Of a stretch of 64,000 bases of DNA, positions 1 through 64,000 are shown piece after piece. The translations under genes were made by a program, and so were the position numbers. Within the stretch, counting starts at the first letter, position 1, and every line of letters begins with the position of its first letter. Source of the stretch: Limimaricola pyoseonensis (lineage in GTDB: Bacteria > Pseudomonadota > Alphaproteobacteria > Rhodobacterales > Rhodobacteraceae); NCBI RefSeq assembly GCF_900102015.1, contig NZ_FNAT01000001.1, positions 434,001 through 498,000 of the forward strand, given 5' to 3'. Below the pieces are notes generated by a model. That model made no database searches. It saw only the letters and a program-made list of their open reading frames with translations, and had not been told where the DNA came from.

Positions 1-1358
1 TGTTCATCCTCGCGATCTACTTCGTGCACCCGCATCTGGGGACCATCGTGGTCGGCACCTCGCTGGCGCTTCTGGTCATCACGCTGATCAACCAGAAGCT
101 CACCGCGCGGCCCTTCGCCGAGGCCAATGCCGCGCAGAGCCGGGCCAACCTGCACCTCGATTCCATGTCGCGCAACAGCCAGATCATCAACGCGCTCGCG
201 ATGATCCCCGAGGCAGTGCGGATCTGGGGCCGCGACACCGCCACCTCGCTCACCGCCCAGGTCCACGCGCAGGACCGCAACATCGCGGCCTCGGCCGCCT
301 CGCGCGCGGTGCGGCTGCTCACCCAGGTCGCGATGCTGGGCTGGGGCGCCTATCTGGCGATCTTGGGCGAGATCACCGGCGGCATGGTGATCGCCGCCTC
401 GATCATCGCGGGCCGGGCACTGGCGCCGATCGAGGGCGCGATCGAGGGCTGGAGCGGTTACGCGCAGGCCCGCGCCGCCTATGGCCGTATCGCCGGACTG
501 CTGACCGGCTCGAAGCTGCAGTTCGAGCGGCTGAACCTGCCCAACCCCGAGGGCCGGCTCGATGTCGAGCGGCTGCTCTACGTGCCGGGCGGCACCAAGC
601 AGGTGGTGCTGAACGGCGTCAGCTTCGCGCTCACGCCCGGCGAAAGCCTCGCGATCATCGGCAATTCGGGGGCCGGCAAGACCACGCTCGGCAAGATGCT
701 GGTGGGATCGATCCTGCCGACCTCGGGCAATGTCCGGCTCGACCTGATGGACCTGCGCAACTGGGATCCGCGGCAGCTGGGCGAGAATATCGGCTACCTG
801 CCGCAGGACGTGCAGCTCTTTCCCGGCAGCATCAAGGACAACATCGGCCGGATGCGGCTGGACGCGACGGATGCGCAGATCTACGCGGCCGCGCGGCTCG
901 CCGATGTGCACGAGATGATCGCCAACCTGCCGCAGGGCTACGAGACGGTGGTGGCCGCCGACGGCGCGCCGCTCTCGGGCGGGCAGAAGCAGCGCATCGC
1001 CCTGGCGCGGGCCTTCTTCGGAGAGCCGCGCTTCGTGGTGCTCGACGAGCCGAACTCCAACCTCGACAGCGCCGGTGACAAGGCGCTGGCGCAGGCGCTC
1101 AGGCACGCCAAGGAAAACCGGATCACCGTGGTCGTGGTGACCCAGAAACCGACGCTGCTCACCGTGGTCGACAAGATCATGCTGCTTGCCGATGGCAGCA
1201 TCCAGATGTTCGGCGAACGCATGCAGGTGCTGCAGCGGCTGGCGGGTGACAAGGCGCCGCGACCGGCGCCGCGCGCACCGGGACCGAGCCAGGTGCCGGG
1301 GCAGGGACCGGGTCAGGATCCGGGCAAGAATCCGGGGCAGGGAGGGCCGAAATCATGA
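1..1358 (+). CDS. Type I secretion system permease/ATPase (5'-truncated)
   Basis: This is the inner-membrane ABC component of a type I secretion system (PrtD/HlyB-like), which powers one-step export of a protein through a fusion protein and an outer-membrane channel. The reading frame is open from the window edge, so the GTG at 24 is probably not the start and the N-terminus is missing. Two hydrophobic stretches of the membrane domain precede the nucleotide-binding domain. Walker A (GNSGAGKTT) lies near 660-686, the signature LSGGQ near 971-985 and Walker B (VVLDEP) near 1036-1053. The switch-loop histidine is replaced by glutamine (VTQKP, codon 1143-1145). The C-terminus is a Pro/Gly-rich tail of about 35 residues. 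The stop overlaps the next gene's start (ATGA), so the two are translationally coupled. The exported substrate is not in the window. Confidence 0.9.
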   Translation, partial: FILAIYFVHPHLGTIVVGTSLALLVITLINQKLTARPFAEANAAQSRANLHLDSMSRNSQIINALAMIPEAVRIWGRDTATSLTAQVHAQDRNIAASAASRAVRLLTQVAMLGWGAYLAILGEITGGMVIAASIIAGRALAPIEGAIEGWSGYAQARAAYGRIAGLLTGSKLQFERLNLPNPEGRLDVERLLYVPGGTKQVVLNGVSFALTPGESLAIIGNSGAGKTTLGKMLVGSILPTSGNVRLDLMDLRNWDPRQLGENIGYLPQDVQLFPGSIKDNIGRMRLDATDAQIYAAARLADVHEMIANLPQGYETVVAADGAPLSGGQKQRIALARAFFGEPRFVVLDEPNSNLDSAGDKALAQALRHAKENRITVVVVTQKPTLLTVVDKIMLLADGSIQMFGERMQVLQRLAGDKAPRPAPRAPGPSQVPGQGPGQDPGKNPGQGGPKS

Positions 1359-2689
1359 GCCTGCAGCAGGTCGAAAGCGGTGAATGGTTCGCCGAGGTGC
1401 CGCGCTCGGTGCGCGGCCACGCGATCTTCGGGATCGTGCTGCTGATCCTCACCTTCGGCGGCTTCGGGCTCTGGGCGTTCCAGGCACCGCTGGCCGCCGC
1501 CGTGATCGCGCCGGGCAGCTTCGTCGCCACCGGCCAGAACAAGATCGTCCAGCATCTCGAGGGCGGGATCATCGAGGAGATCCTCGTCGACGAGGGCGAC
1601 CGGGTCGAGGCCGGGCAGCTTCTGCTGCGGCTCGACGGCACGCAGGCGGCGGCGGCCGAGCGCGAGCTGCAGCTGCGCCAATGGCGGCTCGAGGCGACCG
1701 AGGCGCGTCTGCTGGCCGAGGAACAGGGGCTGGAGGCGATCCGCTTCCCGGCGCATCTGGAGGCCGCGCGCGGCGATTTCGCCGTGGCGGGCATCCTCGA
1801 CGGGCAGGAGCTGTCCTTCCGGGTGTCGCGCGGCGCGCATGAGAACGATCTCGCGCTGCTCGAACGCAACATCGAGGCGCTGCGCATCCGCGCCGGCGGC
1901 TACGACACCCAGCTCGAGACGCATCGCCGTCAGCACGCGCTGCTGGTCGAGGAACATGCCGACAAGGAAGCGCTGTTCTCGCGCGGTCTGCTGCGCCGGC
2001 CCGAGCTTCTGGCGGTCGAGCGCGCGCAGCTGGAGGCCGAGGGCCAGATCGGCCGGTTGGTGGCCGAGATCGCCGAGATCGAGGAAGTGGCCGAGAAATA
2101 CGCGGCCCAGATCGACCAGGAGGTCGAGCGCTACCGCGAAAAGGCGCTCGACGAGCTTCAGGGCGTGCAATCCGAGCTCGAGAGCATCCGCGAACAGTGG
2201 CGCGCCGCGCGCGGCGTGCGCGACCGGGTCGAACTTCTCGCGCCGGTCGCCGGCACCGTCGTCCGGCTGCATTACCATACCGCCGGCGGCGTGATCGAAA
2301 GCGGCCGGCCGATCCTCGAGATCCTGCCGCTCGACGAGCCGCTGATCATCGAGGTGCAGATCCCGCGGGTCGAGATCGACAGCGTCCGCCGGGGCCAGCC
2401 GGCGACCGTCCGGCTGACGGCGCTGAACCAGCGCACCACGCCGGTGCTCGATGGCGAGGTGTTCTACGTCTCGGCCGACGCGGTCGCGCAGGAGGCGGGC
2501 GAAACGGTGCAGGAGGTCTACGTGGCGCGCATCTCGATCGTGCCGGAGCAGCTCGACCGCGTGCCGGGCTTCTCGCCGACGCCGGGCATGCCGGCCGAGA
2601 TCATGATCGAGACCGCGTCGCGCACCTTCGTGGAGTATCTCGTGAAGCCGATCCGCGACAGCATGACCCGCGCGTTCCGAGAGAGATAG
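1355..2689 (+). CDS. HlyD-family type I secretion periplasmic adaptor
   Basis: A 444-residue membrane-fusion protein that bridges the inner-membrane ABC exporter to a TolC-like channel. One transmembrane helix (about residues 26-45) follows a short cytoplasmic N-terminus. Next come a biotinyl-lipoyl-like segment (GSFVATGQNKIVQHLEGG onward), a long Glu/Arg/Leu-rich coiled-coil hairpin (about 90-290), and the returning lipoyl half and beta-barrel (LLAPVAGTVVRLHYH onward). The C-terminus carries the family's PGMPAEIMI motif. Length and order fit the HlyD/PrtE family. The ATG overlaps the ATPase stop by four bases. No outer-membrane TolC gene follows, so the channel must be encoded elsewhere. Confidence 0.92.
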   Translation: MSLQQVESGEWFAEVPRSVRGHAIFGIVLLILTFGGFGLWAFQAPLAAAVIAPGSFVATGQNKIVQHLEGGIIEEILVDEGDRVEAGQLLLRLDGTQAAAAERELQLRQWRLEATEARLLAEEQGLEAIRFPAHLEAARGDFAVAGILDGQELSFRVSRGAHENDLALLERNIEALRIRAGGYDTQLETHRRQHALLVEEHADKEALFSRGLLRRPELLAVERAQLEAEGQIGRLVAEIAEIEEVAEKYAAQIDQEVERYREKALDELQGVQSELESIREQWRAARGVRDRVELLAPVAGTVVRLHYHTAGGVIESGRPILEILPLDEPLIIEVQIPRVEIDSVRRGQPATVRLTALNQRTTPVLDGEVFYVSADAVAQEAGETVQEVYVARISIVPEQLDRVPGFSPTPGMPAEIMIETASRTFVEYLVKPIRDSMTRAFRER

Positions 2690-2787
2690 GTGTGAGCGGT
2701 ATGACCACACGCGAGCCGTGGTTGACGGGAAAAAACGATATCCGGTGTCGGGAGCGGGACGCCGCAGACCCGAATAACCCAAGCCTC

Positions 2788-2820
2788 ATAACTAGTATTA
2801 TGTAACTTATACGAAGTATT
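2788..2820. repeat. lox/dif-like imperfect inverted repeat
   Basis: A 33-bp AT-rich element with arms ATAACTAGTATT and TATACGAAGTATT around an 8-bp core, ATGTAACT. It lies in the AT-rich spacer between the secretion operon and the LuxR-type gene. Aligned by eye to the 34-bp loxP sequence it matches at about 26 positions with one single-base gap. One arm, read on the minus strand as ACTTCGTATAA, also resembles a XerC arm of dif sites. It could equally be a regulator operator. The similarity is seen directly; any function is inference. Confidence 0.35.
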
Positions 2821-2871
2821 CGCCTGTCGCGAACATGATGATACGGTCTTGTCTTATGAGGCAATGTCATC

Positions 2872-3576
2872 ATGCCAAGTAAGCCCGAAGTCGAAGGCCC
2901 CGCGCTTTCTGCTCATCTGGCGGCGCTGGCGTCGGCGCAGGATATCGACCAGCTCTGGCGTGCACATTGCGACCGCATGGCGCTCTACGGCTTCGAGCGC
3001 CTGCTCTGCGCCTTCACCCGCCTGACCCGCGCCGAGATCGAGCGTGGTGCCCGTGGCTGGGTCATGCTCAGCACCGTCCCCCATGGCCGTGCCGAGCCCT
3101 CCGACACGTTCAACGACGGCCTGTCCGACGGCCGCCCCGGCCCGCGCAGCTGGTCGCTGTCGCGGCCCGGTCATCACGGCGACAGCCACGCCGGCTACAC
3201 GATCTTCTTCCGCAATGCCGTCTCGCGCGTCACCGGCGCGATCGATCTCGTCGCCCGACCCGGCATGAGCCAGCGCGACGTCGACCGGCTCTGGGATCTC
3301 CAGGGCCAGGAAATCGCCGCATTGAACGATGTCTTTCATCTCAAGCTGATGTCGCTGCCCTGCGGGCCCTACAGGTTGACCGACCGGCAGCGGGAAATGC
3401 TGTGCCACGTGGCCGATGGGCATACCACGCGGGAGATCGCCGATCTTCTGGGCCTTACCGAAGCGACGATCGAAAAGCACCTGCGTTTGGCGCGCGAGGC
3501 GTTGGACGCCCGCAATACACCACAAGCGGTATTGCACGCGTCTTTATACAACCAAATATATATGCCGAAGAGCTGA
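2872..3576 (+). CDS. LuxR-family transcriptional regulator
   Basis: A 234-residue protein with an N-terminal sensor-like domain (about 1-165) and a C-terminal LuxR/FixJ helix-turn-helix (about 168-215). The DNA-binding part is clear: LTDRQREMLCHVADGHT, then REIADLLGLTEATIEKHL. The N-terminal half resembles autoinducer-binding domains only loosely, and I cannot find the conserved Asp-Pro pair or the usual Trp/Tyr pattern that contacts acyl-homoserine lactones. The ligand is therefore unknown and quorum sensing is not shown. No luxI homologue is nearby. It is preceded by an AT-rich spacer of about 180 bases that probably holds its promoter. Its position after a type I secretion operon makes it a candidate regulator of that operon. 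Confidence 0.82.
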   Translation: MPSKPEVEGPALSAHLAALASAQDIDQLWRAHCDRMALYGFERLLCAFTRLTRAEIERGARGWVMLSTVPHGRAEPSDTFNDGLSDGRPGPRSWSLSRPGHHGDSHAGYTIFFRNAVSRVTGAIDLVARPGMSQRDVDRLWDLQGQEIAALNDVFHLKLMSLPCGPYRLTDRQREMLCHVADGHTTREIADLLGLTEATIEKHLRLAREALDARNTPQAVLHASLYNQIYMPKS

Positions 3577-3653
3577 TTTGCGGCTCTCAAGTCAGGAATA
3601 CCTGACTACCGCTAGCCGCCGATCCGTGAGACGCTCGGGGTGTTAGCGAGTGT

Positions 3654-3783
3654 GGTCGGTACGACCAAAGGCGGCTTCCCGAAAGGACGTGACTTTCCGC
3701 GGACCCTGCCAAACCGACAGCAGCAGGTCGGTATCCAGCATGAGATGGCCGCGCCCGTCCTACCGTCCGGGCGCGGCTTTTTT
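3654..3783 (+). ncRNA. Candidate structured small RNA with intrinsic terminator
   Basis: No coding frame fits here, yet four hairpins follow one another on the plus strand. They are GGTCG/CGACC (3654-3666), GAAAG/CTTTC (3681-3697), ACCGAC/GTCGGT (3713-3732) and the terminator stem GCCGCGCCCG/CGGGCGCGGC (3748-3777) followed by six T. The octamer GGTCGGTA occurs twice (3654-3661 and 3726-3733), so hairpins 1 and 3 could exchange partners. The transcript could start from its own promoter or be processed from the 3' end of the upstream regulator mRNA; the 5' end is not defined. I do not recognise it as 6S, SRP, tmRNA or RNase P RNA. Confidence 0.6.
3748..3783 (+). terminator. Intrinsic terminator of the candidate sRNA/luxR transcript
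   Basis: A 10-bp perfect GC stem (3748-3757 with 3768-3777), a 10-base loop and six T residues (3778-3783). The T-run lies only on the plus-strand side, so it ends transcription coming from the luxR-like gene or from the sRNA, not from tsf. Confidence 0.85.
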
Positions 3784-3854
3784 GTGGCGATGGGCCGACT
3801 TATGTAAGGACGCCCGCCGCAGCGGGCGCCCTCGATGATCGGCCGGTGCCGGGC

Positions 3855-4730
3855 TCAGCCCTTGGCGGCCTTGGCGACCTCGGCGGCGAAGTCTTCCTCG
3901 ACCTTCTCGATGCCCTCGCCGACCTCGAGCCGGACGAAGCCGGTGATGGTGGCGCCGGCCTCTTTCGCGGCCTGCTCGACGGTCAGGTCGGGGTTCACCA
4001 CGAAGGCCTGACCCAGCAGGGTCGACTCGGCGACGAACTTCTTCATCCGGCCTTCGATCATCTTCTCGATGACCTGCTCCGGCTTGCCGCTCTCGCGGGC
4101 GATGTCCATCTGCACGGCCTTTTCCTTGGCCAGCATCTCCTGGTCGAGATCGGCCTCGCCGAGCGCGGCGGGGTTGGCCGCGGCGATGTGCATCGCGATC
4201 TGGCGGCCGAAGGCCTCGTCACCGCCGGTGAGCGCGACGAGAACGCCGATCTTGCCCATGCCGTCGGTGGCGGCGTTGTGGACGTAGGTCACGACCTGCT
4301 CGCCCTCGATCGCGGCCATGCGGCGCAGCGTCATGTTCTCGCCGACCTTGGCGATGCTGTCGGTGATCAGCGCCTCGACCGGCTTGCCGTCGACCTCGGT
4401 GGCCTTCAGCGCCTCGAGGTCCTGGGCGGTCACGGCCGCGTCGGCGACCTTCTTCACCATCGCCTGGAAATCGGCGTTCTTGGCGACGAAGTCGGTCTCC
4501 GAGTTCACCTCGACCGCGATGCCGCGGCTACCCTCGACAGCGACGGCCACCAGGCCCTCGGCGGCGGTACGGCCGGATTTCTTGGCGGCCTTGGCCAGGC
4601 CCTTGGTGCGCAGCCAGTCGACCGCGGCTTCCATGTCGCCGTCGGTCTCGGTCAGCGCCTTCTTGGCGTCCATCATGCCCGCGCCGGTGGTGTCGCGCAG
4701 TTCCTTGACCATGCTCGCAGTGATCGCCAT
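3855..4730 (-). CDS. tsf: Elongation factor Ts
   Basis: EF-Ts recycles EF-Tu by catalysing GDP-GTP exchange in the cytoplasm. The 291-residue protein has the N-terminal UBA-like region ([19 protein letters not shown]) and the TDFVAKN motif of the core domain, followed by the coiled-coil insertion. I chose the ATG at 4730 because AAGGAG lies seven bases upstream; an in-frame GTG immediately upstream (4733) would sit too close to it. It lies 77 bases downstream of rpsB, the usual rpsB-tsf order, and is very likely cotranscribed with it. Confidence 0.97.
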
Positions 4731-4807
4731 CACGTCTCTCCTTGAATTGGGTGGGGTCCGGACGCACCATCGGTGCGCCCGGTAACCGTCATGCGACGGG
4801 TCGAGGA

Positions 4808-5581
4808 TTACTCGGCCGAGGCGTCCTCGGCGGCGGCGAGCTCCTGCTCGGCCAGCTCTTCCATCGCGCCCATGTCGACGCCGGCGGCGCCGAGCTGCGC
4901 GCTCATGCCGTCCAGCGCGGCGCGGGCGGCGAGGTCGCAGTAGAGCGAGATCGCGCGGGCGGCGTCGTCATTGCCCGGGATCACGTAGTCCACGCCCTCG
5001 GGCGAGCAGTTGGTGTCGACCACGGCGACGACCGGGATGCCGAGCTTCTTGGCTTCCGAGATCGCCAGGTCTTCCTTGTTGACGTCGATCACGAACAGCA
5101 GGTCCGGCACGCCGCCCATCTCGCGGATGCCGCCCAGCGAGGCCTGCAGCTTGGCCTGCTCGCGCTCCATGCCGAGACGCTCTTTCTTGGTCAGGCCGGC
5201 AAAGCCCTGATCGGCCGCCTCGTCGATGGCGCGCAGGCGGTTGATCGACTGCGAGACGGTCTGCCAGTTGGTCAGCGTGCCGCCGAGCCAGCGGTGGTTC
5301 ATGTAGAACTGCGCCGACTTCTCGGCGGCCTCGGCGATCGGCTGCGCGGCCTGGCGCTTGGTGCCGACGAACAGCACGCGGCCGCCCTTGGCGACGGTGT
5401 CGCGGATCACGGTCAGGGCCTTGTCCAGCATCGGGACGGTCTGGGTCAGGTCGACGATGTGGATGCCGTTGCGGGCGCCGTAGATGTACTCGGACATCCG
5501 CGGGTTCCAGCGCGCGGTCTGGTGGCCGAAGTGGACGCCGGCCTCGAGCAGCTGGCGCATGGAGAACTCGGGAAGAGCCAT
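4808..5581 (-). CDS. rpsB: 30S ribosomal protein S2
   Basis: S2 is a structural protein of the small subunit, needed for S1 docking. The 257-residue sequence has the family landmarks [17 protein letters not shown] near the N-terminus, [28 protein letters not shown] and [12 protein letters not shown]. The acidic Glu/Ala-rich C-terminal tail is common in alphaproteobacteria. AAAGG lies upstream of the ATG. A short inverted repeat (CCGGTT/AACCGG) directly abuts this Shine-Dalgarno sequence in the leader, a possible site for autogenous control. It is followed by tsf. Confidence 0.97.
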
Positions 5582-5590
5582 GTCTCTATA

Positions 5591-5662
5591 CCTTTCCGGT
5601 TTTGCCTCGGCGGAGGATCAGGGCGGCTGCCCCAACCGGTGGACCCCGGGGGATGTCTCCCC
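5591..5662 (-). promoter_or_regulatory. rpsB 5' leader with RBS-adjacent inverted repeat
   Basis: On the transcribed (minus) strand a CCGGTT segment (plus coordinates 5634-5639) can pair with AACCGG (5596-5601), which directly abuts the AAAGG Shine-Dalgarno at 5591-5595. A second GGGGGA/TCCCCC hairpin lies just upstream (about 5648-5662). Many bacteria control rpsB-tsf by S2 binding to the leader; that this leader does so is inference from position only. Confidence 0.35.
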
Positions 5663-5755
5663 CCGAAGGCCCGCCCCCGCCTGCGGGATTGACGTGGGCC
5701 GGCCATTAGCGCCGTCGCGCCGAAAAGGCAAGCCCCGCCCTGCCCGGCCCCGGGG

Positions 5756-6625
5756 TCAGTCGCGGCGCAGCCGCTTGATCAGCGACGAGGTGTCCCATCG
5801 GCCGCCGCCCATCTGCTGCACCTCCTTGTAGAACTGGTCGACCAGCGCCGTCACCGGCAGGCTGACCGACAGCTCGTCCGCCGCATCGAGGCAGATGCCC
5901 AGATCCTTGCGCATCCAGTCCACCGCGAAGCCGTGCTCGAACTGGTCGTCGAGCATGGTGCCGTGGCGGTTGACCATCTGCCAGCTGCCGGCCGCGCCCT
6001 GGCTGATCACCTCGACCAGCTCGCGCCCGTCGAGGCCGGCCTTCTCGGCGAAGGCCAGCGACTCCGACAGGCCCTGCACCAGCCCCGCGATTGCGATCTG
6101 GTTGGCCATCTTGGCCAGTTGCCCCGCGCCGCTCTCGCCCAGCCTGCGGCAGATCTTGGCATAGGCGTCGATCACCGGCTCGGCCCGGTCGAAATGGTCC
6201 TGCGCGCCGCCGCACATCACCGAAAGCTGGCCGTTCTCGGCCCCCGCCTGACCGCCCGAGACCGGCGCATCGACGAAGCCGAGCCCCGCCGCGTCGGCCG
6301 CCGCCGCCAGCTCGCGCGTCACCGCGGCGCTGACCGTGGTGTGGTCGACGAAGAGCGCGCCCGCGCCCATGCCCGCGAAGGCCCCGTCATCGCCCAGGCA
6401 GACCGAGCGCAGGTCGTCGTCGTTGCCGACGCAGGCGAAGACGATCTCGGCGCCCTGTGCCGCCTCGCGCGGCGTGCCCGCATGCCGGCCGCCATGCTGC
6501 TTGACCCAGGCCTCGGCCTTGGCCGCGGTGCGGTTGTAGACCGTGACCTCGTGGCCGGCCGCGACCAGGTGGCCCGCCATCGGGAACCCCATCACGCCCA
6601 GGCCCAGAAACGCCAGCTTCGCCAT
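5756..6625 (-). CDS. NAD(P)-dependent beta-hydroxyacid dehydrogenase (HIBADH family)
   Basis: A 289-residue member of the 3-hydroxyisobutyrate/tartronate-semialdehyde reductase family, oxidising short beta-hydroxyacids or reducing the matching semialdehyde in the cytoplasm. The N-terminal Rossmann fold begins at residue 4 (FLGLGVMGFPMAGHL). The substrate motif FVDAPVSGGQAGAENG follows near 120. The family's catalytic lysine sits in GAGQLAKMANQIAIAG. The ATG at 6625 is preceded by AAGGGGAGAT; upstream in-frame sequence looks non-coding. Without neighbouring pathway genes the exact substrate (3-hydroxyisobutyrate, tartronate semialdehyde or another acid) cannot be fixed. It is divergent from the acylase gene, with about 110 bases between them. 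Confidence 0.85.
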   Translation of the reverse strand: MAKLAFLGLGVMGFPMAGHLVAAGHEVTVYNRTAAKAEAWVKQHGGRHAGTPREAAQGAEIVFACVGNDDDLRSVCLGDDGAFAGMGAGALFVDHTTVSAAVTRELAAAADAAGLGFVDAPVSGGQAGAENGQLSVMCGGAQDHFDRAEPVIDAYAKICRRLGESGAGQLAKMANQIAIAGLVQGLSESLAFAEKAGLDGRELVEVISQGAAGSWQMVNRHGTMLDDQFEHGFAVDWMRKDLGICLDAADELSVSLPVTALVDQFYKEVQQMGGGRWDTSSLIKRLRRD

Positions 6626-6737
6626 CTTATCTCCCCTTGCGTTCACGGGGCTTTCGCTCGTCCCCGAGGCGCGATACTCACCAAGGCCCGTGGGCCCGTC
6701 AAGCGCGGGTCCGGCCCCGCGCACTCCCGGAGGATGA

Positions 6738-9203
6738 ATGGCCGCTCTGTTCCGCTGGCTTCTGCGCCTGACCACGGGGGCGATCCTGCTCGGCCTCGCC
6801 CTGTTCTTGCTGGCCTACTGGTTCGCCGGTCGCTCCTTGCCGGACTATTCGGCCCGGCTGCGGGTCGAGGGGGTCTCGGCCCCGGTCGAGATCGTGCGCG
6901 ACAACGCCAACGTCCCGCATGTCTTCGGCCGCACCGACCGCGACGTGTTCTTCGCGCTGGGGTTCGCCCATGCGCAGGACCGGCTGTGGCAGATGACCAT
7001 GCTGCGCCGCACGGTTCAGGGGCGGCTGTCCGAGCTGTTCGGCCCGCGCACGGTCTCCAGCGACGTCCTGATGCGCCGCCTCGGCCTCTACCAGGCCGCC
7101 ATCCGCTCGGTCGAGGACCAGGACGGCCAGACCCGGGCCGCGCTCGAGGCCTATGCCGCGGGCGTCAACACATGGCTCGAGGAGGTGAATGCCGGCGCGC
7201 GCGGACGCGGCGCGCCGGAGATGTGGTTCTTCAACCAGCCGGTCGCGCCCTGGCAGCCCGCCGACAGCCTCGCGCTGCTCAAGCTGGTGGCCTGGCAGCA
7301 GACCGACCAGCTGCAGACCGAGGTGCTGCGCGCGCGCGTCTCTCTCGCGGTCGAGCCCGAGCGGCTGCGCGACGTCCTGCCCGACGTGCCGGGCCCGGGC
7401 CTGATGGCCCTGCCCCGCTACGCCGATCTGGTCCCCGAGATCCCGCAGCGCCGCGCCGTGGCCGCGGCCGAACCCGACCCGCTTTCCGCCAGCCTGCCGG
7501 CCGGCTTCGCCGGCGCCTCGAACGCCTGGGCCGCCGGGCCGGGCCGTTCGGCCACCGGCGCGACGCTTCTGGCCAACGACCCGCACCGCATGCTGAGCGC
7601 GCCCTCGATCTGGTACCTCGCCCGGCTGGAGCTGCGCTCCGGCGGCGTGATCGGCGCCACCATTCCCGGCATCCCGCTGGTGCTGGCCGGGCGCAGCGCC
7701 GATCTCGGCTGGGGCATCACCGCTTCCTTCGCCGACGCGCTCGACCTCTACGCCGAGGAGGTGAACCCGAAGAACGCCGGCGAGTACCGCACCCCCGGCG
7801 GCTGGGCCGCCTTCGAGAGCCGCGACAGCATCGTCGAGATCGCCGGTGCCCCGGCGCTGACCCTGAACCTGCAGCGGACCGAGAACGGGCCCGTCCTGCC
7901 GGCCGAGCAGTTCGCGCTCGAGGCGGTGCGCCCGCCCGGGCACGTCATGGCGCTGGCCTGGACCGGCCTGTCGGAGGACGACACCAGCATGACCGCCGGG
8001 CTGCGGCTGATGCAGGCGCGCTCGATCGAGGAAGGCATCCGCGCCGGCCGGCTGCAGCTCGCGCCGCACCAGAACCTGATCCTCGCCGACCGCAACCGCG
8101 TCGCGCTGAAGACCGTCGGCGCGACGCCGATGCGCGACCCGGGTCATCGCAGCGAGGGCCGGATGCCGACGCTGGGCCACGAAGCCGTGAACCGCTGGCA
8201 GGGCCGGATGTCCTATGCCGCCCTGCCCGAACAGGTCGACCCGGTGGGCGGGCTGGTCGGCAACACCAACAACAAGACCGTCGACCGCCCCTTCCCCGAC
8301 CACGTCTCGCACGACTGGGGTGACACGCAGCGCATCGCGCGCTGGCGCGGGCTGATGCAGTCGCGCGAGGTGCATACCCGAGAAAGCTTCATCGAGGCGC
8401 AGCTCGACGCCGTCAGCCCGACCGCGCGGGCGCTCCTGCCGCTGGTCGGCGCCGACCTGTGGTACAGCGGCGCCCCGGCCGCCGAGGGCACGACCGAGCG
8501 CCGCCGCCAGCGTGCGCTGGAACTGCTCGGCGAGTGGAACGGCGAGATGAACGAGCACCTGCCCGAGCCGCTGATCTACGCCGCCTGGATGCGGGCGCTG
8601 CAGGACCGGCTGATCCGCGACGAGCTGGGGCCGCTCGCGGCCGAGTTCCGCCATCTGCGCCCGCTCTTCATCGACCGGGTGTTCCGCGACGAGGGCGGCG
8701 CCTCGGCCTGGTGCGACATCCAGCAATCCGCGGTCGAGGAAAGCTGCGCCGACATCGCGCGCATGGCGCTCGACGACGCGCTGATCTGGATCTCCGAGAC
8801 CTATGGCGGCGAGCTGGAGAGCCTGCGCTGGGGCGACGCGCATGTCGCGCGGCAGGACCATCCGGTGCTGGGCGGCACGCCGCTCCTGAGCTGGTTCGTC
8901 AACATCCGCCAGAGCAGCTCTGGCGGCGACAACACGCTCCTGCGCGGCCTGACCGACGGGCGGGCGCCGAACCCGTTCCACAACGTCCATGCCGCCGGCT
9001 ATCGCGGGATCTACGATTTCGCCGACCCCGACAGCTCGGTCTTCGTCATTTCAACGGGCCAGTCGGGCCACCCGCTGTCGCGCCACTACGACGATCTGGG
9101 CGAGCTGTGGCGCCGCGGCGAATACATCCCGATGTCGCTCGACCCCTCGCTCGCGCGTGGCGCCTCGGTCGGCATCACCCAGCTCCTGCCCGCGCCGAAC
9201 TGA
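6738..9203 (+). CDS. Penicillin acylase family amidohydrolase (membrane-anchored)
   Basis: An 821-residue N-terminal-nucleophile hydrolase that cleaves an amide bond; family members act on beta-lactam side chains or acyl-homoserine lactones. The precursor has the expected order: alpha-chain region with DNANVPHVFGRTDRDVFFALG (about 55-75), a spacer, and the beta-chain start at Ser261 within AGASNAWA. Ser261 would become the nucleophile after autocleavage. The N-terminus is a single hydrophobic helix (about 10-30) without a clear cleavage site, which suggests a membrane-anchored periplasmic enzyme. GGAGG precedes the ATG. The substrate is unknown; quorum-signal acylase activity is possible but not shown. 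Confidence 0.87.
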   Translation: MAALFRWLLRLTTGAILLGLALFLLAYWFAGRSLPDYSARLRVEGVSAPVEIVRDNANVPHVFGRTDRDVFFALGFAHAQDRLWQMTMLRRTVQGRLSELFGPRTVSSDVLMRRLGLYQAAIRSVEDQDGQTRAALEAYAAGVNTWLEEVNAGARGRGAPEMWFFNQPVAPWQPADSLALLKLVAWQQTDQLQTEVLRARVSLAVEPERLRDVLPDVPGPGLMALPRYADLVPEIPQRRAVAAAEPDPLSASLPAGFAGASNAWAAGPGRSATGATLLANDPHRMLSAPSIWYLARLELRSGGVIGATIPGIPLVLAGRSADLGWGITASFADALDLYAEEVNPKNAGEYRTPGGWAAFESRDSIVEIAGAPALTLNLQRTENGPVLPAEQFALEAVRPPGHVMALAWTGLSEDDTSMTAGLRLMQARSIEEGIRAGRLQLAPHQNLILADRNRVALKTVGATPMRDPGHRSEGRMPTLGHEAVNRWQGRMSYAALPEQVDPVGGLVGNTNNKTVDRPFPDHVSHDWGDTQRIARWRGLMQSREVHTRESFIEAQLDAVSPTARALLPLVGADLWYSGAPAAEGTTERRRQRALELLGEWNGEMNEHLPEPLIYAAWMRALQDRLIRDELGPLAAEFRHLRPLFIDRVFRDEGGASAWCDIQQSAVEESCADIARMALDDALIWISETYGGELESLRWGDAHVARQDHPVLGGTPLLSWFVNIRQSSSGGDNTLLRGLTDGRAPNPFHNVHAAGYRGIYDFADPDSSVFVISTGQSGHPLSRHYDDLGELWRRGEYIPMSLDPSLARGASVGITQLLPAPN

Positions 9204-9262
9204 CGCGGGACCCGTCGCGCCCTGCGCGCCGTTGCCCCACCGACAACGGAAAGGAGCAGGCG

Positions 9263-9595
9263 ATGAGCAGCAAGTCGCATGACGAGATCTGGGACGAGTG
9301 GGGCGATCTGGTGAACATGGCGCCCAAGGAACTCGAGGAGTGGCTCGAGACCGAGGAAAGCAAGGAGGTGGGCGATTCCGACAGCGGCGAGAGCACCGGC
9401 CACAAGTCGGGCCGGCGCATCGTCGAGATCAAGCGCACCAACAAGGGCGACCTCACCGACGACCAGTGGGACCACATGGCGAAGGTCGTGGGCTACATCA
9501 AGCGCCACAAATCGCAGGGCGGCCCCAAGGATGACGCCGAGCATTCCAAGTGGCGCTACTCGCTGATGAACTGGGGCCACGACCCGCTGAAGTGA
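9263..9595 (+). CDS. DUF3140 family protein
   Basis: A 110-residue, highly charged soluble protein with no signal peptide. The N-terminus contains MAPKELEEWLETEESKEVG, which fits the DUF3140 family as I remember it; the function of that family is unknown. The C-terminal half is rich in Lys, His and Asp (DDQWDHMAKVVGYIKRHK). AAGGAG lies seven bases before the ATG at 9263, which decides this start against longer upstream frames. It lies 59 bases after the acylase gene and could share its transcript, with no evident functional link. Confidence 0.8.
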   Translation: MSSKSHDEIWDEWGDLVNMAPKELEEWLETEESKEVGDSDSGESTGHKSGRRIVEIKRTNKGDLTDDQWDHMAKVVGYIKRHKSQGGPKDDAEHSKWRYSLMNWGHDPLK

Positions 9596-9599
9596 AGCC

Positions 9600-9959
9600 T
9601 CAGACCGCCTGGCAGATCTCGATCCGGTTGCCGAAGGGATCGGCCAGGTAGACCCGGCGTAGCCCCGGCAGGTCGATGTCGGGGCGGCAGGCCACCCCGG
9701 CTTTCTCCAGCCCCGCGACGGCGGCGTCGAGATCGGCGACGCGGAAGGCGGGATGCGCCTTCCGCGCCGGCACGAAGGGCGTCTCCACCCCGAGATGCAG
9801 GCGCAGCCCGGGCGCACGGAACCAGACGCCGCCGCGCTCCTTCAGCGCCTCGGGCTTCGCCTCCTCCTCCAGCCCCAGCAGGTCGCCATAGAAGCCGCGC
9901 GCCGCCGCCTCGCCGCCTTGCGGCATAGCCAGTTGCACATGGTGCAGATCGAAGATCAT
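9600..9959 (-). CDS. VOC family (glyoxalase/bleomycin-resistance fold) protein
   Basis: A 119-residue single-domain vicinal-oxygen-chelate protein. The two beta-alpha-beta-beta-beta modules are visible: LHHVQLAMPQG near the start with the first metal-ligand histidine, RLHLGVETPF in the middle, and the C-terminal VYLADPFGNRIEICQ with the last acidic ligand. Members include metal-dependent lyases, isomerases and resistance proteins, and nothing nearby specifies the reaction. It converges with the DUF3140 gene, the stops being only a few bases apart. Confidence 0.82.
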   Translation of the reverse strand: MIFDLHHVQLAMPQGGEAAARGFYGDLLGLEEEAKPEALKERGGVWFRAPGLRLHLGVETPFVPARKAHPAFRVADLDAAVAGLEKAGVACRPDIDLPGLRRVYLADPFGNRIEICQAV

Positions 9960-10067
9960 CGCCGGTTTCCCATTGTTGCCGTCAGGCGGGGCCGCTGTTG
10001 CGGGCCCTGCCCCGTGACTTCGACCTAGGGCCGGTCTAGGGTGCTACGCAACCGGAAGGGAGTGCCG

Positions 10068-10679
10068 ATGTCCGAGCAGACCGGCCATTGGGATAGCGTC
10101 TACCGCGATCGCGCCGAAACCGATGTCAGCTGGTACGAGCCCCGGCCCGAGACCTCGCTGCGGCTGATCGCGGACGCGGGCGTATCGCATACGGCCCCGG
10201 TCATCGATATCGGCGGCGGGGCGTCGCGGCTGGCCGAGGCGCTGTTCGCGGAAGGTTACAGCGACCTGACCGTGCTGGACCTCTCGCCCCATGCGCTGGC
10301 GCGGGCCGCGACTCGCCTGCCCGAAGGCGCGCCGGTCGAATGGATCGCCGGCAACGTCCTGGCCTGGGCGCCGGCGCGGCAATACGCGCTCTGGCACGAC
10401 CGCGCGGCCTTTCATTTCCTGACCGACCCGTTCGACCAGGGGCGCTACGCGCAGACCCTCGCCGCCGCGCTGGCGCCGGGCGGCCATGCCGTGATCGCGA
10501 CCTTCGCCCCGGAGGGGCCCGACCGCTGCAGCGGCCTGCCGGTGGCGCGCTGGGACGGGCCCGCCCTCGCGGCGCATTTCGGTCCGGGCTTCGAACTGGC
10601 GGTCTCGGAGCGGCACGCCCACACCACGCCCGGCGGCGTGGTGCAGCGCTTTCACTACGGGGTGCTGCGGCGGCTCTGA
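10068..10679 (+). CDS. Class I SAM-dependent methyltransferase
   Basis: A 203-residue Rossmann-fold methyltransferase. Motif I (VIDIGGGASRLAEAL, about 45-59) and motif II (LTVLDLSPHALARA) that bind S-adenosylmethionine are clear, and the WHDRAAFHFL segment corresponds to motif IV/V of this subfamily. The ATG at 10068 is preceded by GGAAGGGAG and was preferred to a frame opening 27 bases earlier. The C-terminus (HTTPGGVVQRFHYGVLRRL) is compact, suggesting a small-molecule substrate. The acceptor is unknown. It converges with hflX, and both 3' ends lie within one 12-bp inverted repeat. Confidence 0.83.
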   Translation: MSEQTGHWDSVYRDRAETDVSWYEPRPETSLRLIADAGVSHTAPVIDIGGGASRLAEALFAEGYSDLTVLDLSPHALARAATRLPEGAPVEWIAGNVLAWAPARQYALWHDRAAFHFLTDPFDQGRYAQTLAAALAPGGHAVIATFAPEGPDRCSGLPVARWDGPALAAHFGPGFELAVSERHAHTTPGGVVQRFHYGVLRRL

Positions 10680-10707
10680 GCCCCGCCGGGGCGTCGGCTC
10701 AGAGCCG
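10671..10707. terminator. Bidirectional hairpin spanning two convergent stop codons
   Basis: CGGCTCTGAGCC (10671-10682) and GGCTCAGAGCCG (10696-10707) form a perfect 12-bp inverted repeat around a 13-base spacer. The left arm contains the last codons and stop of the methyltransferase gene; the right arm contains the last codons and stop of hflX on the other strand. There is no T-run, so termination by this hairpin is likely but unproven. Confidence 0.5.
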
Positions 10708-11982
10708 TTCGAAACGGGCCTTCTGCGCGGCCGACCAGCGCACCTCCATGCGGTGCCCGTCCTCGGTCTGCTCGTCCGCCTCGACCAGCCCCTGCTCGAA
10801 CAGCCAGGCGCGGCGCTTGCCATCCGCGAAGTCGAGCGTCAGCTCCTCGCGGTGCTTGACGCCGCCAAGCGCCTCGGACACGGCGCCGAGCAACTCATCG
10901 ATGCCCGAGCCGTCGAGCGCAGAGACCGCGGCGGCGTTCTCGGTGCGCGCGGCGCGCTCCAGCGCGGCCGAGCGGTTTTCCTCGGCCAGGGCGTCGATCT
11001 TGTTCCAGACCTCGATCTTCGGCGTGTCGTCGGGCAGCCCGAGCCCGGTGAGGATGGTCTCCACGTCGCGGGCCTGTTCGGCGGTCTGCGGGTGGCCGAT
11101 GTCGCGCACATGCAGCACCAGATCGGCGTCGAGCACCTCTTCGAGCGTGGCGCGGAACGCCGCGACCAGCTCGGTCGGCAGGTCGGAGATGAAGCCCACC
11201 GTGTCCGACAGGATCACCTCGTCGCCGGTCGGCAGCACCACCCGCCGCATGGTCGGGTCGAGCGTGGCGAAGAGCATGTCCTTGGCCATCACCTCGGCCC
11301 CGGTCAGCCGGTTGAACAGCGTCGACTTGCCGGCGTTGGTGTAGCCCACCAGCGCCACGATCGGGAACGGCACCTTGGCGCGGCTGGCGCGGTGCAGCGC
11401 GCGGGTCTTCACCACCTTGTCGAGCTGTCGGCGCAGCCGCACGAGCTGTTCGTCGATGGCGCGCCGGTCGGCCTCGATCTGCGTCTCGCCGGGGCCACCG
11501 ACGAAGCCCAAGCCCCCGCGCTGCCGCTCGAGGTGGGTCCAGGCGCGGACAAGCCGGCCGCGCTGGTAGTTCAGCGCCGCCATCTCGACCTGCAGCACGC
11601 CTTCGCGCGTCGCGGCGCGGTCGCCGAAGATCTCGAGGATCAGCCCGGTCCGATCGAGGATCTTGACCTTCCATTCCTTCTCGAGATTGCGCTGCTGCAC
11701 CGGCCCGAGATGGCCGTCGATCAGCACCAGCTCGACCTCGTTGGCCTGCAGCCGGGTCTTCAGCTCCTCGATCTTGCCGGTGCCGAACAGCATGCCGGGA
11801 TGGCGCTTGGGCAGGCGCACGATTTCGGAGCCGACGACGTCGAGCCCCGGCAGGGCGGCCGCGAGCGCGACCGCCTCCTCAAGCGCAGAGACCGGCTCGC
11901 GCCGGTCCTGTTCGCTCTTCACCTCGGGATGGATCACCCAGGCGCGGGTGTCCGGTCTCTCGGGAATGTAATAGTCGGTCAA
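10699..11982 (-). CDS. hflX: GTPase HflX
   Basis: HflX is a ribosome-associated GTPase that splits stalled 70S ribosomes under stress. The 427-residue protein has the N-terminal HflX domain, with the glycine-rich linker [18 protein letters not shown], and then the G domain: G1 [11 protein letters not shown]3 DTVGF and G4 NKID. The start is a TTG at 11982, overlapping the hfq stop in a TTGA tetranucleotide, so translation is probably coupled to hfq. Its order after hfq matches the common hfq-hflX pair. The C-terminal [15 protein letters not shown] extension is short and basic. Confidence 0.95.
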
Positions 11983-12212
11983 TCTTCACCGTCGTAGAGG
12001 TTCACGGGCTGCGAGGGCATGATCGTCGAGATCGCGCTCTTGTAGACGAGCTGGCTCTGGCCGTCTCGGCGCAGCAGCACGCAGAAATTGTCGAACCAGG
12101 TGATCACGCCCTGCAGCTTGACGCCATTGATCAGGAAGATCGTCACCGGCACCTTGATCTTGCGCACATGATTCAGGAAGGCGTCCTGAAGGTTCTGCTT
12201 GTCACCGGCCAT
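11979..12212 (-). CDS. hfq: RNA chaperone Hfq
   Basis: Hfq forms a hexameric ring that pairs small RNAs with mRNAs. The 77-residue protein has the Sm1 motif ([15 protein letters not shown]) and Sm2 motif ([10 protein letters not shown]). The histidine of the classical YKHAIST motif is serine here (Ser59). The acidic C-terminus (NLYDGED) is short, as is usual in alphaproteobacteria. The start at 12212 follows AAAGGGA; upstream in-frame sequence is Arg-rich and non-coding in character. About 100 bases separate it from trkH, enough for its own promoter as well as read-through. It overlaps hflX. Confidence 0.96.
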
Positions 12213-12312
12213 CACCGTCCCTTTGTTCTTGCGGCCGCGGATCGGCCTTGCCCTCGTTTGCGCCCGAGTATGGAGCGGTGCGGGTGGAGATTCCAGCCCC
12301 AATCGCGCCGCG

Positions 12313-13833
12313 TCAGCTGCGCCAGGAGGCGGGGTTGAGCAGCGCGATGATCGCCAGCGTCTCGAGCCGGCCGAGCACCATCGCCGCGGCGAGCACCATC
12401 TTCGCCGCGTTGGGGATGCCGGCGTAGGAGATCGGGTATTGCGCGCCGATCTCGGCCAGCGGGCCGGTGGTCGACAGCGCCGCCACCGTCAGCGTCATCG
12501 CCACCTCGAACTGCACCCCGGTGAAGGACAGCGCCAGCATCACCGCCGTCACCGACAGCGCGAAGAGCATGAAGAAGATCCACGAGATGAAGGCGCCCTC
12601 GCGCCGGATGCGGCGCGCCTCGATGCCGTCACCGCCGATCGAATGTGGATGCACGAGGCGCTCGAGCTCGCGCTTGCCATGCATCCACAGCGCGTAGACC
12701 CTGAGCAGCTTCACCCCGCCCGCCGTGGTCGCGACGCCGCCGCCGATCAGCGCGAGCCCGACGAGGATCAGCCCCGGCGTGTCGAGCCCCGACCAGTCCG
12801 CCGCGCCGATCCAGAACCGGCTCTCGAAGCCGGTGGTGGTCAGGAAGGAGGTGACCGTGAACAGCGCGCCCCACAGCGCGGTGAAGGCCAGCGGCAGGTC
12901 GGCCTCGGCCCGGTCCTCGACCGCGCCGAAGAAGTGCCGCAGAAACAGAAGGCCCGGCACGATCAGCATCAGGGCCAGACCCATCCGGAGTTCGGGGTCG
13001 CGCAGGAGCCGCCCGCCGGTGTCGCCGAACATCTTGCGCGCGAAGGTCAGCCGCGACAGCGCGAAGACTAGGAACATCAGGATCAGCATCTCGCCCAGAA
13101 GCCCCGATTCGCCGAAGCGCAGCCCGCCCACCGGGCTGATGCCGCTGGTCGCCATGACCGACATGGCGTGGCAGATCGCGACGAAGGGCCGGTCGCCGGC
13201 CGCGACCAGACCGGCCCAGAGGAGCCCGGTCAGCCCGGCATAGACCGGCACCAGCTTGGCCGCGTAGCGCAGGAGCCGTTCCGAGGGGTCGGCCATCCGG
13301 CCCATCGCCGAGAGCCGCGCGCCGCCCGCGCCGATGATCGAGGGGCTGCGCACCTCGAAGCCGCCGAGGTTCATCGGGGCCAGCACCGAGACGGCGGTGA
13401 TCCAGACCAAGAGCCCGCCGAGCCAGCCCACCGTGGCGCGCCACAGATGCAGGCTCTCGTCCAGCCTGTAGGGGTTGTCGTAGACCGTGGCGCCGGTGGT
13501 GGTGAAGCTCGACACCATCTCGAACCAGGCATTGAGGAAGCTCGTCGTCCCCAGCGCCTCGTGGAACGGCACGGCGAACATCACCGGCAGCACGGTGAAG
13601 GCCGCGACCAGCGCCGAGAGCTGGCTGCGCGGCACGCTGGCGGGCCGGTAGTTCGCGGTGGCCAGCCCGATCAGCAGCGCCAGCACGCCCGACAGGATCG
13701 CGCCGTACAGGAAGGTGCGCGAGGTGGTGAAATCCTCGAGCACCAGCGCGTGCAGCGCCGGCAGCAGCATCGCCACCGCCCCGATCGCCATCAGCAGCAC
13801 GAAGAAGGGAATGCGGGTCAGGCGGTGGTGCAT
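12313..13833 (-). CDS. trkH: Trk-type potassium uptake membrane subunit
   Basis: TrkH is the ion-conducting subunit of the Trk system, importing potassium across the inner membrane. The 506-residue protein is strongly hydrophobic with repeated membrane-pore-membrane units; the pore signatures [15 protein letters not shown] and [17 protein letters not shown] contain the selectivity-filter glycines. Length fits the family. It lies four bases after the stop of trkA, so the channel and its nucleotide-gated regulator are co-translated. Placement behind ntrYX and before hfq is the expected order for this lineage. Confidence 0.95.
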
Positions 13834-13837
13834 GGGC

Positions 13838-15214
13838 TCAGAAGAAATCGATCGAGACCTGGAGCAGGCGCTCGACCTCGGGCACGTCGTCGGCCATGGC
13901 GAAGAGCGCGACCATGTCGCCCTCCTCGATCCTGAGCGCGCCGTGGATCTTCATCATCCGCCCGTCCTTGACCACGCCGCCGACCAGCACGCCCTCGGGG
14001 AAGGCGATGTCGCGGATGCGCTGCCCGGCGATCGGCGAGGTGCCCAGCACCTGCGCCTCGATCAGCTCGGCCTCGGCGTCGCCGATCGAATAGACGCCGC
14101 GCACCCGGCCATGCCGGATGTGACGCAGGATCGAGCTCACGGTGGTGGCGCGCGGGTTGATGTAGGCGTCGATGTCCATCGCCTGCATCAAGGGCACCAG
14201 CGTCGGGTCGTTGACGAGACAGATCGCCAGCGGGCAGCCGAGCGCCTTGGCGCGGACCGCGGCCAGAAGGTTGGTCTTGTCGTCGTCGGTGACCACCAGC
14301 ACCGCGTCGGCGGTGCCGATCTGCGCCTCCTCGAGCAGGCCCGCATCGAGCCCGTCGCCGTTGAGCACGATGGTGCGGTCGAGCTGGTCCGCGGCGCGCT
14401 CGGCGGCGGCGCGGTCGCGCTCGATCATCTTGACCCGGACCCGCTCGACCCGGGTTTCCAGCGCGCGCGCCACGCCGAGCCCGACATTGCCGCCGCCGAT
14501 TACCACGATCCGGTCCTGCTTGGCCGGGCGCTTGCCGAAGATCTCGAGCGTGCGCTCCATGTCGGCTGTGTCGGTGAAGACGTAGATCGAGTCGCCCGGA
14601 AAGATCTGGTCCTCGGGGCTCGGCGCGAAGAGCCGGCCACGGCGGCGGATGCCCACCACGATCGCGCGCAGCGTCGAGAACAGGTCGGTGAGCTGCCGCA
14701 GCGGCGTGTTGATCACCGGGCAGTCCTCGTCGATCGAGATGCCCAGCAGGTGGCCGCGCCCGTCGAGGAAGCTCTCGGCGTCGAAGGCCGAGGGCGCCGC
14801 CAGCCGCTGCAGCGCGGCGTCGGCCACCTCCTTCTCGGGCGAGATCACCACGTCGATCGGCATGTGATCGCGGCGGTAGAGGTCGGAATAGATCGCGTCG
14901 AGATAGGACTGCGCCCTGAGCCGCGCGATCTTGCGCTGGATCGCGAAGACCGAATGGGCCACCTGGCAGGTGACCATGTTGACCTCGTCGCTATGGGTGG
15001 CGGCGATGATCATGTCGGCGTCGCGCGCCCCCGCGCGGTCGAGCACGTCGGGATAGCTCGCGAAACCGGTGATGCCCTGCACGTCGAGCGTGTCGGTGGC
15101 GCGGCGCACCAGGTCGGGGTTGCTGTCGACCACCGTCACGTCGTTGCGTTCGCCCGACAGGTGGCGGGCGATCTGCCAACCCACCTGCCCGGCGCCACAG
15201 ATGATGACCTTCAT
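13838..15214 (-). CDS. trkA: Trk system potassium transport regulator TrkA
   Basis: TrkA is the cytoplasmic NAD(H)/ATP-binding gating ring on TrkH. The 458 residues contain two tandem RCK units. The first begins MKVIICGAGQVGWQIARHL (Rossmann GxGxxG) and ends in a TrkA-C domain; the second begins near residue 230 (DRIVVIGGGNVGLGVARAL) with its own TrkA-C domain (LVGGVVKDGRMMKIHGAL). An 80-base gap with a GC-rich hairpin separates it from ntrX, so it may be expressed partly apart from the nitrogen genes. It is followed directly by trkH. Confidence 0.96.
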   Translation of the reverse strand: MKVIICGAGQVGWQIARHLSGERNDVTVVDSNPDLVRRATDTLDVQGITGFASYPDVLDRAGARDADMIIAATHSDEVNMVTCQVAHSVFAIQRKIARLRAQSYLDAIYSDLYRRDHMPIDVVISPEKEVADAALQRLAAPSAFDAESFLDGRGHLLGISIDEDCPVINTPLRQLTDLFSTLRAIVVGIRRRGRLFAPSPEDQIFPGDSIYVFTDTADMERTLEIFGKRPAKQDRIVVIGGGNVGLGVARALETRVERVRVKMIERDRAAAERAADQLDRTIVLNGDGLDAGLLEEAQIGTADAVLVVTDDDKTNLLAAVRAKALGCPLAICLVNDPTLVPLMQAMDIDAYINPRATTVSSILRHIRHGRVRGVYSIGDAEAELIEAQVLGTSPIAGQRIRDIAFPEGVLVGGVVKDGRMMKIHGALRIEEGDMVALFAMADDVPEVERLLQVSIDFF

Positions 15215-15294
15215 CCTCGCTCCGCCTTGCCCGGACCGCGCGCGGGGCGGCGGTCACACCGCCCCGGAGTGGCAGAGCGCGACGCTCCGGTCAA

Positions 15295-16689
15295 TCACCC
15301 GCCGACATGCGCCACCCGCGCCCCGGCCTTCGACGAGGTCACCACGCCCAGGCTCTTGAGCTTGCGGTGCAGCGCCGAGCGCTCCATGCCGACGAAGGCC
15401 GCGGTGCGCGAGATGTTGCCCCCGAAGCGGTTGATCTGCGTCAGCAGGTATTCGCGCTCGAACAGCTCGCGCGCCTCGCGCAGCGGCAGCGTCGCCAGAC
15501 CGCCCGACAGCACCACCCGGCCCTCGTCCTGGTTCTGGTCGTCGACTCCCGGCAGCTCGCGCGCCGTGATCTCGCCATTGCCGTCGCCGAGGATCAGCAC
15601 CCGCTCGACCACGTTCTTGAGCTGGCGGATGTTGCCCGGCCAGAGCATGGTCTGCAGAAGCGCCCGCGCGTCTTCGCCCAAGGGGCGCAGCGGCAGGCCC
15701 TGGGCGCGGTTCAGCTCGGCGATGAAATGCTCGGCCAGCAGCGGGATGTCCTCGCGCCGCTCCTCGAGCCCGGGCACGTGGACCGGCACGACGTTGAGCC
15801 GGTGATACAGCTCCTGGCGGAAGCTGCCGGCCCGGATCGCCGCCTGCAGGTCGCGGTTGGTCGAGGAGATCACCCGCAGGTCCACCTGCACCTTGTCGGT
15901 GCCGCCGACCCGCTGGAAGCTCTGGTCGACCAGCACGCGCAGCAGCTTCGACTGGGTGCCGAGCGGCATGTCGGCCACCTCGTCGAAATAGATCACCCCG
16001 CCATTGGCCTGCTCGAGCAGGCCCTTCTCGACGCCCTTCTCGGCGCTCTCGCGGCCGAACAGCGCCTCTTCCATGCGCTCGGGCTCGATGCTGACCGAGT
16101 TCACCGCGACGAAGGGCGCCTGCGCGCGGTTCGAATTGGCGTGGATGTAGCGCGCGGCGATCTCCTTGCCGCAGCCGGGCGAGCCGGTGAGCATGACGCG
16201 CCCGTTCGAGCGGGTCACCTTGTCGAGCTGGCTGCGCAGGCTGCGAAAGGCGGCGCTTTCGCCCAGCATCTCGGAGGGCGGCTGGTCGCCGCGCTTGAGC
16301 TCGGTGTTCTCGCGCCGCAGCCGCGAGGTCTCCATCGCGCGCTTGATCACCACCAGCAGCTGGTCAATGTTGAACGGCTTCTCGATGAAGTCGTAGGCGC
16401 CCTGCTTGATCGCCGCGACGGCGATCTCGATGTTGCCGTGGCCGGAGATGATCACGATCGGGATGCCCGGATGCTCGCGCTTGACGGTCTTGAGGATGTC
16501 GATCCCGTCCATCCGGCTGTCCTTGAGCCAGATGTCGAGGATCATCAGCGCCGGCGGCTCCTCGGCGATCGCGTCCATGCATTCGTCGGAGGTTCCGGCG
16601 AGACGCGTGCTGTAGCCTTCGTCCTTCAGGATGTCCGAGATCAGCTCCCGGATGTCGCGCTCGTCGTCGGTGATCAGGATGTCGCCCAT
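15295..16689 (-). CDS. ntrX: Nitrogen-related response regulator NtrX
   Basis: NtrX is the response regulator partner of NtrY. The 464-residue protein has a receiver domain (phospho-acceptor Asp in LMILDIWLKDS near 50), an AAA+ domain with Walker A GSPGCGKE and Walker B GVIYFDEVADM, and a C-terminal Fis-type helix-turn-helix (NISRTAAFVGMERSALHRKL). The sigma54-contacting GAFTGA loop is absent: the region reads LFGRESAEKGVEKGLLEQ. The ATG at 16689 has GAGGA five bases upstream; an ATG at 16701 overlapping the ntrY stop is the alternative. Family members influence nitrogen, redox and cell-envelope genes. Confidence 0.94.
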   Translation of the reverse strand: MGDILITDDERDIRELISDILKDEGYSTRLAGTSDECMDAIAEEPPALMILDIWLKDSRMDGIDILKTVKREHPGIPIVIISGHGNIEIAVAAIKQGAYDFIEKPFNIDQLLVVIKRAMETSRLRRENTELKRGDQPPSEMLGESAAFRSLRSQLDKVTRSNGRVMLTGSPGCGKEIAARYIHANSNRAQAPFVAVNSVSIEPERMEEALFGRESAEKGVEKGLLEQANGGVIYFDEVADMPLGTQSKLLRVLVDQSFQRVGGTDKVQVDLRVISSTNRDLQAAIRAGSFRQELYHRLNVVPVHVPGLEERREDIPLLAEHFIAELNRAQGLPLRPLGEDARALLQTMLWPGNIRQLKNVVERVLILGDGNGEITARELPGVDDQNQDEGRVVLSGGLATLPLREARELFEREYLLTQINRFGGNISRTAAFVGMERSALHRKLKSLGVVTSSKAGARVAHVGG

Positions 16690-16697
16690 GTCGGTCC

Positions 16698-19016
16698 TCA
16701 TGCTGTTGCCTGCATTGCCGGTTCCCCGGTCTTGTCGTCGGGCGGCATCTCGGCCGCCCGGACGGGCAGCGTCAGAACCGCCATGGCGCCACGCGCCGGG
16801 CCGTCCCCGAAGGACGGCGCATCGAGCAGGGCGAGCGTGCCGCCATGCTCCTCGATGATCTTCTTCACGATCGGCAACCCCAGCCCCGTGCCCTTGTCGC
16901 GGGTGGTGACATAGGGCTCGAACAGCCGTGCCCGGTCCTCGGGCAGGCCAATGCCGTTGTCGACGATGGTGATCCGCGCCTCGCCGCCGAGCACCTCCAT
17001 CCGCACCCGGATCATGGCCTCGAAATCGGCGGGAACTTCGCCTTTTTCTTTAAAGCTCTCAATGGCTTCCCCGGCGTTCTTGATCAGGTTGGTCAGGGCC
17101 TGGCTGATCATCGTCGCGTCGAGATCGGCCGGCACCGGCCCGGCCGGAAGGTCGGTGTCGAACCGTACCTCGGGCTGGCCCGCTTCCTGCAGGGTCACGG
17201 CATCGCGCAGGATCGCGGCGATGTCGTTGTGCTTGCGGTCGGGCTCGGGCATCCGCGCGAACTTCGAAAACTCGTCGACGATGCGGCGCAGGTCGCCGGT
17301 CTGGCGCACGATCACCTCGGTCATCTGCTCGAGCGTCGCCTGCTCCTCCTCCGACAGGCTGCGGCGGAACTTGCGCTGGATGCGCTCGGCCGACAGCCGG
17401 ATCGGGGTGAGCGGGTTCTTGATCTCGTGCGCGATGCGGCGCGCCACGTCGCCCCAGGCGGCCATGCGCTGGGCGCTGACGAGGTCCGTCACGTCGTCGA
17501 AGGCCACCACGAAGCCCTCGAGCGTGCCGTCATCGGCGCGGCGCGGCGCCATGCGGACCAGAAGGCTCTCGTGGCTGCCCGAGCGGATCACCCGCAGCTG
17601 CTCCTGCACGCTGTCGCGCTCCTCGTCGCGCAGCGTGTCGAAGAGCGGCGCGAATTCCGGCACCAGCTCCGGCAGCGTGGTCTCCTCGGGCAGCGTCTCG
17701 ACCGCCAGCATCCGCCGGGCCGAGCGGTTGGCAAAGGCGACCCGGCCGCCGGAATCGAGCCCGATCACGCCCGAGGTGACCGAGCCCAGAACGCTGTCGA
17801 ACAGCCGCCGGCGCGCCTCGATCTGGCGGGTGTTGTCGAGCAGCCGGTCGCGCTGCGCCTTCAGCTCGGTGGTCATCTGATTGAAATAGGTGCCGATCTG
17901 GGCGATCTCGTCATCGCCCTCCTCCTCGACCACCCGCACGTCGAGATCGCCCGCGCCCACGCGCTGCGAGGCCGAGACCAGCCGCCCCACCGGCTTCGAC
18001 AGCCGCTCGGCGAACCACAGGCCGAGCCAGATCGCCGCGAGGATCAGGATCAGCGCGAAGCCGAGATAGAGCAGCCCGAACTCGAACAGCAGCCGCCCGC
18101 GCTCGGCCTCGAGCTGCTGGTAGAGCTCGACCGTCTGCTGGGTGTCGTCGAGCAGCGCGAGGATGCCGCCATCGACCTCGCGCGTGACGTAGAGGTAGCG
18201 GTCGGTGAAGGCCTCGAGCGGGATCAGGGCGCGAAACTCGTTGTTCGTCCAGTCCTCGATGATGGCGATGCCCTCGGAGGCCGCCCGGCGGAAGTTCTGT
18301 GGCTCCGGCCGCTCGTAGTCGAACTCGTAGCTGCGCGCGCCGCGAGCGCGGATCTCGCCGGCGCCGTCGATCACGAAGGCCTCGGTCAGGCCGCGCTCGA
18401 TCTGCCCCTGCTGACGGCCCAGCAGCTGGCGGATCTCGCCGTCGGACATGAAGAAGGAGGTCTGCCGCTCGGCGTCGAGAAAGGCCGCGAGGCTCAGCCC
18501 GTCCCGCGCCAGCCCCTGGCGGTGCTCCTCCTCATAGGCCTGCGCCGCGGTGAGCGAGGTGGCGAGCACGCCGCGCACCCGCTCCGAGAACCAGCCCTCG
18601 AGGCCGACATTGATGGTGAGCACGGAGAACACCGCGACCAGCACGGTCGGGATCAGCGCCAGCAGCGCGAAGACCCCGGTGAGCCGCAGGTGCAGCCGCG
18701 AGCCGGCCGAGCGGGCGCGCCGCGCCGAGATCATGCCGTAGACGCGGTAGGCCACCAGCGCCGCGACGATGATGGCATAGACGAGGTCGGCCAGCAGCAC
18801 GAGCCGCAGCACGGGCGAGCTCGCACCCTTGTCGAGCGGGCCGAGCACCCAGTAGGTCGCGAAGGCGAGGATCGGGCCGAGCAGCACCAGGCCCAGCGTC
18901 GCGGCGTTCTGCACCCGGCGTTGCCGCCGCCACTTGGCCACGCGCGCGAATCTTGGACTGGTCAAACGTCGCAAACCGCCCTGCCCCTTTGTGGGAACGC
19001 AAGTTCCCCGCCACAT
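16698..19016 (-). CDS. ntrY: Sensor histidine kinase NtrY
   Basis: A 772-residue membrane kinase that phosphorylates NtrX. Several N-terminal transmembrane helices flank a periplasmic sensor region (about 150-310). Another helix (YLGFALILILAAIWLGLWF) precedes the HAMP domain, a PAS domain (GVIGLDSGGRVAFANRSA) and the kinase core. The H-box is [20 protein letters not shown], the N-box NLIKNAGEA and the G-boxes DNGIGLP and GTGLGLP. Its stop lies inside the ntrX start region, which supports co-translation. The ATG at 19016 has a modest AGGA upstream, and a slightly different start cannot be excluded. Confidence 0.95.
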   Translation of the reverse strand: MWRGTCVPTKGQGGLRRLTSPRFARVAKWRRQRRVQNAATLGLVLLGPILAFATYWVLGPLDKGASSPVLRLVLLADLVYAIIVAALVAYRVYGMISARRARSAGSRLHLRLTGVFALLALIPTVLVAVFSVLTINVGLEGWFSERVRGVLATSLTAAQAYEEEHRQGLARDGLSLAAFLDAERQTSFFMSDGEIRQLLGRQQGQIERGLTEAFVIDGAGEIRARGARSYEFDYERPEPQNFRRAASEGIAIIEDWTNNEFRALIPLEAFTDRYLYVTREVDGGILALLDDTQQTVELYQQLEAERGRLLFEFGLLYLGFALILILAAIWLGLWFAERLSKPVGRLVSASQRVGAGDLDVRVVEEEGDDEIAQIGTYFNQMTTELKAQRDRLLDNTRQIEARRRLFDSVLGSVTSGVIGLDSGGRVAFANRSARRMLAVETLPEETTLPELVPEFAPLFDTLRDEERDSVQEQLRVIRSGSHESLLVRMAPRRADDGTLEGFVVAFDDVTDLVSAQRMAAWGDVARRIAHEIKNPLTPIRLSAERIQRKFRRSLSEEEQATLEQMTEVIVRQTGDLRRIVDEFSKFARMPEPDRKHNDIAAILRDAVTLQEAGQPEVRFDTDLPAGPVPADLDATMISQALTNLIKNAGEAIESFKEKGEVPADFEAMIRVRMEVLGGEARITIVDNGIGLPEDRARLFEPYVTTRDKGTGLGLPIVKKIIEEHGGTLALLDAPSFGDGPARGAMAVLTLPVRAAEMPPDDKTGEPAMQATA

Positions 19017-19071
19017 TGCCGCGATTCCTGGCCCGGATCTGCGTCCGGGCGGTCACGGTTCTGTTGCGGTT

Positions 19072-20436
19072 TTACATCAACTTGCGGCGGCGAGTCACGC
19101 GAATATCAAGGTCCGTGATCTTTTTACGCAGCGTATTGCGGTTGATTCCCAAAAGGTCGGCACATCTCGCCTGGTTGCCCCCGGTGGCGTCGAGCGCGAT
19201 CTCGATCAGCGGCAGTTCCACCTCGCGCAGGATTCGCTGGTAGAGACCCGGCGGCGGCAGCTCGCCGCCATGCAGGTCGAAATAGCGCTTCAGGTGCCGC
19301 TCGACGCTGGCCGAGAGCTGGTCGCTGCCGCCGCTGAGCGGCTCGGCCGCCGGCTGGCCGCCCAGCACCGCCTCCACCTCGGCCCGGCCGATCTCCTCCT
19401 GCGCCGTTGTCGCCACCAGCCGCCGCACCGCGTTCTCGAGCTGGCGCACGTTGCCCGGCCAGCTGTAGGCGCGCAGAAGCTCGGCCGCGGGCGCGGCCAG
19501 CCGCCGCTGCCCCATGCCCTCGCGCTCGGCCCGCGCGAGGAAATGCTCGATCAGCAGCGGGATGTCGTCGACCCGCTCGCGCAGCGCCGGCACCTGAAGT
19601 TCGACCCCGGCCAGGCGGTAGTAGAGGTCGCGCCGGAAGTCGCCGCCATCGATCCGTCCGGACAGCGCGCCCTGCGAGGTCGCCATGACCCGCGGCGCGT
19701 GTTCGCCGAGCGCGTCGAGCATCCGGACGATGCGGGTCTGGGCCTCGGCGCCGAGATCGCCGACCTCGTCGAACAGAAGCGTGCCGCCGCGCGCACGCGC
19801 CAGCAGGCTCGACGGGCCGTCCGCGCCCTCGAGATCGGCGGCCGAGACGGTGACGAAGGGCAGCGTCCGGCGGTCGGAGAAGTCGTGGATCGCGCGAGCG
19901 ACCAGCGACTTGCCGGTGCCGCTTTCGCCGGTGATCAGCACCGGCAGCTGCGTGTTCATCACCCGCGCCACCAGCCGGTAGAGCGCCTGCATCGTCGGCG
20001 TGCGCCCGACCAGCGGCAGGTCGCTCGCCGCGGCCGCCTCGACCGGGGCGCTCGGGCGCGGGGCCACGTGGCGCCGCGTGTCGAGCGCGCGCGAGACGCG
20101 CTTCATCAGGTCCGGCAGGTCGAAGGGCTTGGGCAGGTAGTCATAGGCCTCGGCCTCGGCCGCCTGGATCGCCGTCATGATCGTGTTCTGCGCCGAGATC
20201 ACGATCACCGGCAGGCCGGGCCGCGCCTCGGAGATCTTCGGCAGCTGTTCGATGCCGTTGCCGTCGGGCATGACCACGTCCGAGATCACGAGGTCGCCCT
20301 TGCCCTCCTCGACCCAGCGCATCAGCGTCACCAGCGAGGCGGTCGCATGCACCTTGCAGCCGGCGCGGGTCAGCGCCTGGGTCAGAACGGTGCGGATCGT
20401 CCGATCGTCGTCGGCCACGAGGATGGTGCCGTCCAT
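19072..20436 (-). CDS. ntrC: Nitrogen regulation response regulator NtrC (NR(I))
   Basis: NtrC is the phosphorylated activator of nitrogen-assimilation genes. The 454 residues comprise a receiver domain ([13 protein letters not shown]), an AAA+ domain (Walker A GESGTGKS, Walker [13 protein letters not shown]) and a C-terminal Fis-type helix-turn-helix ([20 protein letters not shown]). The GAFTGA loop and its surroundings are deleted: [19 protein letters not shown] runs straight into Walker B. This matches Rhodobacter capsulatus NtrC, which is known to activate the sigma70 holoenzyme rather than sigma54. The start overlaps the ntrB stop by one base (TGATG). Confidence 0.96.
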
Positions 20437-21506
20437 CAGTTCTCTCCTGCGGATTCGGGGGCGCGCGGAAACGACAGCCGGAAGACGGTGCGCCCCGGCA
20501 CGGTCTCGACCGAGACGCGGCCGCCATTCTCGGCCATCAGCTTGGAGACCAGCGCCAGCCCGAGGCCGGTGCCGTTCTCGCGCCCCGAGACGAAAGGCTC
20601 GAACACCTCCTGGGCGATCTCGGGCGGCAGGCCCGGCCCGTCATCCTGCACCTCGACCTGCAGCGGCAGCAGCGCGTGGCTGCCATCGGGCTGGCGCACC
20701 CGCAGCGAGGGCTCGTAGAAGCTTCGCAGCCGGATCGTGCCGCCGGCGGCGCCGGCCTCCGAGGCGTTCTTGATCAGGTTCAGCACCACCTGAAGGATCT
20801 GGTCCGCATCCGCCAGCGCGCGCGGCAGCGACGGGTCGTAATCCTCGACGAAGCTCATATGCGCGCCGAAGCCCAGCTTGGCCGACTGGCGCGCCCGGTC
20901 GAGCACGTCGTGCAGGTTGACCGGCCGCCGCGCCGGCGGGCGCAAATTGCCGAACTGCTCGACCTGTTCGAGCAGCTTCACGATGCGCCGGCTTTCCGCG
21001 ACGATCAGGTCGGTCAGCTCGAGATCCTCGGAGCTCAGCCCCATCGACAGGAGCTGCGCCGCCCCGGTGATCCCGGCCAGCGGGTTCTTGATCTCATGCG
21101 CCAGCATCTCGGCCATACCGATCGCCGAACGCGCCGCCTTGCCCGAGGCGCTGTGCTGGCCCATGCGGCCCGCCATCTCGCGCGGCGAGATCATCATAAG
21201 GATCTGCCCCTCGCTGCCCGACAGAGGCGCGAATTGCAGGTTGCACTGCACCGGAGCCCGTTCGCCGGACCCGACATCGACATCGTTGACAAAGAGCGGG
21301 CTCGATTGCGTCCGGACCCGGATGAAAGCCGCCTCCAGCGGCGCGTCGATGCTGACCTTGTCCCAGACCGAGGCGCCGGTCAGCGCCTTCAGCGACAGGT
21401 TGAGGAACAGCTCGGCCGCGGCATTGGCGTCGATGATCGTGTCGTCGGGCCCGAGCAGCAGCGCCGGCACCGGTAGGGAGTTCCAGAGGGCCGCGTCGCC
21501 GATCAT
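20436..21506 (-). CDS. ntrB: Nitrogen sensor histidine kinase NtrB (NR(II))
   Basis: NtrB is the soluble kinase/phosphatase of NtrC, controlled by PII. The 356-residue protein has an N-terminal PAS domain ([20 protein letters not shown]), the H-box [18 protein letters not shown], the N-box NLIKNASEA and the G-boxes DDGPGLP and GTGLGLALV. No membrane segment is present. I prefer the ATG at 21506, which overlaps the dusB stop in an ATGA; an in-frame ATG three codons upstream is possible. The tight dusB-ntrB-ntrC coupling mirrors the nifR3-ntrBC operon of Rhodobacter. Confidence 0.95.
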
Positions 21507-22501
21507 GCCGCGCATCTTTCGCCGTCGAGTGCGAGCGGCAGCAGCCCCGGCACCCGGTCGGGCGTGGCGGTCAGCACCTCGCGGCGCAGCGCGCCGGGCG
21601 TGCCCGCCTCGTCCATGTACCAGCCCAGGTGCTTGCGCGCGACGCGGCCGCCGAGATCGGCGCCGTAGAAGCTCAACATTGCCTCGTAATGTCCTGATAC
21701 CATGTCCAGAAAATCATGAGCCATCGGGATGTCGGGTGCCGCCTGCCCTGTCAGCGCGGCGGCGATCAGCGCCGGCTGCCACGGCCGGCCCTGCGCCCCG
21801 CGCCCGACCATCACCGCATCGGCGCCCGACAGTTCGAGCGCCCGCCGCGCGGTCGCGCCGTCGACGATGTCGCCATTGGCCACCACCGGGATCGACACCG
21901 CCTCGCGCACCCGGCGGATCGCGGCCCAGTCGGCGGAGCCCTTGTAGAACTGGCAACGCGTGCGGCCGTGGATCGTCACCATCCGCACGCCCGCGCCCTC
22001 GGCCCGGCGTGCGATCTCCGGCGCGTTCAGCAGGTCGTCGTCCCAACCCAGCCGGGTCTTGAGCGTCACCGGCAGTCCGGTCGCGCCGACCACCGCCTCG
22101 ATCAGCCGCAGCGCGTGGTCGGGCGTCTTCATCAGCGCCGAGCCCGACAGCCCGCCCGTCACCTTCTTGGCCGGGCAGCCCATGTTGATGTCGATGATCC
22201 GCGCACCGTTGTCGGCGACCATTTTCGCCGCCTCGGCCATCCAGTACGGGTCACGCCCGGCCAGCTGCACCGCCGTGTCGGCCTGCTCGAAGCCCAGCTC
22301 GGCGCGCTCGCGCACGCCGGGCTTGGCCTGCACCATCTCCTGGCTCGCCACCATTTCCGAGACCACCCAGCCCGCGCCGAAGCCCGCCACCAGCCGCCGG
22401 AACGGCAGGTCGGTGATGCCCGCCAGCGGCGCCAGCGCCACCGGCGAGGACAGCGTCACGCCGGGCGCGAGATCGATGGGGGTGAACTGCGATGTGCTCA
22501 T
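21503..22501 (-). CDS. dusB: tRNA-dihydrouridine synthase DusB
   Basis: A flavin enzyme that reduces uridine to dihydrouridine in tRNA D-loops; historically called nifR3 in Rhodobacter because it heads the ntrBC operon. The 332-residue TIM-barrel protein has the FMN-site start [17 protein letters not shown], the catalytic cysteine in [14 protein letters not shown], and [14 protein letters not shown] and [10 protein letters not shown] for tRNA and flavin contacts. It is divergent from ispDF, with about 190 bases between; the operon promoter should lie there. Confidence 0.95.
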
Positions 22502-22690
22502 TGCCGAAAACCTGTGCGTTACGGCCCGATCTATGGCGGCCGGAGGGGTGTCTCAATCGCTGCGGGTGCGGATCTGCCTCAGCATACCGCATCTGCACAA
22601 AAAATGGGCATCGGATCGGGCCGAGGATCGGAATTGCGTCAGCCCGCGGCAGCCCCTACACAACCGCGACCGCCGCGTGAAGGATGCATG

Positions 22691-23830
22691 ATGCCCGCAC
22701 AGACCGTCGCCACCGTGATCGTCGCCGCCGGGCGCGGCCTGCGCGCGGGCGGCGGCGTGCCCAAGCAATGGCGCGACCTCGCCGGCCGGCCGGTCCTGGC
22801 CCGCACTCTCGACGCCTTCGCGGGTCTCGGCCCGGTCTGCCTCGTGCTGCATCCGGACGACATCGGCCGCGCGCCCGAGATCGAGGCGCGCGCCGAGATG
22901 ATCGTGCCCGGCGGCGCCGACCGCGCCGCAAGCGTGCGCGCCGGACTCGAGGCGCTGGCGGCAACTTCGCCCGGCAAGGTGTTGATTCACGACGCCGCCC
23001 GCCCGCTGGTCATGGCCGAGACCATCGAGGCCGTGATCGCCGCGCTCGATCATCACCCCGCCGCCGCGCCAGGGCTCGCGATCACCGATGCGCTGTGGCG
23101 GGTGGCCGACGGCCATGTCGGCGGCACCGTCCCGCGCGAGGGGCTGGTCCGCGCCCAGACGCCGCAGGGCTTCCGCTTCGACTCGATCCTCGCCGCGCAT
23201 CGACGCTATGAGGGACCCAGCGCCGCCGACGACGTGGCGGTGGCGCAGGCCGCGGGGCTGGACGTGGCGCTCGTGCCGGGCCACGAGGACAACATGAAGA
23301 TCACCGGCCCCGGCGATTTCGCCCGCGCCGCGAGGATATTGGGGACCGATATGGATGTGAGAACGGGCAACGGCTTCGACGTGCACGCCTTCGGGCCGGG
23401 CGACCATGTCTGGCTCTGCGGCGTGAAGGTCGAGCATGGGCAGGGGCTTGTCGGCCATTCCGACGCCGATGTCGGCATGCACGCCCTGACCGACGCGATC
23501 TACGGCGCTATGGCGCATGGCGATATCGGCCAGCACTTCCCGCCCTCCGACCCCGAGTGGAAAGGCGCGCGCTCCGAGGTGTTCCTCGCCCATGCCGCCG
23601 ATCTCGCCCGGGTCGAGGGCTTCGCCGTCACCCATTGCGACGTCACGCTGATCTGCGAGCGCCCGAAGATCGGCCCGCACGCGCAGGCGATGCGCGAGGA
23701 ACTGGCGCGGATCATGCAGATCGAGCCCGCCCGGGTCAGCGTCAAGGCCACCACCTCCGAGCGGCTGGGCTTCACCGGCCGCGAGGAAGGCATCGCCGCC
23801 ATCGCCACCGCGACTCTGGTGAAGTCGTGA
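22691..23830 (+). CDS. ispDF: Bifunctional IspD/IspF (MEP cytidylyltransferase / MECDP synthase)
   Basis: This enzyme catalyses two steps of the non-mevalonate isoprenoid pathway. IspD occupies about residues 1-215 ([19 protein letters not shown] nucleotide-binding loop; HDAARPL). IspF occupies about 220-379 (GNGFDVHAF with the DxH zinc ligands; [29 protein letters not shown]). The fusion is well known in alphaproteobacteria. Two adjacent ATGs (22688 and 22691) follow AAGGA; the second has the better spacing. Its stop overlaps the pgpA GTG start. Confidence 0.96.
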
Positions 23831-24324
23831 ACCGGCTGATCGCGACCTTCTTCTACAGCGGGCTGATCCGCCCCGCCCCCGGCACCTGGGGTTCGCTCGC
23901 CGCTCTGATCGTGGCGCTGCCGCTCTATTGGATCGGCGGGCCGTGGCTGGTGGTGGCGCTGATCGCCGTGGCCTACGCCATCGGCCACCGCGCCGCCGAG
24001 GCCGAGGCGCGCGACAGCGGCGACCACGATCCTTCGCATGTCGTGATCGACGAGGTGGTCGGCCAGTGGATCGCGCTTTTGCCGGTATTGTTCGGCGCCG
24101 CGCGGGTCGGCGCGCCGGTGCTCGACCTCTGGCCGGGCTGGGTCGCGGCCTTCCTGCTGTTTCGGCTGTTCGACATCACCAAGCCCTGGATCGTCGGCCG
24201 CTTCGACCGGCGCGGCGACACGACGGGGCTGATGATGGACGACGTGGCCGCCGGCTTCCTCGCCGCGATCGGCGTGGTGCTGTTGGCGGTGGTGGCGCAT
24301 GGCGTAATGATCTTCGGAGGCTGA
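23827..24324 (+). CDS. pgpA: Phosphatidylglycerophosphatase A
   Basis: PgpA dephosphorylates phosphatidylglycerophosphate to phosphatidylglycerol at the inner membrane. The 165-residue protein begins with [19 protein letters not shown], a family signature, has several hydrophobic helices, and contains the catalytic-region motifs [10 protein letters not shown] and [10 protein letters not shown]. The start is a GTG at 23827 overlapping the ispDF stop (GTGA), so translation is coupled. It is followed one base later by the cinA-type gene. Confidence 0.92.
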
Positions 24325-24325
24325 C

Positions 24326-24793
24326 ATGGGCGACGCGGCACGGCTGGTCACGCAAGCGCGACAACGCGGCCTCAGGCTCGCCACGGCCGAGAGCTGCACC
24401 GGCGGCATGGTGGCAAGCGCGATCACCGAGGTGCCCGGCGCCTCCAGCATCTTCGACTGGGGCGTCGTCACCTACGCCAACGGCGCCAAGACCGACCTTC
24501 TGGGGGTCCGCGCCGCGACGCTCGACGCGCATGGCGCGGTGAGCGAGGAGGTCGCACGCGAGATGGCCGAAGGCGCGCGCGCCCGCTCGGGCGCCGATCT
24601 CGCCGTCTCGATCACCGGCATCGCCGGGCCGGGCGGCTCGGAGCACAAGCCCGAGGGCCGGGTCTGCTTCGGCCTCGCCACCGCGGAAGGCTGCCGCACG
24701 GAGACGGTGGAGTTCGGCGCGCGCGGCCGCGACACGGTGCGCGCGCTGTCGCGCGACCACGCCATCGCGCTTCTGCTCGCCGCGCTGGCCTAG
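24326..24793 (+). CDS. pncC: CinA C-terminal domain protein (nicotinamide-nucleotide amidohydrolase)
   Basis: A 155-residue stand-alone CinA C-terminal domain. This family hydrolyses nicotinamide mononucleotide to nicotinate mononucleotide in NAD salvage. The motifs LATAESCTGGMVASAITEVP, with the catalytic Ser near residue 25, and VSITGIAGPGGSEHKPEG are intact. The ATG lies one base after the pgpA stop. The stop overlaps that of the convergent RatA-like gene by two bases. The N-terminal competence-damage domain of full-length CinA is absent, as in E. coli PncC. Confidence 0.9.
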   Translation: MGDAARLVTQARQRGLRLATAESCTGGMVASAITEVPGASSIFDWGVVTYANGAKTDLLGVRAATLDAHGAVSEEVAREMAEGARARSGADLAVSITGIAGPGGSEHKPEGRVCFGLATAEGCRTETVEFGARGRDTVRALSRDHAIALLLAALA

Positions 24794-25254
24794 CGCGGCT
24801 TGGAGCCCGGCGCGTCGTAGAGCTCGTGCGCGCGGCGCTCGAAGGCCCGCACCACCCGCTGCATCGCCTCGTTGAAGAACAGCCCCGCCGCGCCTTGCAG
24901 GATGCGGTTGCGGAACTCGAAATCGACGTCGAAATGCACCTCCGAGCCGCCCTCCACCTCGCGGAAGGTCCAGTTGCTCTCGAGGTAGTGGAACGGGCCG
25001 TCGATGTACTCGGTGTGGATCCTCTTCTGCTCGGGCCAGAGCGTCACCCGGCTGCCGAAGCGTTCGCGGAACACCTTGAAGGAGATGACGAGGTCGGCGA
25101 GCATCACCTCGTGGTCGCCCTGCGGCGTGACCGAGCGGACCCGGGCGGCGGCGGTCCAGGGCAGGAATTTCGGGTAGTTGCCGACATCGGCGACGAGGTC
25201 GTACATCTGCTGGGCGCTGTAGGGCAGCGTGCGGGTCTCTGAATGGCTCGGCAT
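24790..25254 (-). CDS. RatA/COQ10-like START-domain protein
   Basis: A 154-residue member of the START-like superfamily grouped with E. coli RatA and eukaryotic COQ10, which binds ubiquinone. The family's N-terminus is clear (SAQQMYDLVADVGNYPKFLPW), as are the central YIDGPFHYLESNWTF and the C-terminal helix (LFFNEAMQRVVRAFERRAHEL). In alphaproteobacteria a role in respiratory quinone handling is more likely than the ribosome-association toxicity reported for E. coli RatA; no antitoxin partner is seen. The start has AAGGAA upstream. An open frame continuing upstream is non-coding in composition. Confidence 0.88.
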   Translation of the reverse strand: MPSHSETRTLPYSAQQMYDLVADVGNYPKFLPWTAAARVRSVTPQGDHEVMLADLVISFKVFRERFGSRVTLWPEQKRIHTEYIDGPFHYLESNWTFREVEGGSEVHFDVDFEFRNRILQGAAGLFFNEAMQRVVRAFERRAHELYDAPGSKPR

Positions 25255-25350
25255 CTCGTCGCTTTCCTTGGTCCGGCCCATCATGTCGTCCGCGCGGGCG
25301 GCGAGATCAACCCCGCGGTGTCCTCGCACTGCCCCCGGGAAGGAGCCGCG

Positions 25351-25533
25351 ATGCCGGTCCACTGGCTTCTGAGGCTGACGCATTGGGCGCGGCACCCGCC
25401 CTCGCCCCGGCGGATCGGGCTGATCCTCGCGGTGATCGCCGCCTGCCTGCTGCTCGGCGGCATCGAGTGGCTCTGGGGCTGGCCCGAGGCGCTCGGCGTG
25501 GAGCGGGTCGGGCGCGGCGTCATTCCGCGCTGA
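25351..25533 (+). CDS. Small single-pass membrane protein, function unknown
   Basis: A 60-residue protein with a basic amphipathic N-terminus (WLLRLTHWARHPPSPRRI) followed by one transmembrane helix (about 22-40, IGLILAVIAACLLLGGIEW) and a short tail. GGAAGGAG lies six bases before the ATG, the main support for it being a real gene. I believe similar short proteins occur in related genomes beside the RatA-like gene, but I cannot check. It is divergent from that gene. Confidence 0.68.
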   Translation: MPVHWLLRLTHWARHPPSPRRIGLILAVIAACLLLGGIEWLWGWPEALGVERVGRGVIPR

Positions 25534-25620
25534 CGCACCATCGCCCTGCGCCGATCCGGTAGACCTGCGACGCCGTGTCGCTAGGGTGAAGCAAGACCAT
25601 TCGCAGCAGGGAGCGACATC

Positions 25621-26091
25621 ATGATCCGGACGACCGCCATGGGCCTCGGGCTCGCCCTCACCGCCACGCTGGCCACCGCGCAGGGCTTCGCCCCCGACAA
25701 GGCGCACGAGGCGCGCGAGCATCACATGCATCTGATGGGCTCGCATCTCGGCCTGCTCGGCGCCATGGCCAAGGGCGAGGCGGAGTTCGACGCCGCCATC
25801 GCCGGCCCGGCCGCCGCGACCCTCTCGGAGCTCGCGCAGTCGGTGCAGACCGCGGGCCCCCTCTACTGGGTCGAGGGGTCGTCGAGCGACGAGGTCGAGA
25901 ACAGCCGCGCCCTGCCCGCGATCTGGGAGGACATGGCGAAGTTCGACGGGCAGATGGAGGATCTCGTCACCGCCGCCGCCGAGATGGAAAGCGCGGCGGC
26001 CAGCGATCTCGAGGCGCTGCGCGCCGCGATGGGGTCGCTCGGCAAGGCCTGCGGCACCTGCCACGAAGACTTCCGCAAACCGGACGAGTGA
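25621..26091 (+). CDS. Cytochrome c'
   Basis: A 156-residue periplasmic cytochrome with a signal peptide (cleavage near ATAQG, about residue 20) and a four-helix bundle. The single haem site CGTCH (Cys144, Cys147, His148) is near the C-terminus, the placement typical of cytochrome c'. Members bind NO or CO and may buffer nitrosative stress. There is no Shine-Dalgarno stronger than CAGGGAG before the ATG. It overlaps the next gene, a diheme cytochrome that could exchange electrons with it. Confidence 0.9.
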   Translation: MIRTTAMGLGLALTATLATAQGFAPDKAHEAREHHMHLMGSHLGLLGAMAKGEAEFDAAIAGPAAATLSELAQSVQTAGPLYWVEGSSSDEVENSRALPAIWEDMAKFDGQMEDLVTAAAEMESAAASDLEALRAAMGSLGKACGTCHEDFRKPDE

Positions 26092-26975
26092 TGCGCTGGA
26101 CCGCGGCAGGGCTGGTCGCGCTCATCGCGCTCGGCGGCGCGGGCTGGGTGCTGACCGCGCCCGACGGCCAGCTCGCCGCGGTGGCCGAGGGGCCACCCGG
26201 CGACCCCGGGAACGGCGCGCTGGTCTTTGCCGCGGCGGGCTGCGCCTCCTGCCACGTCGCGCCCGACACCGAGGCGGGCGAGGCGCCGGTGCTGGCCGGC
26301 GGCCGGGCCTTCGTCTCGGGCTTCGGGACCTTTTACGCGCCCAACATCTCGCCATCGCCGCAAGGCGTGGGCGACTGGAGCGACGAGCAGATCGTGCAGG
26401 CGGTGATGCGCGGCGTCTCGCCCACCGGCGCGCATTACTACCCGGCCCTGCCCTACACGGCCTATGCGCTGGCCGACCCGCAGGACATGCGCGACATGGT
26501 CGCCCACCTGCGGACGCTGCCGCCCTCGCCGGAAGAAAACCGGCCGAACGAGGTGGGCTTTCCCTTCTCGATCCGCCGCACTCTCGGCGCATGGAAGCTC
26601 ATGAACATGCCGGACGGCTGGGCCGTGCCGGGCGATCTGTCCGAGGCCGAGACGCGCGGCCGCTATCTCGTCGAGGCGCTCGGCCATTGCGGCGCCTGCC
26701 ATACGCCGCGCGGGCCATTGGGCGGCCTCGACCGCGATCGCTGGCTCGTCGGCGCGCCCAACCCCTCTGGCGACGGGCGCATCCCCGACATCACGCCGTC
26801 GGGTCTCGACTGGAGCGAGAACGAGATCGCCTACTACCTCGAGACCGGCTTCACGCCGGAATTCGACACGGCGGGGGGCGAAATGGCGGTGGTGGTGCGC
26901 GAGCTGGCGAAGCTGCCGGCCGCCGATCGCGCCGCGATCGCGGCCTATCTCAAGGCGGTGCCGCCGGCCGAGTGA
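26091..26975 (+). CDS. Diheme cytochrome c
   Basis: A 294-residue exported or membrane-anchored cytochrome with an N-terminal hydrophobic helix (about 4-22) and two class I haem sites: CASCH (51-55) and CGACH (200-204). Each site lies in its own cytochrome c domain, and Met-containing loops follow each. The layout resembles diheme subunits of alcohol or aldehyde dehydrogenases and c4-type electron carriers, but no dehydrogenase is adjacent. The ATG at 26091 shares a base with the cytochrome c' stop (TGATG), and a GTG one codon earlier is in frame. Coupling implies a joint role with cytochrome c'. Confidence 0.88.
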   Translation: MRWTAAGLVALIALGGAGWVLTAPDGQLAAVAEGPPGDPGNGALVFAAAGCASCHVAPDTEAGEAPVLAGGRAFVSGFGTFYAPNISPSPQGVGDWSDEQIVQAVMRGVSPTGAHYYPALPYTAYALADPQDMRDMVAHLRTLPPSPEENRPNEVGFPFSIRRTLGAWKLMNMPDGWAVPGDLSEAETRGRYLVEALGHCGACHTPRGPLGGLDRDRWLVGAPNPSGDGRIPDITPSGLDWSENEIAYYLETGFTPEFDTAGGEMAVVVRELAKLPAADRAAIAAYLKAVPPAE

Positions 26976-26997
26976 CCGGCGGCGCACCGCGCCCCTC

Positions 26998-27948
26998 TCA
27001 GGCGCCCAGCTTGGCCAGACGCGCCTCGCGCAGCCGCGCGAAATCCTCGCCCGCGTGGTAGGACGACCGCGTCAGCGGCGTCGCCGAGACCATCAGGAAG
27101 CCCTTGCCGCGCGCCGCCTTCTCGTAGCTGGCGAACTCCTCGGGCGTCACGAAACGGTCGACCGCGTGGTGCTTGTTGGTCGGCTGCAGGTACTGGCCGA
27201 TGGTCAGGAAATCGATGTCGGCGGCGCGCATGTCGTCCATCACCTGGTGCACGGCCTGCTTGTCCTCGCCCAGGCCCACCATGATGCCCGACTTGGTGAA
27301 CATCGACGGGTCCAGCTCCTTCACCCGCTGCAACAGCCGCAGCGAGTGGAAGTAGCGCGCGCCGGGCCGGACCTCGGGGTAGAGGCCGGGCACGGTCTCG
27401 AGGTTGTGGTTGAACACGTCCGGCTTGGCCTCGACCACCACCTCGAGCGAGCCGGGCTTCGCCTTCAGGAAGTCGGGCGTCAGGATCTCGATCGTGGTGC
27501 CGGGCGACTGGCGGCGGATGGCGCGGATGGTCTGCGCGAAATGCGCGGCCCCGCCATCGTCGACGTCGTCGCGGTCGACCGAGGTGATCACCACGTGGTT
27601 CAGGCCGAGCTTCTTGACCGCATCCGCCACGCGCCCCGGCTCGAACACGTCGAGCGCGTCGGGCCGGCCGGTGGCAACGTTGCAGAAGGTGCAGCCGCGG
27701 GTGCAGATCTCGCCCATGATCATCATGGTGGCGTGACCCTGGCTCCAGCACTCGCCCACGTTCGGGCAGCCCGCCTCCTCGCAGACGGTGACGAGCTTGT
27801 GCTCGCGCATGATGTCGCGGGTCTGCTTGTAGCCTTCCGAGGTCGGCGCCTTGACGCGGATCCAGTCGGGTTTCTTCGGCTGCGGCGCGCTGTCGGCGCG
27901 GCGGGCCTTCTCGGGATGACGCTCGCCGGGAATCTTCAGGTCGCGCAC
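26998..27948 (-). CDS. lipA: Lipoyl synthase
   Basis: LipA inserts two sulfur atoms into protein-bound octanoate to form lipoate. The 316-residue radical-SAM protein has the auxiliary-cluster motif [13 protein letters not shown] and the radical-SAM motif [10 protein letters not shown], each supplying three cysteines, and the C-terminal SSYHAGE serine region. The start is a GTG at 27948 with GGAAAGG eight bases upstream, giving the usual family length; the longer upstream frame is Arg/Ala-rich and non-coding in character. It is divergent from the peroxiredoxin gene. Confidence 0.95.
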
Positions 27949-28144
27949 GGGGATGCCTTTCCTTGTCGCCTTGCCGCGAACATAGGCCGCCACCCCGCCG
28001 GGCGCAACGCGGCTTGCCGCGACATGCAACCCCGCCATGCAATCGCGCCCGGTTTCCGGCCTGCGCCGCGACGCAGCATTGCGAAGAGCCGGTCGATCCC
28101 CTAAATCCGCAACCGACCCGAACACCAACAGACAGGAGTTGCCC

Positions 28145-28693
28145 ATGCAGCCCGGCGCCAAGATCCCCGACGTGACCTTCCGCACCCGCGTGCGCGACGA
28201 GAGCATCGAGGGCCCCAACCCGTTCCGTTGGGAAGAGCGCGACACCGCGTCCTACTTCGCGGGCAAGCGCGTCGTGCTGTTCTCGCTGCCCGGCGCCTTC
28301 ACGCCGACCTGCTCGACCTACCAGCTGCCCGGCTTCGAGAAGAACTTCGAGACCTTCCAGGCGCATGGCATCGACGCGATCTACTGCATGTCGGTCAACG
28401 ACGCCTTCGTGATGAACCAGTGGGCCAAGGCCCAGAACCTCGAGAACGTCGAAGTCATCCCCGACGGCTCGGGCGAGTTCACCCGCCGCGCCGGCATGCT
28501 GGTGCGCAAGGACAATCTCGGCTTCGGCCTGCGCTCCTGGCGCTATGCCGCCGTCATCAACGACGGCCGCGTCGAGGCGTGGTTCGAAGAGCCGGGCCTG
28601 TGCGACAACCACGCCGAGGATCCCTACGGCGTCTCCTCGCCCGAGACCGTGCTCGAGTGGCTCGAGGCCGACGCCCGCGAGCAGGCCGCCTGA
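28145..28693 (+). CDS. Peroxiredoxin (Prx5-like)
   Basis: A 182-residue thiol peroxidase that reduces hydrogen peroxide or organic peroxides in the cytoplasm. The active-site motif [18 protein letters not shown] contains the peroxidatic Cys56. Later cysteines in IYCMSVND and [10 protein letters not shown] are candidates for the resolving thiol. AGGAG precedes the ATG. It converges with oxyR, whose divergent partner is katA, so the three form a compact peroxide-defence locus. The glutaredoxin fusion found in some Prx5 proteins is absent. Confidence 0.93.
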
Positions 28694-28697
28694 TCGG

Positions 28698-29627
28698 CTA
28701 GGGCCTTACCGCGCGGGCCGCGCCCAGAAGCTCGGCGCCCGCGTCCCGCAAGATCGAGGCCAGCGCCGCGACCCAGCCGTCGTCGGCGCTGGCCTTCCGC
28801 CGGACCAGCGCCAGCCGTCGCGACGGCTCGGGCCCGGCGAAGCGCAGCAGCGACAGGGTCGGCGCCGCCGCCGTCTCGGCCCTGAGCGCGATCTCGGGCA
28901 GCAGCGTCAGCCCGAACCCCTCGGCCACCAGACCGGTCAGCGTCGCCAGCGACGACGCGCCGAGATCGACCTGCCCCCGCCCCCTCAGACCGCAGACCTC
29001 CAGCGCCTGGTCGGCCAGGCAATGCCCCTCGTCGAGCAGCAAAAGCTGGTCCGGCGCCAGCGCGGTCGGCCTCAGGCTCTCGGCGCTCTCGGCCCAGCGG
29101 GAGAGCCGCGCGGCAGATCCCGCCAGCACGAAGCGGTCCTCGAACAGCGGCTCGGCGGCGAAGCCCGCCCCCGGCACCGGCAGCGCGACCACCACCGCGT
29201 CGAGGCGCCCCTGCTCCAGCGCCACCAGCAGCGTCTCGGTCCGCGCCTCGCGCACGCGGATGTCGAGCGTGAGGTCGCGCGCCCTGAGCCGGGTCAGGGC
29301 CAGCGGCAGCAGGTAAGGCGCGACGGTCGGGATCACCCCGAGCCTGAGCCGCCCCGACAGCCCGCGCGACAGCCGCGCCGCGCGTTCGAGATCGTCGAGC
29401 TCCGCCAGCACCCGCCGGGCCCGCTCCAGCACCTCCTGCCCCGTCCGGGTCAGCCGCGCCCCGCGCGGCAGCCGCTCGACCAGCCGCACGCCGAGCTCGG
29501 CCTCCATTTCCTTGATCTGCTGGCTCAGCGCCGGCTGGGTGACATGCACGCTTTCGGCGGCGCGGCCGAAGCTGCCGGCCTCGGCCAGCGCGACGAAGTA
29601 GCGCAACTGCTTGAGTGATAGGTTCAT
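28698..29627 (-). CDS. oxyR: Hydrogen peroxide-sensing LysR-type regulator OxyR
   Basis: A 309-residue LysR-family activator. The N-terminal winged helix-turn-helix contains [20 protein letters not shown]. Two cysteines, Cys203 in [11 protein letters not shown] and Cys212 in EVCGL, are nine residues apart, exactly like the redox pair Cys199/Cys208 of E. coli OxyR; this, plus the divergent catalase gene, identifies it. The ATG at 29627 matches the family N-terminus ([16 protein letters not shown]). It probably represses or activates both itself and katA from the shared 101-base spacer. Confidence 0.93.
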
Positions 29628-29728
29628 GCGCTTGCCATAAGGTTTTCTACTGGCAGGCGCCAGAAGATCCGATTTTTCCTTTTCGCCGCCGCGCTCCATA
29701 TCTCGGTGCGAGCCAACGGAGGACAACC
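29628..29728. promoter_or_regulatory. oxyR-katA divergent control region
   Basis: The 101-base spacer between the two start codons is AT-richer than its flanks, with a T-rich stretch (GATTTTTCCTTTT near 29670). It must contain both promoters and the OxyR site. I looked for the four-element ATAG-N7-CTAT OxyR pattern and saw only partial half-sites with the wrong spacing, so no exact site is called. ACGGAGG before 29729 is the katA ribosome-binding site. Confidence 0.5.
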
Positions 29729-31234
29729 ATGACCGACAAGCCCCGCCTGACAACCACCGCCGGCGCGCCCTACGCGTCGAACGACACCTCCAAGACCGCC
29801 GGTCCGCGCGGCCCCGTCCTGCTCGAGGACTACCAGCTGATCGAGAAGCTGGCGCACCAGAACCGCGAGCGCATCCCCGAGCGGGTGGTGCACGCCAAGG
29901 GCTGGGGCGCCGCCGGCACCTTCACCGTGACCCACGACATCACGAAATACAGCTGCGCCAAGATCTTCTCGCAGGTCGGCAAGCAGACCGAGGTGCTGTC
30001 GCGCTGGTCGACCGTGGCCGGCGAGTCCGGCGCCGCCGACACCGAGCGCGACGTCCGCGGCTTCAGCCTGAAGTTCTACACCGAGGACGGCAACTGGGAC
30101 ATGGTGGGCAACAACACCCCCATCTTCTTCGTGCGCGACGCCTACAAGTTTCCCGACTTCATCCGCACGCAGAAGCGCCACCCCAAGACCAACCTGCGTT
30201 CGCCCGAGGCGATGTTCGACTTCTGGGCCGCCCAGCCCGAGAGCGTGCACCAGGTGACGATCCTGATGTCGGATCGCGGCATCCCGACCAACCCGATGCA
30301 CATGAACGGCTATGGCAGCCACACCTTCTCGCTCTGGAACAAGGACGGCGAACGCTTCTGGGTGAAGTTCCACTTCAAGACCCAGCAGGGCCACAAGCAC
30401 TACACCAACCAGGAGGCCGAGGCGCTGATCGGCAAGACGCGCGAGGCCTACCAGGAGGATCTCTACAACGCCATCGAGGAAGGCCGCTTCCCGAAATGGA
30501 CGATGTACATCCAGGTCATGCCGGAAGAGGACGCCGACAAGCAGGACTACAACCCCTTCGACCTGACCAAGGTCTGGCCGCATGGCGACTACCCGCTGAT
30601 CGAGGTCGGCGAGCTGGAGATGAACCGCAACGTCGAGAACTACTTCCAGATGATCGAGAACGCGGCCTACAGCCCCTCGAACGTCGTGCCGGGCATCGGC
30701 TTCTCGCCCGACCGGATGCTGCAGGCGCGGGTCTGGTCCTATGCCGACGCGCATCGCTACCGGCTCGGCACCCATTACGAGGCCCTGCCCGCCAACGCGC
30801 CGCGCGCCGCCCAGGTGAACCACTACCACAAGGACGGGGCGATGCGGTTCTTCACGAACGACTTCGGCAACCCCGACGCCTATTACGAGCCGAACCAGTA
30901 TGGCGGGCCGGTGGCGGACGCGACGGCGGCCGAGCCGCCGCTGAAGATCGACCCGGAGGCCTACCGCTACCCGCAGGAGGTGTCCGACATCGACTTCGTG
31001 CAGCCGCGCAAGCTGTTCGAGATGTTCGACGCCGACCAGAAGGCGCGGCTCTTCGCCAACTACGCCGCGGCGATGGGGCCCTGCTCGAAGGAGGTGAAGG
31101 AGCGCTGGTACGCGGTGCTGGAGCGGGTGCATCCCGACTATGCCCGCGGCGTGCGCGAGGCCAACGAACGGATGGATTCGGACGTGAACGCGGTGCCGGT
31201 CACCGACAAGACGGCGACCGAAGCCGCCGAGTGA
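29729..31234 (+). CDS. katA: Catalase (haem, small-subunit type)
   Basis: A 501-residue monofunctional haem catalase decomposing hydrogen peroxide. The distal His lies in [17 protein letters not shown] (near residue 53), the distal Asn in [11 protein letters not shown], and the proximal haem-ligand Tyr in [14 protein letters not shown]. Length and absence of a long C-terminal flavodoxin-like domain place it with small-subunit, NADPH-binding catalases. No signal peptide is present, so it is cytoplasmic. It is divergent from oxyR, implying peroxide induction. A GC-rich hairpin follows the stop. Confidence 0.96.
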
Positions 31235-31262
31235 GGCACGGCTGAGCCCACCCACGAGACCT

Positions 31263-31288
31263 GCGGCGGCGGGATCACCCGCCGCCGC
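31263..31288. terminator. GC hairpin between convergent katA and DUF6456 genes
   Basis: GCGGCGGCGGG (31263-31273) and CCCGCCGCCGC (31278-31288) form an 11-bp stem with the loop ATCA. It lies between the katA stop and the stop of the convergent gene. It lacks a T-run, so efficient intrinsic termination is uncertain. Confidence 0.5.
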
Positions 31289-32398
31289 TCATCCGATCAT
31301 GTCGTTGCCGCCCACGTGATCGTAATGCCGGCGCAGGCGCTGCAGCGCGATCCGCAGCACGATCTTGCCCGACCGCGCCGACCAGCCCATGCGCTTTTCG
31401 AGACTCTCGAGCCCCTCCAGGTAGCAGCAGCAGCGCAGCGCCACGTCGCCCAGACCCGGCCCGAGATCGGCCAGCGCCGCCGCCAGCCGGTCCCTTGCCG
31501 TGTCCGGCGCGCGCCCCGTTCCCGTGCCCTGCGACGGGCCGGTCAGGAACCGGTCCCAGTCCTGCGCCAGCCGCGGGCCGGCCTCCGCCAGTTCGAAATC
31601 CTCCCGCAGCCGCGCGCCCGCGGCCACCAGCTCGCGGCCGAGAAAGGGCTGCCCGTCGCGGTCGCGACGGCGCGCCAGCGCCACCAGCGGGCTGTCTGTG
31701 GCCGCCGCGTGCGGCTGTCGCGGCCCGCCGGCCGCGAACGGGCGCGGCGCCTCGGCGAACCCGCCGGGCGACGCGACACCGGGCAGGCGCAGCTGCGCCC
31801 GCCCGGCCGGGCTGAGCCGGTACCGGCCGACCCGGCCCGCGGCGCACCCGGGCGCGATCCAGCCGCGCAGCGCCAGAAGCTCGGCCAGTTCGCGGTCGAG
31901 CCGGATCAGGCAGCGCGCCTCGCCGCCGCCATCGTCATGCACCACGGCGGCCTGCGCCATGCCGGGGGCCACGGCGAGCACGGCCCCCGGCTCGGCCAGC
32001 CGCCGCAGCACCTGCCGGGCCGCGTCCTCGCTGCCGGTCCCGGCGGGCGCCCCCTCGGCCCGGACCCGTTCGCGCATCTCCGCCTCCCTGTCGCGGGTCG
32101 CATCCTCGCCGGGCGGGTCGGACTTCAGCCGCCGGGCCAGCCGTCGCAGCGCCGCATCGACCAGCGGATCGTCGCGCCGGCTTTCCAGCCGCCGGACCTG
32201 GCGCAGCACGGTCGAGGCATGGACCTGCGACCGGCGCGCCAGCGCGCGGATCGCCGTCCCCTGCTCGACATGCTCCAGATAATGCAGGACCGCGTCCGGA
32301 ACCCAGCCCGGCAGTCCAGCGCCCCCGTCATCCCGGACCGGCGCGCCGGTCGCGCGCCCCCCTCGCCCAAGTTCCACGATATCGACCTTCAACTGCAC
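31289..32398 (-). CDS. DUF6456 domain protein with N-terminal helix-turn-helix
   Basis: A protein of up to 369 residues. The N-terminal part (about 30-95) looks like a helix-turn-helix (LEHVEQGTAIRALARRSQVHASTVLRQVRRLE). The C-terminal 130 residues match what I recall of DUF6456: SPLVALARRRDRDGQPFL, a conserved RLREDFE helix, and LGDVALRCCCYLEGLESLE ending in a recognition-like helix. The function is unknown; a DNA-binding regulator is plausible. The start is uncertain: GTG at 32398 is weakly preceded, while GTG at 32377 has GAAGG eight bases upstream. It is divergent from the DUF6477 gene, an arrangement I believe is conserved in this family of bacteria. Confidence 0.75.
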   Translation of the reverse strand: MQLKVDIVELGRGGRATGAPVRDDGGAGLPGWVPDAVLHYLEHVEQGTAIRALARRSQVHASTVLRQVRRLESRRDDPLVDAALRRLARRLKSDPPGEDATRDREAEMRERVRAEGAPAGTGSEDAARQVLRRLAEPGAVLAVAPGMAQAAVVHDDGGGEARCLIRLDRELAELLALRGWIAPGCAAGRVGRYRLSPAGRAQLRLPGVASPGGFAEAPRPFAAGGPRQPHAAATDSPLVALARRRDRDGQPFLGRELVAAGARLREDFELAEAGPRLAQDWDRFLTGPSQGTGTGRAPDTARDRLAAALADLGPGLGDVALRCCCYLEGLESLEKRMGWSARSGKIVLRIALQRLRRHYDHVGGNDMIG

Positions 32399-32557
32399 AT
32401 CTTACCGAAGCGTTAACCACGCAACGGCTTGTTCATGTTGGTTGAAAAATCCGAAACAAGCTTGAACGCAGCGTGCGCCCGAAGCGGCCCTCACGCAACG
32501 CCAGGTTGATCCATGCGATGATCTCCGCCGGGCCATGCCGGCCCAGAGGGATTTCCG
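32399..32557. promoter_or_regulatory. Divergent control region of DUF6456/DUF6477
   Basis: This spacer is clearly AT-richer than its flanks. It contains CGTTAACC near 32411, resembling a CtrA half-site, and an inverted repeat CTTGTT (about 32428) / AACAAG (about 32455) around an A/T-rich centre. The repeats are seen directly; assignment to CtrA or another regulator is inference. Confidence 0.35.
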
Positions 32558-32848
32558 ATGCAGGATCTACTGACGCAGGTCTCGAGGCTGACGCGCCCGG
32601 CGCTTCTGGTGCGCGCGGCGCGGTTCGGCGTGGATGGCTACGACCGGGCCCGCCATCTCGGACGGGCCCTGGGGAGTGCCGCGCCGGCGCGGCCGGGGCC
32701 GGCCCTCGCGCAGCTTCTCGAGCGCGAGGCGCTGCTCGACAGGCGGCGGCGCAGCGGCAAGGGCGACTACAGCGCCGCCCGCCACACCGAGCTTCTGATC
32801 GCCGTGATGGGCGAGGCGCGGGCGCTGCGGGCGGCGCGTGCTAGCTGA
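32558..32848 (+). CDS. DUF6477 family protein
   Basis: A 96-residue basic, helical protein with no signal peptide or membrane segment. The conserved-looking core is LTRPALLVRAARFGVDGYDR, with LLEREALLDRRRRSGKGDYS and the C-terminal helix RHTELLIAVMGEARAL. I recall this pattern as DUF6477, of unknown function and restricted to Rhodobacterales-type genomes. GAGGGA lies before the ATG. Its divergent neighbour encodes a DUF6456 putative regulator. It ends a few bases from the convergent methyltransferase gene. Confidence 0.75.
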   Translation: MQDLLTQVSRLTRPALLVRAARFGVDGYDRARHLGRALGSAAPARPGPALAQLLEREALLDRRRRSGKGDYSAARHTELLIAVMGEARALRAARAS

Positions 32849-34403
32849 AGCTGTCGGGCATCGACGCCTTCTTCGCCTCGACGTAGTCGGTCAGCCGCTG
32901 CGCGATCTCCGGGTCGAGCGGCGGCTGCCGGTAGGTCTCGAGCAGTGTCGCGACCTTGGCGCGGGCCAGCGCCTCGGTGTCGCGCCCGCCCTCCTCGGCC
33001 CAGGTCTCGAACGGCTTGTAGTCGAACAGGCCGCTGCGCCAGAAGGCGGTCTTGAAGTTCTCCTGCGTGTGGGCGCAGCCGAGGTAATGGCCGCCCGGCC
33101 CGACCTCGCGGATCGCGTCCATCGCCTGGCCGGTGGTCGAGGCATCGACGCCGCCGGCCAGCTGGTGCAGCGCGCCGAGCTGGTCGGCGTCCATCACGAA
33201 CTTCTCGTAGGAGGCGACCAGCCCGCCCTCGAGCCAGCCGCAGGCATGCAGCATGAAGTTCACCCCCGCCATCAGCCCGGTCTGCAGGCTGTTGGCGCTC
33301 TCGTAGCCGGCCTGGGCGTCGGGCAGCTTGGAGCCGCAGAAGCCGCCGGCCGAGCGGTAGGGCAGCCCGAGGCGGCGCACGATCTGGCCCATGCCGTAGG
33401 TGATCAGCGAGGCCTCCGGCGTGCCGAAGGTCGGCGCGCCCGAGTTCATGTCGATCGAGGTGACGAAGGCGCCGACGATCACCGGCGCGCCTTCGCGCAC
33501 CAGCTGCGAATAGGCGACGCCCGCCAGTACCTCGGCCAGCACCTGGGTCAGCGTGCCCGCGACCGTGACCGGCGCCATCGCGCCGCCGACAATGAAGGGC
33601 GAGATGATGCAGGCCTGGTTGGCCCTGGCGTAGACCTCGAGCGCGCCCATCATGATGCCGTCGAAGGTGAGCGGCGAGTTGATGTTGATGAGCGAGGTCA
33701 TCACCGTGTTCTCGGCGACGAAATCCTTGCCGAACAGGATCTCGCACATCTCGACGCTGTCGCGCGCCCGCTCGGGCGCGGTGACCGAGCCCATGAAGGG
33801 CTTGTCCGACAGCGTCATGTGCGCCAGCAGCATGTCGAGATGGCGCTTGTTGACCGCGACGTCGGTCGGCTCGCAGACCGTGCCGCCCGAATGGTGCAGC
33901 CAGCGCGACATGTAGCCCAGCTTCACGAAGTTGCGGAAATCCTCGATCGTGGCGTAGCGCCGGCCGCCCGAGGCGTCGCGCACGAAGGGCGGGCCGTAGA
34001 CCGGGGCGAGCACGAGGTTGCGGCCGCCGATCTCGACGTTGCGCTCGGGGTTGCGGGCGTGCTGGGTGAAGCGCGCGGGCGCGGTGGCGCAGAGCTTGCG
34101 CGCCAGACCGCGCGGAATGCGCACCCGGTCGCCGGTGACGTTGGCGCCGGCCTGCCGCCAGAGCTCCAGCGCCTCGGGGTTGTCGGAGAAGACCACGCCG
34201 ATCTCTTCCAGCACGGTCTCGGCATTGGTCTCGATCACCTCGAGCGCGGCGGCGTCGAGCACCTCGAAATCGGGGATGTTGCGCGCGATGTAGCGCGCGG
34301 TCTCGACGCTGACCGCGCTGCGCTCCGCCCGCCGGGCCGCGCCGCCGCCAGACCGTCCGCGCCGCCCCGTCCGCCCGGCCGTCGCCTCTGCCGCATCCGT
34401 CAT
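32841..34403 (-). CDS. MttB-family corrinoid-dependent methyltransferase (non-pyrrolysine)
   Basis: A 520-residue TIM-barrel protein of the trimethylamine methyltransferase superfamily. Non-pyrrolysine members transfer a methyl group from quaternary amines such as glycine betaine or proline betaine to a Co(I) corrinoid protein. Family-like segments include EVIETNAETVLEEIGVVF, LAPVYGPPFVRD, YGMGQIVRRLGLPYR and GPGGHYLGCAHTQENFKTA. There is no in-frame TAG, so pyrrolysine is not used. The ATG at 34403 opens an Ala/Gly/Arg-rich N-terminal extension of about 30 residues. A likely corrinoid partner is encoded about 18 kb away (52317-53018), not adjacent. The substrate is unknown. Confidence 0.85.
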   Translation of the reverse strand: MTDAAEATAGRTGRRGRSGGGAARRAERSAVSVETARYIARNIPDFEVLDAAALEVIETNAETVLEEIGVVFSDNPEALELWRQAGANVTGDRVRIPRGLARKLCATAPARFTQHARNPERNVEIGGRNLVLAPVYGPPFVRDASGGRRYATIEDFRNFVKLGYMSRWLHHSGGTVCEPTDVAVNKRHLDMLLAHMTLSDKPFMGSVTAPERARDSVEMCEILFGKDFVAENTVMTSLININSPLTFDGIMMGALEVYARANQACIISPFIVGGAMAPVTVAGTLTQVLAEVLAGVAYSQLVREGAPVIVGAFVTSIDMNSGAPTFGTPEASLITYGMGQIVRRLGLPYRSAGGFCGSKLPDAQAGYESANSLQTGLMAGVNFMLHACGWLEGGLVASYEKFVMDADQLGALHQLAGGVDASTTGQAMDAIREVGPGGHYLGCAHTQENFKTAFWRSGLFDYKPFETWAEEGGRDTEALARAKVATLLETYRQPPLDPEIAQRLTDYVEAKKASMPDSFS

Positions 34404-34572
34404 CTTCCGTTCCCCGTCATGGTGCCTGCCCCTCGTGATACCCGTCCGGTCCGGCCGGGATTGGATGGATTGCGCCACCTGAGGGGCGAAAGCGACATGG
34501 CGTCCCGCCCGGGGCCGGTTTTCGCGAAATGCGCCTCTTGCGCGGCGGGCGGACCCGGCCTATTCGCTGCCC

Positions 34573-36141
34573 ATGACCGAGCACAGCCCCCACCACCAGC
34601 GCCTTCTCATCGTCGATTTCGGCAGCCAGGTGACGCAGCTGATCGCGCGCCGCCTGCGCGAGCTGAACGTCTACTGCGAGATCCACCCGTTCAATGCCGT
34701 GGACGAGGCCTTCCTCGACCGCTTCGAGCCGCAGGCGGTGATCCTGTCGGGCGGCCCCGCGAGCGTGCCCGACGCCGGCAGCCCGCGCCCGCCGATGCGG
34801 ATCTTCGAGTTGGAGGTGCCGGTTCTCGGCATCTGCTACGGCCAGCAGGTGATGATGCAGATGCTGGGCGGCGAAGTGCTGCGCGGCGATGGCACCGCCG
34901 AGTTCGGCCGCGCCTATGTCGAGCCCGAGGGCGAGGCCACCGACCTTCTGCGCGGCTGGTTCCTCGAGGGGCGCGAGCAGGTCTGGATGAGCCATGGCGA
35001 CCACGTCTCCAAGCTCGCGCCCGGCTTCGCGGTCTGCGGCACCTCGCCCGGCGCGCCCTTCGCCATCACCGCCGATCTCGACCGCCGCTTCTACGCGGTG
35101 CAGTTCCACCCCGAGGTGCACCACACCCCGAACGGCCGGACCTTCCTCGAGAACTTCCTGCACATCGCCGGCTTCACCGGCGACTGGACCATGGGCGCCT
35201 ACCGCGAGGAGGCGATCCGCAAGATCCGCGAGCAGGTGGGCGACGCCAAGGTGATTTGCGGGTTGTCGGGCGGCGTCGACAGCTCGGTCGCCGCCGTGCT
35301 GATCCACGAGGCGATCGGCGACCAGCTGACCTGCGTCTTCGTCGACCACGGCCTGCTGCGCGAGGGCGAGGCCGAGCAGGTCGTGACGATGTTCCGCGAC
35401 CACTACAACATGCCGCTGGTGCACGCGCAGGAGCAGGACCTGTTCCTCGACGCGCTCGAGGGCGTCTCGGACCCCGAGGTCAAGCGCAAGACCATCGGCA
35501 AGCTCTTCATCGACGTGTTCCAGAAGCACGCGGGCGAAGTGGGCGGCGCCGAGTTCCTCGCGCAGGGCACGCTCTATCCGGACGTGATCGAGAGCGTCAG
35601 CTTCTCGGGCGGCCCCTCGGTCACGATCAAGAGCCACCACAACGTGGGCGGCCTGCCCGAGAAGATGGGCCTGAAGCTCGTGGAGCCGCTGCGCGAGCTG
35701 TTCAAGGACGAGGTGCGGGCGCTTGGCCGCGAGCTCGGCCTGCCCGACAGCTTCATCGGCCGCCACCCCTTCCCCGGGCCCGGCCTCGCGATCCGCTGCC
35801 CCGGCGAGATCACCCGCGAGAAGCTGGCGATCCTGCGCCGCGCCGACGCGGTGTTCATCGACCAGATCCGCAAGCACGGCCTCTACGACGAGATCTGGCA
35901 GGCCTTCGTGGCGCTGCTGCCGGTGCGCACGGTCGGCGTGATGGGCGACGGGCGGACCTATGACTACGCCTGCGCGATGCGCGCGGTGACGAGCGTCGAC
36001 GGCATGACCGCCGACTACTACCCGTTCAGCCACGACTTCCTCGGCGAGACCGCGACGCGGATCATCAACGAGGTGCGCGGCATCAACCGCGTGACCTACG
36101 ACGTGACCTCGAAGCCGCCGGGCACGATCGAGTGGGAGTGA
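34573..36141 (+). CDS. guaA: GMP synthase (glutamine-hydrolysing)
   Basis: GuaA converts XMP to GMP in purine synthesis. The 522 residues contain an N-terminal class I glutamine amidotransferase (nucleophile Cys in [11 protein letters not shown]; His and Glu in FHPEVHHT), an ATP-pyrophosphatase domain (P-loop GLSGGVDSS near 230), and a C-terminal dimerisation domain ending KPPGTIEWE. All catalytic motifs are intact. It is monocistronic here, with a double hairpin after the stop. The start ATG at 34573 matches the usual N-terminus ([20 protein letters not shown]). Confidence 0.97.
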
Positions 36142-36147
36142 AAAGCG

Positions 36148-36193
36148 ACCCCGGCCGCTGGCCGGGGTGAAAAGGCCCCGGTGGGGCCTTTTC
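36148..36193. terminator. Tandem hairpins after guaA
   Basis: Two perfect stems follow the stop: ACCCCGGCC/GGCCGGGGT (36148-36168, loop GCT) and GAAAAGGCCCC/GGGGCCTTTTC (36169-36193, loop GGT). The second has A-rich and T-rich stem ends on opposite sides and could act as a terminator in both directions. Confidence 0.75.
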
Positions 36194-36386
36194 AGCTTTT
36201 CACGCCCGAGGCCCCCGCCGAGGGCCGGCGCAGAGGTTTCCGCTTTCGAGCACTCGAAGCGGGCCGGTCACTGTGCCGGTCGGCGAATGGCATGCCCTGA
36301 AGCCCCTGCCCGACCTGCCACACTGAGCGCCCCCGGCGGTCCCGCGCCCGCTGGACAGCCCGCGCAACCTCCGCGACAGTCGCGCC

Positions 36387-37271
36387 ATGACGGACCAACC
36401 CCCTCACCGGCCTCTCGCGGGCGCGCTCTGGATGCTTGGCGCGGTCGCTTCCTTCTCGGCCATGGCGATCGCCGGGCGCGAGGTGGGCGCGGCGCTCGAC
36501 ACCTTCGAGATCATGTTCTGGCGCAGCCTCGTCGGCCTCGCCCTGATCGCGGCCTTCGCCGGGGCGAGCGGGCGCTGGCGCACGGTCGGCCTGCAGCGCC
36601 CGCACCTGCACCTGATGCGCAACATCGCGCATTTCACCGGGCAGAACCTGTGGTTCTGGGCGATCACCGCGATCCCGCTGGCGCAGGTCTTCGCGCTCGA
36701 GTTCAGCTCGCCGCTCTGGGTGATCCTGATCGCGCCGCTGGCGCTGGGCGAGCCGCTAACCCGGCGCCGGCTCGGCGCGGTGAGCCTCGGCTTTCTCGGC
36801 ATCCTGCTCGTCGCCCGGCCCGATGCCGGGGCGATCGAGCCCGGCATCCTCGCCGCGCTCGCGGCCGCGGTCTGCTTTGCCACCACGGCCGTCTTCACCA
36901 AGCGGCTGACCCGGCACGAGAGCGTCGTCTCGGTGCTGGTCTGGCTGACCGCGCTGCAGACGGTGTTCGGCTTCGCCTGCGCCGGCTTCGACGGCGACAT
37001 CGCCGCGCCGGGCGTGCACTGGCCGGGCGTCGCGCTGATCGGCTTTTGCGGCCTCGCCGCGCATGGCTGCCTGACGCGGGCGCTGTCGCTCGCGCCCGCC
37101 GGCGCGGTGATGCCGGTCGATTTCCTGCGCCTGCCGGTGATCGCGGCGCTGGGCTGGCTGCTCTATGCCGAGCCGCTGGCGGCGGCGACGCTGGCGGGCG
37201 GCGCGCTGATCCTCGTGGCGAACTGGATCAACCTGCGCCGCGCCCGGCCGCGCCGCGTGCCGGTTTTGTGA
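36387..37271 (+). CDS. DMT-superfamily transporter (EamA family)
   Basis: A 294-residue inner-membrane protein with about ten hydrophobic helices in two EamA repeats, each starting with a short conserved segment (ALWMLGAVASFSAMAIAG in the first; ALAAAVCFATTAVFTKRL in the second). The ALEFSSPLWVILIAPLALGE loop is typical of the family. Members export metabolites or amino acids; the substrate cannot be told from sequence. The C-terminus is basic (RRARPRRVPVL). It stands alone after the guaA terminator. Confidence 0.87.
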   Translation: MTDQPPHRPLAGALWMLGAVASFSAMAIAGREVGAALDTFEIMFWRSLVGLALIAAFAGASGRWRTVGLQRPHLHLMRNIAHFTGQNLWFWAITAIPLAQVFALEFSSPLWVILIAPLALGEPLTRRRLGAVSLGFLGILLVARPDAGAIEPGILAALAAAVCFATTAVFTKRLTRHESVVSVLVWLTALQTVFGFACAGFDGDIAAPGVHWPGVALIGFCGLAAHGCLTRALSLAPAGAVMPVDFLRLPVIAALGWLLYAEPLAAATLAGGALILVANWINLRRARPRRVPVL

Positions 37272-37376
37272 CGTTCCGGCGCAGTATCCCGGCTGACGTT
37301 GGGTCAGAGATTGACGCAAATCGCCGCATCTCGACAGGTTTCCCCGAAGGGAAATCTTCGTGATTGGGGAGAACAC

Positions 37377-38555
37377 ATGACACTGCACCACGGCGCCGCC
37401 AGCGCCATCGCCCTTGCCGCCGCCCTCGCCGCCAGCCAGGCGGCAGCGGTCGGCCTCGACCGCTCGAACCAGGACGTGACGGCGATCTTCGAGGAGGGCA
37501 ACGTCCTCGAGCTGAGCCTCGGCCGCGTCTGGCCGGACATCTCGGGCGAGGATGGCGAGTTCGCGCTCTTCCCGGGTTCGGACGCGGAGTATGACGACGT
37601 CGGCGAAGACTTCCTGAACGCCTCGGGCAGCCTGAAGTTCGACGTCAACCCGGACGTGTCGATGGCGCTGATCGTCGACCAGCCCTTCGGCGCCGACATC
37701 ATGTATTCCGAGACGCCCGGCAGCAACCTCGGCGGCACCAGCGCCGAGCTCGACAGCGTCGCCGCGACCGTGATCGGCCGCTACAAGATCAACCCGAACT
37801 TCAGCGTGCATGGCGGCTTGCGCCGCGAGACGCTGGAAGGCTCGATCCGGCTCGAGGGCCTCGCCTATGGCGGGCTGAGCGGCTACGAGGTGATGCTCGA
37901 CGAGAACGACGCCTACGGCTACGTGCTGGGGGCCGCCTATGAGCGCCCCGAGATCGCGCTGCGCGTCGCGCTGACCTACAACTCCTCGATCGAGCATGAT
38001 TTCGACAGCACCGAGACCCTCGGCGGCGTGCCGATCGGCCTGCTGCCGGTGACCGCCAGCGGCGGCCTCGACGGGATCGGCGAAACCAAGGTCGAGACCC
38101 CGGCGGCGTGGAACCTCGACATGCAGACCGGCGTGGCGCAGGACACCCTCGTCTTCGCCAACATCCGCTACGCGGAATACTCCGAGACGCTGGTCTCGCC
38201 CGAGTTCTTCTCGCTGGCGACCGGCGGCCAGAGCCTGACCAACATCGAGGACAACTACTCGGCGCAGATCGGCGTCGGCCGTCGTTTCAACGACATGTTC
38301 TCGGGCCAGGTCGCGATCGGCTACGAGCCGGAGAAGGACGACCTCGTCTCGCCGCTGCAGCCGACCAACGGCAGCCGCTGGGTGAGCCTCGGCGGCGCCT
38401 ACAAGGCCAACGAGCAGGTCACCATCTCGGGTGGCGTGCGCTACACCTGGCTCGGCGACGCGTTCCCCGAGACCGGCACGCCGGACACAGCGCGCGCGAG
38501 TTTCGACGACAACACCGCCGTGGCCTACGGCATGAGCATCTCGACGCGCTTCTGA
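37377..38555 (+). CDS. FadL/OMPP1-family outer-membrane transporter
   Basis: A 392-residue outer-membrane beta-barrel with a signal peptide (cleavage near SQAAA, about residue 24). It has alternating amphipathic strands with frequent Tyr/Gly girdles (YKINPNFSVHGGLRRE, VFANIRYAEYSETL, VSLGGAYKANEQVTISGG) and a C-terminal aromatic residue (MSISTRF). The FadL family takes up long-chain fatty acids or aromatic hydrocarbons. The ATG at 37377 is preceded by GGGGAG; the frame upstream is not coding in character. A strong terminator hairpin follows. Confidence 0.87.
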   Translation: MTLHHGAASAIALAAALAASQAAAVGLDRSNQDVTAIFEEGNVLELSLGRVWPDISGEDGEFALFPGSDAEYDDVGEDFLNASGSLKFDVNPDVSMALIVDQPFGADIMYSETPGSNLGGTSAELDSVAATVIGRYKINPNFSVHGGLRRETLEGSIRLEGLAYGGLSGYEVMLDENDAYGYVLGAAYERPEIALRVALTYNSSIEHDFDSTETLGGVPIGLLPVTASGGLDGIGETKVETPAAWNLDMQTGVAQDTLVFANIRYAEYSETLVSPEFFSLATGGQSLTNIEDNYSAQIGVGRRFNDMFSGQVAIGYEPEKDDLVSPLQPTNGSRWVSLGGAYKANEQVTISGGVRYTWLGDAFPETGTPDTARASFDDNTAVAYGMSISTRF

Positions 38556-38575
38556 TCGCGTCCTGCACCGCATCG

Positions 38576-38604
38576 AAGGGGCCGGCCGCCGCGCCGGCCC
38601 CTTT
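38576..38604 (+). terminator. Terminator after the FadL-like gene
   Basis: AAGGGGCCGGC (38576-38586) pairs with GCCGGCCCCTT (38593-38603), closing a 6-base loop and ending in TTT. It lies 20 bases after the stop. Confidence 0.75.
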
Positions 38605-38661
38605 CGCGTTTGGCGCAGGTTCCGGATTGCGCCCGCTTGGCCCGCGTGCAGAGTGCGGGGC

Positions 38662-39582
38662 ATGACACCGCAGAAATCCATGACCAACGCCGCCTGGGGA
38701 CAGCTCGGCCTGCTCGCCCTGATCTGGGGCGGCTCGTTCCTCTCGGTCCGCGTCGCGCTCGACGAGGTCGGGCCGCTGTGGATCGTCGGGCACCGGGCGG
38801 TCTGGGCGGCGCTGGCGCTCTGGCCGGTGGCGCTCCTGGCGCGCCGGCCCCTGCCGCGCGGGCTCGGGGTCTGGGCGGCGCTTCTGGTCATGGGCGCGCT
38901 CAACAACGCCATCCCCTTCGGCCTGCTGGCCTGGGGGCAGCAGCATGTCGAGACCGGTCTGGTGGCGATCCTCAACGCCTCGACCGCGATCTTCGGCGTG
39001 CTCTTCGCGGCGCTGTTCTTTGCCGATGAGCGGCTGAGCCTGCGCAAGGCCACCGGCGTCGCCTGCGGCTTCGCCGGCGTGGTCACGGTGATCGGGCCCG
39101 CGGCGCTGTCGGGCTTCGATCTCGGCGCGATGGGACAGGTCGCGGTGATCGGCGCCACCATCTCATACGCGCTGGCGGGCGTCTGGGCGCGCAAGGCGCT
39201 GACCGGCCTGCCGCCGCTGACCGCCTCGGCGGGCATGACGACGGGGGCCGCGCTGATCATGCTGCCGCTGGCCTGGGGCTTCGAGGGCGCGCCGGACCTG
39301 ACGCTCTCGGCCCCGGTCTGGAGCGGGCTGGCCTATGTCTCGCTCGGCTCGACGGCGCTGGCCTACATCCTCTACTACCGGGTGATCGCGGTGGCGGGCA
39401 GCGGCAACGTGCTTCTGGTGACGCTGATGGTGGCGCCGGTGGCGATCCTGCTCGGCGTCGTGGTGCTGGGCGAGGCGCTGCCGGCGCGGGCCTTCGCGGG
39501 CTTCGGCCTGCTCGCGGCCGGGCTGGTGGTGATCGACGGGCGACTGCTGCGCCGGCGGCGCAGGCTCGCGCAGCGGTTCTGA
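38662..39582 (+). CDS. DMT-superfamily transporter (EamA family), second copy
   Basis: A 306-residue membrane protein with two EamA repeats: GQLGLLALIWGGSFLSVRVAL at the N-terminus and ATISYALAGVWARKAL in the second half. The VAPVAILLGVVVLGEAL and AFAGFGLLAAGLVVIDGRLL segments end the fold. It is only distantly similar to the DMT protein at 36387. ATG 38662 is used; ATG 38680 is an in-frame alternative. It is an exporter of unknown substrate. The next gene starts 37 bases downstream and may share the transcript. Confidence 0.85.
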   Translation: MTPQKSMTNAAWGQLGLLALIWGGSFLSVRVALDEVGPLWIVGHRAVWAALALWPVALLARRPLPRGLGVWAALLVMGALNNAIPFGLLAWGQQHVETGLVAILNASTAIFGVLFAALFFADERLSLRKATGVACGFAGVVTVIGPAALSGFDLGAMGQVAVIGATISYALAGVWARKALTGLPPLTASAGMTTGAALIMLPLAWGFEGAPDLTLSAPVWSGLAYVSLGSTALAYILYYRVIAVAGSGNVLLVTLMVAPVAILLGVVVLGEALPARAFAGFGLLAAGLVVIDGRLLRRRRRLAQRF

Positions 39583-39619
39583 CTGGACCGCCCCGCACGG
39601 GCCTTGTAGCCATGCCGGC

Positions 39620-40504
39620 ATGATCTATCGCTCCGCCTCGGACTGGCTGTCCGCTCCGCAGAAACGCGTCCTGTTCTTCGGGATGTCCGGCCTCGGCAAG
39701 ACCCATGTCTCCAAGCTGCTGCGCGGCTCGGGCGACTGGTTCCACTACTCGATCGACTACCGGATCGGCACGCGGCACATGGGCGAGCTGATCGCCGACA
39801 ACGCCAAGCGCGAGGCGATGAAGGTGCCGTTCCTGCGCGAGTTGCTGCTGTCGGACTCGATCTACATCGGCTCCAACATCACCTTCGACAACCTCGCCCC
39901 GGTCTCGGCCTATCTCGGCAAGCCGGGCGACCCGGCCAAGGGCGGGCTGCCGATCGAGACCTACCGCCAGCGGCAGGAGCAGTTCCGCCGCGCCGAGATC
40001 GCCGCGCTCGAGGACACGCCTTGGTTCATCGAGCGGGCGCAGGCGCTCTACGGCTACCCGCATTTCGTCTGCGACACCGGCGGCTCGATCTGCGAATGGG
40101 TCGACCCCGACGACCCCGACGACCCGTTGATGCGGCTTCTGTCGGACGAGATGCTGATGATCTGGATCGAGGGGTCGGAGGCGCACACCGCCGAGCTGGT
40201 GCGCCGCTTCGACCGCGCGCCCAAGCCCATGGCCTACAGCCCGGATTTCCTGCTGAAGGCCTGGGAGGGCTACCTCGCCGAGACCGGCCTCGCCCCCGAC
40301 CGGGTCGACCCCGACGATTTCATCCGCTGGACCTATGCCCGCGCGCTCGCGCATCGCCAGCCGCGCTATGCCAGTATGGCCGCGCGCTGGGGCGTCAGCA
40401 TCCCGACCGAGGCGCTGTCGGACCTCTCCTCGGCCGCCGGTTTCGAGGCGGTGGTGGCCGAGGCGCTCGACGGCAAGCTTGGCAAGGCCGCCCGGCCCGC
40501 CTAG
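39620..40504 (+). CDS. P-loop ATPase of unknown function beside metA
   Basis: A 294-residue soluble protein with a clear Walker A (GMSGLGKTH, residues 21-29) after the beta strand RVLFF. Conserved-looking blocks are [37 protein letters not shown] and [15 protein letters not shown] second acidic strand (MLMIWIEG) may serve as the Walker B region. The fold suggests a nucleoside-kinase-like or zeta-toxin-like NTPase, but I cannot assign a reaction. The stop is only 29 bases before metA, so cotranscription with metA is likely and hints at a link to methionine or cofactor metabolism. Confidence 0.75.
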
Positions 40505-40533
40505 ATCACCCCTTCCACCGCAAAGGACAGACC

Positions 40534-41457
40534 ATGCCGATCCGCATCCCAGAGACCCTCCCCGCCTATTCCGTGCTCTCGCGCGAAGGCGTGATGGTCA
40601 TGTCGGATGACCAAGCGGCGCGGCAGGACATAAGGCCGCTGCGGATCGGGCTTCTGAACCTGATGCCGAAGAAGATCCAGACCGAGACGCAGTTCGCCCG
40701 GCTGATCGGCGCGGGGCCGCTGCAGATCGAGATGAGCCTGATCCGCATGTCGGACCACGAGGCGCGCAACACCGCCGCCGAGCACATGGAGGAGTTCTAC
40801 CGCCCCTTCTCCGAGGTCGAGGCCACGGGCGAGAAGTTCGACGGCTTCCTCGTCACCGGCGCGCCGGTCGAGCATCTCGACTTCGACGAGGTGACCTACT
40901 GGGACGAGCTGCGCCGCGTGTTCGACTGGACCCGCACGCATTGCCACTCGACCTTCGGGGTCTGCTGGGGCGGCATGGCGATGATCGCGCATGAGCACGG
41001 CATCCCCAAGCACCTGCTCGAGGACAAGGCCTTCGGCTGCTTTAGGCACCGCAACCTCAAGCCCGACAGCCCCTATCTGCGCGGCTTCTCGGACGACTGC
41101 ACCGTGCCGGTCAGCCGCTGGACCGAGATCCGGCAGGAGGACATCGACGCCCGGCCGGGGCTGAAGACGCTTCTCGCCTCGGACGAGGTGGGCCCCTGTC
41201 TCGTGGAGGATCCGGAGCGGCGCACGCTCTACATCTTCAACCACCTCGAATATGACAGCCACACCCTGAAGGAGGAGTACGACCGCGACGTGGCGGCGGG
41301 CTCGGCCATCGCGGTGCCGCGCAACTACTTCCCCGACGACGATCCCTCCCGGCCGCCGGCCAACCGCTGGCGCAGCCACGCGCATCTGCTCTACGGCAAC
41401 TGGATCAACGAGATCTACCAGACCACCCCCTACGACCTGAACGACATTGGCCGTTAA
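40534..41457 (+). CDS. metA: Homoserine O-acyltransferase (predicted acetyltransferase)
   Basis: A 307-residue MetA-family enzyme that activates homoserine for methionine synthesis. The catalytic Cys144 lies in [11 protein letters not shown] and the catalytic His/Glu pair in IFNHLEYD. The acyl-CoA selectivity position, Gly111 in the succinyl-specific E. coli enzyme, is Glu113 here ([12 protein letters not shown]). Published work on Bacillus cereus MetA links Glu at this site to acetyl-CoA use, so this is predicted to be an acetyltransferase. AAAGGA precedes the ATG at 40534. It follows the P-loop ATPase gene and overlaps the lipoprotein hydrolase gene. Confidence 0.93.
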
Positions 41458-42424
41458 GCTCGCAGCCCTGCTCGCGCTGACCGCCCTGGGCGGCTGCGCG
41501 CTGGTCGACCACCGCGCCGACCGGCGCGAGGCGCGCGCGCTCGAGGCCTATCCGCCGATCGGCGCCTTCGTCGAGGTCGCGGGCCGCAAGGTGCACGCCG
41601 TGGTGACGGGCGAAGGCCCCGACCTCGTGCTGATCCACGGCGCGTCGGGCAACCTGCGCGACATGACCTTCCAACTCGCCGAGCGGCTGTCGGAGCGCTA
41701 CCGGGTCATCGCCTTCGACCGGCCCGGCCTGGGCTACAGCGACCCGATCGACCCGCGGGCCGACGACCGGCTGAGCAGCCGCGCCGACAGCCCGGCGGCG
41801 CAGGCGCGGGTGCTGCAGGCCGCGGCCGCGCAGCTCGGGGCCGAGAAGCCCGTGGTGGTCGGCCACTCCTATGGCGGCGCGGTGGCGATGGCCTGGGCGC
41901 TGGAGCGGCCCGACAACCTCGCGGCGCTGGTCAACCTCTCGGGCGCGACCATGCCGTGGGAAAGCGGTCTCGGGCCGCTCTACCGCTTCAACGGCACGAC
42001 GCTGGGCGGCGCGGTGCTGCCGCCGCTGATCACCGCCTTCGCCTCTGAGCGGGCGGTGGGCGACACGCTCGACGCCATCTTCCGCCCCAACCCGATCCCG
42101 GAGGGCTATGCCGAGTTCGTCGGCACCGGCCTCGCGATCCGCCGGTCGAGCCTGCGCGTCAACGCGCGGCAGGTGACGTCGCTGCTGCCGCAGGTGACCG
42201 AGATGAGCGCGCGCTACGGCGCGATCTCGGTGCCGGTCGAGATCGTGCATGGCGAGATCGACACCATCGTGCCGCTCGAGGTGCATTCGGCCCGGCTCGA
42301 GGGCCTCGTTCCCGGCGCGAACCTGACGGTGCTGGAAGATGTTGGGCACATGCCGCACCATGTCGCGCCCGCGCATGTCGTCGCGGCGATCGACCGGGCC
42401 GCGCGGCGCGCCGGATTGCTCTGA
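41447..42424 (+). CDS. Alpha/beta-hydrolase lipoprotein
   Basis: A 325-residue alpha/beta-hydrolase with an N-terminal lipoprotein signal (lipobox LGGC, Cys about residue 17), so probably anchored in the periplasm or outer membrane. The oxyanion-hole motif is [13 protein letters not shown], the nucleophile elbow GHSYGG, and the late Asp and His are in HGEIDTIVP and EDVGHMPHH. The start is a TTG at 41447 inside the end of metA (11-base overlap), the only start giving the complete lipoprotein signal. The substrate, an ester or amide, is unknown. Confidence 0.84.
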
Positions 42425-42463
42425 GCCCGCGCGCCCGCCATGCTTGGTTCCCGGGAGGTGACG

Positions 42464-43336
42464 ATGCCCAAGCCATTCGACGGCGCGATCAGCCGGTTCC
42501 ACGACGACGAGGCGCCCGACGCGCTGCGCGAGATCCTGCACGACAACGGCAAGGGCGAGATCGCGCATCCGCGCTTTCCCTACCCCTCGAAATGGAAGCG
42601 CAAGGACTACGACGACGCCATGGCGGCGCTGCAGGTCGAGCTGGTCAAGCTGCAATCCTGGGTGAAGGCCACCGGCCAGCGCGTGGTGGTGGTGTTCGAG
42701 GGCCGCGACGCCGCTGGCAAGGGCGGCACGATCGAGCGGTTCCGCGAGAACCTCAACCCGCGCGGCGCGCGGACCGTGGCGCTCGCGAAGCCCGACGAGA
42801 CCGAGGCCGGCGAGTGGTACTTCCAGCGCTACGTGCGCGAGCTGCCGACCGCCGGCGAGATCGTCTTCTTCGACCGGTCGTGGTACAACCGCGCCGTGGT
42901 CGAGCCAGTCTTCGGCTTCGCGAGCGCAGAGCAGGTCGAGCGGTTCTACGCGCAGGTCGAGCCGTTCGAGAAGCTGCTGACCGATGACGGCGTCCTGCTC
43001 TTCAAGCTCTGGATCAATGTCGGTCGCGCCACCCAGCTGGAGCGGATGCTGAAGCGCGAGCGCGACCCGCTCAAGCAGTGGAAGCTCAGCCGGATCGACG
43101 TCGAGGGGCTGCGCAGGTGGGACGACTACACCGCCGCCATCGCGACGATGTTCGATCGGACCGATTTCGGCTTCGCGCCGTGGCGGGTGGTGCGCGGCGA
43201 CGACAAGCGCCGGGCGCGCGTGAACGCGATCCGCTGCGTGCTGACGGCGATCGACTACGACGGCAAGGATGCCGATGCCGTGGGCGGGATCGACCCGAAG
43301 ATCGCCGGCACCACCGCGCTCTGGCCAAGGGACTGA
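42464..43336 (+). CDS. ppk2: Polyphosphate kinase 2
   Basis: A 290-residue PPK2-family enzyme that phosphorylates nucleoside diphosphates or monophosphates from polyphosphate. Walker A (FEGRDAAGKGG, about 78-88), the second catalytic motif FDRSWYNRAVVEPVFGF and the lid segment ALAKPDETEAGEWYFQRYV are complete. Its size fits the one-domain (class I) group, usually acting on NDPs. GGGAGG precedes the ATG at 42464, rejecting an ATG eight codons upstream. A TetR-type regulator gene follows one base after the stop and is probably cotranscribed. Confidence 0.94.
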   Translation: MPKPFDGAISRFHDDEAPDALREILHDNGKGEIAHPRFPYPSKWKRKDYDDAMAALQVELVKLQSWVKATGQRVVVVFEGRDAAGKGGTIERFRENLNPRGARTVALAKPDETEAGEWYFQRYVRELPTAGEIVFFDRSWYNRAVVEPVFGFASAEQVERFYAQVEPFEKLLTDDGVLLFKLWINVGRATQLERMLKRERDPLKQWKLSRIDVEGLRRWDDYTAAIATMFDRTDFGFAPWRVVRGDDKRRARVNAIRCVLTAIDYDGKDADAVGGIDPKIAGTTALWPRD

Positions 43337-43337
43337 C

Positions 43338-43955
43338 GTGCCGAAGCAGGGATATCACCACGGCAATCTGCGCCAGGCGCTGGTCGAGGCCTGCCTTGCG
43401 CTGATCGAGGCCAAGGGCCCGACCGGCTTCACCCTGTCGGAAGCCGCGCGCGAGGCGGGCGTGACGCCGGCCGCCGTCTACCGCCACTTCGCCGGGCGCG
43501 AGGACCTGATCGCCGAGGCCGCGCGGCAGGGCTACGAGATCTTCGCCGACCTGCTGGAGTTCGCCTATGACGGGGGCCGGCCCACCGTGCTCTCGGCCTT
43601 CGAGAAGGTGGGCCGGGCCTATCTCGCCTTCGCGCGCAAGCATCCCGGTCATTACGTCGCGATGTTCGAAAGCGGCATCTCGGTCAACCGGACGCCCGAG
43701 CTGGCCGCCGTGTCGTCGCGGGCGATGCGGGTGCTGGAGCGCGCGGCCGAGGCGTTGTCGGAGCATATCCCGGCCGACCGCCGGCCGCCGCCGCAGATGT
43801 TCGCGGCGCATATCTGGGCGATGAGCCACGGCGTGGTGGAGCTGTTCGCCCGCGGATCGCCCGGCACCCGTGCGCCCTTTCCGCCCGAGGACCTGCTCGA
43901 AAGCGGGATCGGGGTGTATCTGCGCGGCCTCGGGCTGATCCCGCCAGACCGTTAG
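43338..43955 (+). CDS. TetR/AcrR-family transcriptional regulator
   Basis: A 205-residue repressor-type protein. The N-terminal helix-turn-helix is clear: FTLSEAAREAGVTPAAVYRHFAGREDL written as two parts, FTLSEAAREAGVTPAAV and YRHFAGREDL. The C-terminal ligand domain (ESGISVNRTPELAAV, IWAMSHGVVELFARG) resembles the WHG-containing TetR subgroup. The start is a GTG at 43338 with AAGGGA upstream, one base after ppk2. Its effector is unknown. A large palindrome lies just beyond its stop, but that sits in the promoter of the next gene. Confidence 0.88.
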   Translation: MPKQGYHHGNLRQALVEACLALIEAKGPTGFTLSEAAREAGVTPAAVYRHFAGREDLIAEAARQGYEIFADLLEFAYDGGRPTVLSAFEKVGRAYLAFARKHPGHYVAMFESGISVNRTPELAAVSSRAMRVLERAAEALSEHIPADRRPPPQMFAAHIWAMSHGVVELFARGSPGTRAPFPPEDLLESGIGVYLRGLGLIPPDR

Positions 43956-43996
43956 GTGTGGACCCGCGGCCACCGGCACCGGGAAAAATCGAACGG

Positions 43997-44025
43997 GCCG
44001 GTGGGTACCCTAGGGAACCCTCGGC
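43997..44025. promoter_or_regulatory. Palindromic operator candidate upstream of the second LuxR-type gene
   Basis: The 18-mer GGGTACCCTAGGGAACCC (44003-44020) is a dyad with one mismatched pair, extended by GCCG (43997-44000) and CGGC (44022-44025). It lies about 80 bases before the GTG at 44101. No T-run follows, so an operator is more likely than a terminator. The binding protein could be the flanking TetR or LuxR-type regulator. Confidence 0.5.
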
Positions 44026-44046
44026 CGGCTATCCCGTTTGAAAACA

Positions 44047-44074
44047 TTGCAACCCCGGAGGGTCCGGATACACT
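44047..44074 (+). promoter_or_regulatory. Possible sigma70-type promoter of the second LuxR-type gene
   Basis: TTGCAA (44047-44052) and TACACT (44069-44074) are separated by 16 bases, each matching the sigma70 consensus at four of six positions. It sits just downstream of the palindrome, so a protein bound there could control it. Confidence 0.35.
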
Positions 44075-44100
44075 GAACCGACCCATCGAACAGGCCGCCC

Positions 44101-45234
44101 GTGACCGCCTCACATGATCTGGATCACTCGATCGAGACCCTTGTCGACCTGATCTATCAGTGCGCGATCGAACCGTCGCTCTGGCTCGAATTGCCCGGAA
44201 GGCTCAGCGCCGCGGCGGGCGGCGGCGGCTGGGCCCTGCAGCTTCTGCGCGATGGCCCCTCGCCGCTGGCGGTGGCACAGGGCGCGAATTTCGACCCCGA
44301 CCTGTGGTCGCGCTACCCCGAGCATTTCGCCGGCATCAACCCGTGGCTGCCGCGGCTGATGCAGGCGCCGGTGATGCATCTGCTGCGCGAAGCCGACGTG
44401 CTCGACCCCGAGGTCCTGCGGCGCGGCCGCTTCTACGCCGATTTCCTGCTGCCGCTGGGCGACATGCAATGCGCGGTCGGCTCGCTGATCGAGCGCAGCG
44501 AGCAGGGGGTCATGCTGCTGACCAGCAATTTCGCGCCGCGCCACGAAGAGGCGCTGGCTGGGACCACGTGCGAGCTGATCCAGCGGCTCGCGCCGCATCT
44601 GCGCCGCGCACTCGACCTGAGCCGGCTGGCGGAACGCAGCGCGCTGCGCCACGGCAGCGAGATCCACGCCGCGCTCAATTCCCGCACCGCCTGCTTCATG
44701 CTCGACCATAAGTCGCGGCTGCTGCAGGCCGACCCGCGCGGCGAGGCGCTTCTGTCGCTCGGCGAGGCGATCCGGCTCGGGCCGGATCGCCGGCTGCGGT
44801 TCCGTGCCGCGCCCGCCAATGCCGCGCTCGACGCGCAGCTCGCCTCGGGCGGCCGCAACGGCAACGGCTTCCGGGTGGCGATCGGGGACGGCAACGCGCT
44901 GCTGGCGCGGCTGGTGCCGCTGCCGCGACGCGAGACGCCCGGTGCGGTCACCCGGCTGCTCGGGGTCGGCGAGGCCGTCGCGGCGCTGATCGTGGTCGAT
45001 TCGCGCGCGCCGGTCGGCCCGGATGCCGAGACGCTGCGCCAGCTGTTCCAGCTGACCCCGGCCGAGACCTCGGTCGCGCAGGAGCTGGCCGAGGGGCTGA
45101 ACCTGCGCGAGATCGCGGCGCTGAGGGATTGCAGCGTCAACACCGTGCGCAACCAGCTGCGCAGCGTGCTGTGCAAGACCGGCACCACGCGCCAGGCCGA
45201 GCTGGTGGCCCTACTGGCCCGGCAGGGCGTCTGA
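44101..45234 (+). CDS. LuxR C-terminal-type regulator with large sensor domain
   Basis: A 377-residue regulator. The C-terminal LuxR/FixJ helix-turn-helix is clear (FQLTPAETSVAQELAEGLN, then REIAALRDCSVNTVRNQLRSVL). The N-terminal 300 residues are not an acyl-homoserine-lactone domain; they contain IETLVDLIYQCAIEPSLW, a segment shared by a group of PAS-like LuxR proteins I recognise only loosely, and a PAS-like stretch (RTACFMLDHKSRLLQADPRG). The ligand is unknown. It starts at GTG 44101 with a weak CAGG. The upstream palindrome and promoter suggest independent control. The PagL-like gene follows 65 bases later and may be a target. Confidence 0.82.
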   Translation: MTASHDLDHSIETLVDLIYQCAIEPSLWLELPGRLSAAAGGGGWALQLLRDGPSPLAVAQGANFDPDLWSRYPEHFAGINPWLPRLMQAPVMHLLREADVLDPEVLRRGRFYADFLLPLGDMQCAVGSLIERSEQGVMLLTSNFAPRHEEALAGTTCELIQRLAPHLRRALDLSRLAERSALRHGSEIHAALNSRTACFMLDHKSRLLQADPRGEALLSLGEAIRLGPDRRLRFRAAPANAALDAQLASGGRNGNGFRVAIGDGNALLARLVPLPRRETPGAVTRLLGVGEAVAALIVVDSRAPVGPDAETLRQLFQLTPAETSVAQELAEGLNLREIAALRDCSVNTVRNQLRSVLCKTGTTRQAELVALLARQGV

Positions 45235-45298
45235 CGCGGCGCTTGCCACCGCCGCCGCGCGGGCCAGTTCACCCAAGGCAGGAACACGGGAGCACAGC

Positions 45299-45808
45299 AT
45301 GGACGCCGCAATCGCCCTTCTCTTCGCCGCCACCGGCTTCGGCCAGATGGCGCTGGAGCATTGTCCCAATGCCGGCTGCTTCGCCCTACAGCCGGCGCAG
45401 GGGCGGCAGGCGGTGCAGGTCGGCAACCTGCTGTTCCAGGAAGAGGAGATCGGCGAGGAGATCTACCTGCAGCACCACTTCGCGCGGCGCTACGGCCCGT
45501 TCCAGCCGCTGACCGGCCTTTCCGTTAGCTCGCATGGCGATGTCTGGGCCGGGATCGGCGTCGCCTGGACCGGCGACCTGCCCGGCCCCGGCTATCTCGA
45601 GACCTCGCTGATGCCGGGGGTCTACCTGCAGGCCGACGGGCCCGATCTGGGCCACCCGGTCGAGTTCCGCTCCTCGATCGGCGTCGGCGTGGAGTTCGGG
45701 GGCGGCGCGCGGCTGTCGATGCATTACGACCACCGCTCGAACGCCGACATCTCTGGTACCAACCCCGGGCTCGAAAGCCTCGGGGTCCGGTTCTCCATGC
45801 CGCTCTGA
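45299..45808 (+). CDS. PagL-like lipid A deacylase (acyloxyacyl hydrolase)
   Basis: A 169-residue outer-membrane beta-barrel enzyme predicted to remove an acyl chain from lipid A. The C-terminal part carries the triad: His145 and Ser147 in HYDHRSNA and Glu159 in NPGLESLG. Their spacing equals that of His126, Ser128 and Glu140 in Pseudomonas PagL. Strands such as DVWAGIGVAWTGDL and FRSSIGVGVEFGGGARLSMHY fit an eight-stranded barrel. The N-terminal signal is short and hydrophobic, with two cysteines just after it. It follows the LuxR-type gene. Confidence 0.82.
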   Translation: MDAAIALLFAATGFGQMALEHCPNAGCFALQPAQGRQAVQVGNLLFQEEEIGEEIYLQHHFARRYGPFQPLTGLSVSSHGDVWAGIGVAWTGDLPGPGYLETSLMPGVYLQADGPDLGHPVEFRSSIGVGVEFGGGARLSMHYDHRSNADISGTNPGLESLGVRFSMPL

Positions 45809-45820
45809 GCGGCGTCCCGA

Positions 45821-46906
45821 TCAGCCCGGCAGCAGCACCAGCGCCCGCTCGTCCCAGGCGACGCGGGTCTTGGTGCCGACATCGAGCACCGGCCGGCCGA
45901 TCAGGTTCTTCATCGCGATGTTGAGCGGCCGGTCGACGCCGGGCACGCGCACGTCGTAATAGGTCATGTCGCCGTAATAGACGACCTCGTCGACCACGCC
46001 TTCGGCGACGCGGCGGTCGGTGGCCTCGCCCTCGAACAGGATCGCCAGCGTCTCGGGGCGCAGCCCGACCGTGGCGGCCCCGACGGGCACGCCGCCCGGC
46101 GCCTGCTCGGCGGCGATGGCGCCGCGCCCGAGGCCCGCGACATCGACCTCGATCGCGCCGCCGTCGCGGCGGACATCGGCGGGCAGGAAGTTCATCTTGC
46201 CGATGAACTCGGCCACGCGCTTGCTGGCCGGGCGGCGGTAGAGCGTCTCGGGGTCGGCCATCTGGCCGATCTCGCCCTCGAACATCACCGCGATCCGGTC
46301 GGACATGACCAGCGCCTCCTCCTGGTCGTGGGTGACGAGGATGAAGGTGATGCCGACCTGGCGCTGCAGGCGGATCAGTTCGACCTGCATCTGCTCGCGC
46401 ATCTTCTTGTCGAGCGCCGAGAGCGGCTCGTCCAGAAGCAGCACCTTCGGCTCGAGGATCAGCGCGCGGGCCAGCGCCACGCGCTGCCGCTGGCCGCCGG
46501 ACAGCGCATGCGCCCGGCGCTGGCCGTAGCCGCCCAGGCCCACCATCTCCAGCGCCTGCTCTACCGCGCGCGCCTTCTCGGCCTTCGAGCGCGGGTCGCG
46601 GCGCAGGCCGAAGCCCACGTTCTCGGCCACCGAAAGATGCGGGAAGACCGCGTAGGACTGGAACACCATGTTCGTGGGCCGGTGGTTGGCGGCGACGCCC
46701 TTCATGTCGCGCCCGTCGATGCGGATCGTGCCGGAGGAGACGGCCTCGAAGCCCGCGATGGTGCGCAGCAGCGTGGTCTTGCCGCAGCCCGACGGGCCCA
46801 GGAGCGAGAAGAACTCGCCCTGCCGGATGTCGAGGTCGATGCCGCGCAGCGCGTGGTAGTCGCCGTAATGTTTCTCGACGCCCTTGAGTTCGATGAGGGG
46901 GGTCAC
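45821..46906 (-). CDS. ABC importer ATP-binding protein (polyamine/PotA type)
   Basis: A 361-residue ATPase of the spermidine/putrescine group. The nucleotide-binding domain has Walker A GPSGCGKTT, signature ALSGGQRQRVALARAL, Walker B VLLLDEP and the switch His in LVTHDQEEALVMSD. The C-terminal TOBE-type domain (ATVGLRPETLAILFEG) is expected for PotA-like proteins. The start is a GTG at 46906 with GGAGG upstream, overlapping the permease stop (GTGA). It is the last gene of a three-gene operon. No periplasmic binding protein is present, so the substrate class is by family only. Confidence 0.92.
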   Translation of the reverse strand: MTPLIELKGVEKHYGDYHALRGIDLDIRQGEFFSLLGPSGCGKTTLLRTIAGFEAVSSGTIRIDGRDMKGVAANHRPTNMVFQSYAVFPHLSVAENVGFGLRRDPRSKAEKARAVEQALEMVGLGGYGQRRAHALSGGQRQRVALARALILEPKVLLLDEPLSALDKKMREQMQVELIRLQRQVGITFILVTHDQEEALVMSDRIAVMFEGEIGQMADPETLYRRPASKRVAEFIGKMNFLPADVRRDGGAIEVDVAGLGRGAIAAEQAPGGVPVGAATVGLRPETLAILFEGEATDRRVAEGVVDEVVYYGDMTYYDVRVPGVDRPLNIAMKNLIGRPVLDVGTKTRVAWDERALVLLPG

Positions 46907-47715
46907 AGGAAGCCTCCGGTATCCTTGACGCCGGCGCGGGCCATGCCGCGGCGGCGGAAATATTCGGCGATCACCAAGAGCACCACCGAGAGCGTCACGA
47001 GGATCGTGCCGAGCGCCATCACCACGGGTAGCTGCGCCGGAAAGCGCAGGAGGCCCCAGATGTAGACCGGCATGGTCGGGTTCGCCCCGGTGAGGAAGAA
47101 GGCGATGATGAACTCGTCGAGGCTGATGGTGAAGGCGATCAGCATCGAGGAGATGATCCCCGGCATCACCAGCGGCAGGGTCACGAGGCGAAAGGCGCTC
47201 CAGCGGCTTTCGCCGAGATCCATCGCCGCCTCCTCCATCGAGGGGTCGAGGTTCTGGAAGGCGCCGTTCAGGATGGCGATCGAGAAGGGCGTGCAGATCA
47301 GCGTGTGCGCCGCGATCACCGACCAGTTGTTGAGGTTGAGCCCCAGCACCTGTCGCAGCACGATCAGCAGCGACACCGCGACGATGATCTCGGGCAGGAC
47401 CAAGGGCAGCATGACGAAGCCGATGATGCCCTTCTTGCCGGGAAACTCGGCCATGGCGCCCGCGCGCGCCGCGCACATCCCCAGAAGCGTCGCGAAGATC
47501 GCGGTCATCACCGCGATGAAGAGCGAGTTCCTGAGCGACTGCAACAGCGCCGCGTTGGTCGCCAGCGCCTCGAACCACTGGGTGGTGAAGCCCTTGAGCG
47601 GGAAGGCGATGATCGTCGCGTCGTTGAAGGCGAAGAGCGGCAGCAGCACGATCGGCGCGTAGAGGAAGACGAGGTAGAGGACCGCGTAGGTCCCGAGCGA
47701 ACGGCCCTTCTTCAT
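46903..47715 (-). CDS. ABC importer permease (PotC type)
   Basis: A 270-residue inner-membrane permease with six predicted helices. The N-terminus (VLYLVFLYAPIVLLPLFAFND) and the cytoplasmic coupling EAA loop (EEAAMDLGESRWSAFRLVTL) are typical of PotC. The start overlaps the stop of the PotB-type gene by one base (TGATG) and its own stop overlaps the ATPase gene, so the operon is fully coupled. Confidence 0.93.
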   Translation of the reverse strand: MKKGRSLGTYAVLYLVFLYAPIVLLPLFAFNDATIIAFPLKGFTTQWFEALATNAALLQSLRNSLFIAVMTAIFATLLGMCAARAGAMAEFPGKKGIIGFVMLPLVLPEIIVAVSLLIVLRQVLGLNLNNWSVIAAHTLICTPFSIAILNGAFQNLDPSMEEAAMDLGESRWSAFRLVTLPLVMPGIISSMLIAFTISLDEFIIAFFLTGANPTMPVYIWGLLRFPAQLPVVMALGTILVTLSVVLLVIAEYFRRRGMARAGVKDTGGFL

Positions 47716-48587
47716 CACCGCCCCCTCAGCCAGCGGCGGTTCAGCCCGACGAAGACGAGGCTGATCGCGGTGACGCAGACCATGGCGACGAGCGCCAGCG
47801 CCGCGCCGAGCGGCGCGTTGTTGAGCTGCAGGAACTGGGTCTGGATCATGTTGGCGATCAGCTTGCCGCCGGCCCCGCCCATCAGCTCGGGCGTGACGTA
47901 GTCGCCGATCGTGGGGATGAAGACGATCAGCACGGCGGCCACCAGCCCCGGCATCGACAGCGGCAGCGTGACGCGGAAGAAGGTGGTGACGCGGCTCTCG
48001 CCGAGATCCTGGCTGGCCTCGAGCAGCGAGCGGTCGATCTTCTCGAGCGCGACGAAGATCGGCAGGATCGCGAAGGGCGCGAAGGCATGCGCCAGCGTGA
48101 TGATCACCGCGTTGACGTTGTAGAGGATGAAGCTCAGCGGCTCGTCGATGATGCCGGCGCCGACGAGGCCGGAATTGATCACGCCGTTGTAGCCGAGGAT
48201 CACCTTCCACAGGAAGACGCGGATCAGGTAGCTGGTCCAGAACGGGATGGTGATCAAGAACAGCCAGAGCGACTTCTTCGAGGGCTGGACGTGGAACGAC
48301 ACGTAATAGGCCACCGGGAAGGCGAGGATCACCGTGACCAGCGTGACGATGCCCGAGACCATCAGCGAGCGGCCGAGCAGCATGGTGTAGATCGGCTTGT
48401 CGAGGATCTCGCGGTAGTTGGCCAGCGTGAAGCTGGTGTCCACCGTCATGAAGTCCTGCGTCCAGAAGCTGAACAGCACGACCGCGAGGATCGGCAATGC
48501 CAGCAGCGCCAGCGCGTAGAGGAAGGGCGGCGCGACCAGCGTCGCGGCGCGGCCCCCTTCGGTGGTTGCGTATTCCCTCAGCCCCAT
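47715..48587 (-). CDS. ABC importer permease (PotB type)
   Basis: A 290-residue permease with six helices. It starts with a hydrophobic helix (FLYALALLALPILAVVLFSF), has the FWTSYLIRVFLWKVIL segment characteristic of PotB, and the EAA loop LEASQDLGESRVTTFFRVTL. The ATG at 48587 was chosen over an Arg/Gly-rich extension further upstream. It heads the operon. A binding-protein gene would normally precede it but is missing; the next gene upstream is ribosomal. Confidence 0.92.
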   Translation of the reverse strand: MGLREYATTEGGRAATLVAPPFLYALALLALPILAVVLFSFWTQDFMTVDTSFTLANYREILDKPIYTMLLGRSLMVSGIVTLVTVILAFPVAYYVSFHVQPSKKSLWLFLITIPFWTSYLIRVFLWKVILGYNGVINSGLVGAGIIDEPLSFILYNVNAVIITLAHAFAPFAILPIFVALEKIDRSLLEASQDLGESRVTTFFRVTLPLSMPGLVAAVLIVFIPTIGDYVTPELMGGAGGKLIANMIQTQFLQLNNAPLGAALALVAMVCVTAISLVFVGLNRRWLRGR

Positions 48588-48740
48588 GCCTGCCCCGCTG
48601 TTCCCCCGACCGGATGCTTCACCGCGCCGACGCAAAGATCAACCGCGAAGACGCGCCGCTGCTTTTTCCGCAAACCGTGTGACTCGCAAGGGGGAATCGG
48701 CGCAGGCCCGTGTCGTCGCGGGCGCCGTGGCGCGCATGCA

Positions 48741-48769
48741 GAAAGGGCGGCCCGAGGGGCCGCCCTTTC
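48741..48769 (-). terminator. Terminator of rplM-rpsI
   Basis: GAAAGGGCGGCCC (48741-48753) and GGGCCGCCCTTTC (48757-48769) form a perfect 13-bp stem around GAG, about 25 bases beyond the rpsI stop. On the minus strand the stem ends in CCCTTTCT, giving a short U-tract. Confidence 0.8.
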
Positions 48770-48792
48770 CGATCGCAGCGATGTGCGAAAAA

Positions 48793-49284
48793 TCAGCGCT
48801 TCGAGAACTGGAAGCTGCGGCGGGCCTTGCGGCGGCCGTACTTCTTGCGCTCGACGACGCGGCTGTCGCGGGTCAGGAAGCCCGCGGCCTTGAGCGCGCC
48901 GCGCAGGCTGGGATCGTAGAGCTGCAGAGCCTTCGAGATGCCGTGCTTGACCGCACCGGCCTGGCCCGAGAGGCCGCCGCCGGCGACGGTGGCGTAGACG
49001 TCGAACTGGCCCGAGACACCGGCGACCTGGAACGGCTGGCGCAGGATCATCTGCAGCACCGGGCGGGCGAAGTAGACGTCCATCTCCTTGCCGTTGACGG
49101 TGACCTTGCCGGAGCCCGGCTTGATCCAGACGCGGGCGACGGCGTCCTTGCGCTTGCCGGTCGCGTAGGAGCGGCCGTGCTCGTCGCGCACCGGCTCACG
49201 CGGGGTCAGGGTCTCGGTCGCGGTCTGGCCTTCGGTCGAGACGGCCGAGCCCAGCTCTTCGAGCGAATTGATCTGATCGGCCAT
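48793..49284 (-). CDS. rpsI: 30S ribosomal protein S9
   Basis: S9 contacts the P-site tRNA through its C-terminal tail. The 163 residues include an N-terminal acidic extension of about 38 residues common in alphaproteobacteria. The S9 core follows: [39 protein letters not shown] and the basic end [17 protein letters not shown]. The ATG overlaps the rplM stop by one base (TAATG). It is transcribed from the rplM promoter. Confidence 0.97.
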
Positions 49285-49745
49285 TATGCGGTCCTCGTGT
49301 TCTTCTTGTTCATGGACTTGACGTCCAGAACCTCGGGCTTCTGCGCCTCCATGCCGTGCTCGGCACCGGCGAAGATGCGCAGATGGGTCATCTGGGTGCG
49401 CGACAGGCGGTTGCCCGGCAGCATCCGCTTGACGGCCTGCATCACGACGCGCTCGGGGTGCGCACCCTCGAGGATCTGCTGCTTGGTGCGCGACTTGATC
49501 CCGCCCGGGTGGCCGGTGTGCCAGTAGAAGTGCTCTTCGCGCTTCTTGCCGGTCAGCTGCACCTTGTCGGCGTTGATGACGATGACGTTGTCGCCCATGT
49601 CCATGTGCGGGGTGAAGGACGCCTTGTGCTTGCCGCGCAGGCGCATGGCGATGATCGAGGCGAGGCGGCCCAGCACGACGCCCTCGGCGTCGATCAGGAC
49701 CCACTTCTTCTCGATATCCGCCGGAGTAGCGGTGAAGGTTTTCAT
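49284..49745 (-). CDS. rplM: 50S ribosomal protein L13
   Basis: An early-assembly protein of the large subunit. The 153 residues include the family motifs [44 protein letters not shown] and [22 protein letters not shown] lies before the ATG. It is the first gene of rplM-rpsI, with a strong predicted promoter about 100 bases upstream. Confidence 0.97.
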
Positions 49746-49853
49746 GGTCTTGCCCTTGATCTGCAACGCGCACCGCCCCGGGGGCCGCCCGCGCAAATTC
49801 GATGGGCGGGTTCTAAACGAAGCCGCGGTCAGGTCAAGCGCATTGTGCCGCAA

Positions 49854-49881
49854 TTTATATATGTAAAACAGTGGCTTGCAA
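49854..49881 (-). promoter_or_regulatory. Predicted sigma70 promoter of rplM-rpsI
   Basis: On the minus strand TTGCAA (plus 49876-49881) and TATAAA (plus 49854-49859) are 16 bases apart in an otherwise GC-rich region. Transcription would start near 49847, leaving a leader of about 100 bases before rplM. Confidence 0.6.
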
Positions 49882-49885
49882 ATAA

Positions 49886-49899
49886 GGTATCCAGATACC
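49886..49899 (-). terminator. Weak hairpin after the MocR-type gene
   Basis: GGTATC (49886-49891) and GATACC (49894-49899) form a 6-bp stem; on the minus strand it is followed by TTATTT. It lies just past the stop of the MocR-type gene and just upstream of the rplM promoter. Confidence 0.4.
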
Positions 49900-49907
49900 C
49901 CAACAAA

Positions 49908-51305
49908 TCACACTTCCACCTCCTGCCGCGGGGCGGCCAGCAGCTCGGCCAGACGGTCGAGCCCTGCGGCGAAGGCCGCGTCGTCGCGCTCCCCGGTCAG
50001 GGCCAGTCGCACCGCCGAGGGCGCGCGCCCGTCGATCAGCGCGAACTCGTCGGCCGGCTTGATCCGCACGCCGCGCGCCTCGGCCGCGCCGCTGAGCGAG
50101 GAGGGCCGCCAGCCGCGCGGCATCTCGAGCCAGGCGAAGGGCACGCCGTCGCGCAGCCGCAGCGCGAAGCCGCCGAGCCGGTCGCGGGCCATCGCCACGC
50201 GGCGCGCCTGCACCGCCAGCACCGCGTCGCGCACCCGGTCTGCGACGCCGCTCGACAGCGCCGCCTCGGCCAGCGCCACGGTCGGGCGCGACAGGCCGAA
50301 GAACTGCTGCTGCGCGGCCAGTCGGGCGCGGCCGCCCTGCCCCGGTGCCGCGAGGATCGCGCCGAGCCGCAGGTCGGGGCTGAGCGTCTTCGACAGCGTT
50401 GTCACCACCCAGGACCGTTCGGGCGCGAGGCGGCGGTAGCTGGCATCCTCGCCGCCCTCGGCACGGAAGCAGTCGTCGTCGATGATCTGCAGATTGTACT
50501 CGCGGCAGACCGACACAATTTGCGCCCGCCGCTCCGGCGAGGTGCGGATGGTGGTCGGATTGTGCGCCTCCGGGCTGGTACAAAGCACCTGCGCCCCGGT
50601 CTCGCGGCAGGCCCGGGCCAGCGCGTCGGGCAGGAGCCCCTCGCCGTCGAAGGAGATGCCGTTGATCTCGGCCCGCACCAGCGCCGCGGCGTGGCGAAAT
50701 CCGGGATAGGCCAGCTCCTCGGTCAGCACCACCGGCCGCGGCCCGTGCAGCAGGCTTTGCAGCAGCACCACCATGCCGTGCTGCGCCCCGGCGGTGAGCA
50801 CCACGTCCTCGGGCGCGATGATGCCGTGGCCGGGTGCGGCGAACCAGCCGGCCAGAAGCTCGCGAAGGCGCAGGTCATGCTCCGGGCCGGGATAGGTCAC
50901 ATAGGCGCCCGGGCCGGGATCGGGGAGGGATTTCAACAGCGAATGCAGCATTGCGCCCTGCCCGACATCGGCCACGTGCGCGGTGCGCAGGTTCAGCATC
51001 GTGCCGTCGCGCCCAGGGCCGAGATGGTCGAGCAGCGCCGGCAGCGGCGCCGGGGTCTCGGGCACCGCCACGAAGGTGCCGCGCCCGACCATGGCCGAAA
51101 GCACGCCCTGGTCGACGAGGTCTTTGTAGGCGCGGGCGACGGTACCCGGCGTCACCCCGAGCCGCCAGGCCACCTCGCGCACCGGCGGCAGCCGCGTGCC
51201 CGGCTCGATCCGCCCGGTGCCCACCGCCTGCTGGATCGACCGCTTGATGGCCTGGTGCTTGACCGGGATGCCCTCGGCCAGTTCCGGCCACCAAGTTGTA
51301 TCCAT
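49908..51305 (-). CDS. MocR-type regulator (GntR helix-turn-helix fused to aminotransferase domain)
   Basis: A 465-residue fusion. The N-terminal winged helix-turn-helix (about 15-75) contains RLPPVREVAWRLGVTPGTVARAY. The remainder is a fold-type I aminotransferase domain, with TSPEAHNPTT, the DDDCF strand and the PLP-lysine motif TTLSKTLSPDLRLGA. MocR proteins bind PLP but usually regulate transcription of nearby genes. The start ATG at 51305 follows AGGAG. It is divergent from a DUF1127 gene, with TTGTAT/ATACAA repeats between. The regulated pathway is not evident. Confidence 0.9.
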   Translation of the reverse strand: MDTTWWPELAEGIPVKHQAIKRSIQQAVGTGRIEPGTRLPPVREVAWRLGVTPGTVARAYKDLVDQGVLSAMVGRGTFVAVPETPAPLPALLDHLGPGRDGTMLNLRTAHVADVGQGAMLHSLLKSLPDPGPGAYVTYPGPEHDLRLRELLAGWFAAPGHGIIAPEDVVLTAGAQHGMVVLLQSLLHGPRPVVLTEELAYPGFRHAAALVRAEINGISFDGEGLLPDALARACRETGAQVLCTSPEAHNPTTIRTSPERRAQIVSVCREYNLQIIDDDCFRAEGGEDASYRRLAPERSWVVTTLSKTLSPDLRLGAILAAPGQGGRARLAAQQQFFGLSRPTVALAEAALSSGVADRVRDAVLAVQARRVAMARDRLGGFALRLRDGVPFAWLEMPRGWRPSSLSGAAEARGVRIKPADEFALIDGRAPSAVRLALTGERDDAAFAAGLDRLAELLAAPRQEVEV

Positions 51306-51384
51306 CACAAAACTCCTATCGACGCCGTTCGCCGCAGATTGTATCTATTGCGTATCCCTGAACGACCACATTGTGTCAATACAA
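51296..51384. promoter_or_regulatory. MocR/DUF1127 divergent operator-promoter region
   Basis: TTGTATC(C/T)AT occurs twice as a direct repeat (51296-51305 and 51339-51348), and ATACAA (51379-51384) is its inverted partner. The spacer is AT-richer than both genes. Repeats of this kind are expected for autoregulating MocR proteins; the assignment is inference. Confidence 0.5.
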
Positions 51385-51394
51385 GAGTGCCGCC

Positions 51395-51622
51395 ATGACC
51401 ACCTTCGTCGCCCCCGCCCCGTCGCTGACCGATCGCGAATTCGCGCCGCATGGTCTCGTCTCCGCGGCGCTGGTGGCGCTGGCTCGCCGCGTCGCGCTGT
51501 GGGAACGCCGGGCCCGCACCCGCCGGACGCTGGCGCATATCGACCCGGCGCGCCTGCGCGATCTCGGCCTGAGCGAGGCCGATGTCCGCCGCGAGGCCGC
51601 ATTGCCGTTCTGGAAGGGTTGA
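51395..51622 (+). CDS. DUF1127 (YjiS-like) small protein
   Basis: A 75-residue protein with the C-terminal DUF1127 motif (RRTLAHIDPARLRDLGLSEADV, given in parts: RRTLAHIDPARLRDLG and LSEADVRREA). Small Arg-rich DUF1127 proteins act in RNA or phosphate/arginine-related regulation in other alphaproteobacteria. The ATG at 51395 is preceded by AAGAG. It is divergent from the MocR-type gene and ends at a strong terminator. Confidence 0.85.
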   Translation: MTTFVAPAPSLTDREFAPHGLVSAALVALARRVALWERRARTRRTLAHIDPARLRDLGLSEADVRREAALPFWKG

Positions 51623-51644
51623 TTCCCCGGCTCTTCCTGCCTGT

Positions 51645-51672
51645 GGGGCCGGCCTCGTCCGGCCCCTTTTTT
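51645..51672 (+). terminator. Terminator after the DUF1127 gene
   Basis: GGGGCCGG (51645-51652) pairs with CCGGCCCC (51659-51666), followed by six T (51667-51672). It is a textbook intrinsic terminator and touches the stop of the convergent thioesterase gene. Confidence 0.85.
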
Positions 51673-52100
51673 CATGCCGAGCGCCGCTCGGGCGGGATCG
51701 CGTAGGTCAGCGCGGCGCGCGCCATCGCGGCCTCCGAGCCGGCGCTGAAGATCAGCGCGTCTCCCACCGCCAGCGACCGGCCCAGCTTCAGAAGCCGCAC
51801 CTCGGCCAGCAGGTCCACCCCGGCGGCCGGCTTGCGCATGAAATCGATCGAGGCGTTGGTGGTCACGGTCAGGGCCCTCGGCCCGATCCGCGACAGGATC
51901 GCGAGGTAGACCGCCACGTCGGCGAGGCCGAACATGGCCGGGCCCGACACCGTGCCGCCGGGGCGAAGATGCATCGGATCGGCGCGCAGCCGCAGCGTCA
52001 GCCCGGCCTCGTCGGCCCGCTCCACCCGGAACTGGTGCGCCACCTCGGCGAAGTCCGTCTCCAGAAACGCGTTCAGCGTCCCGCGGTCCATGGCCAGCAT
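51672..52100 (-). CDS. PaaI-type hotdog-fold thioesterase
   Basis: A 142-residue acyl-CoA thioesterase-family protein. The hotdog helix and active-site region are visible in RPGGTVSGPAMFGLADVAVYLAIL, written here as RPGGTVSGPAMFG and LADVAVYLAIL, with TTNASIDFMRKPAAG as the central strand. The start ATG at 52100 follows GAGGGGGAAA; ATG 52091 is an alternative. The acyl substrate is unknown. It converges with the DUF1127 gene. Confidence 0.83.
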   Translation of the reverse strand: MLAMDRGTLNAFLETDFAEVAHQFRVERADEAGLTLRLRADPMHLRPGGTVSGPAMFGLADVAVYLAILSRIGPRALTVTTNASIDFMRKPAAGVDLLAEVRLLKLGRSLAVGDALIFSAGSEAAMARAALTYAIPPERRSA

Positions 52101-52316
52101 GGATTTCCCCCTCTCTCGTTTCCCCGCAGGTAAGCTTCCCGATCCGCCGCGCGGCCGCAAGCCGCGAAGTTGAACGCGGCTCATGCTGATCCTTCGTGCT
52201 TTTCATTTGCATCAGAGTCGGTTGCGGGGCAGGCAGTGTCGGAAATGGCAGAGCCGCGCGCGCCGATCCGCGCGTTGATCCGGTTCATACAGCATCGCCC
52301 GCCCGAGGAGGCCCGC

Positions 52317-53018
52317 ATGTCCGACGAAGACGATATCGTCCTGTCCGAACTCGACGACGAGGAGCTCGTCGCCCAGATGTTCGACGACCTCTACGACGGT
52401 CTGAAGGACGAGATCATGGAGGCCACCGAGATCCTGCTGGAGCGTGGCTGGCAGCCCTACGAGGTGCTGACCAAGGCGCTGGTGGGTGGCATGACCATCG
52501 TCGGCAACGATTTCCGCGACGGCATCCTGTTCGTGCCCGAGGTGCTCCTGGCCGCCAACGCCATGAAGGGCGGCATGTCGATCCTGAAGCCGCTCCTGGC
52601 CGAGACCGGCGCGCCGCGCATGGGCAAGATGGTGATCGGCACCGTCAAGGGCGACATCCACGACATCGGCAAGAACCTCGTGGCAATGATGATGGAGGGT
52701 GCGGGCTTCGAGATCGTCGATCTCGGCATCAACAACCCGGTCGAGAACTACCTCGAGGCGCTGGAGCGCGAGCAGGCCGACATCCTCGGCATGTCGGCGC
52801 TGCTGACCACCACCATGCCCTACATGAAGGTCGTGATCGACACGATGAAGGAGAAGGGCATCCGCGATGACTACATCGTTCTCGTGGGCGGCGCGCCCCT
52901 GAACGAGGAGTTCGGCCGCGCGATCGGCGCCGACGCCTATTGCCGCGACGCCGCCGTGGCGGTGGAGACGGCGAAGGACTTCGTCGCACGCCGCCACAAT
53001 CAGATGGCCGCGGGCTGA
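52317..53018 (+). CDS. Corrinoid (cobalamin-binding) methyltransferase subunit
   Basis: A 233-residue MtbC/MttC-like corrinoid protein that shuttles methyl groups between a substrate methyltransferase and tetrahydrofolate. An N-terminal four-helix bundle (about 15-95; VLTKALVGGMTIVGNDF) precedes the Rossmann cobalamin domain. The cobalt-ligand motif DIHDIGKN (His115) is intact, with LGMSALLTTTMPYM and VLVGGAPLNEEF later. GAGGAG precedes the ATG. The DUF1638 gene follows 41 bases later. The likely methyl-donor enzyme is the MttB-like protein about 18 kb away; no methyltetrahydrofolate methyltransferase or reactivase was found here. Confidence 0.92.
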   Translation: MSDEDDIVLSELDDEELVAQMFDDLYDGLKDEIMEATEILLERGWQPYEVLTKALVGGMTIVGNDFRDGILFVPEVLLAANAMKGGMSILKPLLAETGAPRMGKMVIGTVKGDIHDIGKNLVAMMMEGAGFEIVDLGINNPVENYLEALEREQADILGMSALLTTTMPYMKVVIDTMKEKGIRDDYIVLVGGAPLNEEFGRAIGADAYCRDAAVAVETAKDFVARRHNQMAAG

Positions 53019-53059
53019 CCCCGGTTGCGCCGCCCCGGCGGCGCGACCATTTCCCTACC

Positions 53060-53692
53060 ATGACCGACCTGCCCTCAGACGACCAGCTGACGCGTTCGGG
53101 CCTTGCGCCCGAGGGGCGTGGCCGGGTGCTGCTGATCGCCTGCGGCGCGCTGGCGCGCGAGGTCCTCGCGCTGATCGGGCGCAACGGCTGGGACCATCTC
53201 GACCTGCACTGCCTGCCGGCGATCCTGCACAACCGCCCCGAGAAGATCGCGCCCGCGGTCGAGGCCGCCGTGCAGGCGCGCGGCGCGGGATACGACCGGG
53301 TCTTCGTGGTCTATGCCGATTGCGGCACCGGCGGAGACCTCGCCCGCACCTGCGAACGGCTCGGCGTCGGCATGGTCGAGGGGCCGCATTGCTATGCCTT
53401 CTACGAGGGCGTCGACGCCTTCGCCGCGCGCGGCGAGGTGACGAGCTTCTACCTCACCGACTTCCTCGTGCGGCAGTTCGACGCCTTCGTCTGGCAGCCG
53501 CTCGGCCTCGACCGGCACCCGGATCTGCGGGACATGTATTTCGGCAATTACGAGACGCTGGTCTACCAGGCCCAGACCGACGATGAGGCGCTCACCGAAC
53601 TGGCGCGCCGCCACGCCGAGCGTCTGGGGCTGGAATTCGAGCGCCGCGCGACCGGCTATGGGGAGCTGGAAGGCGCGCTGGCGCGGGCCTGA
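53060..53692 (+). CDS. DUF1638 protein linked to corrinoid methyltransfer
   Basis: A 210-residue soluble protein of unknown function. It has five cysteines in conserved-looking contexts: Cys28 (IACGALAREV), Cys51 (HCLPAILHNRP), Cys88 (YADCGTGGDL), Cys98 and Cys111 (GPHCYAFYEG), plus a C-terminal YFGNYETLVYQAQ block. DUF1638 genes are often found beside corrinoid proteins, and here it directly follows one. The Cys/His pattern suggests metal or cofactor binding, perhaps corrinoid loading or reactivation; this is inference. It is likely cotranscribed with the corrinoid gene. Confidence 0.85.
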   Translation: MTDLPSDDQLTRSGLAPEGRGRVLLIACGALAREVLALIGRNGWDHLDLHCLPAILHNRPEKIAPAVEAAVQARGAGYDRVFVVYADCGTGGDLARTCERLGVGMVEGPHCYAFYEGVDAFAARGEVTSFYLTDFLVRQFDAFVWQPLGLDRHPDLRDMYFGNYETLVYQAQTDDEALTELARRHAERLGLEFERRATGYGELEGALARA

Positions 53693-54103
53693 TCAGGCGG
53701 CGGCCATCGCGGTTTCGCGGATCCGCTCGACCATCGCGCGCAGGCCGTTCGAACGCTGCGCCGAGAGGTGGTCGTTCAGCCCGAGCCGGGCCAGCTCGCC
53801 GCCGGCATCGATGCGCGGCACGTCCTGCACCGGCACGCCGTCATAAAGCGCGTGCAGCACCGCGATCAGGCCGCGCACGATCATCGCGTCGCTGTCGCCG
53901 CGGAAATGGAAGGTGCCGTTCTCGGGCGCGGGCACCAGCCAGACCTGGCTCGCGCAGCCATGCACCTTGGTCGCGGGCACCTTCAGCGCGTCCTCGAGCG
54001 GCGCCATCGCCTTGCCCAGCTCGATGACATGCCGGTAGCGGTCCTCCCAGTCGTCGAGGAACTCGAAGGTGTCGGCGATGTCTTCGAAGGCGGCTTGGGC
54101 CAT
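53693..54103 (-). CDS. sufE: Cysteine desulfuration protein SufE
   Basis: SufE accepts sulfur from the SufS desulfurase and passes it to the SufBCD scaffold for iron-sulfur cluster assembly. The 136-residue protein has its acceptor Cys50 in VHGCASQVW and the helical core (FEFLDDWEDRYRHVIELG). The ATG at 54103 is used because the upstream frame is not coding. Other suf genes are not in the window. It converges with the DUF1638 gene; their stop codons abut. Confidence 0.94.
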   Translation of the reverse strand: MAQAAFEDIADTFEFLDDWEDRYRHVIELGKAMAPLEDALKVPATKVHGCASQVWLVPAPENGTFHFRGDSDAMIVRGLIAVLHALYDGVPVQDVPRIDAGGELARLGLNDHLSAQRSNGLRAMVERIRETAMAAA

Positions 54104-54198
54104 CTGCGTCTCCTGTGCTCGGTCTGTGTCCCTTAGGTAAGAACCATTGGCGAATTTGCCAGTGGGCGGCATCGCCTGCGGCCACTCGGGCGGCGGTC

Positions 54199-55371
54199 TC
54201 AGAGCTCGACCGTCACCACCTGCGCGCCCTTGGCGGCAAGGCCCACCCGGCCCTCGCAGAGCGCCAGCGCCTCTTCGCCGAACACCTCGCGCCGCCAGCC
54301 ATAGAGCGCGTGCACGTCGCGCTCGCCCGCCGCCAGCATGTCGAGATCGGCCGAGCTGGCGATCAGCTTCGGCGCCACGCCCTCGGCCTCGGAGCGGGCC
54401 TTGAGCAGCACGCGCAAGAGGTCGGCCAGCGCCGGGTTCACCTGCAGCTGGTCGCGCGGCTTCTCGGATTTCGGCATCTTCTCGGGCGGGGTCTTGGCCG
54501 CGCGATCGACCGCGGCGAGGATGCCCTCGGCGATCTCGCCCTTGCGGGCCTCGCGCAAGAGCAGCCGCGAGCGGCCGAGATCCTTTTCCGAGGCCGGCCG
54601 GGTCGAGGCCAGCTCGACCAGAGCGTCGTCCTTGAAGACGCGCGACCGCGGCACGTCGCGCTCCTGCGCATAGGCCTCGCGGAACTTCGCAAGCTCGCGC
54701 AGCGCGGCGAGGAACTTGGGCGCGTTGGAGCGGGTCTTGACCCGCATCCAGGCGGTCTCGGGATCGACGCGGTAGGTGGCGGGGTCGTTCAGCACCGCCA
54801 TCTCCTCGGCCACCCAGCGGGCGCGGCCGGATTTCTGCAGCTGGCCCGCCAGCCATTCGTAGATCACCCGCAGATGGGTGACGTCGGCCAGCGCGTAGGC
54901 CTTCTGCGCCTCCGACAGCGGCCGGCGCGACCAGTCGGTGAAGCGCGAGGACTTGTCGATCTCGGCCTTGGCGATCTTGCGCACCAGCGTCTCGTAGCCC
55001 GCCTGCTCGCCGAAGCCGCAGACCATCGCGGCGACCTGCGTGTCGAACAGCGGCGCCGGGATCAGCCCGGCCTCGACCTGGAAGATCTCCAGATCCTGCC
55101 GCGCGGCGTGGAACACCTTGATGACGCCGGGGTCGCGGAACAGCTCGTAGAGCGGCGCGAGGCTCAGCCCCTCGACCATCGGGTCGACCAGCACCGCGCT
55201 GCCCTCGCCGCCATCGGGGCCGTCCTCGCCGGGATGGGCGATCTGCACGAGGCAGAGCTTGGAGTAGTAGGTCCGCTCGCGCAGGAACTCGGTGTCCACC
55301 GTGACATAGGGGTATTTCGCGGCGCGTTCGCAGAAGGCGGCGAGGTCTTCGGTGGTGGTGATGGTCTGCAT
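54199..55371 (-). CDS. rnd: Ribonuclease D
   Basis: RNase D is a 3'-to-5' exoribonuclease trimming tRNA and other RNA precursors. The 390 residues contain the DEDD exonuclease domain: DTEFLRE (Asp26, Glu28), FHAARQDLEIF and the final Asp in YALADVTHLRVIY. One HRDC domain follows (about 210-290), then a second, more diverged helical domain. Length and order fit the family. It stands alone, upstream of and facing the same way as sufE. Confidence 0.95.
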   Translation of the reverse strand: MQTITTTEDLAAFCERAAKYPYVTVDTEFLRERTYYSKLCLVQIAHPGEDGPDGGEGSAVLVDPMVEGLSLAPLYELFRDPGVIKVFHAARQDLEIFQVEAGLIPAPLFDTQVAAMVCGFGEQAGYETLVRKIAKAEIDKSSRFTDWSRRPLSEAQKAYALADVTHLRVIYEWLAGQLQKSGRARWVAEEMAVLNDPATYRVDPETAWMRVKTRSNAPKFLAALRELAKFREAYAQERDVPRSRVFKDDALVELASTRPASEKDLGRSRLLLREARKGEIAEGILAAVDRAAKTPPEKMPKSEKPRDQLQVNPALADLLRVLLKARSEAEGVAPKLIASSADLDMLAAGERDVHALYGWRREVFGEEALALCEGRVGLAAKGAQVVTVEL

Positions 55372-55460
55372 GTCGTCCCGGGCTTGCGGAGATGGAAGGG
55401 GGCGCGGCGGCCCGTCCCGTCCGTCTTAGGCCAAGTGCCGGGGGATGGAAAGCGCGCCGC

Positions 55461-56057
55461 TCAGAGCCGGATCGGCGTCCGGTCGCCCTGGGCGAAGCGG
55501 CGCAGCACCATGGGGTAAAGCCTGTGCTCCTGCTCCAGCACCCGCGCGGCGAGGCTGTCGGGCGTGTCGCCCGGCCGCACGGGCACCCGCGCCTGCCCCA
55601 GCACCGGCCCGCCGTCGAGCTCGGCCGTCACCTCGTGCACCGAGCAGCCATGCTCGGCGTCGCCCGCCTCGATGGCGCGCGCATGGGTGTGGAGCCCACG
55701 GTATTTCGGCAGCAAGGAGGGGTGGATGTTGAGCATCCGACCCTCCCAGCGGGCGATGAAGCCCGGGGTGAGGATGCGCATGAAACCGGCGAGGCAGATG
55801 ATGTCGGGCCGGGCCGCCTCGAGCGTCTCGGTCAGCGCCGCCTCGAAGGCGGCGCGGTCCTTTCCGAAGGGCCGGTGATCGACGGCGGCCGTCGGGATGC
55901 CGAGACCGGCGGCACGGGCGAGCCCGCCCGCCGCCGGGTCGTTCGAGGCCACCAGCACCGGCCGCGCCGGGTGATCGCCCGCCATGTCGCGGACCAGCGC
56001 CAGCATGTTCGAGCCGCCGCCGGAGATCAGGATGGCGACGCGGGCCGGCTCGGTCAC
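55461..56057 (-). CDS. purN: Phosphoribosylglycinamide formyltransferase
   Basis: PurN transfers a formyl group from 10-formyl-tetrahydrofolate to GAR in purine synthesis. The 198-residue protein has the nucleotide loop ISGGGSNM, the catalytic segment [18 protein letters not shown] (with the catalytic His) and the Asp in [13 protein letters not shown]. The start is a GTG at 56057 overlapping the purM stop (GTGA), so the two purine enzymes are co-translated. Confidence 0.96.
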
Positions 56058-57094
56058 GACAGCGCGCCCTCGTACTCCACGCCCTGCCCGGCCACGACAT
56101 GGCCGAGCCGGTGCACCGTCTCGCCCGCGCCTTTCAGCAGCGTCTCCAGCGCTTCGGCGCGCGCGGCGTCGACCACCACGACCATGCCGATGCCGGAGTT
56201 GAAGGTCTTGAGCATCTCGGCCTGATCGAGCCCGCCTTCGCGCTTCAGCCAGTCGAACACCGGCGGCAGCGACCATGCGCCGAGGTCGATCTTCGCGCCC
56301 AGCCCGTCGGGCAGCACGCGCGGCAGGTTCTCGGTCAGCCCGCCACCTGTGATGTGCGCGAGCGCATGCACGCCGCCCGAACGGATCGCCGCCAGAACCG
56401 GCTTCACGTAGAGCCGGGTCGGCGCGAGCAGCGCCGCGCCGAGCGTCTCGTCCGCGAAGGGCGCGGCGTCGTCCCAGCCGAGGCCCGCGCGCTCGACGAT
56501 GCGGCGCACGAGGCTGTAGCCGTTGGAATGCACGCCGTCCGAGGCGAGGCCCAGGAGCACGTCGCCCTCGGCCACGCCGTCGGGCAGCGCGGTGCCGCGC
56601 TCCATCGCGCCCACGGCGAAGCCCGCGAGGTCGAAATCGCCGGCCGGGTACATGCCGGGCATCTCCGCCGTCTCGCCGCCGATCAGCGCCGCGCCCGAAG
56701 CCTCGCAGCCCGCCGCGATCCCCTCGATCACCCGCGCGGCGTGATCGAGCGACAGCTTGCCGGTGGCGAAGTAGTCGAGGAAGAACAGCGGCTCGGCGCC
56801 CTGGCAGACGAGGTCGTTGACGCACATCGCCACGAGGTCGATGCCGACGCCGTCGAGATGGCCGGTGTCGATCGCGATGCGCAGCTTGGTGCCGACGCCG
56901 TCGGTCGCGGCGACCAGCACCGGGTCGGTGAAGCCCGCGCCCTTGAGGTCGAACAGCGCCCCGAAGCCGCCGAGGCCGGACATGGTGCCGGGCCGGTCGG
57001 TGCGCTTGGCCGCGGGCTTGATCCGCTCCACGAGCGCGTTGCCCGCATCGATGTCCACGCCCGCCTGGGCGTAGGTCAGCCCGTCCTTCGTCAT
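56054..57094 (-). CDS. purM: Phosphoribosylformylglycinamidine cyclo-ligase
   Basis: PurM closes the imidazole ring to form AIR in purine synthesis. The 346-residue protein has the ATP/FGAM-binding motifs [30 protein letters not shown] and [16 protein letters not shown]. The ATG at 57094 is the canonical start ([18 protein letters not shown]). It is followed by purN in an overlapping pair. A CAU tRNA gene lies about 110 bases upstream on the other strand. Confidence 0.97.
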
Positions 57095-57202
57095 CGCGTC
57101 CCCCGCATGCCGTCTGCCAGATTGCCGCCGCGATACCGCAGGACCCGGCAAAGGGCCAGCGCCAACTTGACCGGGGGGCCTGACCTGCTAGGAGGAGCGC
57201 GG

Positions 57203-57278
57203 GGGCCCGTAGCTCAACGGTCAGAGCAGACCGCTCATAACGGTTTGGTTGGGGGTTCGAATCCCTCCGGGCCTACCA
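57203..57278 (+). tRNA. tRNA with CAU anticodon (probably tRNA-Ile2, lysidine type; tRNA-Met possible)
   Basis: A complete 76-nt cloverleaf with encoded CCA. The acceptor stem is 57203-57209 with 57268-57274 (first pair G-U), the D arm starts GCTC, the anticodon stem is GACCG/CGGTT with loop CTCATAA (anticodon CAT, 57236-57238), and the T loop is TTCGAAT. The pairs C4-G69 and C5-G68 are those reported to mark tRNA-Ile2 for TilS lysidine modification in E. coli, and the elongator tRNA-Met there lacks them. I therefore favour isoleucine (AUA) over methionine. Confidence 0.75.
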
Positions 57279-57582
57279 GAACAACATCTAATTCGCTGAA
57301 CTCAAAGCGCATCATGCCCCGCACGGGGTAAGATGCGTTACTAACGGTAATAATGTCATGCCGGGCCGACCACACACGATTTCGGTGCTGATGCGATGCG
57401 CGGCAACGGTAGAAAGATATCACGCCGAGGGCGAGGCTGAGCGGTCCCGAAAGCGCTAAACACCGACACGTATTACCTTATCCCATTCAGTGATCCGTCT
57501 CACTCGGCCGTCGTGTCCTAATCTCGTTATTCGCGTACCATCCATGCGGGGACAATCTCCAAGTCTGGTCACAGCACCTGAC
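57279..57582. other. AT-richer stretch after the tRNA, no gene seen
   Basis: About 300 bases directly downstream of the tRNA are visibly AT-richer than the surrounding chromosome. They show no open frame with a ribosome-binding site and no tRNA or repeat. I searched for a second copy of the tRNA 3' end, which would mark an integrated element, and found none. It may be the remnant of an old insertion. Confidence 0.5.
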
Positions 57583-57936
57583 TTATTTGCTGGAGGCTAC
57601 CTCTCGGCATTGCCCATCCGATACCGACGAAACGGTCCCGTCAGCGGCAATCACCACATCTGCCCATCGACCAGCACCGTATTCGCGGCGTTCGATCACT
57701 TGCACGGCGAGATCGTTAGAGAACGGCGCCCGCACCCTGAGCCAAACTGCTTCAGGATGGATTTTCAGAACGTCATAGGTGCTTCCGCCATCGCTACGTG
57801 TTGCCGATGAACTGCTTTGGTCGATGACAATTTCGAACGGATCGCCTTGCCCCCAATTGCATCGGAACGTCAGCTCATCAGCGCAGACCGCGGTGGAGGT
57901 GATGCAGAGAAGTAGGCTGGTCATGGCTTGATACAT
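57583..57936 (-). CDS. Small secreted protein of unknown function
   Basis: A 117-residue protein with a clear signal peptide (MTSLLLCITSTAVCA, cleavage about residue 19). The mature part (FRCNWGQGDPFEIVID, then WLRVRAPFSNDL and SSVSDGQCREVASSK) contains two cysteines that could form one disulfide. CAGGAG seven bases before the ATG supports it as real. Base composition is lower in GC than its neighbours, so it may have been acquired horizontally. No family is recognised. Confidence 0.62.
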   Translation of the reverse strand: MYQAMTSLLLCITSTAVCADELTFRCNWGQGDPFEIVIDQSSSSATRSDGGSTYDVLKIHPEAVWLRVRAPFSNDLAVQVIERREYGAGRWADVVIAADGTVSSVSDGQCREVASSK

Positions 57937-58301
57937 CGCCTGCTCCTGTAGCAGATCACTTGCTTAGTGTCGTGCTGACAAGGCGCAAATAGCTCTACCC
58001 GAAGATGAACTAGCGCCGTCGCTTGTACGCATAACGCAATATGAGCAAATATGGCAAAGCTGGAAGAAACCCCTCCTCGCCCGCCAGGCAACATTTTTCG
58101 CAATGAACTGGCCCTCCTTCTTCGACATGCGGATCGAAGCTGCACACGGGCATTGGTCTGTAAGTTGGGACTACGCGTTCAATCCGAGCGGGCTTCGAAC
58201 CCGTTTCGAGGGAAATGGCGGTAGACCGTGAGAACATGACACGGTCGAGCAAGGCGCGACCATGTTATGATCGCTGCAGCAGCCGCACAGGAGCCGTCGA
58301 G
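57937..58301. other. AT-richer spacer before the universal stress gene
   Basis: About 365 bases with no confident gene. A minus-strand open frame of 47 codons (58010-58153) encodes a Cys-rich start and a hydrophobic end but has no Shine-Dalgarno sequence. Composition returns to the chromosomal average near 58300. It presumably contains the promoters of the two flanking genes. Confidence 0.4.
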
Positions 58302-58736
58302 ATGTTCAAGTCCATAGCGATCCCGATCGATCTGAGGCATCTGGACCAGATGCAGCGCGCGCTGGCCGTGGGGGCCGATCTCGCGCGCCATTTCGGCGCG
58401 ACGATCACCTACCTGTCGGCCACGCCTTCGGCGCCCAGCTCGGTCGCCCGGACGCCGGAGCAGTTCGCCCAGAAGCTGCAGGCCTTCGCCGCCGAGCAGT
58501 TCCCCGACGGCGCGGTCCGGACCGAGACGCACAGCTTCATCGTGAACGACCCCACCGGCGATCTCGACCACGCGCTGCTCGAGGAGATCAGGACGCTCGA
58601 CCCCGACCTCGTCATCATGGCGAGCCATCGGCCGGGCGTGGGGGACTATTTCTGGCCCTCGCATGGCGGCCGCATCGCCAGCCACGCGCCCGCGACCGTC
58701 ATGCTGGTGCGGGAGGACGTGGAACTCTCCGGCTGA
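58302..58736 (+). CDS. Universal stress protein (UspA family)
   Basis: A 144-residue single-domain Usp. The N-terminal strand and acidic residue (SIAIPIDLRHLDQM) and the C-terminal nucleotide-loop region (VIMASHRPGVGDYFWPSHGGRIASHAPATVMLVR, seen as ASHRPGVGDYFW and PATVMLVRED) fit the family. The exact GxxG-9-GST ATP motif is altered, so ATP binding is uncertain. AGGAG precedes the ATG at 58302. It lies directly upstream of the S9 peptidase gene. Confidence 0.85.
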   Translation: MFKSIAIPIDLRHLDQMQRALAVGADLARHFGATITYLSATPSAPSSVARTPEQFAQKLQAFAAEQFPDGAVRTETHSFIVNDPTGDLDHALLEEIRTLDPDLVIMASHRPGVGDYFWPSHGGRIASHAPATVMLVREDVELSG

Positions 58737-58894
58737 GCGGACCGGTCGCGCGGAGCCGGCAGCGACCTCGTGCGATGGTGCGTCGCGCGTGCCGACCAAT
58801 CGAACGCGGCCCTGCCGGTCACGGGCCGCACCGGCACGTTGTCATTCGGCCCCTCCGTCCCCACACTGAGGGGGACAGGATCCAAAGGACCAAC

Positions 58895-61003
58895 ATGCCG
58901 AACCCCTTCAAGGCCTTGCCCGACGCTCCGGTGGCCGAGCGCCGCCCCACTTCGACACGCGTCCATGGCGTGGCGCTCCATGACGACTATGCGTGGCTGC
59001 GCGCCGAAAACTGGCAGGAGGCGATGCGCGATCCGCGGCAGCTGCCGGCCGACATCGCCGCCTACCTGACCGCCGAGAACGACTATTACGAGGCGGCGAT
59101 GGCCGACACCGCGGCGCTGCAGGAACGCCTCGTCCGGGAGATGCGCGGCCGCATCAAGGAGGACGACAGCAGCGTGCCCCGCCGCAACGGTCCCTTCGCC
59201 TATGCCGTGCGCTTCGCCGACGGGGCCGAATACCCCCGGGTCGTCCGCACACCGCGCGAGGGCGGCGACGAGCACGTCCTGCTCGACGTCGATGTCGAGG
59301 CTGAGGCGCAGGACTACTTCCAGCTCGGCCGGACGCAGATCTCGCCGGATCACCGGACGCTGGCCTGGAGCGCCGACGTCAACGGCTCCGAGTTCTTCCG
59401 GCTGCGCTTTCGCGACATCGCCTCCGGCGCGGATCTCGACGAGGAGATCCCGGACGTGGCCTCGATGGCCTGGGCCGATGCGCGGACGCTGTTCTACGTG
59501 CGCGTCGATGCGCGGCACCACCCCAACAAGGTGTACCAGCACGTGCTGGGCAGCGACCCGGCGGAGGACGTGCTGGTCTTCACCGAGAGCGACACGCGCT
59601 ACGGCGTCGGCGTCGAGCGGCTGCGCTCGGGTGCCTATGTGGCGATCTCCACGGGCATGAACGACGAGAACGAGGTCCACCTGATCCCCACGGCCGACCC
59701 GGAGGCCGTGCCGCACGTGGTCGAGCCGCGCAGCACCGGCCTCGAATACGAGGTCGAGCACCAGGGCGACAGGCTGCTGATCCTGACCAATGCCGACGAC
59801 GCGGTCGACTTCAAGGTCGTCTCCGCCCCGGTCGCGCAGCCCTCGCGCGACAACTGGAGCGACCTGATCCCGCACGAGCCGGGCCGCATGATCGTGGGCC
59901 TCGCCGCCTTCGAGGGCTGGACGGTCTGGACCGAGCGGCGCAACGCCCTGCCCCGCATCTGCTACGTCGCCGCCGGCCGCCCGCCGGAAGAGGCGCAGGT
60001 GATCGGCTTCGAGGAGCAGGCCTATGCGCTGGCCGCCGATCCCGGCCCCGAATACGCCACCGACGTCTTCCGCTTCACCTATTCCTCGCCCACCACGCCG
60101 CCGCAGGTGTTCGACTACGACCTGTCGAGCGGCGAGCGCGTGCTGCGCAAGACGCAGGAGATCCCGTCGGGCCACGACCCGGCGGACTACGTCACCCTCC
60201 GTATCACGGCACCGTCGCATGACGGCGCCGAGGTGCCGGTGACGATCCTGCATCACAAGGACACGCCGCTCGACGGCAGCGCGCCCTGCCTGCTCTACGG
60301 CTACGGCTCCTATGGCGCGAGCATGCCGGCGGCCTTCTCGGCCAACCGGCTGTCGCTGGTGAATCGCGGCTTCGTCCATGCCATCGCGCATGTGCGCGGC
60401 GGCGAGGAGCTGGGGCGCGGCTGGTACGAGGCCGCGAAGTTCGGCGGCAAGCCCAACACCTTCCACGACTTCATCGCCGCGGCCGAGACGCTGATCGGCG
60501 GCGGCTACAGCGCCGCGGGCCGGATCGTCATCCAGGGCGGCTCGGCCGGCGGGCTGCTGGTGGGCGCGGTGCTGAACATGCGCCCGGACCTCTGGGCCGG
60601 GGCGATCGCCGACGTGCCCTTCGTCGACGTGCTGGCGACCATCCTCGACGACAGCCTGCCGCTGACCCCGGGCGAGTGGTCGCAATGGGGCAACCCGATC
60701 GAGAGCCGCGAGGCCTTCGAAGACATCCGGGGCTATTCGCCATATGACAACGTCGCGGCGCAGGACTACCCGCCGATGCTGGTGACCGCCGGCGTCTCGG
60801 ACCCGCGCGTGACCTACTGGGAGCCCGCCAAGTGGGTGGCCCGCCTGCGCGCCAGCAAGACCGACGACAACATCCTGATGCTGCGGACCAACATGACCTC
60901 CGGCCATTTCGGCAAGTCGGGGCGCTTCGCGGCGCTGGAGGACGCGGCGCGCAGCTATGCCTTTGCGCTGAAGGTCACGGGCGCGGATCCCGCGACGGCC
61001 TGA
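58895..61003 (+). CDS. Prolyl-oligopeptidase-family peptidase (oligopeptidase B-like)
   Basis: A 702-residue cytoplasmic serine peptidase (family S9). The N-terminal part forms a seven-bladed beta-propeller (about 70-400) that excludes large proteins. The C-terminal alpha/beta-hydrolase domain carries the catalytic Ser in QGGSAGGLL, Asp in SDPRVTYWEPAKW and His in SGHFGKSG. The GYGSYGASMPAAFS and HVRGGEELGRGWYEAAK segments are those of oligopeptidase B, which cleaves after Arg or Lys. AAAGGA precedes the ATG at 58895; the frame upstream is not coding. A GC hairpin follows. Confidence 0.92.
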   Translation: MPNPFKALPDAPVAERRPTSTRVHGVALHDDYAWLRAENWQEAMRDPRQLPADIAAYLTAENDYYEAAMADTAALQERLVREMRGRIKEDDSSVPRRNGPFAYAVRFADGAEYPRVVRTPREGGDEHVLLDVDVEAEAQDYFQLGRTQISPDHRTLAWSADVNGSEFFRLRFRDIASGADLDEEIPDVASMAWADARTLFYVRVDARHHPNKVYQHVLGSDPAEDVLVFTESDTRYGVGVERLRSGAYVAISTGMNDENEVHLIPTADPEAVPHVVEPRSTGLEYEVEHQGDRLLILTNADDAVDFKVVSAPVAQPSRDNWSDLIPHEPGRMIVGLAAFEGWTVWTERRNALPRICYVAAGRPPEEAQVIGFEEQAYALAADPGPEYATDVFRFTYSSPTTPPQVFDYDLSSGERVLRKTQEIPSGHDPADYVTLRITAPSHDGAEVPVTILHHKDTPLDGSAPCLLYGYGSYGASMPAAFSANRLSLVNRGFVHAIAHVRGGEELGRGWYEAAKFGGKPNTFHDFIAAAETLIGGGYSAAGRIVIQGGSAGGLLVGAVLNMRPDLWAGAIADVPFVDVLATILDDSLPLTPGEWSQWGNPIESREAFEDIRGYSPYDNVAAQDYPPMLVTAGVSDPRVTYWEPAKWVARLRASKTDDNILMLRTNMTSGHFGKSGRFAALEDAARSYAFALKVTGADPATA

Positions 61004-61012
61004 GATCCGGTC

Positions 61013-61044
61013 GGGCGCGCGGCCGGGTGTGGCCCGGCGCGCCC
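61013..61044. terminator. GC-rich hairpin between convergent peptidase and ABC genes
   Basis: GGGCGCGC (61013-61020) pairs with GCGCGCCC (61037-61044), with a further inner stem (CCGGG/CCCGG). It lies between the two convergent stops and lacks a T-run, so it is a likely but unproven terminator for both strands. Confidence 0.5.
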
Positions 61045-61052
61045 CTCCGCCG

Positions 61053-62762
61053 TCAGGCGGCGCGCCATTCCGCCGGCATCACCGGCGTCAGCCGCAGCAG
61101 GTCGCGCGTGTAATCCGCGCGCGGCCGCTCGAAGATCTGGTCGGTCGGCCCGGCCTCGACCAGCTTGCCGCTCTGCATGACGGCGACCTCGTCGGCGAGC
61201 TGGCGGACCACGGCGAGGTCGTGGCTGATGAACAGCACCGTCAGGCCGAACAGCGACTGCAGGTCCTTCAGCAGGTTCAGCACCTGCGCCTGGATCGACA
61301 CGTCGAGCGCCGAGGTCGGCTCGTCGCAGATCAGGAAGCGCGGCCGCGCCAGAAGCGCGCGGGCGATGGCGATGCGCTGGCGCTGCCCGCCCGAGAACTG
61401 GTGCGGGTACTTGTCGATCGCGTCCGCCGGCAGGCCCACGAGGTCGAGCATCGCCGCGCTCAGCGCGCGCCGCCGTTTCGCATCGGGTTCGAGTCCGTAG
61501 AGCCAGAGCGGCTCGCCCAGGATGCGGCCGACGTCGTGACGCGCGTTCAGGCTCGAGAACGGATCCTGGAAGATCATCTGGATCAGCCGCCGCGCCGCGT
61601 GGCCGCGCGGCCGGGCCTTGGCGGCGGGCAGCGCCTCGCCGCCCAGGGACATTTGGCCCGAGGCGGGCGAGACCAGCCCGGTGATCACCTTGGCGAGCGT
61701 CGACTTGCCCGACCCGCTTTCGCCCACGAGACCCAGCACCGATCCGGGCCGCACCGAGAGCGACACGCCGTCGAGCGCGACGAAGGGCGCCTCGCGGGTC
61801 CAGAGGCCGCGCCGCGCCCCGGCGAAGCGCACCGTCACCTCGTCGAGCGACAGACCCACCGGCTCTGTTTCGCCTTCCGCGGTCAGCCAGCGCCGGGCCT
61901 GGGCGGCCGGGCGGTCGTCCTGCGCGTGTCGCGCCCCGCCCCCGCCCTCGCCCGGCACGCGGAAGCGCTCGAGCCGGCGGTCGATCGGCGGCACCGAATC
62001 CATCAGGTCGCGGGTGTAGTCATGCGCCGGCTGGCCGAGCACCTGCCGCGTCGCGCCGCTCTCCATCACCTTGCCGCCGCGCAGCACGGTCACGCGGTCG
62101 GCGACCTGGGCGATGACGCCGATGTCGTGGGTGATCAGCAAAAAGCCGATGCCGCGCTCGTCGGCCAGGCGCCGGATCAGCGCCAGCACCTGGCTCTGGA
62201 CCGCCACGTCGAGCGCGGTGGTCGGTTCGTCGGCGATGATCAGCTCCGGGTCGGTGCACAGCGCCAGGGCGATCACCACGCGCTGCCGCATCCCGCCCGA
62301 GAACTGGTGCGGGTAGGAGGAGATGCGGCTCTCGGCGTCGCGGATGCCGATCTCTTCCAGAAGGTCGACGGCGCGCTCGCGCGCGGCGCGGCGCGAGATG
62401 TCGGAATGCGCCTGCATGGTCTCGATCAGCTGTTCCTCGACCGTCATCAGCGGGTCGAGGCTGGTCTGCGGGTCCTGGAAGATCATGGAGATCCGGTCGC
62501 CGCGCAGCCGGTGCGCGGCGCGCGGCGACAGCGCGCGCAGGTCGGTCTCGCCCAGCCGCAGGCGGCCCTCGGCCACGTAGCCCGGATGCGGCAAAAGCCC
62601 GATCACCGCCGCGCCGATGGTCGACTTGCCCGCGCCGCTTTCGCCCACGAGGCCATGGATCTCGCCCGGTCCGATCGAGAGCGACACGCCCTCCACGGCG
62701 GTCAGCTCGCCGAAGCGCGAGGGGAAGCGCACGGTGAGGTCTTCGACGCTGAGCAGGGTCAT
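61053..62762 (-). CDS. Fused dual ATP-binding protein of a peptide/opine ABC importer
   Basis: A 569-residue protein with two complete ABC domains in one chain, equivalent to DppD and DppF. Each has Walker A (GESGAGKST and GESGSGKST), a signature (FSGGMRQRV and FSGGQRQRI), Walker B (IIADEP and LICDEP) and a switch His (LLITHD and LFISHD). The linker (about 255-300) is Arg/Gly-rich. The ATG at 62762 overlaps the permease stop (ATGA). The family imports di- and oligopeptides, opines, nickel or glutathione; the binding protein lies outside the window. Confidence 0.93.
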   Translation of the reverse strand: MTLLSVEDLTVRFPSRFGELTAVEGVSLSIGPGEIHGLVGESGAGKSTIGAAVIGLLPHPGYVAEGRLRLGETDLRALSPRAAHRLRGDRISMIFQDPQTSLDPLMTVEEQLIETMQAHSDISRRAARERAVDLLEEIGIRDAESRISSYPHQFSGGMRQRVVIALALCTDPELIIADEPTTALDVAVQSQVLALIRRLADERGIGFLLITHDIGVIAQVADRVTVLRGGKVMESGATRQVLGQPAHDYTRDLMDSVPPIDRRLERFRVPGEGGGGARHAQDDRPAAQARRWLTAEGETEPVGLSLDEVTVRFAGARRGLWTREAPFVALDGVSLSVRPGSVLGLVGESGSGKSTLAKVITGLVSPASGQMSLGGEALPAAKARPRGHAARRLIQMIFQDPFSSLNARHDVGRILGEPLWLYGLEPDAKRRRALSAAMLDLVGLPADAIDKYPHQFSGGQRQRIAIARALLARPRFLICDEPTSALDVSIQAQVLNLLKDLQSLFGLTVLFISHDLAVVRQLADEVAVMQSGKLVEAGPTDQIFERPRADYTRDLLRLTPVMPAEWRAA

Positions 62763-63664
62763 CTGAGCCTCGGGTTGAACAGGTCGCGCAGGAAGTCGCC
62801 CAGGATGTTGATCGAGACGACCAGCGCCACGAGGAAGGCGGTCGGCACCCAGAGGATCCACCACTCGCCCGAGAGCAGGAAGCCCATGCCGATCCGGATC
62901 AGCGTGCCGAGAGAGGGGCTGTCGGCCGGCAGGCCGATGCCGAGGAAGGACAGCGTCGCCTCGAGCAGGATCGCCGAGGCGAGGTCGACGGTCATGATGA
63001 CGAGGAGCGGCCCGAGGATGTTGGGCAGGATGTGCACGCCCATGACGCGCAGCGGGTGCTGGCCCTGCATCATCGCCGCCTGCACGTATTCCTTGTTCTT
63101 CTCGACCATCACCGAGGCCCGCGCGGTGCGCGCGAAATTGACCCAGAGCGACAGCGCGATGGCGAGCGTCAGCACCGGCACCCGCAGTTCCTGGTGCAGC
63201 GCGGTCGGCAGCACGCCGCGGGCGATGCCGTCGATCAGAAGCGCGGTCAGGATCGCCGGCAGCGCCAGCTGCACGTCGGCCACGCGCATCACCACCGCGT
63301 CGACCCAGCCGCCGAAATAGCCCGCAAGCAGCCCCAGCCCGACGCCCAGCAGCGTGGCGATCAGCATCGCCATCAGCCCGATCAGCAGCGACAGCCGCGC
63401 GCCGTAGAGGATCGAGGAGATCATGTCGCGGCCCTGGTCATCGGTGCCGAGCAGGAACTCCGGGTCGCCGCCGGGCAGCCAGGCCGGCGGCTTCAGCCCG
63501 TCGATCAGGCTGAAGGTCGACAGGTCGTAGGGGTTCGAGGCGGCGATCCAAGGCGCGAGCAGCGCGCCGCCGACGATCACGACCGTCGCCAGCGCCGCGA
63601 TCATCGCGGCGGGCGAGCGGGTGAAGAGCCACAGCCCCTCGCGGCGGCGGATGTAGTCGAGCAT
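62759..63664 (-). CDS. Peptide-type ABC importer permease (DppC-like)
   Basis: A 301-residue permease. The N-terminal cytoplasmic segment and first helix (AAMIAALATVVIVGGALLAPW), the periplasmic GTDDQGRDMISSILYGARLSL motif and the EAA loop (QAAMMQGQHPLRVMGVHILPN) are those of DppC/OppC. The start overlaps the stop of the next permease by one base (TGATG). Confidence 0.93.
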   Translation of the reverse strand: MLDYIRRREGLWLFTRSPAAMIAALATVVIVGGALLAPWIAASNPYDLSTFSLIDGLKPPAWLPGGDPEFLLGTDDQGRDMISSILYGARLSLLIGLMAMLIATLLGVGLGLLAGYFGGWVDAVVMRVADVQLALPAILTALLIDGIARGVLPTALHQELRVPVLTLAIALSLWVNFARTARASVMVEKNKEYVQAAMMQGQHPLRVMGVHILPNILGPLLVIMTVDLASAILLEATLSFLGIGLPADSPSLGTLIRIGMGFLLSGEWWILWVPTAFLVALVVSINILGDFLRDLFNPRLR

Positions 63665-64000
63665 CAGGCGGCCTCCCGCACCCGCAGCCGCGGGTCGATG
63701 GCGACGTAGAGCAGGTCCACGGCCAGGTTCACCACGACGAAGAAGAAGGCGATGACCACGAGGTAGACGCTCATCACCGGGATATCGACGAAGCGGATCG
63801 ACTCGAGGAACAAAAGCCCCATGCCGGGCCACTGGAACACGCTTTCGGTGACGATGGAGAAGGCGATGACGCCGCCGAACTGCAAGCCGATGATGGTGAT
63901 CACCGGGATCATGGTGTTGGGCAGCGCGTGGCGGAAATGCAGCCGCCGCCACGGCACGCCCCGCGCCGTGGCAAAGCGGATGTGGTCCGAGCGCATGACC
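63664..64000 (-). CDS. Peptide-type ABC importer permease (DppB-like), partial
   Basis: The C-terminal 112 residues of a DppB/OppB-type permease; the frame runs open past the right edge, so the N-terminus is missing. The EAA-type coupling loop (ATARGVPWRRLHFRHALPN), two helices (IPVITIIGLQFGGVIAFSIV and VYLVVIAFFFVVVNLAVDLL) and the conserved C-terminal DLLYVAIDPRLR are present. It is the first visible gene of the minus-strand transporter operon. Confidence 0.93.
   Translation of the reverse strand, partial: VMRSDHIRFATARGVPWRRLHFRHALPNTMIPVITIIGLQFGGVIAFSIVTESVFQWPGMGLLFLESIRFVDIPVMSVYLVVIAFFFVVVNLAVDLLYVAIDPRLRVREAA

Follow-up and report, generated by a model that had tools for sequence, protein, structure and literature searches.

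The two adjacent genes at positions 52317 to 53692 of the window (the whole stretch of 64,000 nucleotides analysed here, bases 434001-498000 of contig C11 of a Limimaricola pyoseonensis genome rated 99.99% complete) very probably constitute the hub of MtgBCDE, an aerobic system that is already known. In this assignment the first gene encodes the corrinoid protein MtgC, and the DUF1638 protein encoded by the second is most likely an MtgC-specific reactivation accessory. MtgBCDE has been published as a system that produces methionine and also removes methyl groups from glycine betaine. The original prediction of a new demethylation system is rejected because the other modules of the published system sit in the same genome and the system is described in the excerpted text of two papers (PMC5764234; PMC12478193). 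The evidence gathered here comprises identities, gene set, linkage, co-occurrence and conserved residues, and the need for mtgC and mtgD and the methionine-rescued DUF1638 mutant are taken from literature on relatives. We infer by analogy both that the L. pyoseonensis pair works as it does in these relatives and what chemistry DUF1638 may perform.

The Corrinoid Protein and Its DUF1638 Partner

MtgC (52317..53018, + strand) is a cobalamin-binding hub of 233 aa with a B12-binding_2 cap and a B12-binding domain, scoring 59 bits against PF02607 and 93 bits against PF02310 in the Pfam profile search. The corrinoid site that had been called intact is indeed so, with the DIHDIG cobalamin-ligand motif at residues 113-118 (52653..52670, + strand). 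The classic cobalamin signature is DxHxxG-41-SxL-28-GG, and the spacing of the MtgC residues D113-x-H115-x-x-G118, S160-x-L162 and G191-G192 fits it. MtgC is the sole corrinoid match in the L. pyoseonensis genome. Over 230 aa it is 88% identical to a protein of Ruegeria pomeroyi strain SZCCDBG043 (locus L120), which served as the orthology reference rather than the proteins of R. pomeroyi DSS-3 or Phaeobacter inhibens themselves. With 200.8 bits against NF047996 (cut-off 370) and 171.5 bits against NF047995 (cut-off 310), MtgC stays under the cut-offs of both NCBIfam glycine-betaine MtgC models and is therefore not filed under them.

The DUF1638 gene (53060..53692, + strand; 210 aa) is present as a single copy in the genome and matches PF07796 with 94.6 bits against a gathering cut-off of 27. 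It does lie immediately behind the corrinoid gene, as first described: both open reading frames are on the + strand and are separated by 41 bases (53019..53059), and these co-directional genes are probable members of one operon. When the window and loci L066, L068 and L069 were searched with Rfam at gathering thresholds, two tRNAs were the only matches, and no riboswitch emerged near the genes. The window also holds a MocR-like transcription factor at 49908-51308, whose best NCBIfam model is EhuR (258 bits, under the cut-off of 480).

Other Modules in the Genome

The MttB-like gene noted 18 kb away proved to be a genuine PF06253 member (776 bits). This MttB-family (MtgB-type) methyltransferase occupies 32841..34478 on the - strand, about 18 kb from MtgC, in a frame without internal stop that may begin at an ATG near 34403. 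In the solved-structure search it matched PDB 4yyc with 717 bits and the glycine betaine methyltransferase 9yce with 396 bits. It is 80% identical to its best match in the R. pomeroyi strain genome, and a match in Limimaricola variabilis has 87% identity, with one stop reported in the aligned stretch. The gene is present in one copy in L. pyoseonensis, as opposed to eight matches in the R. pomeroyi strain genome.

It had been stated that no known reductive activator is in the window. While this is correct for the window, a RamA-like DUF4445 gene is found elsewhere on the same contig (C11:238784-240823), approximately 193 kb past the window edge and 245 kb from MtgC. Its product features the RACo linker, middle and C-terminal domains (PF17650, PF17651, and PF14574, respectively), and it is the only DUF4445 gene found in the genome. 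Both the MttB-family and the RamA-like protein score under the cut-offs of their NCBIfam models, which for the latter are AcsV and RamA.

Two pterin-binding genes were found in the genome, one on C8 and the other, MtgD, on C11 (C11:259102-260157). MtgD is a pterin-binding methyltransferase of the methyltetrahydrofolate:corrinoid type, with 397 bits against NF005719 (cut-off 259). It is preceded by a PF13769 gene and a frame that we read as MetF-like, judging by its position and its likeness to a frame in genome G109; scanned with extra upstream residues, this frame gave no Pfam match at E 0.001. The PF13769 gene (L068:4767-5129, on C11) bears the family name 'Virulence_fact', which looks like a misnomer for a gene of one-carbon metabolism, since the gene recurs in such operons in Sinorhizobium and Azoarcus. 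The homocysteine methyltransferase module MtgE, around C11:325820-326656, is the sole module of its kind in the genome (216 bits with PF02574; 614 bits with NF005718, whose cut-off is 338).

Neither the MetH activation domain (PF02965) nor a MetE-type domain (PF01717) was found in the L. pyoseonensis genome. Together with the lack of a second corrinoid match, these absences lead to the conclusion that the split MtgC-MtgD-MtgE enzyme is probably the only methionine synthase of the organism. The demethylation role first proposed for the pair is thus likely only part of its function, with methionine synthesis likely the other, because the MetH activation domain and MetE were not found.

Linkage in Relatives and on Plasmids

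The pairing of MtgC with DUF1638 far exceeds chance. Among 80 Rhodobacteraceae-type DUF1638 loci, taken as the best 80 of 571 relatives and so favouring closer ones, MtgC lies upstream of and co-directional with DUF1638 in 76, with identities to the window proteins of 81-93% for MtgC and 61-88% for DUF1638. In the remaining four (L109, L129, L140, and L150) no MtgC is upstream, and in L109 a contig end cuts near the gene. The two genes are no more than 100 bases apart in 18 of the 76 loci and no more than 500 apart in 50, with wider gaps in the other 26, and an MtgE match lies within the same locus in 52. The R. pomeroyi strain locus resembles the window at 88% identity for MtgC and 68% for DUF1638, with a gap of about 1.3 kb as compared to 41 bases in L. 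pyoseonensis. A set of 29 alphaproteobacterial loci from other genomes includes 25 with a close MtgC beside DUF1638, one with a 40% identical corrinoid fragment, and three short ones with no corrinoid gene, whose genomes carry MtgC on another contig.

Ten plasmid records with DUF1638 were matched and four were examined. In three of the four (Sinorhizobium, Azoarcus, and Paracoccus) the corrinoid and DUF1638 genes stand in one row with MetF, pterin-type and ASKHA genes. Sinorhizobium meliloti pSymB carries MttB, corrinoid, DUF1638, 'virulence factor', MetF pieces, methyltetrahydrofolate cobalamin methyltransferase and ASKHA genes, and a betaine-homocysteine methyltransferase is encoded nearby. 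In Azoarcus the row from corrinoid to ASKHA adjoins glycine betaine transporter genes, and the stretch has no MttB. Paracoccus aminovorans has MttB in addition to the row, and no 'virulence factor' is listed in its gene table, which is incomplete. In the fourth record, Terrarubrum, the corrinoid and DUF1638 genes are accompanied just by a 'virulence factor' of far greater length, and the annotation of the stretch lists neither MttB nor MtgD nor ASKHA.

A protein with a Cys-rich C-terminus that reads as ferredoxin-like was also observed beside MttB, corrinoid or DUF1638 genes at L205:5065-5769, L207:5576-6283, L161:10642-11352, and L166:9961-10527, the only four matches among the loci compared and the window. 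It is annotated 'ferredoxin' in L205, and occurs also in the non-MttB setting of L161. The protein is a candidate electron donor.

Comparison With Published Systems

Price and colleagues (PMC5764234, excerpted) report that Phaeobacter needs a three-piece methionine synthase, a RamA-like protein and a DUF1638 gene behind the corrinoid gene, and that the mutants, including that of DUF1638, are rescued by methionine. The fitness of DUF1638 was tied there to methionine synthase, and a part in cobalamin reactivation was suggested. The earlier idea of DUF1638 as a reactivase agrees with this suggestion from fitness genetics insofar as a reactivation-type role is concerned (PMC5764234, excerpted), and the balance leans modestly toward DUF1638 acting in cobalamin reactivation. 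For Ruegeria, Mausz and colleagues showed that mtgC and mtgD act in making methionine as well as in demethylating glycine betaine, with mtgC required for growth on the latter, and they observed higher levels of the RamA and DUF1638 proteins on such substrates (PMC12478193, excerpted). A Sinorhizobium DUF1638 protein is also listed in the part of PMC12542648 that was available. In the literature text retrieved under DUF1638, PF07796 and three locus tags, no biochemical activity is assigned to DUF1638.

The closest comparison is the MtgBCDE system of R. pomeroyi DSS-3 (PMC12478193, excerpted), whose MtgC, MtgB, MtgD, MtgE, RamA-like and DUF1638 genes all have counterparts in L. pyoseonensis. MetH is reported as absent in most carriers, and in L. 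pyoseonensis neither the MetH activation domain nor MetE was found. With the split synthase of Phaeobacter inhibens (PMC5764234, excerpted) L. pyoseonensis shares a corrinoid gene followed by DUF1638, the three-piece synthase, and a RamA-like gene located elsewhere. The arrangement differs in that DUF1638, the corrinoid protein, a radical SAM protein and MtgE have consecutive locus tags in Phaeobacter, whereas MtgE is about 160 kb away in L. pyoseonensis. The MtgABC systems of Desulfitobacterium hafniense and Methanolobus vulcani (via the excerpted text of PMC12478193) follow the same logic, combining an MttB-family protein, a corrinoid protein, a second methyltransferase and RamA. Both of these organisms are anaerobes, however, and the L. 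pyoseonensis MtgC falls far below the NCBIfam glycine-betaine MtgC cut-offs.

Co-occurrence and Alternative Roles of DUF1638

DUF1638, DUF4445, MttB, MtgC and the MetH activation domain were surveyed in one set of 190 alphaproteobacterial genomes, with a close MtgC ortholog defined by at least 72% identity. DUF1638 was found in 34 genomes, close MtgC in 35, DUF4445 in 41, and MttB in 40. DUF1638 occurs jointly with each of the other three in 33 genomes; the Fisher values for MtgC, DUF4445 and MttB are 2e-33, 3e-28, and 6e-29, respectively, for genomes that are related and hence non-independent. The co-occurrence check thus upholds the view that MttB forms one set with the corrinoid protein and DUF1638. 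No association was seen with the MetH activation domain, which accompanies DUF1638 in 15 of its 34 genomes (p 0.25, 190 genomes). The original prediction had named DUF1638 occurring independently of corrinoid proteins as evidence against it; a close MtgC is missing in one of the 34 genomes (G125), where a more distant corrinoid protein is still found beside DUF1638.

DUF4445 occurs without DUF1638 in eight genomes, of which G007 and G077 show only fragments and G071 and G074 are 82% and 67% complete; the better genomes are G081, G109, G176 and G187. G109 is 99% complete and has MtgC, MtgD, RamA and MttB, and DUF1638 was not found in the genome search. Its row (L152 4731-11085) consists of a MetF-like gene, MtgC, a short protein, a second MetF-like gene, MtgD and RamA. 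DUF1638 is therefore not strictly required everywhere, and G109 offers a natural test of its purpose. In G125, by comparison, DUF1638 follows a 42% identical corrinoid protein in a genome with neither a close MtgC nor MttB, and is flanked by two frames that look like uroporphyrinogen-decarboxylase-type methyltransferases (L161 8192-15025). G176, at 93% completeness, carries MttB, RamA and a gene resembling MtgD, but neither close MtgC nor DUF1638. In G081 and G187 a different corrinoid protein (44-46%) adjoins RamA-like and pterin genes, and MttB and DUF1638 are both absent. G127 is without DUF4445, but is 74% complete. The exceptions G109, G125 and G176 were counted against the MtgBCDE assignment, as were the gaps in Terrarubrum and Azoarcus, the scores under cut-offs, and the scattering of the Mtg modules over the L. 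pyoseonensis genome.

These distributions also bear on what DUF1638 does. One possibility, unlikely in our estimation, is a role as loader or chaperone for cobalamin, in which DUF1638 would insert the cofactor into MtgC or hold it there and take no part in its reduction. DUF1638 accompanies MtgC in 33 of 35 genomes, a slightly closer match than with DUF4445, where the figure is 33 of 41 and two of the remaining eight are fragments; its gene usually lies directly behind MtgC; and the G081 and G187 clusters combine RamA-like genes with their distant corrinoid genes in genomes lacking DUF1638, all of which would suit a loader. G109, on the other hand, manages without DUF1638. The fitness of the Phaeobacter DUF1638 mutant follows the methionine synthase genes (PMC5764234, excerpted), which was raised against loading but fits it too and does not discriminate.

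It is very improbable that DUF1638 acts as a second methyltransferase, which had been among the roles first offered, or as a substrate-specific subunit of the MttB demethylase. Although MttB is present in 33 of the 34 DUF1638 genomes, G125 has DUF1638 without MttB, and a demethylase subunit would not predict the methionine rescue of the Phaeobacter mutant (PMC5764234, excerpted). A second methyltransferase is moreover unnecessary because MtgD and MtgE, which already cover the other transfers, are in the genome. Finally, an uncharacterised demethylation system distinct from MtgBCDE, to which the sub-cut-off MtgC scores and a single MttB protein whose substrate is presumed might point, is scarcely credible given the 88% MtgC and 80% MttB identity to the R. 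pomeroyi strain proteins and the MtgD, MtgE and RamA-like modules in the genome.

Conserved Residues and Structural Model of DUF1638

The DUF1638 protein holds five cysteines (28, 51, 88, 98, and 111), and all five had been described as lying in conserved-looking contexts. The conserved ones number four rather than five because C98 is Cys in just 6 of 30 aligned rows; in an alignment of 60 closer rows of Rhodobacteraceae type, C98 too shows almost no variation. Cys28 (53141..53143, + strand), Cys88 (53321..53323, + strand), and Cys111 (53390..53392, + strand) are invariant, without exception in the 30 rows, whereas Cys51 (53210..53212, + strand) is Cys in 29 of 30. In the AlphaFold2 model (mean pLDDT 93.5), Cys28 is the last residue of strand 1 (23-28), Cys51 lies near the end of strand 2 (47-52), Cys88 is in the loop after strand 3 (80-84), and Cys111 is in the loop after the short strand 4 (104-105). 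The placement of the four at or just past successive strand ends hints at a metal, Fe-S or cofactor site. The invariant T133-D134, Q172 and G199 come after later strands of the model. Parallel strands are usual in alpha/beta folds of this kind, and provided that the strands are parallel, many of the invariant residues would sit along a single sheet edge, much as they do in an active site or a metal site.

Structural and sequence comparisons were less telling. Foldseek gave no match to the model at E 0.001, and a solved-structure search with the DUF1638 profile gave three matches, all at chance level (E 0.57-0.65). VIA-align reached a top Z of 7.0, a level that the tool itself calls common. Six of the 50 VIA-align rows listed are nitrogenase-like proteins of the NifD/BchN fold (Z 5.4-6.9 over model residues 17-113), and the remaining rows listed include racemases, esterases and binding proteins, the racemase- and esterase-like rows scoring about equal to the nitrogenase-like ones. 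No methyltransferase was noticed among the 50 matches listed by Foldseek and the 50 listed by VIA-align, a result that excludes nothing.

A nitrogenase-like origin of DUF1638, prompted by some of the VIA-align rows, was examined with the PF00148 proteins of alphaproteobacterial genomes, L. pyoseonensis included, split by eye into NifD-like and BchN-like sets. L. pyoseonensis itself has four PF00148 matches at C11:725225-746822, perhaps chlorophyll-type reductases, which would suggest a phototroph. Whole-length profile comparison of DUF1638 with these sets gave nothing. With cropped profiles the E value was 0.018 for the BchN-like set and 0.59 for the NifD-like one. MttB, an unrelated control, reached 0.028, and the NifD-like set in reverse, at 0.12, beat the true one. 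Since the controls are comparable or better, the cropped comparisons are not evidence for kinship, and a nitrogenase-like origin is left unsupported by the profile comparisons.

Proposed Mechanism and Significance

In the MtgBCDE assignment preferred here, cobalamin would be carried by MtgC, and the MttB-family protein MtgB would methylate its Co(I) form, with glycine betaine or a comparable quaternary amine as the donor. MtgD would exchange the methyl group with tetrahydrofolate, and MtgE would hand it to homocysteine to give methionine. In air Co(I) would be lost to Co(II), so that re-reduction would be needed, a step thought to be carried out by the RamA-like DUF4445 ATPase. DUF1638 is most likely an accessory specific to MtgC that helps this ATPase, and it probably does so by way of a metal, Fe-S or cofactor site to which the conserved cysteines contribute. 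A more specific version, rather doubtful as it stands, is that DUF1638 is a hitherto unrecognised redox protein with a metal or Fe-S centre, possibly a pared-down relative of a nitrogenase-like cluster-binding domain. It would dock on MtgC and give an electron to Co(II) in a reaction driven by the RamA-like ATPase.

The co-occurrence table, the G109 and G125 settings and the map of invariant residues make the function of DUF1638 directly testable. If true, a redox role of DUF1638 would make corrinoid methyl transfer workable in air. The MtgBCDE system itself is important for the turnover of glycine betaine in the sea and for making methionine where MetH and MetE are lacking.
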